Source of the DNA: a bacterium | GTDB taxonomy: Bacteria > Chloroflexota > Chloroflexia > Chloroflexales > Kallotenuaceae | DNA length: 33,298 bases | Assembly: GCA_016781505.1 (NCBI GenBank) | Contig: JADDQF010000035.1 | Span: forward strand, 39,638 to 72,935 | Reading direction: 5' to 3' | Shown: positions 1-33,298 of the stretch, one piece after another | Position numbering within the stretch: the first letter of the stretch is position 1 | Layout of the letters: each line of letters begins with the position of its first letter | Notes under the pieces: generated by a model | What the model saw: the letters and a program-made list of their open reading frames with translations, nothing else | What the model was told of the DNA's origin: nothing | Database searches by the model: none | Translations under genes and position numbers: made by a program

Positions 1-480
1 CGAGCCGACTGCCGAGCCAACTCCTGAGCCCACTGCCGAGCCAACCGCTGAGCCGACTGCTGAGCCGACAACCGAGCCAACCGCTGAGCCAACGGCGGAG
101 CCGACAACCGAGCCAACCGCTGAGCCGACGTCAGTGCCGTCGCCCGAGCCGACTGCCGAGCCAACTCCTGAGCCCACTGCCGAGCCAACCTTAATACCAA
201 CAGCCGAGCCAACAGTGGAACCGAGTGTTACGCCTACTGCCGAGCCAACAGTGGAACCGAGTGTTACGCCTACTGCCGAGCCAACAGTGGAGCCTACGGT
301 TGAGCCAGCTCCCGAGCCTACCGTTGCTCCCACCCCCGAACCGACGATGGGCCCGACGGTCGAGCCAACCGTCGAGCCAACACCGGAATCCACCGCTGTG
401 CCAACTGCGGAGCCAACCTTAATACCAACAGCCGAGCCAACATTGATATCTACAGCCCAGCCAACAGCTTCGGCCGAGCC
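1..480 (+). repeat. Tandem coding repeats (EPT units)
   Basis: A 36-bp unit occurs twice, perfectly and in tandem, at 203-238 and 239-274, with a partial third copy at 275-290. A 46-bp block at 1-46 recurs exactly at 145-190. A block of about 31 bp at 183-213 recurs at 412-442. Each keeps the reading frame. Near-perfect DNA identity points to recent slippage or unequal recombination, not only selection on protein composition. Confidence 0.9.
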
Positions 481-1051
481 TGTTGATTCTCCGCTACCAA
501 CAGAAACACCGACCGAGCTACCAACGGTTGTGGTGACTGTAACAACCGTGCCGACTGCAGATCCAACACCAGGGGGAGCCGAGCCAACCGAAACGCCGGT
601 GGCAACCATTGTTCCAACTCCCGAGCCAAGCCCCGACCCAATTACCACGCCGTCACCTGAGGCAACAGAAGCGCCCGTAACGACGACCACCGAAACGGTG
701 GAGCCCACGGCGACGACCCAGGCAACGACCGAACCTGCACCTGAAAGCACGTCCGTACCTGACGCCGTGTCCCGAAGCACCACTCCTTCAATACACGCAA
801 TGCGGTTAACATTCACCGACACGGCGGTCCAAACAGTGGAACCAGTACCAGCACAAGCCCTTGTTATCACAGGTACCAAGCTGGATGCACAGGATACTGT
901 GCCCGTTCAAGGAGCTCAGGTGAGCGGAGGTATGCATCATTCGTCGAACGCTGTGGTGCTTGAAGTACTGCCAGGCGATACGCACGAGCGAAACTTTGCG
1001 GTTGGCTTTCACGGTAAGCGGATTATCAGGTTAACACTGCCAATGAAGTAA
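2..1051 (+). CDS. Glu-Pro-Thr repeat surface protein, 3' part
   Basis: The frame is open from the window edge, so the gene starts upstream; at least 349 residues are visible. Residues 1 to about 230 are low complexity, built on E-P-T-A, E-P-T-V and V-T-P-T-A units, the composition of an extended cell-wall spacer or stalk. The last 90 residues are ordinary sequence with alternating hydrophobic residues (ending near R-L-T-L-P-M-K) and could form a small beta domain. No LPXTG motif or C-terminal membrane anchor is visible. The GTG at 134 is only an internal valine codon. A strong hairpin follows the stop. Probably exported, because such linkers are typical of extracellular proteins, but the N-terminal part and any signal peptide are outside the window. 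Function unknown. Confidence 0.75.
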   Translation, partial: EPTAEPTPEPTAEPTAEPTAEPTTEPTAEPTAEPTTEPTAEPTSVPSPEPTAEPTPEPTAEPTLIPTAEPTVEPSVTPTAEPTVEPSVTPTAEPTVEPTVEPAPEPTVAPTPEPTMGPTVEPTVEPTPESTAVPTAEPTLIPTAEPTLISTAQPTASAEPVDSPLPTETPTELPTVVVTVTTVPTADPTPGGAEPTETPVATIVPTPEPSPDPITTPSPEATEAPVTTTTETVEPTATTQATTEPAPESTSVPDAVSRSTTPSIHAMRLTFTDTAVQTVEPVPAQALVITGTKLDAQDTVPVQGAQVSGGMHHSSNAVVLEVLPGDTHERNFAVGFHGKRIIRLTLPMK

Positions 1052-1069
1052 CACAAGCTCATTTCTAAC

Positions 1070-1105
1070 AAAGCCGGACGGCAACTGGTGTTGCCGTCCG
1101 GCTTT
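1070..1105. terminator. Strong hairpin between convergent genes
   Basis: A 16-bp perfect stem (1070-1085 with 1090-1105) closes a TGGT loop. It lies 18 bp after the surface-protein stop and 19 bp from the ndk stop, so it can serve both strands. Neither side has a long T run. It is the only structured element between the two stops. Confidence 0.75.
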
Positions 1106-1124
1106 GGCTTAACCAGCTTCAAGC

Positions 1125-1580
1125 TTACTGCTCAAAAATCCAACGATCCGTGTCTCGATTGAAGTTTTCCAGCAGCTCATGGGCGTCAAAAAAGTTTTGC
1201 ACTTCGCGCTCGCCACTTTCTGGCTTGTCGGATGCATGAATCAGGTTGCGGCCAATCGTTACCGCATAATCACCGCGGATTGTGCCGGGCGCTGCTTTGG
1301 CAGGATTTGTAGCGCCCACTGTTGTCCGAATCATCTCAATAATGTTGTCGCCCGCAATCGCCATGACCACAACCGGGCCCGAGGTAATATACGAGACCAG
1401 GCCAGGAAAGAATGGCTTGCCCTCGTGCTCAGCATAATGTTTCCGTGCGAGCGCCTCATCCATGTGCACAAGCTTCATGCCTATGATCTTGAGGCCACGT
1501 TGCTCCAACCTACCAACGATTGTGCCGACCAGGCCACGTTGCACCGCGTCTGGCTTCAAGATAATTAGTGACCGCTCCAC
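1125..1580 (-). CDS. ndk: Nucleoside diphosphate kinase
   Basis: Transfers the gamma phosphate of ATP to nucleoside and deoxynucleoside diphosphates through a phosphohistidine, balancing NTP pools in the cytoplasm. The 151-residue protein is slightly longer than the usual 135-145. It opens with the family start E-R-S-L-I-I-L-K-P-D-A-V, in which Lys9 is the nucleotide-binding lysine. The active-site motif N-L-I-H-A-S-D carries His115. The start is GTG at 1580, supported by GGAGG seven bases upstream; no better ATG exists. It is the last gene of the minus-strand set (TPR protein, Roadblock protein, ndk), but a 134-bp gap with a hairpin separates it from the Roadblock gene, so it may have its own transcript. 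Confidence 0.97.
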   Translation of the reverse strand: MERSLIILKPDAVQRGLVGTIVGRLEQRGLKIIGMKLVHMDEALARKHYAEHEGKPFFPGLVSYITSGPVVVMAIAGDNIIEMIRTTVGATNPAKAAPGTIRGDYAVTIGRNLIHASDKPESGEREVQNFFDAHELLENFNRDTDRWIFEQ

Positions 1581-1643
1581 AGCGTTTCCTCCCAGTTACG
1601 CAAAATGTTGCGCTCATGCTTGAACCCGTTGGTCGTACATGCC

Positions 1644-1669
1644 GAAGGACCGCACAATGGCGGTCCTTC
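1644..1669 (-). terminator. Hairpin between Roadblock gene and ndk
   Basis: A 10-bp perfect stem (1644-1653 with 1660-1669) has a 6-base loop and lies 45 bp beyond the Roadblock stop. No U tract follows on the minus strand, so it may be an attenuating or processing hairpin, not a full terminator. Confidence 0.45.
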
Positions 1670-1714
1670 TTGCACGCGATCTATCTTACTCGATGAATGG
1701 TGATCGGGCAAGGC

Positions 1715-2062
1715 TTAGATCGCCACTGCCTCGCTCATACGGCGAGCGGCGCGGCGCATCTCCATCTTGATCAACCCAAGATTGACAACCCGCTGGGTGA
1801 TCACGACCAGGATCAAATCTTTTGCTTCAAGCAGCAAGATTGATCCTTCACGCGCGTCGATGATTGCGTCCACCAACGTACCAACACCGATCCGCTTGGT
1901 CGACTTATCAATCTCGCCGTAAACGGCAGCAGACATCGCGCCGAGCACTTCCGCATCCTCGCCATCGAGCAGCGTACTGGCAACGACTAAGCCATCTTTC
2001 CCGACCAGCAGACTACCGATCACACCGTCAACACGGTTCAAATCCTCAACAATCTTGCGCAT
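1715..2062 (-). CDS. Roadblock/LC7 domain protein (MglB-like)
   Basis: A 115-residue single-domain Roadblock/LC7 protein. It begins with a helix, M-R-K-I-V-E-D-L, then the strand pair G-V-I-G-S-L-L-V-G-K-D-G-L-V-V-A-S, followed by G-A-M-S-A-A-V-Y and later I-L-L-L-E-A-K-D-L-I-L-V-V-I. This is the usual fold of MglB and other dimeric regulators of small Ras-like GTPases. In bacteria these proteins act as GTPase-activating partners or as scaffolds in polarity and motility. No MglA-like GTPase is in the window. The gene sits 43 bp after the stop of the large TPR gene on the same strand, so joint transcription is likely. The start is ATG at 2062; GAGGG about 12 bases upstream is a weak ribosome site. 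Confidence 0.9.
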   Translation of the reverse strand: MRKIVEDLNRVDGVIGSLLVGKDGLVVASTLLDGEDAEVLGAMSAAVYGEIDKSTKRIGVGTLVDAIIDAREGSILLLEAKDLILVVITQRVVNLGLIKMEMRRAARRMSEAVAI

Positions 2063-2105
2063 ATCCCTAATAATCCCTCGTGGATGAGTGCCGCTGGCCT
2101 AACTA

Positions 2106-5100
2106 TTACCGCGCGAGAGTCCAGCTATACTCGTCCATCGCCTCGCGTAACCGATTTTGTTTCATATAGGCATCGCCGATCAACCGATGCAACCGCCGCA
2201 GCGTTTGCGGATCGTCATTTTCGGCAATTGTGTCTTGGAGGTCTTCAACAACCTCGTCCAGTAAACGACCGCGCTTAATCAGCATTTTGTACTGCTCAAG
2301 CGCCTGGTTTAGGTGACCCATACTCTGACTCATACGGGCGACCGCAAAGCGCATGGTGTCGTTTTCCGGATCGGCAGCCAGCTGCGCTTGAATTGCTGCG
2401 AGGCCGCCGTCGATCTCCGAGCTGCCAGCAGCGTCGAATGCGGGTGAGGCCGAAGCTCCGACTGGAGCTTCGGCGGTTGCGGCTAACGGTTGTGCTCCTT
2501 CCGGCAACATTGTCGGCAACGTTTGAGGTGCAGCATCCGCTGGCTCAGCTTGCCGCTCCGCTACGCCTACAGCAAACTCCTGGTCATCCGCTTGCGCGAA
2601 GCCCCAAGCCGGCAGTTGCTCGGCAGTGGAGTTATCGGCAGCTGCGCCGGTATCCTCCGCCACCGCTGGTTCAGCCATGGTAAAGGGCAGCACGATCTCA
2701 TCCGTCAACAGGGACGACGGAGAATGAGCATCATCCGCGGCTTGCTCAGCTGTCAGATCAAAATCGGACAAGGCAAACGGAGATGGAGGCGCTGCATCGT
2801 CGGGTGGGCCTGAACCTGCGGTAGCTTCCGGTTGTTGATTCTGACCCGGCTCAAACAGTGCCAGCTCGTCGTCGTTGAGCCCTAGGTCCGCGAGTGAGAA
2901 GGGCACCATATCGGAATCGGCGTCCGCGGCTTCTTCCGTCGGCATTGTTTCCAAAACCGATTGAAGATCGCCATCGGCGACTTTGGCCTCCATCAAAAAG
3001 TCGTCGGGCGTACGCGTAGCCGGCATGTCGACGTCAAGCTGTGATTGGAGGTCCAGCCATGATGCTTGCTCGTCGTCGTTGCCAGCCTGATCGGTCGTCC
3101 CGTCGCTATCCGTGACGCCCGCATCACTCGCGTCGGCAAAGATGGATTCAAAATCCTCAAACACAGGTGCTGCGGTGTTCAGAGCCTCGACTTGCGTTGC
3201 GCTTTCGCCCTCGTTGAGCAGCGCGATCTCGTCGTCGGTTAAGCCAAGCTCTCCCAGTGAGAACGGCACCAGATCGGGATCATCGTTCTCCGTGGGTTGC
3301 GGTGCCGACTCAGCAATGTTGTCGACCGCAGCCGTACCACCTTGCAGCGCAGCCGCGGCGATGGATGGTTCGGCGTCAGCCCCTGGGGCAGCTTGGGCAG
3401 CGCCGAAATCCAGCGCAGCCAATTCATCGTCGCTGAAGCCAAGGTCGCTCAACGAGAACGGCTCCAGTTCGGATGAAGCTGCTGGCTCTGATGCATCAGC
3501 GGCAAGCTCAGGCTGCTGATCCAAAGCGGCGATGTCGTCGTCGGAAAGCCCGAGCTCACTCAGCGAGAACGGCGTTACATCCTGGTTCGCTCCTGGTTGA
3601 CCCGCTGCTTCGGTCGCCCCCTCAGTTTCCCACGAGAAGCTCTGGTCCGAGGAAGCAAGATCATCCAACGAGAAGGGCAGCGCAGCCTCGTCCGTCGCTG
3701 CGGCTGGCTGGCCGAACTGTTGCGCAGCGGACGTGGAGGCATCAACCGCAGGGCCGAAGTCGGCCGCTGCGCCTGCCGCAGCCGGCTCCTCTGGTACCGG
3801 GTCCGCAAACTCGGACGTCGACTCATTCGCTGAGATATTATCCAGATCCAGCCGCAGCGACTCATCATCCATCGAGAAGAAGCGCTCTTCCTCAGGCAGA
3901 TCATCGCTTGCCGGCGGCGCGACGTTTTGCGTTTGATCGGCTGGTCGATTACGCATGAGCTTGGCAAAGATCGACTCGTTGGCGTCACTTTCGTCCTCGC
4001 TGCCGGACGTTACATGCGCGCGCCAGGTAGGCTCTTCCCAGTTGAACGTCGTGGGCTCGACCGGACGATCTTCTTCCTCGCCGGCGATTGGTCCGTTAAG
4101 CGCGCTGGGCGTATCATTATCCAGCGTATCGAGCGCGAGCTCATCGAGCGAGAACGGCTTGAAATCGCCCAGGTCATCGGTATCGGTAGTCTGAGCCAGG
4201 CGGTTGGCTGTTGAAGCAGATGCCCCAGGCGCATCATTATCGTCCATGCCCCACTCATCCAGTGAGAACGGCTGAACGGCGCCGAGACCGGCATCAGGTT
4301 CAGCCGTTGTATCGGCTGACGCGGCGGCAGGTTCGTCGTCGAATGAGAATGGCCCGATGCCCAAATCGTCGTCGTCATCCAACGAGAAGGGCTTTACATC
4401 GCCCACAACCGACGCATCGTCCGCGAAGTTGAACGGCTGGGGCGGCCCCGACTCGTTCCGTACGGGCACGGCGGCAGGCTCGTCCTCCAACGAGAACGCC
4501 TCGATATCGGACAAGTCGAAGTCGTCGTTTGCTGGTTGCGTCGCTTGGGCAGCCGGAGTGGCCGATGTCGCGGAGTCATCATCGAATGACCAATCATCCA
4601 GCGAGAACGGCTGAACGCCCGCAACCTGGTTGTCGTCTGCCGACGCAGTGGGCTCGTCTTCTAAACCAATGTCATCCAACGACAAGGGCTGTGTCGAACG
4701 ATCCGTGCTGCGCTCATTCTGTGGCGCGGCATCCCACTCATCAAACGCAAACGGCTGAACATCGCCGAGCTGAGGTTCTGGCGCGGCCTCCGGCGGGGAG
4801 TCGTCGGCGCCAAAACCGAGCAAACTGGCCAGCAGGTCATCATCGGAGCTACCACCCACCGCCCGAGCAGTTATTGGTACGGCCACTGGCTCAACATCAT
4901 ACACCTGAGTCGTATTGGACGCAGCGGAGCTTGAGCCAGCCGAATTCAGCCAGGAGTCGGCGAAGAAATCGTCGTCGGCGGCAACCGGCGCCACAGCTGC
5001 CGGAGGAGCGGGTGGTGTGGCTGCGCGGCGGGCTTGCTTGGCGCGCCATTCGGCTTCGTCAAACTCGGGCACGACCGGTTCCTCGATCCGAATCGGCGGC

Positions 5101-5816
5101 AGAATATCGAACAAGGTCCGCGGCAGCGCCATTGTGGCATCCTGCTCAGCGGCGCGCCGCCACAGCGCTTCACCTTCGGGTTGACCGGCGGCAAACAACA
5201 TATAGCCGAGCAATACCGTTGGCTTGAGGAGTTCCGGCTGCTGATCCAGCACATCACGGCAATAATCCGTTGCTTCGTCTTCTTGGCCATCACGCCACAG
5301 CGCCTCAGCCAACGCAACCTTGACATCATCCCGATTCGGCTCGACATCCAGCACGGCCCGAAACTCGTCGATGGCCTGCGTAAACATGCCACCACGCGCA
5401 TACAAGCGACCAAGGCCGGCGCGACTCAGCCGGAATTGACCAGCGGAACCGGGCGTTTCGGCGTACAGCCGCATCAGCTGCGTTCTGAGGTCGGCCAGAT
5501 TCGGCTGGATCTCCAAGGCACGCTCGAATGCCATGATCGCGGCCGGACGTTGCTCCATGCTTTGCAAAGCAAGGCCACGCCCGTAATAGGCAGCGACATT
5601 TTCGGGATCAGCGTCGAGCACCTGGGCAAAGGCAGCTGCGGCCTGCTCGGGCTGCCCAGCATTGAGATAAGCCTCGCCCAACAGCCGTGAAGCTTCGATC
5701 ATGCGCGGAAAATGGACCAGCACATGCTGCGCAATACCGATTGCCTTATCCGCCGCACCAGTCTCGATCGCCCGCCGGGCATCATCGAAAACCGTTTGGA
5801 GGGAGACGGTGGCCAT
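2106..5816 (-). CDS. Giant TPR protein with 17 acidic PFSL motifs
   Basis: A 1236-residue cytoplasmic protein with three parts. The N-terminal 250 or so residues carry tetratricopeptide repeats (for example D-P-E-N-V-A-A-Y-Y-G-R-G-L-A-L). A very acidic, Ala/Asp/Glu/Ser-rich region of about 800 residues follows. About 100 C-terminal residues form a second TPR block. The middle holds about 17 copies of a short motif, P-F-S-L-D-(E/D)-(L/W). The four most regular copies read P-F-S-L-x-x-L-G-(L/F)-x-D-D-x-(I/L)-A. The start is ATG 5816 because AGGAGG stands just before it; the open frame reaches 5852 without a ribosome site. No signal peptide or membrane segment is seen. Likely a scaffold with multivalent linear motifs; the adjacent Roadblock gene suggests a partner. 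Function is inferred only. Confidence 0.85.
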   Translation of the reverse strand: MATVSLQTVFDDARRAIETGAADKAIGIAQHVLVHFPRMIEASRLLGEAYLNAGQPEQAAAAFAQVLDADPENVAAYYGRGLALQSMEQRPAAIMAFERALEIQPNLADLRTQLMRLYAETPGSAGQFRLSRAGLGRLYARGGMFTQAIDEFRAVLDVEPNRDDVKVALAEALWRDGQEDEATDYCRDVLDQQPELLKPTVLLGYMLFAAGQPEGEALWRRAAEQDATMALPRTLFDILPPIRIEEPVVPEFDEAEWRAKQARRAATPPAPPAAVAPVAADDDFFADSWLNSAGSSSAASNTTQVYDVEPVAVPITARAVGGSSDDDLLASLLGFGADDSPPEAAPEPQLGDVQPFAFDEWDAAPQNERSTDRSTQPLSLDDIGLEDEPTASADDNQVAGVQPFSLDDWSFDDDSATSATPAAQATQPANDDFDLSDIEAFSLEDEPAAVPVRNESGPPQPFNFADDASVVGDVKPFSLDDDDDLGIGPFSFDDEPAAASADTTAEPDAGLGAVQPFSLDEWGMDDNDAPGASASTANRLAQTTDTDDLGDFKPFSLDELALDTLDNDTPSALNGPIAGEEEDRPVEPTTFNWEEPTWRAHVTSGSEDESDANESIFAKLMRNRPADQTQNVAPPASDDLPEEERFFSMDDESLRLDLDNISANESTSEFADPVPEEPAAAGAAADFGPAVDASTSAAQQFGQPAAATDEAALPFSLDDLASSDQSFSWETEGATEAAGQPGANQDVTPFSLSELGLSDDDIAALDQQPELAADASEPAASSELEPFSLSDLGFSDDELAALDFGAAQAAPGADAEPSIAAAALQGGTAAVDNIAESAPQPTENDDPDLVPFSLGELGLTDDEIALLNEGESATQVEALNTAAPVFEDFESIFADASDAGVTDSDGTTDQAGNDDEQASWLDLQSQLDVDMPATRTPDDFLMEAKVADGDLQSVLETMPTEEAADADSDMVPFSLADLGLNDDELALFEPGQNQQPEATAGSGPPDDAAPPSPFALSDFDLTAEQAADDAHSPSSLLTDEIVLPFTMAEPAVAEDTGAAADNSTAEQLPAWGFAQADDQEFAVGVAERQAEPADAAPQTLPTMLPEGAQPLAATAEAPVGASASPAFDAAGSSEIDGGLAAIQAQLAADPENDTMRFAVARMSQSMGHLNQALEQYKMLIKRGRLLDEVVEDLQDTIAENDDPQTLRRLHRLIGDAYMKQNRLREAMDEYSWTLAR
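2675..4760 (-). repeat. Degenerate PFSL short-linear-motif array
   Basis: The part of the TPR gene encoding the 17 motif copies. Early copies (3' end of the + numbering) are short, such as Q-P-F-S-L-D-D-W or K-P-F-S-L-D-E-L. Later copies extend into an amphipathic helix-like segment, L-G-L-S-D-D-D-I-A-A-L. Spacers are 10-90 residues of disordered acidic sequence. The motif is conserved while the spacers are not, which suggests selection on binding. Confidence 0.8.
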
Positions 5817-5936
5817 GCATCCTCCTCTCGTGGTCCGCTCCAAGAGCGGCATCGAGGGCTAGGGGGAATAAAAAGCAGCGACTGGTGCGATTTTCAAGAC
5901 TTCGCAACACAGCAAGGCTGCCACAAACGCTGCTAC

Positions 5937-5965
5937 ATTATATAAGAGGTTGTCAAGCCGAACAA
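5937..5965 (-). promoter_or_regulatory. Candidate sigma-70 promoter of TPR operon
   Basis: On the minus strand a perfect TATAAT (5942-5937) lies 17 bp from TTGTTC (5965-5960). Transcription would begin near 5930, about 110 bp before the chosen TPR start. A TTGACA also occurs only 8 bp from the TATAAT, too close to act as its -35. Confidence 0.5.
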
Positions 5966-6056
5966 TGGGCGACAATGTCCCCATGCCTACTGACCATATG
6001 CGCCGTTACCCAGCAGGACCGTTGGGATGCGATGGGGATTGGAGCGGGAAGCTTGG

Positions 6057-6077
6057 GCCAGCCGAGCTTCGGCCGGC
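6057..6077 (-). terminator. Weak hairpin after HNH gene
   Basis: A GCC-A-GCCGA stem pairs with TCGGC-C-GGC around a 3-base loop, with one mismatch, 7 bp past the HNH stop on the minus strand. No U run follows, so the assignment is tentative. Confidence 0.35.
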
Positions 6078-6083
6078 GCTGTG

Positions 6084-6605
6084 CTAGGCGCGGGCTACAG
6101 ACGTTGGCAAGAACTTGCGCCATTCTTCGTAGGAGCCATGCTGCAAGCGGCGCTCGATCGCATAGTACGGACCGGCATGTGGACGGAAAGGCTGCTTGCG
6201 CAGCTTCATGCGGGCTTCGTCCGGCGTGCGTCCACCCTTACGATGATTACATTGGCGACAAGCGCTGGCCAGGTTTTCCCAGGTATGCGCGCCACCACGA
6301 TGCCGCGGCATCACATGGTCGAGCGTGAGGTCGTTGCTATGAATGCCGCAGTACAGGCAGGTATAGCTATCCCGCCGGAAAATTTCGCGGCGGGATAATT
6401 TGACCTGGGGTAACGGGCGCTTGACAAGATGAGCCAACCTGATCACAGACGGCGCTCTCAGCCTTTGCGAGGGCGTCAGAATGTCGTGCCCATTATGCTC
6501 AAGCACTTCGGCCTTGCCACCCAGCACGAGCACAACCGCCCGACGAGCAGCACAAATGTTTAACGGCTCATAGTTATAGTTCAGGACGAGAACAGGTAAG
6601 TCCAT
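6084..6605 (-). CDS. HNH endonuclease family protein
   Basis: A 173-residue protein with an N-terminal module (M-D-L-P-V-L-V-L-N-Y-N-Y-E-P-L-N) common to a widespread HNH family of Actinobacteria, Cyanobacteria and Chloroflexota, and a C-terminal HNH nuclease fold at residues 80-135. Two C-x-x-C pairs (Cys83/86 and Cys116/119) should bind structural zinc. The metal-binding catalytic set is Asp96-His97, Asn111 and His121. The start is ATG 6605, with GGAGG eight bases upstream; a longer open frame to 6749 has no ribosome site and crosses the probable promoter. It is monocistronic, with its own extended -10 promoter. The biological role of this solitary family is not settled. No methylase or restriction partner is adjacent. 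Confidence 0.9.
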   Translation of the reverse strand: MDLPVLVLNYNYEPLNICAARRAVVLVLGGKAEVLEHNGHDILTPSQRLRAPSVIRLAHLVKRPLPQVKLSRREIFRRDSYTCLYCGIHSNDLTLDHVMPRHRGGAHTWENLASACRQCNHRKGGRTPDEARMKLRKQPFRPHAGPYYAIERRLQHGSYEEWRKFLPTSVARA

Positions 6606-6632
6606 CGGTTGTGCCTCCGGGTCGCTGAAGCA

Positions 6633-6662
6633 ATTGTACCACGGGACGATTTTCAATCGCAA
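6633..6662 (-). promoter_or_regulatory. Extended -10 promoter of HNH gene
   Basis: On the minus strand TTGCGA (6662-6657), an 18-bp spacer, then TGG-TACAAT (6641-6633). The TG before the -10 makes it an extended -10 promoter. The predicted transcript starts about 20 bp before the ATG. The same 9-mer, TGGTACAAT, occurs before the C26 hydrolase gene. Confidence 0.55.
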
Positions 6663-6824
6663 CATAATGTGGACCGAAAACAGATGTTTGCAATCGCTCG
6701 TGATCCCATTTGTTTGGGATGGATGCAGCTCCCTAGCTTGTTTTGTCATTGTTTTGCAATGCTATGGCGGTGGCCGTGATCATACAATGACGCACAAGTT
6801 ATGGGCACGATGCTGGAGCACGTC

Positions 6825-7073
6825 ATGAATTGTGAACAAGTGGCGCAATGGACCCTAACCGACGAAGAATGGTGTGAGCTGTGTTTCATGGTTTTTGAGC
6901 TTGGCGAAGCACAACAGCGCTTGCAGGAGGCACTGTTGGCTGATGAGCGGCCATCCCTGAATCAGCTCTGGGTTTCGGGCAGCGCTGTGCAACAGCAATC
7001 GCAACAACTCTTCAGCTACATTAGCCGCCAGCTGCGTGAGCGCGCAATCGTGCAAGAACGACGCGCCGCCTAG
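6825..7073 (+). CDS. Small hypothetical protein
   Basis: An 82-residue, mostly helical, charged and Gln-rich protein starting M-N-C-E-Q-V-A-Q-W-T-L-T-D-E-E-W. Two cysteines lie near W-C-E-L-C, and a Q-Q-Q-S-Q-Q segment precedes a basic C-terminus. No membrane segment or known domain is recognised. The ATG at 6825 is chosen because GGAG stands six bases upstream; ATGs at 6801 and 6810 lack this. A very good intrinsic terminator 21 bp after the stop shows a discrete transcript, which supports the gene being real. It diverges from the HNH gene. Function unknown. Confidence 0.65.
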   Translation: MNCEQVAQWTLTDEEWCELCFMVFELGEAQQRLQEALLADERPSLNQLWVSGSAVQQQSQQLFSYISRQLRERAIVQERRAA

Positions 7074-7093
7074 CTGCCTCCCGGCCGGAGCTT

Positions 7094-7128
7094 AGCCCGC
7101 AAGCAGGGTGCTTGCGGGCTTTTGTTTT
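7094..7128 (+). terminator. Rho-independent terminator
   Basis: An 11-bp perfect GC-rich stem (7094-7104 with 7110-7120) has a 5-base loop and is followed by TTTTGTTTT. It ends the 82-residue gene transcript. Confidence 0.93.
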
Positions 7129-7368
7129 CCTGCCCGCGCCGCAACTATTGGCACGTTCCCTGCTTCCTTGCCGGGTAGTCGAGATGGGTACCGTGGGAAC
7201 CCGCCGGGTAAGGCACCCGCAGTCCCCGCCTAAGGCGCCCGTTGAGCGGAAGGCAAGGCCGCCTGCGGAGCCTCCATTCGAGCTGAAAGGCTTGCGTCAG
7301 CCAACGTTGGCGTCAGCGCGGGCAGCTCAAACAGTCAGCAGGGCAACGTCTAGGAATGCGGGTCCAGC
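7129..7368 (+). other. GC-rich leader with overlapping open frame
   Basis: This 240-bp stretch between a terminator and the esterase gene has no clear promoter or ribosome site. It contains several short stems (for example CGGGT...ACCCG near 7205-7222) and no riboswitch class I recognise. An open frame from ATG 7184 encodes 62 Pro/Ala/Arg-rich residues and stops at 7372, overlapping the esterase ATG by 4 bp (ATGA). It may be a coupled leader peptide or chance. Confidence 0.3.
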
Positions 7369-8355
7369 ATGATTCGCCGCCTCTTGAAGCTATCCAACCC
7401 GCGCCAGCTAGCCAGTCGTCGCCAACGACCGCTGCGGCAGCCACCGCTGCCACTTGACCAACGGGTTCATGCGATAACGCTGCGCAGTGCTGCACTTGGA
7501 ATCCGTAAGCGCTTTTACCTGTACACGCCGCCACATTACACCGCCACACAGCACCCACTACCAACACTGTATCTGTTTCGTGGTCACGAGCAGGAGTGGA
7601 TTAATCCGCAGCAGGATAGCCAGCGCAACAATCGGACGGTGGTGGATGTGTACGAGGAACTGCTGCGAGCTGGTGCCGTTGGACCAATGATCCTGGTGTT
7701 TCCCGGCATCAGCAGTGCGGATAACGGCGTGCCAGGGCTCCTGGTGAACTTCAAGCAGCCTGAGGTCCAGCCTAAGCCGGGCGTTGGCCGGGGCCGCTTC
7801 CAGGATTATTTTCTCCACGAGCTCGTGCCGTATGTCGATGCGCACTACCGCACCGATCCCGGTCGTCGGGGTACGGATGGCTTTTCCTTGGGCGGTTTTA
7901 TGGCCACCAAAATTGCCGCGCAGTATCCGGCGCTGTTTCGCACGGCCGGAGCCTACGACGGGTTATTCTTTTGGGATGATCCCACCGATGGCGCCACCAT
8001 CGCTGCGACCGATCTGACCTTTGCCAACCCCATCTTCGATCCAGCCTTTGGGGCAGGACCAGATCGTGATCGACGCTATGCGGCGGCCAACAATGCGCTG
8101 AACTTAGTGCGGAGGGCTGAGCCGGCACTTTTGCGAAAGGTGACCTGGCTGATCGAGTACGGGCCGGAATCAGGCGAGCCCCACGACTCCAACTTTTACC
8201 GAGGGCACAGGCTATGTAAGCTGCTTGCCAGCAAAGGTGTTCACAATCAAGGGCGGGGGGAATTGGCAAGCGGCTCCCATTCGTGGTGGTGGGCCGACGA
8301 ACATATGCGGCATGTGCTGCCGCTGCATTGGCAAGCATTATCAGCACAAAGGTAG
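7369..8355 (+). CDS. Alpha/beta-hydrolase esterase (esterase D family)
   Basis: A 328-residue putative serine esterase of the esterase D/enterochelin-esterase type. After a basic, Pro-rich N-terminus, Y-L-Y-T-P-P-H-Y and L-P-T-L-Y-L-F-R-G-H-E match the early strands. The nucleophile elbow G-F-S-L-G-G places Ser173, and S-G-S-H-S-W-W-W places the likely catalytic His304. The acid is probably one of the aspartates or glutamates near 260-275. No signal peptide is seen, though the first 30 residues are strongly basic. The ATG at 7369 has only a poor ribosome site and overlaps an upstream open frame by 4 bp, so translation may be coupled. Substrate unknown. A second, shorter member of the family lies at 9332, suggesting both belong to one hydrolase/ligase neighbourhood. 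Confidence 0.88.
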   Translation: MIRRLLKLSNPRQLASRRQRPLRQPPLPLDQRVHAITLRSAALGIRKRFYLYTPPHYTATQHPLPTLYLFRGHEQEWINPQQDSQRNNRTVVDVYEELLRAGAVGPMILVFPGISSADNGVPGLLVNFKQPEVQPKPGVGRGRFQDYFLHELVPYVDAHYRTDPGRRGTDGFSLGGFMATKIAAQYPALFRTAGAYDGLFFWDDPTDGATIAATDLTFANPIFDPAFGAGPDRDRRYAAANNALNLVRRAEPALLRKVTWLIEYGPESGEPHDSNFYRGHRLCKLLASKGVHNQGRGELASGSHSWWWADEHMRHVLPLHWQALSAQR

Positions 8356-8371
8356 CAGTTCCAGTACGCCG

Positions 8372-8380
8372 TGGTACAAT
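8372..8380 (+). promoter_or_regulatory. Extended -10 of C26 hydrolase gene
   Basis: TGG-TACAAT, identical to the HNH-gene element on the other strand, about 117 bp before the ATG. No good -35 is visible at 17 bp. It would place transcription start near 8387. Confidence 0.4.
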
Positions 8381-8496
8381 TAACAACCAATATTTCGCGA
8401 CATAGTGTTGTGTACGGTGGCACAAGCACCCCGGCCGAGCGCTTGCATGAGCAGACGTTTTGGTCGGGGAGTTGTTTTACCAAATAGGGTGAGCGC

Positions 8497-9231
8497 ATGA
8501 AAGCACTGATTGGCATTACCTGTGGCACATTTCGGGATCGGGATTGGTGTCCACCAATTCATGGCCACCGGCAAACGTATATCGATGCGGTAGTGAACGC
8601 CGGCGGCGCGCCGTTTTTGTTTCCGCTGATCGAGGATCAGGCTGTCCTCCGGGCGCTGTACGACCGGCTGGACGGTGTTTTGCTGGCAGGCGGCAACGAT
8701 GTCGATCCACAGCATTATGGCGAAGAGCCGCTACCGCAGCTGGGCAAGGTCGATGGGCAGCGGGATCGGGTTGAGCTGCAGCTGGCGCGCTGGGCTACCG
8801 CGGAAGGCAAGCCGGTGCTGGGGATTTGCCGCGGGATGCAGGTGCTGAATGTGGCGTTGGGCGGCTCATTGTATCAAGATATCGGCACGCAGCTGACCCA
8901 AGCGATCGTGCACGACAGCTCGTTCACCTGCGAGAACTGGGCGCATATGGCGCACGACCTGCACATCGAGCCCAACTCCAAGCTTGGCCGGCTGTTCGGC
9001 CCGAACGCATTTCCGACCAACTCGCTGCACCATCAGTCGCTCAAGTTGATCGCGCCGGGGCTGCAAGCCGTTGGCTGGGCGCCGGACGGCGTGGTGGAGC
9101 TGATCGAAGGCGACGACGAGCGCTTCATTATTGGGGTGCAATGCCACCCGGAGGCGCTGCAGGCCGAGGCGGATCCACGCTGGCGGGCGCTATTTGAAGC
9201 GTTTGTGGAAAGCTGCCGCGTCCATGTGTAG
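8497..9231 (+). CDS. Peptidase C26 / gamma-glutamyl hydrolase-like (PuuD family)
   Basis: A class I glutamine-amidotransferase-fold hydrolase of 244 residues, the usual length for gamma-glutamyl-GABA hydrolase (PuuD) and relatives. Visible signatures are G-V-L-L-A-G-G-N-D-V-D-P, the nucleophile elbow G-I-C-R-G-M-Q with Cys111, and G-V-Q-C-H-P-E with His217 and Glu219, which complete the catalytic triad. The family cleaves gamma-glutamyl amide bonds in the cytoplasm. No polyamine-pathway genes (puuA, puuB, puuC) are present. The GCS2-type and ATP-grasp ligases downstream suggest it may hydrolyse their product or an intermediate. The ATG at 8497 is preceded by AGGGTGAG. Confidence 0.92.
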   Translation: MKALIGITCGTFRDRDWCPPIHGHRQTYIDAVVNAGGAPFLFPLIEDQAVLRALYDRLDGVLLAGGNDVDPQHYGEEPLPQLGKVDGQRDRVELQLARWATAEGKPVLGICRGMQVLNVALGGSLYQDIGTQLTQAIVHDSSFTCENWAHMAHDLHIEPNSKLGRLFGPNAFPTNSLHHQSLKLIAPGLQAVGWAPDGVVELIEGDDERFIIGVQCHPEALQAEADPRWRALFEAFVESCRVHV

Positions 9232-9278
9232 CGCCGCGACGCAGGGCTGTAGGCGACACGGGTTGCGGGAGCGGTTTA

Positions 9279-9287
9279 TGCTACAAT
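9279..9287 (+). promoter_or_regulatory. Extended -10 of second esterase gene
   Basis: TGC-TACAAT lies 45 bp upstream of the esterase ATG. No -35 stands at 17 bp. A TTGCGG at 13 bp is too close to be used. Confidence 0.4.
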
Positions 9288-9331
9288 AACGCCGCCCGCA
9301 GCCATCCGACTGGCACATCAAAGGAGTTGCC

Positions 9332-10051
9332 ATGCACCGCAGTTACCACCGCTGGTTCAGCCCGGCGCTCGGCCGCGACATGGAGCTCCTGCTGTTCGGC
9401 CATGCCGGCGCGCCGGTCGTTGTGTTCCCAACCTCCCAGGGCCGCTTCTTCGAGTACGAGGATCGGGGCATGGTTGGCGCGCTCTCCGAGCATCTGGAGC
9501 AAGGCTGGATCCAGCTGATCTGCGTCGACAGCGTTGATAGCGAAAGCTTTTACTGCCGCTGGGCGCATCCCGGCGGCCGGATCTGGCGGCATGTTCAGTA
9601 CGAGAATTACCTCCTCGGCGAGGTCATCCCGGCGGTGCGTGGCCAGAACAGCAACTCCTTCTGGATGACCACCGGCTGCTCGTTTGGCGCCTACCATGCG
9701 GTCAACCTCGCCCTGAAACACCCCCACGTCATTCGCCGCACCATTGGCCTGAGCGGAGTTTACGACATCCGGCGCTTTCTGGATGGCTTCTACAACGATC
9801 ATGTGTACTTCAACAATCCGCTCGACTACACGGCGAATCTGCATGATCGCGGCCTGATCGACCGGCTGAAGCAGCAAGACATTATTCTGGCAACCGGGGA
9901 GGACGATCCCAATCGTTGGTCAAACGACCGGCTCTCGGCGCAGCTGTGGCGCGCCGACGTTGGCCACGCTTACCGCTTGTGGGATGGTTGGGCGCATGAT
10001 TGGCCATGGTGGCAGCAGATGATCCGCCACTACATCGGCGGGCACGACTGA
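9332..10051 (+). CDS. Esterase family protein (alpha/beta hydrolase)
   Basis: A 239-residue compact putative esterase. The elbow G-C-S-F-G-A-Y-H-A places Ser117. D-I-I-L-A-T-G-E-D-D provides the acid near Asp191, and G-W-A-H-D-W-P-W-W provides His222. The aromatic W-A-H-D-W-P-W motif after the histidine is typical of the short esterase-family proteins found beside ATP-grasp enzymes in Chloroflexota, Deinococcota and related genomes, as far as I recall the family. Cytoplasmic; no signal peptide. The ATG at 9332 has AAGGAG seven bases upstream. It is followed 53 bp later by the phosphodiesterase gene and probably heads the transcript that reaches the ligases. Confidence 0.88.
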   Translation: MHRSYHRWFSPALGRDMELLLFGHAGAPVVVFPTSQGRFFEYEDRGMVGALSEHLEQGWIQLICVDSVDSESFYCRWAHPGGRIWRHVQYENYLLGEVIPAVRGQNSNSFWMTTGCSFGAYHAVNLALKHPHVIRRTIGLSGVYDIRRFLDGFYNDHVYFNNPLDYTANLHDRGLIDRLKQQDIILATGEDDPNRWSNDRLSAQLWRADVGHAYRLWDGWAHDWPWWQQMIRHYIGGHD

Positions 10052-10104
10052 TGCTACTAACAACGTGATCAGCGCCGCTGGTCGCCTTTTTGCGAGGAGT
10101 AGCG

Positions 10105-10866
10105 ATGCGCAACGCATTTGGAGACCGGCCAGGACCCTACGTTATCGGCCATCGTGGCGCAGCGGGCTACGCGCCGGAAAACACGATGGTCTCGTTTGAG
10201 CGGGGGATTGCGCTGCGGGCCGACGCGATCGAGCTCGACATCCACCCGACGAGCGATGGCCAACTGGTGGTCATTCACGACCCCACGCTTGAGCGCACCA
10301 CCAACGGCCACGGCTTTGTCAGCACCCATTCGTTAGCCGAGATCCAAGCGCTTGATGCGGGCTCCTGGTTTGATCCATCGTTTCAAAATGTGCGCGTGCC
10401 GACGTTTCGTGAGGTGCTGGAGTGGGCCCGTGGCCGCACCAAGGTCGTGGTCGAGATCAAGCAAGGGCCGATCTTTTACCCGGCCATCGAAGAAATGATG
10501 ATTGCAGTGCTGGATCAGGCACAGATGCGCGGCGAGGTGCTCGTTATCTCGTTCGACCATCACAGCGTGCGCAAGGTCAAGCAGCTCGCGCCCGAGATTG
10601 CCACGGGCGTGCTGTATGCGGGCCGGGTTATCGATCCGGTTGGGCTAGCGCTGGCGGCGCAGGCCGATGCGCTGATGCCATATTGGCCGCTCCTGACCAA
10701 AGAGGAAGTGGCAGCGGCGCACGCAGCCGGCTTGTTGATCGGGCCGTGGGGTGGAGCCGAGCAGAATTACGAGTATATCCTGGCGACCGGCGTGGATGCC
10801 GTCTTGGCCGATTTTCCCGACCATCCACGGACCGTCATTGAGCAGCAGCAAGCTGCCGGCAGGTAG
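10105..10866 (+). CDS. Glycerophosphodiester phosphodiesterase
   Basis: A 253-residue GDPD-family TIM-barrel enzyme that splits glycerophosphodiesters into glycerol 3-phosphate and an alcohol. Catalytic features are visible: G-H-R-G (His16, Arg17), A-P-E-N-T (Glu25), E-L-D-I-H (Glu43, Asp45, metal ligands) and V-I-H-D-P (His58). The C-terminal V-D-A-V-L-A-D-F-P motif is also typical. It has no signal peptide, so it acts in the cytoplasm. The ATG at 10105 is preceded by GAGGAG at 5 bases; the open frame extends back to a TTG at 10090 that lies inside this ribosome site. The gene lies between an esterase and an ATP-grasp gene. Whether it shares a pathway with them or only supplies phosphate and glycerol is unclear. 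Confidence 0.93.
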   Translation: MRNAFGDRPGPYVIGHRGAAGYAPENTMVSFERGIALRADAIELDIHPTSDGQLVVIHDPTLERTTNGHGFVSTHSLAEIQALDAGSWFDPSFQNVRVPTFREVLEWARGRTKVVVEIKQGPIFYPAIEEMMIAVLDQAQMRGEVLVISFDHHSVRKVKQLAPEIATGVLYAGRVIDPVGLALAAQADALMPYWPLLTKEEVAAAHAAGLLIGPWGGAEQNYEYILATGVDAVLADFPDHPRTVIEQQQAAGR

Positions 10867-10938
10867 CCAGGGATCCATGAGCAACAGCCTGGCAAACAAC
10901 CTGCGTTTATGAAAAGCGACACAGAAGGAGGAGTTGCC

Positions 10939-12168
10939 TTGTCAGATACCAATGCGAAAAAAGTGGGCATCATTGTTGGTCGCGAGTGGTCGTGGCCACC
11001 GGCGATCATTGAAGAGATCAACGGGCGCAACGCGGGCGTTGTCGCGGAGTTTGCGAAGCTGGGCGGCACCAAGATGAACGAGCCCAACCCCTACGCCGTG
11101 ATTGTTGACCGCATCTCGCATGAAATTCCGTATTACCGGGCCTATCTCAAGAACGCCGTGCTGCAAGGTACCATCGTCGTCAACAACCCGTTCTGGTGGT
11201 CGGCCGACGACAAATACACGGGCGCCTCGATTGCCGACAAGCTGGGCATTCCGCATCCCAAGACGGTGGCACTACCTTCCCATTCGTATGTCGAGGGCGT
11301 GGTGGCGGAGTCGCTGCGCAACCTGCAGTACCCCCTTCCCTGGGAAGAGCATCTCCAGTATGTCGGCGGTTTTCCGGTTATTCTGAAGCCGGCGTGGGGT
11401 GGCGGCTTCAAAAAGGTGTACAAGCTCAACAGCTATGAGGAGCTGTTCCGGGCGTACAACGAAACCGGCACCGAATGCATGATGCTGCAGCAGTACATCG
11501 AGTGGGAAAAGTACGCGCGCTGTGTCTGCATCGGCCAGACCGAGATCATGACGATCAAGTTTGACGCGAACGCTCCATGGCCGCATCGCTACTTTGTGGA
11601 TCACGATTTCCTGACGCCAGACGAAGGGCGGCAGGTAACGGAAGGCGCGCTGAAGCTCAACCAAGCGCTGGGCTATGACATGAACACGGTGGAGTTCGCG
11701 ATCAAGGATGGCGTGGCCTACGCGATTGACTTTACCAACCCGGCGCCCGACTTCGACGTCGTCTCGCTGACCGAGCATTATTTTCCGTGGGTCGTCACCA
11801 AAATGGCCGACCTGTTGATCGATCTGGCGCTGGGCAAGCGCCAACAGGAGCGTATCCCGTACCGCTGGGATTATTTACTGCAAGCGGGCACGCGGCCGAT
11901 CGAGGCACAAGGCAGTGGGGCAGCCGCGGAAGCGACGAGCGGTGCGGCCAGCACAGGCACAACGACGCGCAGCCGTGCGCGGAAAGGGGCAACGGCCGAG
12001 GCAAGCCCGAGCGCAACCGAGGTGACGCCGGCGACCAAAACCAGGGCCCGAGGAGCAGCAGGCGCTGCGGAAAACAAACCGGCACGTGCTTCGCGTTCGC
12101 GCAAAGGGCAGCAGGCTGAAGCTGCGGCGGGCGACCAACTCGACGACTTGGATCAAGTAGCAGGATAA
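10939..12168 (+). CDS. ATP-grasp ligase with basic repetitive tail
   Basis: A 409-residue ATP-dependent carboxylate-amine ligase. The core (residues 5-310) shows the ATP-grasp order: V-I-L-K-P-A-W-G-G-G with Lys150 and the glycine loop, hinge M-M-L-Q-Q-Y-I-E-W-E (182-190), and metal-binding V-E-F...A-I-D-F-T-N-P (Glu252, Asp264, Asn267). The last 95 residues are low complexity (Ala, Thr, Arg, Lys) with three basic patches: R-S-R-A-R-K-G, K-T-R-A-R-G and S-R-S-R-K-G. The start is probably TTG at 10939, seven bases after GGAGG; the ATG at 10909 lacks a ribosome site. Substrates are unknown. It is the first of three ligases in a row. A 50-codon ORF begins 3 bp after its stop. Confidence 0.9.
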   Translation: MSDTNAKKVGIIVGREWSWPPAIIEEINGRNAGVVAEFAKLGGTKMNEPNPYAVIVDRISHEIPYYRAYLKNAVLQGTIVVNNPFWWSADDKYTGASIADKLGIPHPKTVALPSHSYVEGVVAESLRNLQYPLPWEEHLQYVGGFPVILKPAWGGGFKKVYKLNSYEELFRAYNETGTECMMLQQYIEWEKYARCVCIGQTEIMTIKFDANAPWPHRYFVDHDFLTPDEGRQVTEGALKLNQALGYDMNTVEFAIKDGVAYAIDFTNPAPDFDVVSLTEHYFPWVVTKMADLLIDLALGKRQQERIPYRWDYLLQAGTRPIEAQGSGAAAEATSGAASTGTTTRSRARKGATAEASPSATEVTPATKTRARGAAGAAENKPARASRSRKGQQAEAAAGDQLDDLDQVAG

Positions 12169-12171
12169 GGC

Positions 12172-12324
12172 ATGCAGCGCCGCGTGGACCAGACTGCATG
12201 GATGCAGCAAAGGGTGGAGCCGGAAATCACGCTGCAAGTAGCGACAATGCCCAACGCGTCACCGATGTGTTTTTGGCAGCTACAGCATCCGAGGATGACT
12301 AGCGCTCGTTCGACCCGCAGTTAA
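12172..12324 (+). CDS. Possible 50-residue peptide between two ligases
   Basis: The ORF starts M-Q-R-R-V-D-Q-T-A-W and ends S-A-R-S-T-R-S. Its ATG is 3 bp after the ATP-grasp stop, with AGGA six bases upstream inside the end of that gene, a classic coupling arrangement. About 34 of 50 third codon positions are G or C, close to what I see in the neighbouring genes. It has six Met, two Trp and one Cys, few acidic residues and no membrane segment. It resembles no precursor family I know. It could be a ligase substrate peptide or an accidental open frame in the 188-bp gap between the ligases. Confidence 0.35.
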   Translation: MQRRVDQTAWMQQRVEPEITLQVATMPNASPMCFWQLQHPRMTSARSTRS

Positions 12325-12356
12325 CGCATCACCGCTGCGCCAGCGAAAGGAGCTTC

Positions 12357-13724
12357 ATGGAGCTATCCGCCGCAATCAACTATTACCACAGCTTGTTGAA
12401 CGACGACTCCGCACGCGAAAATCAGGCCGTGCTTGCTGCAGGGCAGCGCCGGGAAGGGCTATTCTTTGGCGAACGGCCGCTGGCAACTGTGCTGCGGCCG
12501 CGCCTGCTGACGGGCGAACAATATGAGCACCTACGTCAGGTCAGCAAGCTGGTGGCAGGGGCATCGCGACAAGCGCGCGCCTTTGCCCTCACCGACACGA
12601 GAACCCGTGAGCTGATGGGCTTCACGCCGCTGGAGGAGGCGCTGCTGGAGATCGACCCGGGCTACACCGAGCCAAGCGCATCGTCGCGACTGGACTCCTT
12701 CTTTGACAACCAGACCGGCTCGCTCCAATTCGTGGAATACAATGCCGAAAGTCCAGCGGCGATCGCCTACGAGGATGTGCTGTCCGAAGTCTTTTTGGAG
12801 CTGCCGGTGGTCCAGGAGTTTGGCCGCCGCTACACGGTGAAGCCTATTCCCGCACGCCAGCGCATGTTTCAGGCGCTGCTGGATGCGTTTCGCGAGTGGG
12901 GCCGGGCGGACGAGCCCCACGTAGCGATCGTCGATTGGAAAGGGCTGCCGACGCATTCAGAGTTTGTCTTGTTTGAGCGCTACTTCAACGAGCAGCAGCT
13001 GGACACGCTGATCTGCTCACCCGAAGAGCTGGAATATCGTGATCGCACGCTGTATGCGCGGGGCAAGCCGATCAACCTGGTGTACCGCCGTCTGCTGACC
13101 AGTGAATTTTTGGGCCGCTATGGCGCGGCCGCGCTCGATCATCCGCTGGTCCAGGCGTGTAAAGACGGGACGGTCTGTCTGGTCAACAGCTTTCGCACCA
13201 AGCCGCTGTACAAAAAGATGATCTTCGGCCTGCTGAGCGACCCCCAGATCATGGACAGCGCCGGTATTGCCCGCGACACCCAAACGAGGCTGGCCAAGCA
13301 TATTCCGTGGACGCGGCGGGTGCAGCGCGGCACAACGACCTATCAAGAACAGGTGATCGAGCTGCTGCCGTTTATGATCGAGCAACAGGAACGACTTCTG
13401 CTCAAGCCGAACGACGAGTACGGCGGCAAAGGCATCACGATTGGGTGGGAAACCAGCCCGGATGATTGGCGGCGCGCATGTGAGGCGGCGCTCAACGATC
13501 CGTTCGTGGTGCAGGAGCGCGTGCATATCGCCTATGAAGACTATCCCGCCTACCGTGACGGCCGGCTCGAAATTGGGCGACGGCTGGTCGATACCGACCC
13601 GTATTTGTTCGGCACACATGTCGAGGGCTGCTTGACGCGCCTTTCGACGGTCACACTGTTGAATGTAACGGCAGGCGGGGGCTCCACAGTACCAACCTTG
13701 TTGATTGAGCCGTCGGGCGCGTGA
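12357..13724 (+). CDS. Circularly permuted ATP-grasp ligase
   Basis: A 455-residue ATP-grasp enzyme in which the metal-binding motif precedes the nucleotide-binding lysine. F-V-E-Y-N-A-E-S-P (Glu127, Asn129) lies before L-L-L-K-P-N-D-E-Y-G-G-K-G (Lys350 and glycine loop) and the hinge V-V-Q-E-R-V (386-388). That order is the hallmark of circularly permuted ATP-grasp proteins; the E-Y-N-A-E-S-P block also recalls glutathionylspermidine synthase-type enzymes. Such proteins form amide bonds from an acyl phosphate. The C-terminus ends with a Gly/Ser-rich beta segment. The ATG at 12357 has AGGAG at 4 bases. The gene's last 20 bp overlap only an unused upstream extension of the next gene; the true gap is 37 bp. 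Substrates are unknown. Confidence 0.88.
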   Translation: MELSAAINYYHSLLNDDSARENQAVLAAGQRREGLFFGERPLATVLRPRLLTGEQYEHLRQVSKLVAGASRQARAFALTDTRTRELMGFTPLEEALLEIDPGYTEPSASSRLDSFFDNQTGSLQFVEYNAESPAAIAYEDVLSEVFLELPVVQEFGRRYTVKPIPARQRMFQALLDAFREWGRADEPHVAIVDWKGLPTHSEFVLFERYFNEQQLDTLICSPEELEYRDRTLYARGKPINLVYRRLLTSEFLGRYGAAALDHPLVQACKDGTVCLVNSFRTKPLYKKMIFGLLSDPQIMDSAGIARDTQTRLAKHIPWTRRVQRGTTTYQEQVIELLPFMIEQQERLLLKPNDEYGGKGITIGWETSPDDWRRACEAALNDPFVVQERVHIAYEDYPAYRDGRLEIGRRLVDTDPYLFGTHVEGCLTRLSTVTLLNVTAGGGSTVPTLLIEPSGA

Positions 13725-13761
13725 TACCGGCTCCGCCCCGCGGCAAGCAAGCGAGGACACG

Positions 13762-14922
13762 ATGAACTATTTTGATCCGTATAGCCCAGATTTTCCATTT
13801 ACGATGGGCATCGAAGAGGAATATCAGATCATCGACCCGGAGACGCGCGAGCTGCGCTCGTATATCACCCAGATTTTGGAGCAAGGCCGGCTGGAGTTAC
13901 ACGAGCAGCTCAAGCCGGAGATGATGCAGTCGGTTGTCGAGGTGGGCACGCATGTGTGCCGCACGGCGGAAGAAGCGCGGGCGGAAATTACGCGGCTGCG
14001 GGGCGCTATCGCGGGTCTGGCGGCAAAACAGGGCCTGGTGATTGCGGCGGCGGGGACGCATCCGTTCTCATCGTGGGAAACCCAAGAGATCTATCCCCAC
14101 GAGCGCTACTACGGCGTCGTCAACGAGATGCAAGACGCGGCGCGGCAGCTGCTGATCTTCGGCATGCATGTGCATGTGGGCATGCCCGATCTGGAGCTAG
14201 GTGTGCAAATTCAGAACGTGGCCCGTTACTTCTTGCCGCATCTGCTCTGCCTTTCAACCAGCTCGCCATTTTGGATGGGTCGGCAAACAGGCTATAAGTC
14301 GTATCGCTCCCTGGTCTTCGGCAACTTTCCACGCACGGGTATTCCGAGCCAGTTCAGCTCGCTCAACGAATTCCAAAGCTACACGGATCTGCTGGTTAAG
14401 ACGGGCTCGATCGACAATGGCAAGAAGATTTGGTGGGATATTCGGCCCCACCCGGTATTTGGCACGATCGAAGTCCGCATCTGCGACCTGTGCACGAAAG
14501 TGGACGAAACCATTGCGATTGCCGCGCTCATCCAGGCAATTTTTGTCAAAATCTATAAGCTCTTTACCTGCAACATGACGTTCCGGGTGTATCGTCGCGC
14601 GCTGATCAATGAGAATAAATGGCGGGCGATGCGCTATGGCCTCAACGGCGAGCTGATCGACTTCGGCAAGCAGCAGTCGATGGCGGCGCGGGACCTGCTG
14701 GTGGAGCTGGTGGAGTTTGTGGACGATGTGGTCGACGATCTCGGCTCGCGCCAGGCCGTGGAGTATGTGCATCGGATGTTGGAAGAGGGCACCAGCGCGG
14801 ATCGCCAGCTGGCCACGTATGCCAGCACCGGTGACCTCAAGGCCGTGGTGGATCAGCTGGTTCGGGAAACGGTCGAAGGCGTGCCAATCGAGGGCGTTAG
14901 CATCCGCACAGCCACAGCGTAG
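13762..14922 (+). CDS. Carboxylate-amine ligase, GCS2/YbdK family
   Basis: A 386-residue member of the glutamate-cysteine ligase type 2 fold. The N-terminus carries T-M-G-I-E-E-E-Y (Glu18-20, metal and ATP binding). Residues 134-140 are G-M-H-V-H-V-G, and G-T-I-E-V-R-I-C-D supplies the family Glu and Arg. Length matches YbdK (about 370-380). Family members join an amino acid to an amine using ATP; YbdK itself has weak gamma-glutamylcysteine synthetase activity in vitro, and the physiological substrates are mostly unknown. The ATG at 13762 follows GAGGACACG; the open frame runs back to 13705 through the previous gene. It is last in the plus-strand ligase series and ends at a hairpin. Confidence 0.92.
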   Translation: MNYFDPYSPDFPFTMGIEEEYQIIDPETRELRSYITQILEQGRLELHEQLKPEMMQSVVEVGTHVCRTAEEARAEITRLRGAIAGLAAKQGLVIAAAGTHPFSSWETQEIYPHERYYGVVNEMQDAARQLLIFGMHVHVGMPDLELGVQIQNVARYFLPHLLCLSTSSPFWMGRQTGYKSYRSLVFGNFPRTGIPSQFSSLNEFQSYTDLLVKTGSIDNGKKIWWDIRPHPVFGTIEVRICDLCTKVDETIAIAALIQAIFVKIYKLFTCNMTFRVYRRALINENKWRAMRYGLNGELIDFGKQQSMAARDLLVELVEFVDDVVDDLGSRQAVEYVHRMLEEGTSADRQLATYASTGDLKAVVDQLVRETVEGVPIEGVSIRTATA

Positions 14923-14925
14923 GGC

Positions 14926-14959
14926 AGTGTCGGGGCGCGCTGCATCACGCCCCGACACT
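14926..14959. terminator. Hairpin between convergent genes
   Basis: A 12-bp perfect stem (14926-14937 with 14948-14959) has a 10-base loop, starting 4 bp after the GCS2-family stop. No T run follows. The convergent S9 peptidase gene ends 92 bp further on. Confidence 0.6.
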
Positions 14960-15050
14960 CCAATCGACACACGCACGTCCCGCAGCAGCACACCTAGACT
15001 CGCTGCGTGCCAGACGAGCTCATCCTAGGGCAGAGCTGGATGACAGGAAG

Positions 15051-17042
15051 CTAGGGCTTCAGATAGCGCGTGAACCAATCCAGAATATGGTGCATCCGGT
15101 TAACGCGGCGCTGCGGCTGGCCCGAGCGTGGCATCTCGTGGCCTTCGTCGGGGAAGCGCACGAACTTGGTCGGAACGCCTAGCTCAACCAGCGCGGTGTA
15201 GAGCTGCTCGGCCTGCTCGATCGGGCAGCGATGGTCGTTTTCCTGGTGCAAGATCAGCGTCGGCGTTTTGACCTGCTGCACATAGCGAAGCGGCGACTTG
15301 GACATCAGCAGCTCTTCGTCGGTCCAGGGCAGGCCGCCATACTCATCGCGGCTAAACTCCGGCCCGATATCGCTCGTACCGGCAAACGAGAGCAGATTGC
15401 AGATCGAGCGCTGGGTGCAGGCAGCGGCGAAGCGATCCGTATGGGTGATCGCCCAGTTGGTCATAAAGCCGCCGTATGAGCCGCCCATAATGCCCATCCG
15501 TGCCGCATCGACCCACGCCCAGCCCGCGGCGACATCGGCCGCGTGCAGAATATCCGCATAATCCTTCTCGCCGAAATGCTGCCGCACGGCGGCGGCAAAC
15601 TGCTGGCCATACGAGGCCGAGCCGCGCGGATTGGTATAAAAGAGGCCAAAGCCAGCCGCGGCCAGAACCTGAAACTCATGGAAAAAGGCGTTGCCATAGG
15701 CGAGATGCGGCCCGCCGTGCACATACAAAATCAAGGGGTGTTGCCCGTCATCGGCTGCAGCAGGGCGAATAAACCAGCCTTCGATCTCCCAATCATCAGC
15801 GCCCTTGAAGCGGATATGTTCGGGCGGCAGAATTTGATAGGTGCTGAAAAAGGCGTCACCTGCTTTGGAGCGACGGGCGAGCTGATGCCCACTGGTGGCA
15901 GTGTAGACTTCGGCGGAGCGTGTGTTGGTCTCACCAGCAAAGGCTAGAGTCGCGCCCTGCTGTGAAAAGCCGACGACCGACAGGCCGGACGTGTTAAGCT
16001 GCTCAATGTCACCGCCCTCGGCGCTTACCCGATACAGGCCGGTGCGGCCTTGTACCATCGCGGCAAATGTGATGCGGGATTGGTTATCCCAGGCCGGCCG
16101 GAGGGGCGTCGAGCTCAGATGGGTGTCGCTCGTCGGCATGCCCCCGACATGGCCGTCAAAGCTGGGGGTCAAACAGTGCGTGGCGCCATCGGCAAGCTTA
16201 ATCTGCCACAGCTTTTGAGTCGTCGCGGCGCCCTGTTCGCGTGCATGACCGACATAGGCCAATGCTGCACCATCGGGACTCCAAGCATAGTTGTAGATCG
16301 AGGCAACCCCGCCTGTTAGCTGCCGGAGCCCTTCGCCGCCAGCGCTGACCACAAAAATATCGGAGACCCACGAGGTCTCGGGGGTCTCCTCGTTCTGGCT
16401 CAAAAACGCGATGTGGTGACCATCCGGACTCCAACGGGGAGTGCGCACTTCACGCTCACGCGTGGTCAGCCGCACACAGTCCGAGCCGTCACGCCCAACG
16501 CGGTAAAGCTGCGCCCGCCGCTCATCATAAAATCCCACGTTATCGTACTTGATCGGCAGCCGTCCTGCGTACACCTTTTCGTCGTGTAGTTCGGCGTGCC
16601 GCTGCGCAGCCTGGTCTTTATGCCCCAAGGACGTGAAGCAAAAAAGCTGGCCGGAAGGATGCCAATCATACTCAGCCACGCCCTCAGACAACTCGTCCGT
16701 CTTGGTTATCTGCTCGGCTTCCCCACCTGCAAGCCGGAGCACAAACAGCTGGGGCTTGTCGCCGTCGCGGGTCGAGATAAAGGCGAGCTCCTGCCCATTG
16801 GGCGACCAGCGTGGCGCCGAGTCGCTGCCGACGGAGCTAAACGTCAGGCGGCGTGGCGCTGCGTCTGGACCGGAACTAAGGTAGATCGCCGAGCGATACG
16901 CCGGCCGCCGCTTGCCATCTTTTTCGATCTCTTCGATCCAACGTTCCACATAGGCTACGGCTTGACCATCCGGCGCCAGCTGGGGATCTGCGACCAAGCG
17001 CAGCTCAAACAACGACTCAGGCGTGCAATGTTGTTCGGCCAC
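15051..17042 (-). CDS. S9 family peptidase (acylaminoacyl/prolyl oligopeptidase-like)
   Basis: A 663-residue two-domain serine peptidase. Residues 1-400 form a beta-propeller made of TolB/PD40-like repeats (R-W-S-P-N-G-Q-E-L-A-F, R-W-S-P-D-G-H-H-I-A-F, A-W-S-P-D-G-A-A-L-A-Y), which restricts access to small peptides. The C-terminal alpha/beta-hydrolase has G-G-S-Y-G-G (Ser522), L-H-Q-E-N-D-H-R (Asp603) and D-E-G-H-E-M (His635). Such enzymes remove acylated amino acids or cut short peptides in the cytoplasm; no signal peptide is present. The start is GTG 17042, five bases after a run of GAGGAGGAG. It lies 56 bp downstream of the O-antigen-ligase-like gene and faces the ligase cluster, whose product it might process. 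Confidence 0.95.
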   Translation of the reverse strand: MAEQHCTPESLFELRLVADPQLAPDGQAVAYVERWIEEIEKDGKRRPAYRSAIYLSSGPDAAPRRLTFSSVGSDSAPRWSPNGQELAFISTRDGDKPQLFVLRLAGGEAEQITKTDELSEGVAEYDWHPSGQLFCFTSLGHKDQAAQRHAELHDEKVYAGRLPIKYDNVGFYDERRAQLYRVGRDGSDCVRLTTREREVRTPRWSPDGHHIAFLSQNEETPETSWVSDIFVVSAGGEGLRQLTGGVASIYNYAWSPDGAALAYVGHAREQGAATTQKLWQIKLADGATHCLTPSFDGHVGGMPTSDTHLSSTPLRPAWDNQSRITFAAMVQGRTGLYRVSAEGGDIEQLNTSGLSVVGFSQQGATLAFAGETNTRSAEVYTATSGHQLARRSKAGDAFFSTYQILPPEHIRFKGADDWEIEGWFIRPAAADDGQHPLILYVHGGPHLAYGNAFFHEFQVLAAAGFGLFYTNPRGSASYGQQFAAAVRQHFGEKDYADILHAADVAAGWAWVDAARMGIMGGSYGGFMTNWAITHTDRFAAACTQRSICNLLSFAGTSDIGPEFSRDEYGGLPWTDEELLMSKSPLRYVQQVKTPTLILHQENDHRCPIEQAEQLYTALVELGVPTKFVRFPDEGHEMPRSGQPQRRVNRMHHILDWFTRYLKP

Positions 17043-17098
17043 TTCTCCTCCTCCTCATGGCAGTGCCACATGTCGAACGTACCACCAATCGTTGGGCA

Positions 17099-18583
17099 TC
17101 ATCCCGCGCCAGCAATGTGCCGGCCTGCGCTCTCATCCACCACATCGTCGCGCACCAGCACCATGCCCAGACCGAGCACACCCCACAACAGCGCGACCAT
17201 GTGCGAAAACTCGATATTAAAATAGTAATGATCGAGCAGCCCGACGGCTAGCGCGGCCAGTACGCCCGCCTGAACGCCGAGCAAGAGTGCCGCCCGCTCC
17301 TCGTCGATGCGTGGGAGTGCCCGCAACGTTAGCACAAAGAACGCCGCCATCGTACCCAAAAACAGCAGCAGTCCGACGAGGCCAATCCGCTGACCCATCG
17401 CCAAATAGATCGATGACACGCCAGTGACCAAGCCAAGCTCGGGAGCACCGCCAAAGCCGACGCCGAAGATGGGATAGCGCCGAATAATTTCGATGGCATT
17501 GCGATACTCAGCCAGCCGCATTTGATTGGCCTGATCGCGGAACTGGATACCCGCGGTGACGCGTTCCACAAAGGCATCGCCCACGCCCAGCCCGAAGATA
17601 GCAACCAGACCGACGACAGCCGCCGCACCGATCACCCACCATAGCCGCCGCTCACGCACGATCGCCAGAAACAGCGTGGCGACAACCAACCCGCCGAGCG
17701 CGGCGCGGGACTGCGTCAGCAGCGTGCAGAGCGCCATGCTGCCCGCCGCAGCCAGCATAAACCAGCGCGGCAGCACCGGCCGCCGGGCCCAGAGCTGAGC
17801 GGCGGTCAGCGCACAAACCAGCGCCAGCGCACCGCCAAAGCTATTGGGGTCGACCGACGTACCAATGGCTCGCTCCACACCATTGGGATCGTCCTCCACG
17901 TAGCGTAGCACACGGCCCGTTGTGGGATACCCCAGCCGTCCCAGAGCAATGAGCAGCCGGAGCGCGGCAAAATCGTTCAGGGCATACAGGCCAAGGCCAA
18001 TCAGCGCGGCCAGGGCACCTCCGATGATCAGCCAGCGCATTGCCTGCCGTAGTTGTGCGCGGGTGCGTACGACGTTGAGCACGCCCCAAAAGAGCAGCAC
18101 ACCCAGAAAGAACTTCAGGTAATTGTGGAGCGTCAGGTTATCGGGCAGACCGCCCGCGCCCAGCACAAGGGCAAACAGCGTTAGGCCGAGCCAGGCTGCA
18201 ACCAGGCCACCCAGCGGCGACAGCCGGAGGTCGAGGTCGGGCACCGCCAGCACGCGCAAGGTAGCAATGCCCAACAGCGCGATCAAGGCCAACTCCAAAA
18301 ACGTCGGCGTGATGGCGATCTTAAAGGGAAGGGCACCGAACGGCAGCAACAAGATCGCGGCAAAGACCGCGGCCAGGCCAAGGTCGGTGGAACGCAGAAC
18401 AGCAAAACCGAGCAGGCCGGCAACCAACGCAGCAAAGCCGAGCCAGAAAGGGCCGAAGCTCACGCTCGCGCCCGCCAGCAGCCCGAGCAGCAAGCAAAGG
18501 CTCAGCAGGGCAACCGTGCGGAGAAGAGAATGCTCGCGGAATGTGGCGGCAAGCGACGGCCGGGAAGTGGAAGATACACGCAT
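17099..18583 (-). CDS. O-antigen ligase/polymerase-like membrane protein
   Basis: A 494-residue integral membrane protein with about 11-13 hydrophobic helices. It shows the Wzy_C/O-antigen-ligase pattern: S-V-D-P-N-S-F-G-G near the middle, then L-T-Q-S-R-A-A-L-G-G, a large loop containing R-L-A-E-Y-R-N-A-I-E-I-I-R-R-Y-P-I-F-G-V-G-F-G-G, and closing helices. Members polymerise or transfer surface polysaccharides at the outer face of the membrane. No glycosyltransferases are adjacent, so the glycan is unknown. The ATG at 18583 has no ribosome site and is immediately preceded by TATAAT on the minus strand, so the start is less certain than the rest. The cytoplasmic C-terminus is short and acidic. 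Confidence 0.85.
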   Translation of the reverse strand: MRVSSTSRPSLAATFREHSLLRTVALLSLCLLLGLLAGASVSFGPFWLGFAALVAGLLGFAVLRSTDLGLAAVFAAILLLPFGALPFKIAITPTFLELALIALLGIATLRVLAVPDLDLRLSPLGGLVAAWLGLTLFALVLGAGGLPDNLTLHNYLKFFLGVLLFWGVLNVVRTRAQLRQAMRWLIIGGALAALIGLGLYALNDFAALRLLIALGRLGYPTTGRVLRYVEDDPNGVERAIGTSVDPNSFGGALALVCALTAAQLWARRPVLPRWFMLAAAGSMALCTLLTQSRAALGGLVVATLFLAIVRERRLWWVIGAAAVVGLVAIFGLGVGDAFVERVTAGIQFRDQANQMRLAEYRNAIEIIRRYPIFGVGFGGAPELGLVTGVSSIYLAMGQRIGLVGLLLFLGTMAAFFVLTLRALPRIDEERAALLLGVQAGVLAALAVGLLDHYYFNIEFSHMVALLWGVLGLGMVLVRDDVVDESAGRHIAGAG

Positions 18584-18611
18584 ATTATAGTTTAGGCTGG
18601 ATATATGAAAC

Positions 18612-18655
18612 TAGTGATCGTGAATGAGGCGGTTGTACCTCATCCACGATCACTA
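18612..18655 (-). terminator. Terminator of corA
   Basis: A long hairpin: 11 bp (18612-18622 with 18645-18655), one mismatch, then 6 bp (18624-18629 with 18638-18643) around an 8-base loop. It begins 18 bp after the corA stop on the minus strand and is followed by GTTTCAT, a weak U tract. It separates corA from the membrane-protein gene. Confidence 0.8.
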
Positions 18656-18673
18656 ATCCAAAAACCAGAAATA

Positions 18674-19657
18674 TTAAATCCAGCCTTTGTACCGAAAATA
18701 GGCCATCATGCTGGCTGCAGCCAAAAGCATATAGCCAACCACGAGCAGAAAGGCAAACGGGTGCTCGCCAAAGGGCAAGGCCACGTTCATGCCGTACACG
18801 CTGGCAACCAGCGTCATGGGCAGCAGCACAACCGAGATCACCGTCAGGATTTTCATGACCTCGTTGATCCGATGGGAGGTGAGGCTATCAAGGGTATCGT
18901 TGAGCCCTTCAATAATTTCTTTGTCGTCTTCGAGCATGTCCCATTGTTTGCCTAGATGATCCAGGATGTCCCCGAAATAAATGTCTTCGTCTAGGCGCAA
19001 AAACGCGCGCTCGCGGCTTTCCAGCTGTCGGAGGACGGGCAAGTTGGGCTTGATGATCCGGCGCAGGGTGATAATATCGCGCCGCACAAAGCTTAAATCC
19101 TGCACCAGCGAACGTACATTGCGGTCGAAAATGCCATGCTCAATTCGCTCGATATGCTCGTCGATCTTGTTGAGCAGCGGGAATCCATAGTCTACCAGCC
19201 GGTCGATGATGCGATACAGCAGGTAGCCCGAGCCACGCCCCATCAGCCGGCTCGTCACCTGCTCGTCGGACTGGGCCAGGCTAAACGTTTGCAGGAGCGG
19301 CTTGAGCGAGCCATCGTGGACAGTAATCACGTAGCCCCGGCCCACAAAGATATCGACTTCGGCGGGATCGGTGTGCCGCGTCTGTTTATTGAAGATCGGG
19401 AAATGCAGCACCAAAAAGAGATACCCCTCGTCGGCGTACTCGTCGAGCTTTGGCCGCTGCACCTTGCTAAGGCAGTCGTCAAGCGTCAGCGCATGAAAAT
19501 GATGCGACTGCCGCAGATCGTTCATCTCGGTCGGCGTTGGTTGCCGAATATCGATCCATTGCAGGTCGCCATGCTTAATCGTTTGTACCCGCGCCGATGG
19601 CTTTGCTGCAGGGGACGGCGCTTCAGTTTTCGCTGGACGAAGTTGTCTAACGGCCAT
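18674..19657 (-). CDS. corA: CorA-family magnesium/cobalt transporter
   Basis: A 327-residue CorA-type divalent-cation channel. The large cytoplasmic N-terminal alpha/beta funnel contains W-I-D-I-R-Q-P-T, D-D-C-L-S and the long helix with R-R-D-I-I-T-L-R-R. Two C-terminal transmembrane helices (about 265-285 and 300-320) flank the signature Y-G-M-N, the pore selectivity motif. It forms a pentamer and brings Mg2+ (also Co2+ or Ni2+) into the cell. The ATG at 19657 is chosen because GAGG stands five bases before it; a GTG at 19678 in the same frame has poorer spacing. Its A is shared with the TGA of an upstream ORF (TGATG), a coupling arrangement. The transcript probably carries a 310-330 nt leader. 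Confidence 0.95.
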   Translation of the reverse strand: MAVRQLRPAKTEAPSPAAKPSARVQTIKHGDLQWIDIRQPTPTEMNDLRQSHHFHALTLDDCLSKVQRPKLDEYADEGYLFLVLHFPIFNKQTRHTDPAEVDIFVGRGYVITVHDGSLKPLLQTFSLAQSDEQVTSRLMGRGSGYLLYRIIDRLVDYGFPLLNKIDEHIERIEHGIFDRNVRSLVQDLSFVRRDIITLRRIIKPNLPVLRQLESRERAFLRLDEDIYFGDILDHLGKQWDMLEDDKEIIEGLNDTLDSLTSHRINEVMKILTVISVVLLPMTLVASVYGMNVALPFGEHPFAFLLVVGYMLLAAASMMAYFRYKGWI

Positions 19658-19857
19658 CACACCCTCGCTTCTATGCACACCCTCGCCGTTTGGGGCGCTT
19701 CGTAAAACTGTCTCACCCGAACATACAATGGCTTCAGCACGCCGCCCATGCTCAACTCAATGCCACCCAGGGGCGAAATCGCCGGTGCCGTGCGGTGTTG
19801 CAAGACCAAGCTTGTACGCGATACCAATTGCCATGCACTCCGTACCACCGCAAGCAC
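19657..19857 (-). CDS. Possible corA leader peptide
   Basis: An open frame inside the corA leader ends in TGA overlapping the corA ATG (TGATG). From GTG 19857 it gives 66 residues; from ATG 19749 it gives 30 residues, beginning M-G-G-V-L-K-P-L-Y and ending C-I-E-A-R-V. The ribosome sites are weak. Leader ORFs control Mg2+ transporter genes in enterobacteria (corL, mgtL); similarity here is by position only. It may be chance. Confidence 0.3.
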   Translation of the reverse strand: MLAVVRSAWQLVSRTSLVLQHRTAPAISPLGGIELSMGGVLKPLYVRVRQFYEAPQTARVCIEARV

Positions 19858-19994
19858 ATGCCCAGCGTTGGTTCACCTACAAGCAGCAGATTGCGAAACA
19901 GAGTGACTTGATCAAAAGCAATACGGCTCACATGCCGTTTCGTAGATGCCCTACAAGCATTGATCGTATGTGCATCATGATTACTCGTCACTAT

Positions 19995-20022
19995 AGCATA
20001 GCTATATTCAACATAATGTCAA
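19995..20022 (-). promoter_or_regulatory. Promoter of corA
   Basis: On the minus strand a perfect TTGACA (20022-20017), a 16-bp spacer, and TATGCT (20000-19995). Transcription would start near 19988, giving a leader of about 330 nt to the ATG at 19657. Confidence 0.6.
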
Positions 20023-20123
20023 ACGTTTTTGTGCGTGAATTGACTAAATAAACATTACAACTACATTAAACATCGCATGGAGTTATGGTCTTGCCGCGCT
20101 GGCCAATGGCAGCAATCGTCTGG

Positions 20124-20132
20124 TGCTATACT
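20124..20132 (+). promoter_or_regulatory. Extended -10 of propeller protein gene
   Basis: TGC-TATACT lies 25 bp before the ATG at 20158; the leader would be under 20 nt. No clear -35 at 17 bp. Confidence 0.45.
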
Positions 20133-20157
20133 GTTTGGTAGTGGAAGGAGGGCGGCC

Positions 20158-21369
20158 ATGCGGCGGCTATTGTTAGCCTTCGGAGCATTGGTGGTAGTGG
20201 CGTTCGGCAGCGCAGGCGCAAGCGCATGGTGGTACACGGCGCGGACGTTTGAGCGCTGGCCGATCCTTGTGCAACAAAGCAATGGTAATTTGCTGCTCGC
20301 CGACCAGTTCGGCAAGACGCGGCCGCTGACCACGGATGCCGATGGACAAACGCTTTCGTACTTATTCGCCACTCCCGCTCCGGATGGGCGCAGCGTTGCA
20401 ACGGTAGCCGTACGGAACAGTGCGCAGGATCCCTCGGCCGCGCTGATGGTGCATCGGCTAGCTGGGCCGCCGATCACGCTCTACGACGAGGCCGGCAGCA
20501 GTCCTTTTTATCTTTCCTGGTCGCCCGACAGTCAGAAGCTAGCGTTTTTGGCCAGCAGTGAGACGGGCATGACGCTTCATGCAGTATCGAGCAGCGGCGG
20601 CGAAACCAGCAAGCGGATTGCGCCGGGCCAGCCCTCGTACTTTGCCTGGGCGCCCAACAGCGACCGAATGATCTTGCACATCGGCGGCGGCACACCGCTT
20701 GATGGGCTCTTCTTGTATGAATGGGGCGCGAACAAACCCACCCGGATCAAGGCAACACCGGCCTTGTTCAACGCTCCAAGCTGGTTACCGAATGGCGAGG
20801 CTGCGATTGTTGCCCTCCAACAACCATCCGGCGCAACACTTGCCACGGTCGACACCCAGGGTACGATTGTGCAGCGGATTGCCGATCTGCATGGAGGAAC
20901 ACTGTTTGTGCCCTCGCCCGACGCATCACAGATCGCCTATATTGCACTCGCCGGCAATATACCGGGACAACTCCATGTTGTGCGCAGCGACGGCAGTGAT
21001 GACCGCAGCTTCGCGCCGGCGCCAACCTTTGCGTTCTTCTGGTCACCCCAGGGCGACAAACTCGCCTTCCTGAGCTTTGATGAAGAGATCCGAGCCATCA
21101 GCACCCGCCAAGAGTTTCCAGCCGTGCGCTGGAACGTTTTGACTTTGGCAACCGGCAAGGTACAGCCCTTCGAGCCGTTTCAACCCTCCATAAACTTTAT
21201 CAACCTATTACCGTACTTCGACCAATACGCGCAGTCTATTCGACTATGGAATGCGAGCGGTACCCAACTGCTGTATGCGTCGACCAATGGGGTGCATACC
21301 CTCGATGTAACGACCGGCCAGGAACAACGAGTGAGCGATGGCGTCATGGGTATGTGGATGGAGCCTTAG
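20158..21369 (+). CDS. Membrane-anchored TolB/PD40-like propeller protein
   Basis: A 403-residue protein with one N-terminal hydrophobic helix (L-L-L-A-F-G-A-L-V-V-V-A-F) followed by an extracytoplasmic beta-propeller. Blades carry the W-S-P-D-S-Q-K-L-A-F-L, W-A-P-N-S-D-R, P-S-P-D-A-S-Q-I-A-Y-I and W-S-P-Q-G-D-K-L-A-F-L motifs typical of TolB-type repeats. No lipobox is seen, so the helix is an anchor or an uncleaved signal. No catalytic domain is attached, unlike the S9 peptidase at 15051. Role unknown; such propellers bind proteins or peptides in the envelope. The ATG at 20158 has AAGGAGG upstream; the longer open frame from 20077 crosses the promoter. Confidence 0.85.
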   Translation: MRRLLLAFGALVVVAFGSAGASAWWYTARTFERWPILVQQSNGNLLLADQFGKTRPLTTDADGQTLSYLFATPAPDGRSVATVAVRNSAQDPSAALMVHRLAGPPITLYDEAGSSPFYLSWSPDSQKLAFLASSETGMTLHAVSSSGGETSKRIAPGQPSYFAWAPNSDRMILHIGGGTPLDGLFLYEWGANKPTRIKATPALFNAPSWLPNGEAAIVALQQPSGATLATVDTQGTIVQRIADLHGGTLFVPSPDASQIAYIALAGNIPGQLHVVRSDGSDDRSFAPAPTFAFFWSPQGDKLAFLSFDEEIRAISTRQEFPAVRWNVLTLATGKVQPFEPFQPSINFINLLPYFDQYAQSIRLWNASGTQLLYASTNGVHTLDVTTGQEQRVSDGVMGMWMEP

Positions 21370-21509
21370 GCCATGAGCAAGGACGTGTGCAGTGCTGCCC
21401 CAACACAGGTTAGGACCCCTGCTTTTGGCTCCTGCAGGGCGGGCGGCTGATGCGGACGTTGGCTCATGACCGCCAACATTACGGCATTCTATTAAAGAGG
21501 AACACCGGC

Positions 21510-22037
21510 ATGACACGCTGGCCCAACATCGACGACCAGCTCCAGATTGATGCCACAGCCTATGTGTCACCACACGCGCATGTTGGCGGCACGGTTACCC
21601 TCGGCCCCCATGCAAGCGTTTGGCCCATGGCAGTGATTCGTGGCGACGAGGGCGAGATCCGGATTGGGGCACGCACCAACATTCAAGATGGCTGTGTCCT
21701 CCATGCCGACCCCGATGCCTACCTCACGATCGGCAACGACGTTACCCTGGGACATGCGGCTGTGGTGCACGGCTGTACCATCGAAGACAAAGTCTTGATT
21801 GGCATGGGGGCGGTTGTGCTCAACCGAGCGGTGATCGGCACAGGCTCGATTGTTGGCGCCCGCGCTCTGGTGCCGGAGGGCATGGTCGTGCCGCCCGGCT
21901 CGCTGGTGATCGGCGTGCCTGGCATTATTCGTCCACTTCGGCCCGACCAACAGGCCAGAATTGCACCTCCCGCCGAGCATTATGTCGCGCTCAAAGCGTT
22001 GTATCAAGCGCGGGATAAGCGACAACACATTCCTTGA
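21510..22037 (+). CDS. Gamma-class carbonic anhydrase family protein
   Basis: A 175-residue left-handed beta-helix protein with hexapeptide repeats (I-R-I-G-A-R-T-N-I-Q-D-G, L-T-I-G-N-D-V-T-L-G-H). The three zinc-ligand histidines of the Cam/YrdA group are present: His65 (V-L-H-A-D), His82 (L-G-H-A) and His87 (V-V-H-G-C). The acidic proton-shuttle loop of archaeal Cam is absent, as in most short bacterial members, so carbonic anhydrase activity is uncertain. It is trimeric and cytoplasmic by family. The ATG at 21510 follows GAGG with a long 9-base spacer. The gene end overlaps the -35 of the riboflavin operon promoter. Confidence 0.92.
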   Translation: MTRWPNIDDQLQIDATAYVSPHAHVGGTVTLGPHASVWPMAVIRGDEGEIRIGARTNIQDGCVLHADPDAYLTIGNDVTLGHAAVVHGCTIEDKVLIGMGAVVLNRAVIGTGSIVGARALVPEGMVVPPGSLVIGVPGIIRPLRPDQQARIAPPAEHYVALKALYQARDKRQHIP

Positions 22038-22062
22038 CGCCCACAGGTGATCGTGCTACGCT
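22034..22062 (+). promoter_or_regulatory. Promoter of riboflavin operon
   Basis: TTGACG (22034-22039), a 17-bp spacer ending TGC, then TACGCT (22057-22062). The -35 contains the TGA stop of the carbonic anhydrase gene. Start near 22070, just before the FMN riboswitch. Confidence 0.65.
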
Positions 22063-22074
22063 TCACAATAGTCA

Positions 22075-22211
22075 AACCTTCAGGGCAGGGTGTAATTCCC
22101 TACCGGCGGTAAGGCGCAGCACGCCAAGCCCGCGACCCGTCTCAGCACTGCTGAGCGGTGGATCTGGTGCAAAGCCAGGGCCGACGGTTATAGTCCGGAT
22201 GGAAGAAGGTT
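22075..22211 (+). promoter_or_regulatory. FMN riboswitch (RFN element)
   Basis: All conserved RFN blocks appear in order: CAGGGCAGGGTG, CCCTACCGGCGGT, AGCCCGCGACCCG, a variable hairpin (CAGCACTGCTGAG), TGGATCTGGTG, GCCAGGGCCGACGGT, AGTCCGGATG and a final GAAGAAGG pairing with the start. It binds flavin mononucleotide. FMN binding should favour the terminator at 22310 and reduce expression of ribD-ribE-ribBA-ribH and the phosphatase. Confidence 0.97.
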
Positions 22212-22309
22212 GGCGGCACATGTTGCTCAAGAGTCTGGTATGGGCCAGGCTTATTAGGCGTTAGCATCGGCTTTCAAAGACGGTGCAATGCCGTCCTTGC
22301 CTGTGCATC

Positions 22310-22347
22310 AAGCCCTGAAGGTACAAGACCTTTGGGGCTTTTTGTTG
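22310..22347 (+). terminator. Riboswitch-controlled terminator
   Basis: A 13-bp stem with two G-T pairs (22310-22322 with 22328-22340), a 5-base loop and a TTTTTGTTG tail, about 100 bp after the aptamer and 32 bp before ribD. The intervening 22212-22309, including a small GACGG...CCGTC hairpin, is the likely antiterminator region. Confidence 0.9.
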
Positions 22348-22378
22348 TGCCGCGAAGGGCAGGACCACAGGGTGAGCG

Positions 22379-23530
22379 ATGATTGATGAGGTACAGCCGT
22401 GGATGGAACGAGCGCTGCAACTCGCGGAGCGCGCACGTGGCCGAACATCGCCGAATCCGCCTGTGGGGGCGGTGGTTGTGCAAGGCAGCACGGTTATCGG
22501 CGAGGGCTGGACCCAACCAGCCGGCGGATGGCACGCCGAAATTGTCGCGCTGGAGCAAGCGGGCAGCGCAGCGCAGGGCGCGCAGCTCTTTGTCACGCTT
22601 GAGCCCTGCACCTTTTGGGGGCGTACCCCACCCTGCACGAACAGCATTATCAGGGCAGGCGTGCGGCAGGTGTTCTTCGCTGCACGCGATCCGGACCGTC
22701 GCATCGGCGCAGGCGCCCAAGCCGTGCTTGACGCTGCCGGCATCGCCACCACGCAACTGCAAGGGTACACCGCTCGCGCCGAAGAACAGATCGCGGCCTT
22801 CCACTGTTGGACACAGCAGCACCGGCCGCTGGTTATCGCCAAGTATGCAATGACATTGGATGGCAAGATCGCGACCTGGACCAGAGATAGCCGCTGGGTA
22901 AGCGGTCCCGCCGCCCGCCGGCTCGTGCATCAACTGCGGGACGAAGTTGACGCGATTTTGGTTGGGGTAGGCACGGTGGTGGCGGACGATCCCGCGTTGA
23001 CGACGCGCCTGGACGCTGCCTGGTGGCGCGATGTTCAGCATCCTATCCGGGTCATTGTCGATAGTCACGGCCGCACGCCCTTATCGGCCAAGGTGCTTGA
23101 TCCCGGCTTGCCGGGGCAGACGATTATCGCAACGGTGGATGCTGCGGGCGAATGGCAAGCCGAGGTTGAGCACCGCGGCGCCGAAGTGCTGAGGCTGCCG
23201 CCCGATACCGACGGACGCGTCGACCTGCATGCCCTGCTGCGCGAGCTAGGGCAGCGCAACCTTACCAGCCTGCTGGTTGAAGGCGGCGCGCAAATTCTGG
23301 GCCGGTTTGCAGCCGAGCAGGTCATCGACCGGATCTGGGCCTTTGTCGCGCCCAAGCTGATCGGAGGGGCGATCGCTCCTAGCCCAATGGGCCATCCCGG
23401 CGTAGCGCTGATGAACGACGCGCAGGCCTGGCGTTTCGTACGCCACGAGGTGGTTGGGGACGATCTGTTGATCATCGCGGAGCCGGCCAGCACGAGCACG
23501 CCCACCGGAGAAGCAAAAAGTAGCGAGTAG
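22379..23530 (+). CDS. ribD: Bifunctional riboflavin deaminase/reductase RibD
   Basis: Carries out the second and third steps of the riboflavin pyrimidine branch: deamination of diaminohydroxyphosphoribosylaminopyrimidine, then NADPH reduction of the ribosyl side chain. Length is 383 residues, normal for the fusion. The deaminase domain (1-145) has the zinc site W-H-A-E (His52, Glu54) and P-C-T-F-W-G-R-T-P-P-C (Cys77, Cys86). The reductase domain (about 150-375) starts at Y-A-M-T-L-D-G-K-I-A-T and includes V-E-G-G-A-Q-I-L-G-R-F. The ATG at 22379 has AGGGTGAGCG upstream. First gene of the riboswitch-controlled operon; ribE follows after 23 bp. Confidence 0.97.
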   Translation: MIDEVQPWMERALQLAERARGRTSPNPPVGAVVVQGSTVIGEGWTQPAGGWHAEIVALEQAGSAAQGAQLFVTLEPCTFWGRTPPCTNSIIRAGVRQVFFAARDPDRRIGAGAQAVLDAAGIATTQLQGYTARAEEQIAAFHCWTQQHRPLVIAKYAMTLDGKIATWTRDSRWVSGPAARRLVHQLRDEVDAILVGVGTVVADDPALTTRLDAAWWRDVQHPIRVIVDSHGRTPLSAKVLDPGLPGQTIIATVDAAGEWQAEVEHRGAEVLRLPPDTDGRVDLHALLRELGQRNLTSLLVEGGAQILGRFAAEQVIDRIWAFVAPKLIGGAIAPSPMGHPGVALMNDAQAWRFVRHEVVGDDLLIIAEPASTSTPTGEAKSSE

Positions 23531-23553
23531 TCGGATAAGGAGTAGGCCGCATT

Positions 23554-24174
23554 ATGTTTACGGGAATCGTTGAAGAGATAGGCACCATCCAGGCAACCTC
23601 GATCGACGCCGAGCTAGGCAAAGAGCTTACTATCGGCTGCGCCACGGTTGTGCAAGACGCGAAGCTTGGAGACAGTATCGCGGTCAACGGCATTTGCCTA
23701 ACGGTTATTGGTTTCGATCAAAGCAGTTTCACGATTGGTGTCAGCCCCGAGACCCTGCGCCGGACAAATCTTGGTTCCTTGCAGGTTGGCGATCCGGTCA
23801 ATCTGGAGCGGTCGCTAGCCTTCGGCGGACGGCTCGGCGGCCACTACGTCCAAGGCCATGTGGACGGCACGGGCGAGATCGTACGCATCGATCCCGAAGG
23901 CGACTCTTTGCGGGTAACGGTGCGACCGCCGGCGCGACTGCTGCCGTACATTGTCGAAAAAGGCTACGTAGCAGTTGACGGCACCAGCCTCACCATTGCA
24001 GAGCGTACGAGTGACGCGTTTACCATTGCCTTGATCGCTTATACCCAGGGCGCAGTGATCATGGGCCGGCAACAGGTTGGCGCCGTTGTCAATTTGGAAG
24101 TCGACATTATGGCCAAGTACGTCGAATCCATCACGACGTACCAGTTATCGAAGCTGCAATCCGCAGAGCGCTAG
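23554..24174 (+). CDS. ribE: Riboflavin synthase alpha chain
   Basis: Dismutates two molecules of 6,7-dimethyl-8-ribityllumazine to riboflavin and the pyrimidine precursor. The 206-residue protein has the family start M-F-T-G-I-V-E-E-I-G and two similar lumazine-binding halves (about 1-95 and 96-190). The first half has S-I-A-V-N-G-I-C-L-T-V; the second has G-G-H-Y-V-Q-G-H-V-D-G and the parallel V-A-V-D-G-T-S-L-T-I. It works as a trimer in the cytoplasm. AAGGAG lies 11 bases before the ATG, a rather long spacing. Order in the operon is the same as in Bacillus (ribD-ribE-ribBA-ribH). Confidence 0.97.
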   Translation: MFTGIVEEIGTIQATSIDAELGKELTIGCATVVQDAKLGDSIAVNGICLTVIGFDQSSFTIGVSPETLRRTNLGSLQVGDPVNLERSLAFGGRLGGHYVQGHVDGTGEIVRIDPEGDSLRVTVRPPARLLPYIVEKGYVAVDGTSLTIAERTSDAFTIALIAYTQGAVIMGRQQVGAVVNLEVDIMAKYVESITTYQLSKLQSAER

Positions 24175-24212
24175 CAAGCCTTAGCGAGTGTTAGCAGGGA
24201 AGGGAGCCAGGT

Positions 24213-25424
24213 ATGCCGTTAGCAATTGTTGAAGAAGCGCTGCGCGATTACGCCGCAGGTAAATGTATCATCATTGTCGATGATGAAGACCGCGAAAACG
24301 AGGGTGATCTCGCCTGTGCGGCACAATACGTTACGCCGGAACATATTGCGTTTATGGCGCGTGAGGGTCGCGGGCTTATTTGCCTGGCGATCCAGGGCAA
24401 GCGGCTGGATGAATTAGAGATTCCGCTGATGGTCGGCAGTAATACGTCACGCTTTGGCACAAACTTCACCATCTCAATTGAAGCGGCGCAGGGTGTAACA
24501 ACCGGGATTTCGGCGGCAGACCGGGCGCACACGATCCGGACTGTGCTTGATCCGGCCACAACACCTGCCGATATTGCCCGACCAGGACACATTTTTCCAC
24601 TGCGGGCAGCTGACGGCGGCGTGCTGCAGCGCGCCGGCCAGACCGAAGCCGCAGTGGACATGGCGCGCTTAGCCAACCTGTATCCCGCGGGCGTTATCTG
24701 CGAGATCATGAACGACGACGGAACGATGGCCCGGCTGCCGCAGCTTGAGCGCTTTGCCGCACGCCACGGCTTAAAGATTGTCAGCGTAGCACAGCTGATT
24801 GCGTATCGCCGCACCCGTGAAACGCTGGTCCGGGCGGTGGGCAAAGCGCTGCTGCCGACGACCTTCGGCACATTTCAGGCGATCAGCTACGAAAGCTCGC
24901 ACGATCCCAGCGAAAGTGTGGCGCTCGTGATGGGCGATGTCAATGGTGGGCCACCTCCGTTGGTACGCGTCCACTCCGAATGCTTGACCGGCGATGTATT
25001 CGGCAGCCTCCGCTGTGATTGCGGGCCGCAGCTGCACCGAGCGCTGGAGCGGATCGCGGCGGAAGGACGCGGCGTGCTGCTGTATCTCCGTCAGGAAGGC
25101 CGGGGGATTGGCCTGCACAACAAGCTGCGCGCCTATGCGCTGCAAGAGCAAGGACTTGACACCGTCGAGGCCAATATCCAGCTTGGATTTCCGGCCGACC
25201 TCCGCGACTATGGCATCGGCGCGCAAATCCTGTTTGATCTCGGCATTCGCCAACTCCGATTGTTGACCAACAATCCGAAGAAGATCCATGGCCTGCGCGG
25301 CTACGGCCTTGAAATCGTCGAACAGCTACCGCTGCTCATCGAGCCGTCGGCGCATAATCAGCAGTACCTCGACACCAAACGCGACAAAATGGGACATATG
25401 TTGGAGGCAAGGGAATGCGCGTAA
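24213..25424 (+). CDS. ribBA: Bifunctional DHBP synthase/GTP cyclohydrolase II
   Basis: Supplies both precursors of lumazine: 3,4-dihydroxy-2-butanone 4-phosphate from ribulose 5-phosphate (N-terminal half), and the pyrimidine from GTP (C-terminal half). The 403-residue length is typical of the fusion. Residues 23-33, [11 protein letters not shown], form the acidic active-site loop of DHBP synthase. The cyclohydrolase part has [17 protein letters not shown] with zinc ligands Cys257, Cys268 and Cys270, and [10 protein letters not shown]. All key residues of both halves are present. The end overlaps the ribH start by 10 bp. Confidence 0.97.
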
Positions 25425-25882
25425 TTCAAGGCGATTTTGTGGGGAGTGGATTGCGGATCGGCATCGTCGTCAGCCGTTGGAACGAGTTTATCACGAAACA
25501 GCTGCTGTTGGGCGCGCTGGATGGCTTACGCCGTCATGGAGTGAACAAAGCCGATATCACCGTGGTGTATGTGCCGGGTTCGTTTGAAGTGCCGCTTGCT
25601 TGCCGCAAGTTGGCGGAGCAGGGCAGGGTCGATGCAGTGATTGCGCTGGGCGCAGTGATTCGCGGCTCGACGGCGCACTTCGACTATGTGGCGGGCGCTG
25701 CGGCAAATGGTGTCGCTCAGGTGGGAATGCAGACGGGCGTACCGTGTGTTTTCGGCGTCATCACCACCGACACCATCGAGCAGGCGATCGAGCGGGCCGG
25801 AACGAAGGCCGGCAACAAAGGCTTTGACGCCGCCGCGACAGCGATTGAAATGGCCCGCGTGGTGAAGGCGATCGGTGAATGA
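25415..25882 (+). CDS. ribH: Lumazine synthase
   Basis: Condenses the ribitylaminouracil with dihydroxybutanone phosphate to give 6,7-dimethyl-8-ribityllumazine. The 155-residue length is standard. Motifs: V-S-R-W-N-E-F-I-T (substrate loop), V-P-G-S-F-E-V-P, and [14 protein letters not shown] with catalytic His88. It probably assembles as a pentamer or 60-mer shell. The ATG at 25415 sits within the end of ribBA, with GGAGG 9 bases upstream, and its own TGA overlaps the phosphatase ATG (ATGA), so translation of the last three genes is likely coupled. Confidence 0.97.
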
Positions 25883-26532
25883 GCGCGCAACGTGGTACCC
25901 GCTTGCTGCTTGTTCGGCATGGCGAGACTGCCGCGAACCGCGAGATGCGGTACATTGGCGACCGCGATGATCGGCTGACCGCACATGGACGGCATCAAGC
26001 CGAGCAGCTGGCAACGGCGCTCAGCTCGCTGCCGATTTCAGCGGTCTTCAGTAGTCCTCGGCGCCGAGCCATGGACACCGCTGAACCAATTGCGGTTGTC
26101 CACAAGCTGCCAGTCACGCTTGCGGACGAGATACGGGAAAGCTCATTCGGACATTGGGAGGGACGGAGCCGAGCCGAGGTGTTGCAGCATAGTGCTGAGA
26201 GCAGCGCACACCTCTACGCGTGGGAAGCAGATCCAACCCTGGCTCCACCAGGCGGCGAGAGCATCGCCAGCATGACGACCCGCGCTGCTGCATGGGCAAC
26301 CATGGTATGCAGCAGGCATCCAGGCCAGACCATTGTGCTGGTTTCCCATGTTGGCCCGATCAAAGCATTGATCGCCTTGACCTTGGGCGTTGCTCCAGCG
26401 GTCGCTCAGCGTATGTTTCTCGATCCCGCCACAATCAGTGTTGTGGATTGGGCTGGCGAGCGACGTGTGCTACGCCTTTTCAACAGCCACGCGCATTTAG
26501 GTTGGACTCAGGCGCGCTGGATGGAGCTGTAA
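25879..26532 (+). CDS. Histidine phosphatase, coupled to riboflavin operon
   Basis: A 217-residue member of the phosphoglycerate-mutase-like histidine phosphatase superfamily. L-V-R-H-G-E (Arg13, His14, Glu16) contains the phosphohistidine. The other pocket residues are Arg in S-S-P-R-R-R (61), Glu87 in [11 protein letters not shown], and His157 in V-S-H-V-G-P. The E-S-S-F-G-x-W-E-G form is seen in alpha-ribazole-phosphatase and related small-molecule phosphatases. The ATG overlaps the ribH stop by 4 bp, so it is the last gene of the FMN-controlled operon. It may remove phosphate from 5-amino-6-ribitylaminouracil 5'-phosphate, which lumazine synthase needs and which no other gene here supplies. 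That function is inference; alternatives are ribazole phosphate or a general phosphatase. Confidence 0.93.
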
Positions 26533-26648
26533 CAGGTCCCACTCCTGGTTTTTCCCCAGCAGACCCTCATTTGTCAGGTTGCTATCAGCTTGTAAACATA
26601 GCACCACACAGGTATCGCACGACCGTCAGCCACAAGCGGCGGTCGCTT

Positions 26649-26657
26649 TGTTATGCT
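26649..26657 (+). promoter_or_regulatory. Extended -10 of GerMN lipoprotein gene
   Basis: TGT-TATGCT, the same 9-mer as before the RsbQ-like gene, 23 bp from the ATG at 26681. No convincing -35. Confidence 0.4.
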
Positions 26658-26680
26658 GGATAACACACAAGGAGCTTCCT

Positions 26681-27994
26681 ATGCGTTACCTGCGATACGT
26701 CGGATTACTCAGCCTTTCGCTTTTGGTTGCGTGCGGCTCACAAACAGCTACCCCACCGAGTGGGCTGCCATCGGCGCAAGCCCAGGCGCAACCAACCAGA
26801 ACCGTGCCAACAGCCGTACCATCCGCACCGGCAACCGTGGTAGCACAAGCGCAGGTCCCGACACTGGTACCGACGCAGGCTGTTCCCACATCGGCGCCAG
26901 CCCAGCCGACACCGACATCACAGCCGATCTCAGCACCGGCCACGAGCAAGACGATCACGATCACCGCCCCAAACCCCGGCGCTGTGCTGGATCAAACGGT
27001 TACTGTGCGCGGTACAACCAACTTTTGGCCGTTTGAAGCGACATTGGCCGGGCAGGTCAAGGATGCGCAAGGCAACATTCTTGGCATGGGACCGATCATG
27101 GTGCAAGCGCCGGATATTGGGCAGGGTGGGCCCTTCGAGGGCACGCTTACGTTTACTCCACCTGCCGAGCCTCAGACGGGTATCTTAGAGATTTTTGAGA
27201 CAAGTGCCAAGGATGGCTCGATCGTCGTGCAGCAGAACGTGCCTGTGCAGCTCGGCGGAGTAGCGGCTACCTCGGGCATTCAGCTCGACTCGCCCGCGGC
27301 AGATGTAGCCGTTACATTGCCACTGCATGTTGCCTTCCGCGGTGCCGATGCCAACGCTGCACTGCTTGGCCGGCTGCGCTGGAGCAATGGCACAGTGCTG
27401 GAGCAGCTGATACCCGTGGTGACCGGCACAGACGGAGTCGGCTACGGCGTGGCAAATCTGCAATGGAATACCGAGAGCGCGCCACCGCCAACTCCAGCCG
27501 GCGATGCTACGTTCGAGCTGGCTGAAGCCGACGGCGCGGTGCTCAAGCGCGTCACCGTGCAGGTGCTGCCGGATGACGCTACTCAGCGCGTGGACGTGGC
27601 ATGGACCGGCGGCGATATGCAGGAGCTGATCGTGTTCCAACAGCGGATCGCGCGAACACCGCAAGTGGCTTCGGCCGCACTGCGCGAACTCCTTAATGGC
27701 CCACCCGACGGCAACGCGGCGGGAGCCCAAACAGCGCTACCAACCGCCAAAGAGATCGTCGCCTATCCTGGCCGCCAACCCGACTGGGGCTATGAGGTCA
27801 CATTGCTGAAGCTGACGATCACCGATGGCGTCGCAACCGCGAACTTTTCCAAGGAACTACGCGCGTATGGCGGTGGCGCAGCTCGGGTACAGATGATTCG
27901 GCAGCAGATCGAGCGCACGCTCCGCCAATTCCCAGCCGTACAACAGGTTGTGATCCAGATCGAAGGCGAGAGTGCGGGCGTGCTTGAGCCATAG
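26681..27994 (+). CDS. Lipoprotein with Gmad2 and GerMN domains
   Basis: A 437-residue exported lipoprotein. The signal peptide ends in L-L-V-A-C-G-S, so lipidation is at Cys18. Residues 20-100 are a Thr/Pro/Ala/Gln-rich spacer. Residues about 105-205 resemble the Gmad2 immunoglobulin-like domain (T-I-T-A-P-N-P-G-A-V-L-D, V-R-G-T-T-N-F-W-P-F-E-A-T). About 310-430 is a GerMN domain (L-L-N-G-P, V-A-T-A-N-F-S-K-E-L, I-R-Q-Q-I-E-R-T-L-R-Q-F-P-A-V). GerMN is known from spore germination protein GerM, but Chloroflexota encode it in non-sporulating cells, so an envelope role is more likely. The ATG at 26681 has AAGGAG; a longer open frame from 26579 is not used. Confidence 0.9.
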   Translation: MRYLRYVGLLSLSLLVACGSQTATPPSGLPSAQAQAQPTRTVPTAVPSAPATVVAQAQVPTLVPTQAVPTSAPAQPTPTSQPISAPATSKTITITAPNPGAVLDQTVTVRGTTNFWPFEATLAGQVKDAQGNILGMGPIMVQAPDIGQGGPFEGTLTFTPPAEPQTGILEIFETSAKDGSIVVQQNVPVQLGGVAATSGIQLDSPAADVAVTLPLHVAFRGADANAALLGRLRWSNGTVLEQLIPVVTGTDGVGYGVANLQWNTESAPPPTPAGDATFELAEADGAVLKRVTVQVLPDDATQRVDVAWTGGDMQELIVFQQRIARTPQVASAALRELLNGPPDGNAAGAQTALPTAKEIVAYPGRQPDWGYEVTLLKLTITDGVATANFSKELRAYGGGAARVQMIRQQIERTLRQFPAVQQVVIQIEGESAGVLEP

Positions 27995-28170
27995 TTTGCC
28001 GGTGTTAGAGATAGCCGCGTGTCCTCCAAGTTCTGCCGCTAACGGTGCCGTGGCCCATTCTTCCTCTTGGTGTGGTTGCCAGAAAGGAAGGCAAGCGGAG
28101 AACCCGCAAGCGTTGAACACAGCGGGCACGAGGTCGGTCTACGATCCGGAGGGGGATGAGCTGGCCAAGC
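27995..28170. other. Convergent intergenic region, no terminator seen
   Basis: 176 bp between the GerMN and acetyltransferase stops. I find no stem with a T run on either strand and no recognised RNA. Open frames here have no ribosome sites. Confidence 0.4.
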
Positions 28171-28686
28171 TTACAGCAGCTTGTAGAAAAACACGCACGC
28201 GTCAAGCTTGCCGTTGGCACTGCGGGCATACCCGGGAATGACACCGGCTTCAACATACCCGAGTGAACGGTACAAGCGCTCGGCAACATCGCCCTGCCGG
28301 GTGTCGAGCACGAGCAAGGAGCGCTCTGCCTGCCGCGCAGCCAGCTCAACCGCCAACATCAAGGCTCGCCCAAGCCCTTGTTGCCGCGCGCTGCTCACCA
28401 CAAGCAGCTTTTGGATCTCGGCCCGATGCCGTGCGTTCGGTTTGGGTACCAATGCTAGCTGGATCGTGCCAACAATGCGGTCGGCGTGCAGCGCAGCAAA
28501 TACCAGGCGAGCACCCGCGGCTTGCTCGGCCGCCACTCCATCCCAGTAGCGCTCCGCTTCGTCGGCGGCCAATGGCGGCAAAAAACCAATGGAAGCGCCA
28601 CGATCAACCGCGTCCTGCAACAATGCGATCAGGCTTGGCCGCTGGGCAACAATGGCGGGTGCGAGCAGCTCGATAATCTGTGTCAT
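28171..28686 (-). CDS. GNAT family N-acetyltransferase
   Basis: A 171-residue acetyl-CoA-dependent acetyltransferase. The core motif A is L-L-V-V-S-S-A-R-Q-Q-G-L-G-R-A-L-M (R/Q-x-x-G-x-G/A), which binds the CoA pyrophosphate. It is preceded by the strand V-G-T-I-Q-L-A-L and followed by L-L-V-L-D-T-R-Q-G-D-V-A-E-R-L-Y-R-S-L-G-Y, the usual motif B with the Y-x-x-x-G-Y end. The C-terminus returns with A-C-V-F-F-Y-K-L-L. Substrate unknown; the pattern is common in small-molecule or amino-acid acetyltransferases. The ATG at 28686 is preferred to a TTG at 28704; the ribosome site is weak. It lies 26 bp after the unknown gene, probably in the same operon as the PucR-type regulator. Confidence 0.9.
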   Translation of the reverse strand: MTQIIELLAPAIVAQRPSLIALLQDAVDRGASIGFLPPLAADEAERYWDGVAAEQAAGARLVFAALHADRIVGTIQLALVPKPNARHRAEIQKLLVVSSARQQGLGRALMLAVELAARQAERSLLVLDTRQGDVAERLYRSLGYVEAGVIPGYARSANGKLDACVFFYKLL

Positions 28687-28712
28687 CTGCAATCCGCGTA
28701 ACAACAGCGCGG

Positions 28713-29138
28713 CTACTTACCGCCTTGGATATCGCCCCGAAACGTTGCCGAAGCTTCCCACGCCTTTGCATCACTACCTTCGAGCAAGGTGGTCAGGACA
28801 CGGCGCTGGTTAGCGTTGAGCGCATCCGGCCCTACGGGCGTCGCGGCCATTTCGATGGAGTCGAACGGCGCGGCCAGATACTCATCGTACAAATCCCGGC
28901 CAGGCGCGCGATGAACGTAATGGAGCTTGAATACCTGCAGGCCACCAAAGCGCTCGCCGACTTCGTGCACAAACTGCACCGCCATCACTGCGGCTCCTTG
29001 CGGCGCTGATACCTCTTGATGGTATTGGTTCATGCGCTTGCCGCCCGGCGGAAACACATGATGCTTGAGCGCCTCGACCATCACCCCCGCCTCACTGAGT
29101 AAGAGTGTGGGGCTTACAACTTCTTTTCGCCAACGCAT
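28713..29138 (-). CDS. Conserved-looking hypothetical protein
   Basis: 141 residues with no domain I recognise. It has no signal peptide or membrane helix. Notable segments are R-W-R-K-E-V-V-S-P-T-L-L-L, a basic loop P-P-G-G-K-R-M-N-Q-Y-H-Q-E-V, and the apparent strand A-A-V-M-A-V-Q-F-V. The ATG at 29138 is chosen since AGGAAGG ends 9 bases upstream; a GTG at 29144 is too near that site. It stands between the regulator gene (42 bp upstream) and the acetyltransferase gene (26 bp downstream), so it is likely cotranscribed. Function unknown. Confidence 0.7.
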   Translation of the reverse strand: MRWRKEVVSPTLLLSEAGVMVEALKHHVFPPGGKRMNQYHQEVSAPQGAAVMAVQFVHEVGERFGGLQVFKLHYVHRAPGRDLYDEYLAAPFDSIEMAATPVGPDALNANQRRVLTTLLEGSDAKAWEASATFRGDIQGGK

Positions 29139-29180
29139 CGACACTATCCTTCCTGTGGTAGGCCGGTTAAAAAGCTGATG

Positions 29181-30710
29181 TTAGCGCATCATGGTCACGA
29201 CGCGATGCGCTTTGAGGGCAATTTGCAAGGCCAACACATCTTCCGGCCGCTTCAAGCTTAGCCCGCTGATCTCGGTGATCCGGCGGAGACGATAGATCAG
29301 CGTGTTGCGGTGAATATGGAGCAGATCGGCGGCATGGTGTAAATTGCCCAGCGCCGCAAAGTAGCCTTCGAGCGTATGCAGGAGCTCACCGCCATTGGCA
29401 CGGTCATGCTCCGTAAGAGCGCCCAGCGTTTGATGATAAAAGCTTTGCAGCTCGGAGGAGCTCCGGAGCTCCAGCAGCAGACGATACACGCCAAGATCGC
29501 TGAACGCGGTGAAGGTACCCTGGCCAAAGAGCTCACGCCCCAGCAGCAACGCTTGCTCCGCCTCATCATAAGCGCGCGACCATTGGGCGGCAGCGGTAGC
29601 CAACGTGCTCAAACCCGCATTCACTGCTGCCTCCTCAGTCAAGGCTTGCAACAACGCGTACGGCTGCGTCAGCTGCTCATCGCTGGGGCAGAAGCACACC
29701 AACGTTTCTTCGCGTACAAGAGTCGGCGCTGCCAGCTGCTGCCGGCCAAGCAAGCGGCGCAGCCATGTCTGAGCCTGCTCAAGAGTTGTCGCTTTGTCAA
29801 CCGGCGCGATCACCAGCGCCACATGCGGTCGTTGAAGATCATAGCCGAGCTCGGCAGCTTGCTGTTGTAGCGATACCGGATCGGTGACAGTACCGCTCAG
29901 AATGGTTCGAAGCACATTGCCGCGAATACGGGCTTCGGCGGCATGCACTGCTTGTTGTTTCGCCAGCTCCAGCGCCAGCGCGGCTACCGCCTGGGTAGCC
30001 GCCAGCTCATCCCAACGATCCAGCGTCGGCCCCGCCACCGCGACATAGCCTAGCCGCTGCGCAGGCTGACCGATTGGATACGTACGCACGACCACATCCA
30101 TCGCTTGCCCGGTTGGGCTGAGCGGTAGCTGAAGTCCGCTGAAGGCAGCGCGCAGGTGACGCGGCCCCCGTTGAATCCGTACTTCACCGTCGGCGTTAAG
30201 GTAGGCCACGGCACAGCCTGTCCGTTCTGCGGTTAGGCGCACAATGCCTTCAGCACCGTCGTCGGCTGCAACATGCTGGGTAAGCTCACTGTAGAGCTGC
30301 GCGGCGCGACGCTCAAGCTGCACATCCAGGTCGACGAGCAGCCGGTGAATCTCCCGCTCGACGCTGCGCAGATCGGTTTGATCGGGCAGCTGCAGCAGCG
30401 GCAAGTCCGTCACCTTCGCTACCGCCAACGCATCGTCGTCAACCGCACCAACAACCGCAATCGCCGCAACCGGAACCTCGGCCAGCCGACGCACGATTGT
30501 CGGCAAGGTCAGGCGCTCGTCCAACAGCCGAGCTTGCGCCACACTTATCAGCGCGATCTCGCCGCCGCGCAGCTGGGGAAACGCCGGCAGTGTCGCCCGT
30601 AAACTTACTGCATTGCTGATGTGTTGCAGTGATCCGTCTCCGGGAGTGAGCAGCTTGCTGCCAGGGGGAAGTGCGAGGCGCAGAAGATCACGAATTGTTG
30701 TAGTGCTCAT
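29181..30710 (-). CDS. PucR/CdaR-type transcriptional regulator
   Basis: A 509-residue regulator. The N-terminal domain (1-125) resembles the PucR sensor (I-R-D-L-L-R-L-A-L-P-P-G-S-K-L-L, G-E-I-A-L-I-S). A middle domain has GAF-like features (A-V-A-Y-L-N-A-D-G-E-V), followed by a GGDEF-like remnant typical of CdaR regulators. The C-terminal helix-turn-helix (about 450-505) is the family signature: H-T-L-E-G-Y-F-A-A-L-G-N-L-H-H-A-A-D-L-L, then H-R-N-T-L-I-Y-R-L-R-R-I. Members are usually activators of purine or sugar-acid catabolism. The ligand and targets here are unknown; a target may be its own operon. The ATG at 30710 lacks a good ribosome site. An extended -10 and an inverted repeat lie upstream. 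Confidence 0.93.
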   Translation of the reverse strand: MSTTTIRDLLRLALPPGSKLLTPGDGSLQHISNAVSLRATLPAFPQLRGGEIALISVAQARLLDERLTLPTIVRRLAEVPVAAIAVVGAVDDDALAVAKVTDLPLLQLPDQTDLRSVEREIHRLLVDLDVQLERRAAQLYSELTQHVAADDGAEGIVRLTAERTGCAVAYLNADGEVRIQRGPRHLRAAFSGLQLPLSPTGQAMDVVVRTYPIGQPAQRLGYVAVAGPTLDRWDELAATQAVAALALELAKQQAVHAAEARIRGNVLRTILSGTVTDPVSLQQQAAELGYDLQRPHVALVIAPVDKATTLEQAQTWLRRLLGRQQLAAPTLVREETLVCFCPSDEQLTQPYALLQALTEEAAVNAGLSTLATAAAQWSRAYDEAEQALLLGRELFGQGTFTAFSDLGVYRLLLELRSSSELQSFYHQTLGALTEHDRANGGELLHTLEGYFAALGNLHHAADLLHIHRNTLIYRLRRITEISGLSLKRPEDVLALQIALKAHRVVTMMR

Positions 30711-30723
30711 GGCGTGCTGCGCT

Positions 30724-30739
30724 GTTCGCCGGGGCGAAC
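30724..30739 (-). promoter_or_regulatory. Inverted repeat, possible operator
   Basis: Seven-base arms GTTCGCC and GGCGAAC around GG, located between the transcription start and the regulator ATG. It could be a self-binding site or a leader hairpin. Confidence 0.35.
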
Positions 30740-30761
30740 ATAGGTTGCATACATCACGTGG

Positions 30762-30770
30762 ATTATAGCA
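30762..30770 (-). promoter_or_regulatory. Extended -10 promoter of PucR-type gene
   Basis: On the minus strand TGC-TATAAT, an almost ideal extended -10. No -35 of note at 17 bp. Transcription starts near 30755, about 45 bp before the ATG. Confidence 0.55.
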
Positions 30771-31100
30771 CGGCAGCGTCCGAGAAAAGCGCCGCTAGAG
30801 CAGCTCAAATGCCCGCCCGTCCAAGCGCACGGCCTGAGCTTATTGCATGTTGATTGCAGCCTCACCGGCATACTGGCTGGAAGGATTGGCAATACCGGTC
30901 GGCATCCCCCCAAAAACATACCCGTCAGGCTGTTGACGTGCCGTTGTGGCTTGGCAGATTATTTTACTGACATGATCGTCGAGTCGGACTCAAGCGGAGA
31001 TGGAGCGGCAGGTTTGTGATACGTTGGCAATGCATACAGGTACAGCTTGTTTGGTCCGTTCTAGGCCAGCGTAAATCCAGCCGTAGCAGCCCATGGCGAA

Positions 31101-32261
31101 TCAGGCATGGGGGTGCAGGGACTGCGAATCAAGCGGCAAACACACGGTAAAAGTACTGCCGTGGCCTTCGGCGCTTTCCACTATGACCGTTCCACCGTGC
31201 AGTTCAACAATCTGCTTGACCACGTACAGGCCAATTCCCAATCCACTGATGTTTCGTGGATCCACATTCTCAGCGCGGTAAAACCGTTCGAAGAGCTGCG
31301 GGAGAGCTTCTGCCGGAATGCCAATCCCCTGATCGTGTACCGCAACACGAACTTGCAGCGCGTGTTGGCAAACCTCCAACACAATCGGCGCGCCACACCG
31401 ACTATACTTAAGCGCATTATGGAGCAGATTTTGCAAAACCTGCTCCAAGCGCAGCTCGTCACCTTGAATCACCGCCGACGGAATCATACACTCCGCCTTG
31501 ATCTCGCGCTCTGGCAGCGTTGGCTGCACCTCATCCACGATCCGCCGAACCAGCGCGCATACATCAACTGGCTGCCGTTCAATTTTCAGCTGGCCCGATT
31601 CTATGCGTGAAATATCCAGCAATACCCCAATCATTTTATTCAGCCGGTTCGTTTGCTCAATAATAACCTGGATCGTTTGCTGATCACGGCTACCCAGGGT
31701 ATTTTCTCGGATCACACGCCGCTGTAAAAGTTGAATATTACCCAAAATCGTGGTCAACGGGGTTTTAAGCTCGTGTGAAGCTAGTGACAAAAATTGATCG
31801 CGCAGTTGTAAGGCTTGCTCGGCCCTTCTGCGGGCAAGCTGTAGCTCGCGCTCATATTCTCGGCGTTCGGTGGCATTGAAAATCGTGATTCGGTTGAACA
31901 CGGGCGCGCCGCAGGCGTCGCGCTTTTGGATGGAACTGATCAAGACCGGCAGGCGCTTGCCGGTTTGACCAACCAGGTCGAAGGCAACTTCCTTAACAAA
32001 CCCCTGCATCCGCAGCAACGGAGCATAGTGTGTTTCATAAAAGATCTTGCCGCCCACGGTTAGCAAATCTTGAAATCGTTTGCTCCCGAGCAGATCTTTC
32101 CGCTGATACCCGACCCAGTCAAGAAAGGTCCGATTAACTTTGGCGAAGGTGCCGTCAGGAAGCGTTGAGATGTAGCCACATGGCGCATTCTCATACAGAT
32201 CTTCGAGGCTTTCCTGTAGCAGATCCTTATTGAGATGCCTTAACTCCATGTTTTTTACCAA
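31101..32261 (-). CDS. PAS-domain sensor histidine kinase
   Basis: A 386-residue soluble histidine kinase with no membrane segment. A PAS domain (about 18-135) contains V-N-R-T-F-L-D-W-V-G-Y and F-Y-E-T-H-Y-A-P-L-L-R-M-Q-G, a form also seen in PAS domains of PP2C regulators. The HisKA helix has S-L-A-S-H-E-L-K-T-P-L with phospho-acceptor His163. The ATPase has the N box (L-L-H-N-A-L-K-Y-S), D-Q-G-I-G-I-P and G-L-G-I-G-L-Y-V-V-K-Q. The start is probably TTG 32261, since AGGGG lies seven bases upstream; the ATG at 32249 is 19 bases away. It begins 10 bp after the RsbQ-like gene. No response regulator is in the window. Confidence 0.93.
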   Translation of the reverse strand: MVKNMELRHLNKDLLQESLEDLYENAPCGYISTLPDGTFAKVNRTFLDWVGYQRKDLLGSKRFQDLLTVGGKIFYETHYAPLLRMQGFVKEVAFDLVGQTGKRLPVLISSIQKRDACGAPVFNRITIFNATERREYERELQLARRRAEQALQLRDQFLSLASHELKTPLTTILGNIQLLQRRVIRENTLGSRDQQTIQVIIEQTNRLNKMIGVLLDISRIESGQLKIERQPVDVCALVRRIVDEVQPTLPEREIKAECMIPSAVIQGDELRLEQVLQNLLHNALKYSRCGAPIVLEVCQHALQVRVAVHDQGIGIPAEALPQLFERFYRAENVDPRNISGLGIGLYVVKQIVELHGGTVIVESAEGHGSTFTVCLPLDSQSLHPHA

Positions 32262-32271
32262 TGTTCAACCC

Positions 32272-33060
32272 CTACAGAAAGGCGCGCATGGCGGCAATCG
32301 TTTCGTCAGGGGCACTCAAATTCGGGCAATGTCCAGTTGCTTTCAGCAGCACAAACTGACTATCAGGCAAGGATTGGTGCATGTACCGCCCGACCGACTC
32401 CGGGGCGATCAGGTCTTCCGAGCACTGGAGGATCAGCGCCTTGGTTTGGAGCTTGGGTAAGTCCGACCGATTATCCGACAAAAAGGTCACGCGCGCGAAA
32501 TGTTTGGCGATCTCGGGATCTGTCCGGCAAAAGCTGTTGGTTAGCTCCTGGCCGAGCTCGGGACGATCTGCATTGCCCATGATCGCCGGTGCCATGGTGC
32601 TGGACCAACCCAGGTAGTTGCTATCCAGAAACTCCAGCAAGCCTTCGATGTCGGCTCGCTCAAAACCGCCGACGTAATCCACAGCATTGATATAGCGCGG
32701 CGAAGGACCGACAAGGACCAACCGCTCAAAGCGTTCGGGCTCTTCGATGGCTGCCAGGATGCCGATCATGGCGGAAACCGAATGCCCGACAAATGTTACC
32801 GCCATCAAATTCAGCTCTCGGCAAATTTCTAACACATCCTGCGCATAACCATCAAGCGTGCCGTATTTGGCGCGATCATACGCTCCCAGATCGGACTGCC
32901 CCGCCCCAACGTAGTCGAACATGATCACCTTGTAGTCTTGCTCGAATGCGGGTGCCACGAAACGCCACATGTGCTGGTCGCAGCCGAAGCCGTGGGCGAA
33001 CACCATGGGCTTTGCGCCTACGCCGGTAATCTTGACGTGATGTCGTTGCGAAATTGACAT
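32272..33060 (-). CDS. RsbQ-like alpha/beta hydrolase
   Basis: A 262-residue core alpha/beta hydrolase closely similar to Bacillus subtilis RsbQ, and related to KAI2/DAD2 plant receptors. Diagnostic runs are H-G-F-G-C-D-Q-H-M-W, F-D-Y-V-G-A-G-Q-S-D and T-L-D-G-Y-A-Q-D-V-L. The triad is Ser94 (G-H-S-V-S-A), Asp216 (C-S-E-D-L-I-A-P) and His244 (T-G-H-C-P-N), each within 3 residues of RsbQ numbering. In Bacillus, RsbQ is needed for the PAS-PP2C phosphatase RsbP to signal energy stress. Here the partner gene encodes a PAS histidine kinase. The ATG at 33060 has GGAG at 6 bases. It probably hydrolyses an unknown small molecule whose product or bound form is sensed by the PAS domain. Confidence 0.95.
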   Translation of the reverse strand: MSISQRHHVKITGVGAKPMVFAHGFGCDQHMWRFVAPAFEQDYKVIMFDYVGAGQSDLGAYDRAKYGTLDGYAQDVLEICRELNLMAVTFVGHSVSAMIGILAAIEEPERFERLVLVGPSPRYINAVDYVGGFERADIEGLLEFLDSNYLGWSSTMAPAIMGNADRPELGQELTNSFCRTDPEIAKHFARVTFLSDNRSDLPKLQTKALILQCSEDLIAPESVGRYMHQSLPDSQFVLLKATGHCPNLSAPDETIAAMRAFL

Positions 33061-33079
33061 AGGACACTCCGAGGCTAGG

Positions 33080-33131
33080 GGAGTGACAAAGAAGGTGTAA
33101 CGTAACCGTCAATATGTTTGTGTGTCACTCC
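33080..33131 (-). promoter_or_regulatory. Inverted repeat in RsbQ leader
   Basis: Nine-base arms (33080-33088 and 33123-33131, GGAGTGACA/TGTCACTCC) enclose 34 bases that include two direct GTAAC repeats. It starts just after the predicted transcription start, so it could be an operator pair or a leader hairpin controlling the operon. Confidence 0.45.
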
Positions 33132-33140
33132 ACGAATAAC

Positions 33141-33169
33141 AGCATAACACACACATTCGCCAGCCACAA
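33141..33169 (-). promoter_or_regulatory. Promoter of RsbQ-kinase operon
   Basis: On the minus strand TTGTGG (33169-33164), a 17-bp spacer ending TGT, then TATGCT (33146-33141). Start near 33134, giving a leader of about 75 nt. Confidence 0.5.
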
Positions 33170-33172
33170 GCT

Positions 33173-33195
33173 AAAAACCACGGGCTAGCGCGTGG
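33173..33195 (-). terminator. Terminator of an upstream minus-strand gene
   Basis: CCACG...CGTGG (5 bp, an internal GCTAGC palindrome in the loop) followed on the minus strand by TTTTTAG. It ends a transcript coming from beyond the window. In one frame a 37-codon open stretch from the window edge stops inside this stem (33185-33187); in another a stop occurs about 20 bp in. I cannot tell which is the gene. Confidence 0.6.
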
Positions 33196-33298
33196 CTTCA
33201 TCCGTGGTGCTGCCCATAGACCCGGCCGGCAGCGGGCGGAGCCACCGACGCATTCGACCATTGTTCACGGAGCATTTATGCGGCGGCGAAGTTGTAGG

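Follow-up and report, generated by a model that had tools for sequence, protein, structure and literature searches.

What is made by a row of three amide ligases, each of a different fold, is the question raised by a locus within the window, the whole stretch of 33,298 nucleotides that was analyzed. The ligase genes ATPg, CPg, and GCS2 are consecutive and lie downstream of C26 and EstB (Table 1).

Table 1. Features of the ligase locus and their positions in the window
Feature	Assignment	Positions	Strand	Evidence
EstA	Second PF00756 esterase	7369-8355	+	PF00756, 61 bits; membership of the unit unsupported
C26	Gamma-glutamyl-hydrolase-like; local accessory	8497-9231	+	PF07722, 207 bits
EstB	Small serine esterase-type hydrolase; core partner of ATPg	9332-10051	+	PF00756, 29.6 bits (cut-off 22)
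GDPD	Phosphodiesterase, encoded in the EstB-ATPg interval; local accessory	10090-10866	+	PF03009, 144 bits
ATPg	Predicted canonical ATP-grasp ligase, RimK/D-Ala-D-Ala-ligase type	10909-12168	+	Model fold; weak TIGR00768 match
CPg	Predicted circularly permuted ATP-grasp ligase	12357-13724	+	Modelled fold; weak Pfam matches
GCS2	Predicted YbdK-type carboxylate-amine (gamma-glutamyl) ligase	13762-14922	+	PF04107, PRK13515, GhExE signature
S9	Prolyl-oligopeptidase-type peptidase; outside the conserved unit	15051-17042	-	PF00326, 170 bits

Organization of the Locus

The gene positions, together with the profile matches or modelled folds, agree with the original prediction that three carboxylate-amine ligases of distinct folds occur in a row, with C26 and a small esterase (EstB) upstream. 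The GCS2 gene starts at the ATG that had been proposed, and the S9 peptidase faces the ligases in convergent orientation, as described. ATPg was correctly recognized and placed; its open reading frame begins at 10909 and not at 10939. All of the genes named earlier were found, and GDPD and EstA had been left out of that list.

Assignment of the Ligases and EstB

GCS2 was matched by PF04107 with 208 bits and by NCBIfam PRK13515 with 554 bits (cut-off 371), and its profile matched the YbdK structure 1r8g at 1.6e-59. Residues G16, E18, E19, and E20 are invariant in 13 sequences and correspond to the GhExE signature of YbdK-type GCS2 ligases, as quoted in the portion of PMC2588565 that was available. 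Both this signature and the PRK13515/TIGR02050 assignment identify GCS2, at the level of sequence, as a predicted YbdK-type GCS2 ligase.

Both Pfam matches to CPg were weak: 28 bits for CP_ATPgrasp_2 (cut-off 32) and 23.1 bits for CP_ATPgrasp_1 (cut-off 23.1). The structure of CPg was modelled with a pLDDT of 92 and contains a circularly permuted three-domain ATP-grasp fold over the entire length. A Foldseek value of 1.8e-18 was obtained for the match of this model to human GSS. YgiC and YjfC ranked first in the structural comparison with Z values of about 31 (31.4 for YgiC), followed by yeast GSS (29.8), human GSS (29-30), homoglutathione synthetase (29.2-29.4), GspS (28.9; range 28-29), and Cp1B (27.9). 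Residues R111, D113, E127, N129, K350, and R428 are invariant among 29 CPg sequences and may correspond to the catalytic residues of GSS and GspS. By its modelled fold, CPg is assigned to the circularly permuted ATP-grasp ligases of the GSS/GspS/YgiC type. The earlier statement that the locus holds no glutathione synthetase is correct for the GshB type and has to be limited to it, because the CPg model matches the eukaryotic glutathione synthetases; the same fold is found in the homoglutathione synthetases, YgiC/YjfC, and GspS.

No Pfam match to ATPg was obtained at 0.001. The score against NCBIfam TIGR00768 (RimK family) was 29.7 bits relative to a cut-off of 143.4, and assignment of ATPg as a RimK family alpha-L-glutamate ligase by this profile was rejected. 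The first 358 residues were modelled with a pLDDT of 78. The model matched RimK, D-Ala-D-Ala ligase, MdnC, and LysX/ArgX with a best E value of 2.4e-12 and TM scores of approximately 0.5-0.58 by query length; the best matches in the PDB were RimK 7qys and 5zct. The modelled structure places ATPg among proteins with the canonical ATP-grasp fold. The protein is conserved across 25 sequences and has a 'DF[TM]NPAPD'-like motif, and it ends in a tail of about 90 residues that is rich in Ala, Thr, Arg, and Lys.

Among 17 EstB sequences, S117 and H222 are invariant and D192 is conserved in 90% or more; these three residues form a candidate catalytic triad. A relative of EstB in Rhizobium adjoins an AXE1 esterase, and the relative in Thiodictyon has no annotated ligase as a neighbor.

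Distribution and Linkage of the Genes

The presence or absence of each gene was scored in 120 genomes of the class to which the window belongs, using matches of at least 100 bits. EstB, ATPg, CPg, and GCS2 were all present in 36 of these genomes and all absent from 66; as the genomes are related and cannot be counted as independent, the Fisher values make the association look stronger than it is. Only one of the four genes was found in 10 of the 120 genomes. EstB was never observed without ATPg (44 of 44 genomes), though the genes of the set are often far apart, and ATPg was the only member of the set in 5 of its 49 carriers. The sampled members of four genera of the same order lack all four genes (g9, seven genomes; g2, g13, and g18, one genome each), with weak matches below 25 bits in two of them, and other genera of the same families contain the complete set. 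GCS2 was not matched in two Chloroflexota genomes of unstated completeness (G123 and G124) that have the other genes of the set.

ATPg and CPg lie no more than 4 kb apart in 33 of the 38 class genomes with both; the corresponding values for ATPg are 16 of 44 with EstB and 14 of 39 with GCS2. ATPg is present in 42 of the 45 loci that were fetched with CPg. In two CPg loci without ATPg (L018 and L032), CPg is within about 720 bases of the contig end, and in L044 no ATPg was found in the 1.7 kb upstream. In some Chloroflexota, another ATP-grasp gene and a subtilase occupy the place of GCS2 in the cluster.

The survey was extended to 199 genomes of a second phylum, the one to which a Luteitalea record belongs. 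ATPg was found in 59 of these and EstB in 58, with both in 56. In 43 of the 59 ATPg carriers, at least one of EstB, GCS2, and CPg lies close to ATPg, in differing gene orders such as EstB-ATPg-GCS2-M29 and ATPg-CPg-GCS2. Independent occurrence of the ligases in relatives had been named as the observation that would count against a common role. Their joint presence or absence in the class and their renewed linkage in the second phylum instead support a shared function for EstB and the three ligases. The strongest association is between ATPg and EstB and not within the ligase trio that was originally taken as the unit.

No GCS2 match was found in a rumen genome (G122), likewise of unstated completeness. 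On plasmid pSRC2 of Selenomonas, a MATE transporter gene stands between GCS2 and a CPg relative. The clusters have no exporter in common; transporter genes were seen in single loci, namely this MATE gene (L054) and MFS genes that adjoin EstB in L064 and L072. A tagging system composed of a CP-ATP-grasp protein, alpha-E, and a transglutaminase was reportedly described by Iyer et al. in 2009. No alpha-E, transglutaminase, or NTN-hydrolase was detected in the portion of the neighbors that was scanned with Pfam.

C26, GDPD, EstA, and S9 are local extras that do not belong to the conserved unit. Of the 45 loci, 2 contain C26 (L004 and L036), a lower bound since many loci are short; in L036, a distant locus, it is directly upstream of subtilase-EstB-ATPg-CPg. 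Its GICRGMQ and CHPE motifs appear intact by eye. Among the 45 loci, GDPD and EstA were found in L004 only, and an S9 peptidase adjoins GCS2 only in L004 and L005. The proposal that the hydrolases belong with the ligases is borne out for EstB, which coincides with ATPg, and not for C26 and S9, which rarely recur.

Proposed Pathway and Alternative Explanations

The four-gene set points to a small peptide-like molecule and not to a chance row of genes. It is reasonably probable that EstB, ATPg, CPg, and GCS2 constitute one ligase-only pathway whose product is a small peptide or amide of non-ribosomal origin. This product is probably a gamma-glutamyl compound, which is also the simplest assumption. 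From the observed families, folds, motifs, coincidence, and linkage we infer the substrates, the order of the steps, and the product. GCS2 would activate a carboxylate (the gamma-carboxylate of glutamate in its relatives) and couple it to an amine. An amino acid or a polyamine may then be added by CPg to lengthen or cap the resulting gamma-glutamyl intermediate. ATPg would form the bond common to the carriers, and EstB may act on the substrate or product of ATPg by deblocking, transacylation, or recycling. In the window, C26 probably hydrolyzes gamma-glutamyl bonds for turnover. The best reading of the distribution is that ATPg and EstB are the core of the set and that GCS2 and CPg are common partners. 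GCS2 is missing from some carriers, and 11 of the 59 ATPg carriers of the second phylum have ATPg and EstB alone, so GCS2 is not a universal first step. The class genomes with ATPg alone, the EstB relatives beside other genes, and the lack of a recurrent exporter also weigh against the single-pathway reading. Since GCS2 or CPg can be missing, and some clusters contain the other ATP-grasp gene and subtilase, the products probably differ between lineages.

The same enzymes could make an undescribed gamma-glutamyl low-molecular-weight thiol, the novel thiol of Chloroflexus aurantiacus. GCS2 would form gamma-glutamylcysteine or a related dipeptide, CPg would add a third residue or an amine in the manner of glutathione synthetase or GspS, ATPg would modify the product further, EstB would cleave S-acyl adducts as S-formylglutathione hydrolase does, and C26 would recycle. 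The fold of CPg and its GCS2 partner are consistent with this scheme, and all four genes are present in genome G040, which we take to be C. aurantiacus J-10-fl. The bacillithiol pathway was rejected for the class on the basis of BshC, which was matched in none of the 120 genomes (that of the window included) and in 3 of 14 control genomes (B. subtilis, Thermus, and Deinobacterium). Surveys, as given in the accessible part of Newton and Rawat 2019 (PMC6336425), report that GSH is absent from C. aurantiacus and that a novel thiol is present. In the text seen of Hiras 2018 (PMC6282198), gshAB in complete genomes is confined to Cyanobacteria, Proteobacteria, Eukarya, and one actinobacterium; however, the Chloroflexi are nowhere named in that text. 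Many carriers of ATPg and EstB lack GCS2, the cysteine specificity of GCS2 is assumed, and no thiol-dependent enzyme was found among the neighbors scanned. Excerpts of PMC6282198 and PMC12719100 also place the bacillithiol pathway in some Acidobacteria, a phylum that also carries the set. A thiol product is considered unlikely.

Ligation of a peptide to a polyamine is similarly doubtful. In this scheme CPg, like GspS and YgiC/YjfC, would use spermidine or a different polyamine as the amine partner of a gamma-glutamyl peptide, with C26-type enzymes as the amidases. YgiC and YjfC, the top structural matches to CPg, are peptide-spermidine ligases according to the title of Pederick 2023 as cited in the portion of PMC12568646 consulted, but YgiC, GSS, and GspS differ by no more than about 3.5 units in Z and the fold does not discriminate among them; no polyamine gene was found among the neighbors scanned. 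Modification of a protein or the ribosome, with a RimK-like ATPg adding residues, CPg and GCS2 making or capping the tag, and EstB or peptidases removing it, also appears improbable. RimK tops the closest solved folds of ATPg, and several ATPg relatives have basic tails; three relatives have a GIGP motif in the tail, confirmed as HHH_5 in two. In most relatives, however, the tail is short or absent, the RimK-family score is far under its cut-off, and the Ddl, LysX/ArgX, and MdnC folds match ATPg about equally well. Some genomes have GCS2 or ATPg by itself, as expected if ligases of separate pathways were adjacent by chance, but the genes coincide strongly and have become linked repeatedly in two phyla, which makes this explanation very unlikely.

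The preferred reading, a single ligase-only pathway, joins four uncharacterized genes that occur in two bacterial phyla, with Herpetosiphon and Chloroflexus among the cultured carriers. If the product is a small peptide or amide of the gamma-glutamyl type, it would be a metabolite of lineages whose chemistry is little known; if it were instead the Chloroflexus thiol, it would answer a question that has apparently stood since phototrophs were first surveyed for thiols.

Comparison with Known Systems

The CPg model can be aligned over its entire length with the eukaryotic glutathione and homoglutathione synthetases, GspS, YgiC/YjfC, and the fungal Cp1B, at 12-16% sequence identity in the structural alignments. 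GspS has an amidase domain, whereas CPg is too short to hold one. ATPg has its fold in common with RimK, LysX, and D-Ala-D-Ala ligase and differs from them in its low TIGR00768 score, its conserved motif, the extra tail of some members, and its EstB partner. GCS2 shares PRK13515, the GhExE signature, and the structural match with the YbdK carboxylate-amine ligases; unlike these, it is tied to ATPg, CPg, and EstB by occurrence and linkage. The set is not described in the portions of the literature consulted, and an earlier description is possible (Iyer et al. 2009). The set also resembles peptide pathways built on stand-alone ligases, such as those of the E-64 and dapdiamide types (PMC12568646, in part) and the amidoligase neighborhoods (Iyer et al. 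2009). These have several different ligases per cluster that form successive amide bonds, and linked ATP-grasp and other ligases often work in succession in small-peptide pathways (PMC4431377, in part).

Gene Organization of the Ligase Set

The genes for the esterase EstB, the canonical ATP-grasp ligase ATPg, the circularly permuted ATP-grasp ligase CPg, and the YbdK-type ligase GCS2 make up a genuine, conserved ligase set. In the window these genes lie in a row of seven same-strand genes with intergenic gaps of 37-188 bases. The genes listed in the original prediction were correct; those for the phosphodiesterase GDPD and the esterase EstA had been omitted. Two stretches on contig 43 of the same genome (L002 and L003) are 68-73% identical at the DNA level to two parts of the gene for C26, the gamma-glutamyl-hydrolase-like enzyme, and on this sequence likeness a C26 paralogue is likely to be encoded there.

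Features of the ligase region and its surroundings (window positions)
Feature	Position	Strand	Remarks
Hairpin	7094-7120		terminator-like, upstream of the EstA-GCS2 row; consensus scan only
EstA	7369-8355	+	esterase, first of the seven genes
C26	8497-9231	+	
EstB	9332-10051	+	
Hairpin	10065-10085		weaker, terminator-like, in the EstB/GDPD gap; consensus scan only
GDPD	10090-10866	+	
ATPg	10909-12168	+	
CPg	12357-13724	+	
GCS2	13762-14922	+	
S9 peptidase	15051-17042		convergent, downstream of GCS2
Riboflavin operon	22379-25882		ordinary; ribD, ribE, ribBA, and ribH types

Co-occurrence within the Class

Genome contigs were scanned using six CPg peptide patterns, which provided 45 loci, 40 of them in records whose titles name Chloroflexota groups. 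Of the 45, 42 contain ATPg, at least 16 EstB, at least 15 GCS2, and at least 2 C26, the last three counts being lower bounds as many loci are short.

Presence in the 120 genomes of the class was determined with one profile search per gene and a threshold of at least 100 bits. ATPg, EstB, GCS2, and CPg were found in 49, 44, 43, and 39 genomes, respectively. All four genes occur together in 36 genomes and none in 66; ten genomes have a single gene of the set (ATPg in 5, GCS2 in 4, and CPg in 1), and 8 have other mixtures. EstB was never found without ATPg among these 120 genomes. The 10 genomes sampled from four genera in the order of the window (g2, g9, g13, and g18) lack all four genes, although other genera in the same families carry all four. 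The Fisher values for co-occurrence, about 1e-17 or lower, do not allow for relatedness and should not be read literally.

Of the 38 genomes having both ATPg and CPg, 33 have the two genes no more than 4 kb apart; the same holds for ATPg and EstB in 16/44 and for ATPg and GCS2 in 14/39. A single four-gene cluster is found in 7 of the 49 ATPg carriers. A common function for the four proteins is indicated more strongly by the co-occurrence of unlinked genes. The linkage count left out an ATPg fragment in G095 (131 bits) and ATPg matches below 25 bits; CPg matches below 60 bits, including fragments beside ATPg in G080 and G094; ten second EstB copies (319-337 bits), EstB fragments in G095 and G106, and weaker EstB matches; and six GCS2 rows of 117-332 bits in three genomes without ATPg (G013, G024, and G027), together with GCS2 rows below 100 bits, including fragments adjoining ATPg in G080 and G094. 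None of the ten second EstB copies is on the ATPg contig except in G048, where the two are about 0.6 Mb apart. The CPg and GCS2 fragments adjoin ATPg on G080:C135 and G094:C353, with intact CPg on other contigs, as if the cluster had decayed or the assembly were broken. In two class genomes, EstB lies outside the four-gene cluster and has an MFS-family gene as its immediate neighbor (L064:7668-8435 and L072:8980-10095).

Co-occurrence in a Second Phylum

The EstB-ATPg-CPg-GCS2 set is also present in the phylum of a Luteitalea record (L045, G120), which by the name of that record is Acidobacteriota. In the 199 genomes surveyed, ATPg was scored at 100 bits or more, with E 1e-20 as the search threshold for EstB, GCS2, and CPg. 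ATPg was found in 59 genomes, EstB in 58, and both in 56; GCS2 is present in 64, of which 20 lack ATPg, EstB, and CPg. Any CPg match was found in 38 genomes, and the 30 with at least 300 bits are those counted as CPg in the combinations: all four genes in 24, ATPg-EstB-GCS2 in 18, ATPg-EstB only in 11, and none in 117.

In 43 of the 59 carriers, at least one of EstB, GCS2, and CPg lies no more than 4 kb from ATPg, and in 23 at least two of them do. This count left out an ATPg fragment in G305 (110 bits), ATPg matches below 40 bits, an EstB fragment in G176 (88 bits), GCS2 rows of 309 bits or less, and CPg rows of 214 bits or less. Gene orders include EstB-ATPg-GCS2-M29 peptidase in L092, ATPg-CPg-GCS2 in L088, and GCS2-ATPg-CPg-M29 in L045, the last beside EstB and a third ATP-grasp. 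These differing orders, which amount to repeated relinkage, argue against mere inheritance of one neighborhood. Among 20 stretches from this phylum, several have ATPg with no EstB, GCS2, or CPg called nearby (L094, L098, L099, L101, and L102, among others). The reading frames came from a codon-usage caller trained on core genes, and the neighbor lists may miss genes; in L102, EstB was missed by the caller and a profile search places it next to ATPg. An earlier caller, used for some loci, chose antisense frames in places.

Variant Loci and Accessory Genes

A different gene complement is seen, complete or incomplete, at loci from Anaerolineae and related Chloroflexota (L034 and L037-L043): a further ATP-grasp, a subtilase, EstB, ATPg, CPg, and an enzyme of adenylosuccinate-lyase type, with the Pfam assignments taken from L040 only. 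The lyase-type enzyme is often, not always, present. Profile searches of two genomes of this group provided no GCS2 match. Judging by the variant loci, the core appears to consist of ATPg and EstB, and the complement of GCS2, CPg, further ligases, and amide hydrolases around it is variable. C26, GDPD, EstA, and the S9 peptidase were rejected as core members, as they seldom travel with the ligases; C26 was retained as an accessory because it recurs in L036, where its gene ends directly upstream of subtilase-EstB-ATPg-CPg. An ATP-grasp gene lies directly upstream of EstB in L052 and L053. EstB as a universal ATP-grasp partner was rejected on the loci from Rhizobium (L051) and Thiodictyon (L050).

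Related genes were observed in other settings. The Selenomonas plasmid pSRC2 (L054:2915-7257) carries three consecutive genes, for a GCS2-family protein, a MATE efflux protein, and a distant relative of CPg, which may constitute a ligase pathway that includes an exporter. In a Roseiflexus-like genome (L069:5944-10489), a CPg paralogue is flanked by anthranilate-synthase-type genes and a trpD-like gene. Proteins in L097 and L107 (Acidobacteriota) resemble class I glutamine amidotransferases by eye; Pfam gave no match. In L097:9039-15662, ATPg and CPg are followed by the amidotransferase-like protein, a PGM1_C-type peptide ligase (PF18105), and by eye a probable transporter; this stretch may hold a larger Acidobacteriota peptide cluster. 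The L092 protein at 13073-14311 is suspected by eye to be a divergent circularly permuted ATP-grasp; it has no Pfam match and no solved relative below E 0.1, and its profile match of E 0.0013 was obtained against only 11 sequences.

Properties of GCS2, ATPg, and EstB

GCS2 was assigned as a YbdK-type ligase from a score of 554 bits against PRK13515 (cutoff 371). Its profile matched the solved YbdK structure 1r8g (E 1.6e-59), and the GhExE signature is invariant in 13/13 sequences. In EstB, S117 and H222 are invariant across 17 sequences, and D192 is also kept.

ATPg gave zero Pfam matches at 0.001. An AlphaFold2 model of residues 1-358 (pLDDT 78) matches RimK, D-Ala-D-Ala ligase, the graspetide ligases MdnC and PsnB, and LysX/ArgX, with TM values of about 0.5-0.58. 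Ala, Thr, Arg, and Lys are abundant in the C-terminal tail of ATPg (11890-12165); in relatives the tail is little or none, basic, or a helix-hairpin-helix domain, the last matched as PF14520 in L025 and L029 and assigned by motif only in L033. A defense system was rejected: among 8 proteins, the sole PADLOC match at 0.01 was ATPg (E 0.0087), and the matched residues 297-403 fall mostly on the low-complexity tail.

Proposed Function

The ligase families point to successive ATP-dependent amide-bond formation, for which we infer substrates, step order, and product. GCS2 would act on a gamma-carboxylate, CPg would join a gamma-glutamyl or similar acid to an amino acid or polyamine, ATPg would provide the ligase step common to the carriers, and EstB would work with ATPg as a hydrolase or acyltransferase. 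No earlier description of the set was found among the matches listed, which covered titles and abstract openings; the amidoligase-neighborhood survey of Iyer et al. 2009, reportedly the main one, lay outside that search, and the set may have been described before. Linked peptide ligases often work successively in small-peptide pathways, according to Burroughs et al. (PMC4431377).

Alternatively, the set could be the route to a gamma-glutamyl thiol of Chloroflexota, namely the novel thiol of Chloroflexus aurantiacus, which we consider improbable. A GCS2 enzyme and an enzyme of glutathione-synthetase fold are what such a pathway needs. Extracts from Newton and Rawat describe anaerobe surveys in which GSH was absent and novel thiols were present in C. 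aurantiacus among others; the Chlorobium and Allochromatium thiols have since been identified, and no identification of the Chloroflexus thiol was met in those extracts (PMC6336425). The bacillithiol pathway was rejected for the class, where BshC matched 0 of 120 genomes, a result that also favors a separate thiol. Reports of gshAB in complete genomes are limited to Cyanobacteria, Proteobacteria, Eukarya, and one actinobacterium, with Chloroflexi not named in the excerpt (PMC6282198). However, many ATPg-EstB carriers lack GCS2, and bacillithiol is present in some Acidobacteria according to excerpts of two sources (PMC6282198, PMC12719100).

Comparison of CPg with Known Ligases

CPg provided weak Pfam matches only. 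Its model (pLDDT 92) aligns over the whole length with circularly permuted ATP-grasp ligases, and sequence-level support for the same superfamily is weak (3n6x, E 1.4e-10; YjfC, 0.021; Cp1B, 0.039). The original prediction that the region has no glutathione synthetase holds for the GshB type only, because the CPg model has a glutathione-synthetase-type fold and matches the eukaryotic enzymes. The fold defines the superfamily, not the substrate, because the Z values span only about 3.5 units: 30.6-31.4 for YgiC and YjfC, 29.0-29.8 for yeast and human glutathione synthetase, 28.8-29.4 for homoglutathione synthetase, 27.9-28.9 for GspS, and 27.9 for fungal Cp1B.

Follow-up and report, generated by a model that had tools for sequence, protein, structure and literature searches.

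The RsbQ-PAS signalling class was described by Nadezhdin, Brody & Price (2011; PMC3183031), who looked for homologues of the RsbP PAS domain next to homologues of RsbQ and reported 45 such pairs. The outputs of the published pairs are a PPM phosphatase, a histidine kinase or a diguanylate cyclase, and nine class-specific PAS residues were named (PMC3183031). In B. subtilis, RsbQ makes direct contact with the PAS domain at its F-alpha helix, and the substitution F55A abolishes this contact (PMC3183031). The words Chloroflexi, Chloroflexus, Roseiflexus and Herpetosiphon are absent from the text of that paper. In the literature searched we found no joint mention of RsbQ and Chloroflexi and no experiment on a kinase-coupled RsbQ-PAS pair, the later papers that cite PMC3183031 being concerned with SigB or Bacillus.

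The hydrolase and kinase genes

The window (the whole 33,298-nucleotide stretch of DNA analysed here) carries a hydrolase gene and, 10 bp downstream of it on the same minus strand, a kinase gene (Table 1). This pair is a further example of the class published in 2011, in a Chloroflexota bacterium, and we consider it highly likely that the two genes form an operon for a two-part sensor of the RsbQ-PAS type whose output is a histidine kinase.

Table 1. Features of the hydrolase-kinase pair in the window. Residue counts refer to 67 aligned hydrolases, all of them linked to histidine kinases.
Feature	Position	Strand	Basis
RsbQ-type alpha/beta hydrolase	32272..33060	-	262 aa, ATG start; phmmer, Pfam Abhydrolase_1
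Predicted catalytic Ser94 codon (GHSVS)	32779..32781	-	Aligned to RsbQ; S in 67/67
Predicted catalytic Asp216 codon	32413..32415	-	D in 67/67
Predicted catalytic His244 codon	32329..32331	-	H in 67/67
Soluble PAS-HisKA-HATPase histidine kinase	31101..32261	-	386 aa; Pfam, open frame
RsbP-type PAS domain	31839..32204	-	Residues ~20-141; class residues, tree grouping with B. subtilis RsbP
Predicted F-alpha helix segment, K72-P81	32019..32048	-	Alignment to RsbP and RsbP mutants in PMC3183031
Helical PAS-HisKA linker, coiled-coil-like	31788..31877	-	Residues ~129-158; rough heptad count
HisKA dimerisation and phospho-acceptor domain, H163	31593..31802	-	PF00512, E 2.8e-17; H-box SHELKTPL
HATPase_c catalytic domain	31128..31463	-	PF02518, E 7.4e-30

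When the hydrolase was used as a phmmer query, the nearest solved structure was B. subtilis RsbQ (1wom, E 1.9e-97). Olei00960 and the KAI2 and D14 receptors of plants came next (1e-61 to 1e-46), and no other hydrolase did better than 1e-14. The predicted triad of S94, D216 and H244 is complete. The RsbQ-type hydrolase is present as one copy in its own genome, with the next paralogue at 27%. The contig edge lies 238 bp upstream of the gene, leaving the promoter side out of view, and a scan for promoters and terminators returned matches no more than chance.

The TTG start of the kinase at 32261 is uncertain, and an ATG lies four codons inward. Its PAS_9 match in Pfam (E 6.5e-7) and those of the HisKA and HATPase_c domains all scored above the cut-offs, and the kinase boxes are all intact (H163, N-box at 278, G1 at 310 and G2 at 340). 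PAS is the N-terminal domain and is joined to HisKA by a linker of ~25-30 residues, in which 70% of the a and d positions are hydrophobic in the best heptad register, a rough count that is suggestive only.

On our own reading of the consensus symbols in the figure legend of PMC3183031, the nine published class positions of RsbP-PAS are occupied in the window protein by residues that suit the class (C28, I31, L67, K72, F74, Y75, H78, E91 and P105), and P81 corresponds to P62, a further conserved residue of the class. By alignment, F74 and H78 would be the equivalents of RsbP F55 and Y59, the proposed site of RsbQ contact. The C-terminal DIT motif is absent from the domain, as it is from the class, and FNATERREYEREL stands in its place. 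Measured against an N-terminal RsbP sequence that we take to be the correct reference, and which matches all ten residue letters and numbers in PMC3183031, the window PAS domain is ~28% identical across 127 aligned residues.

An earlier note on this DNA had described an RsbQ homologue with a full triad and, 10 bp beyond it, a PAS-HisKA-HATPase kinase. The match to 1wom and the presence of the three residues bear out the first part of this description, and the open reading frame coordinates and Pfam agree with the second. The relation to KAI2/DAD2 drawn in the same note holds as homology of the hydrolase, in the phmmer range given above.

Pairing and PAS phylogeny across genomes

We compared 87 hydrolase loci, made up of 80 from GTDB species genomes (the closest hydrolases and no random sample), six from the same order and the window itself. 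An open reading frame with an RsbP-type PAS domain lies directly downstream of the hydrolase at every one of them, and the PAS homology starts between -19 and +86 bases from the hydrolase stop (87/87). The outputs comprise 69 histidine kinases, many of them hybrid (L083 and L086 are PAS-HK), 14 PPM phosphatases (L077 is PAS-PPM) and 2 GGDEF domains; one of the remaining two is cut by a contig end and the other is of unknown type. Both PAS and hydrolase are kept as an orthologous pair in two genomes of the same genus, and a third genome (86% complete) is without either. Statistics on gene overlap at the loci were set aside, as they vary with the start codon chosen.

The association also extends to genome content. 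When 60 relatives are ranked by their PAS match, the first seven places (own genome counted) are taken by exactly the seven genomes with RsbQ. The phylum was represented by 301 genomes. All six RsbQ genomes among them, in each of which the two genes are adjacent, reached a PAS match of E 4.4e-32 or better; none of the other 295 did (Fisher p 1e-12). Chance adjacency is excluded by this exact co-occurrence together with the unbroken pairing at the 87 loci.

A maximum-likelihood tree was built from 43 RsbQ-linked PAS domains, including that of B. subtilis RsbP, with an outgroup of 17 PAS domains from loci of the same order that lack the hydrolase. All 43, the window domain included, fall on one side of a single branch opposite the outgroup, an arrangement seen in none of 500 shuffles. 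Support for this branch is moderate (77/72), and the split is present in 79% of bootstrap trees. Two genomes from another family of the order combine GGDEF outputs with a distinct PAS subtype.

A second clade of RsbP-like PAS domains (L114-L119; E 1e-23 to 1e-28) belongs to large proteins with many domains in a related family; of the outgroups found, it stands closest to the RsbQ-linked class, and there was no RsbQ in the flanks examined. Within the same order, a protein at L098:5933-6904 has an RsbQ-linked PAS domain and coiled coil joined to a C-terminal domain rich in cysteine (ICSICKNICDDQGYW...FSHSICPPC), which has no Pfam match and is an output outside the three published classes.

Divergence of sensor and transmitter

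Pairwise distances at 43 non-redundant kinase-linked loci gave Spearman correlations of 0.77 for hydrolase and PAS, 0.37 for hydrolase and transmitter and 0.25 for PAS and transmitter; all three are inflated by common descent, and it is their differences that are informative. The comparison with Microvirga (Alphaproteobacteria) follows the same lines, with identities to the window of 74-77% for the hydrolase and 62-68% for the PAS domain, and of 28-30% for the transmitter. This combination of high sensor identity (76% and 66%) and low transmitter identity (~29%) indicates that the sensing pair has been joined to different transmitters. The window transmitter shares 61-67% with its same-genus relatives and up to 55% with kinases of its own genome. 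Quantitative support for the modularity of RsbQ-PAS is the addition made by the present analysis.

A much broader, though improbable, reading treats hydrolase plus PAS as a mobile receptor cassette. On this view it has passed between phyla and been fused to whatever kinases, phosphatases and cyclases were locally at hand, as well as to at least one undescribed output rich in cysteine, and every version would respond to a single conserved small molecule related to the ligand of KAI2. A hydrolase-PAS-kinase pair (L024) was also observed on a 1.39 Mb plasmid of Microvirga sp. VF16, and such a plasmid could be a vehicle for transfer.

Output, proposed working and known systems

The class residues, the PAS tree, the pairing and the correlated divergence together support the proposal of the earlier note that an RsbQ-PAS sensing module is placed here on a two-component output. 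The coupling itself is not the novelty that the note took it to be, because RsbQ-PAS-HK modules were published in 2011 (PMC3183031). Its suggested search for RsbQ-PAS-kinase neighbours in other genomes was productive, with histidine-kinase outputs at 69 of the 87 loci, and the opposing picture that it had sketched, of a PAS domain unrelated to RsbP and a pairing not conserved, is contradicted by the tree grouping and the pairing at all 87. The cognate response regulator, which it had also proposed to seek, was not found in the 19 kb around the orthologous pair in the same-genus relative G003, where no response regulator is encoded.

Clustering of all neighbouring open reading frames across the loci gave no third conserved gene; the third cluster consists of antisense frames over the hydrolase and the fourth is a LysR-type regulator at 6 loci. 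The own genome gives 97 matches to receiver domains, but among its six transmitters most similar to that of the window, only the one on C97 has a receiver less than 1 kb away. No SigB partner-switching genes are adjacent in the window or in G003.

Downstream of the window pair, on the same strand, lies a PucR-type regulator (29181-30710, minus strand). Its orthologue in G003 (L096:12372-13922) is likewise downstream and on the same strand, ~2.8 kb off, with DUF3618 and holin-X genes between. Genes of these two types are convergent to the kinase in two same-genus genomes (L096:9685-12022 and L097:91-2608), and the L097 cassette also has a DUF2382, YsnF-like gene; DUF3618, holin-X and DUF2382 genes are all absent between the window kinase and its PucR-type gene.

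The hydrolase probably acts as a receptor and switches the kinase. By analogy with the genetics of RsbQ and RsbP in B. subtilis, a cytoplasmic small molecule would enter the hydrolase pocket and be bound or converted there. The hydrolase would then touch the F-alpha helix of the PAS dimer via F74 and H78, and the signal could travel through the linker helix and change how H163 is autophosphorylated, again as modelled on B. subtilis. The recipient of the phosphate would presumably be a response regulator whose gene lies in another part of the genome.

It is also quite possible, if somewhat doubtful, that the hydrolase is instead an enzyme making or delivering a ligand for the PAS domain, which would be the true sensor (Model 1 of Nadezhdin, Brody & Price, 2011), as against Model 2, in which the ligand is received by the hydrolase itself; both models were left open by those authors (PMC3183031). 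The triad, invariant in all 67 of the kinase-linked hydrolases, suits catalysis and ligand binding is frequent among PAS folds; however, the triad may persist for binding or for switching off, and PAS position 75, the haem site in some PAS domains, holds Tyr in the window protein and, in most others, Tyr, His or Phe, with no cofactor signature. The plant homologues KAI2 and D14, moreover, are receptors.

Less likely is that the pathway leads, as it does in Bacillus, to a general stress response, reached here by way of a response regulator encoded away from the pair. The DUF2382 (YsnF-like) gene adjoining the kinase in one same-genus relative and the DUF3618 and holin-X-like genes in two would fit such a role, as these types of family are often stress-induced, but these genes are absent beside the window kinase and are not common to other loci, and no partner-switching gene is adjacent. 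The authors of the 2011 study also doubt that the RsbQ-PAS module senses energy stress (PMC3183031). That the two genes share no more than a transcript, with an esterase of metabolism next to a kinase that answers an unrelated signal, would accord with an operon of two genes only, but is made extremely improbable by the exact genome co-occurrence, by divergence that is correlated for hydrolase and PAS in particular, and by the retention of the contact-helix residues.

The pair is mainly valuable as a tractable system for the question of the ligand of RsbQ, a bacterial protein related to the receptors with which plants perceive karrikins and strigolactones. Kinase-coupled pairs offer a direct biochemical read-out in autophosphorylation, compared between presence and absence of hydrolase and candidate ligands, which is less simple in the Bacillus pathway, and the many swapped outputs are natural material for chimeras.

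Like the published RsbQ-PAS-HK modules, the window locus has the hydrolase upstream, the PAS domain most N-terminal, the class residues, no DIT motif, a helical linker and HisKA/HATPase domains, and it differs in its host, a Chloroflexota bacterium. Its transmitter belongs to another kinase subgroup than that found with the close hydrolase relatives of Microvirga. With B. subtilis RsbQ-RsbP it shares a homologous hydrolase and PAS domain in the same operon order, but the output is a histidine kinase rather than a PPM phosphatase acting on RsbV, and SigB partner-switching genes are not adjacent. With plant KAI2, D14 and DAD2 it shares a homologous alpha/beta hydrolase and, as judged from the alignment, the same triad; the plant proteins act via F-box proteins and proteolysis, in contrast to the PAS domain or kinase of the bacterial pair.
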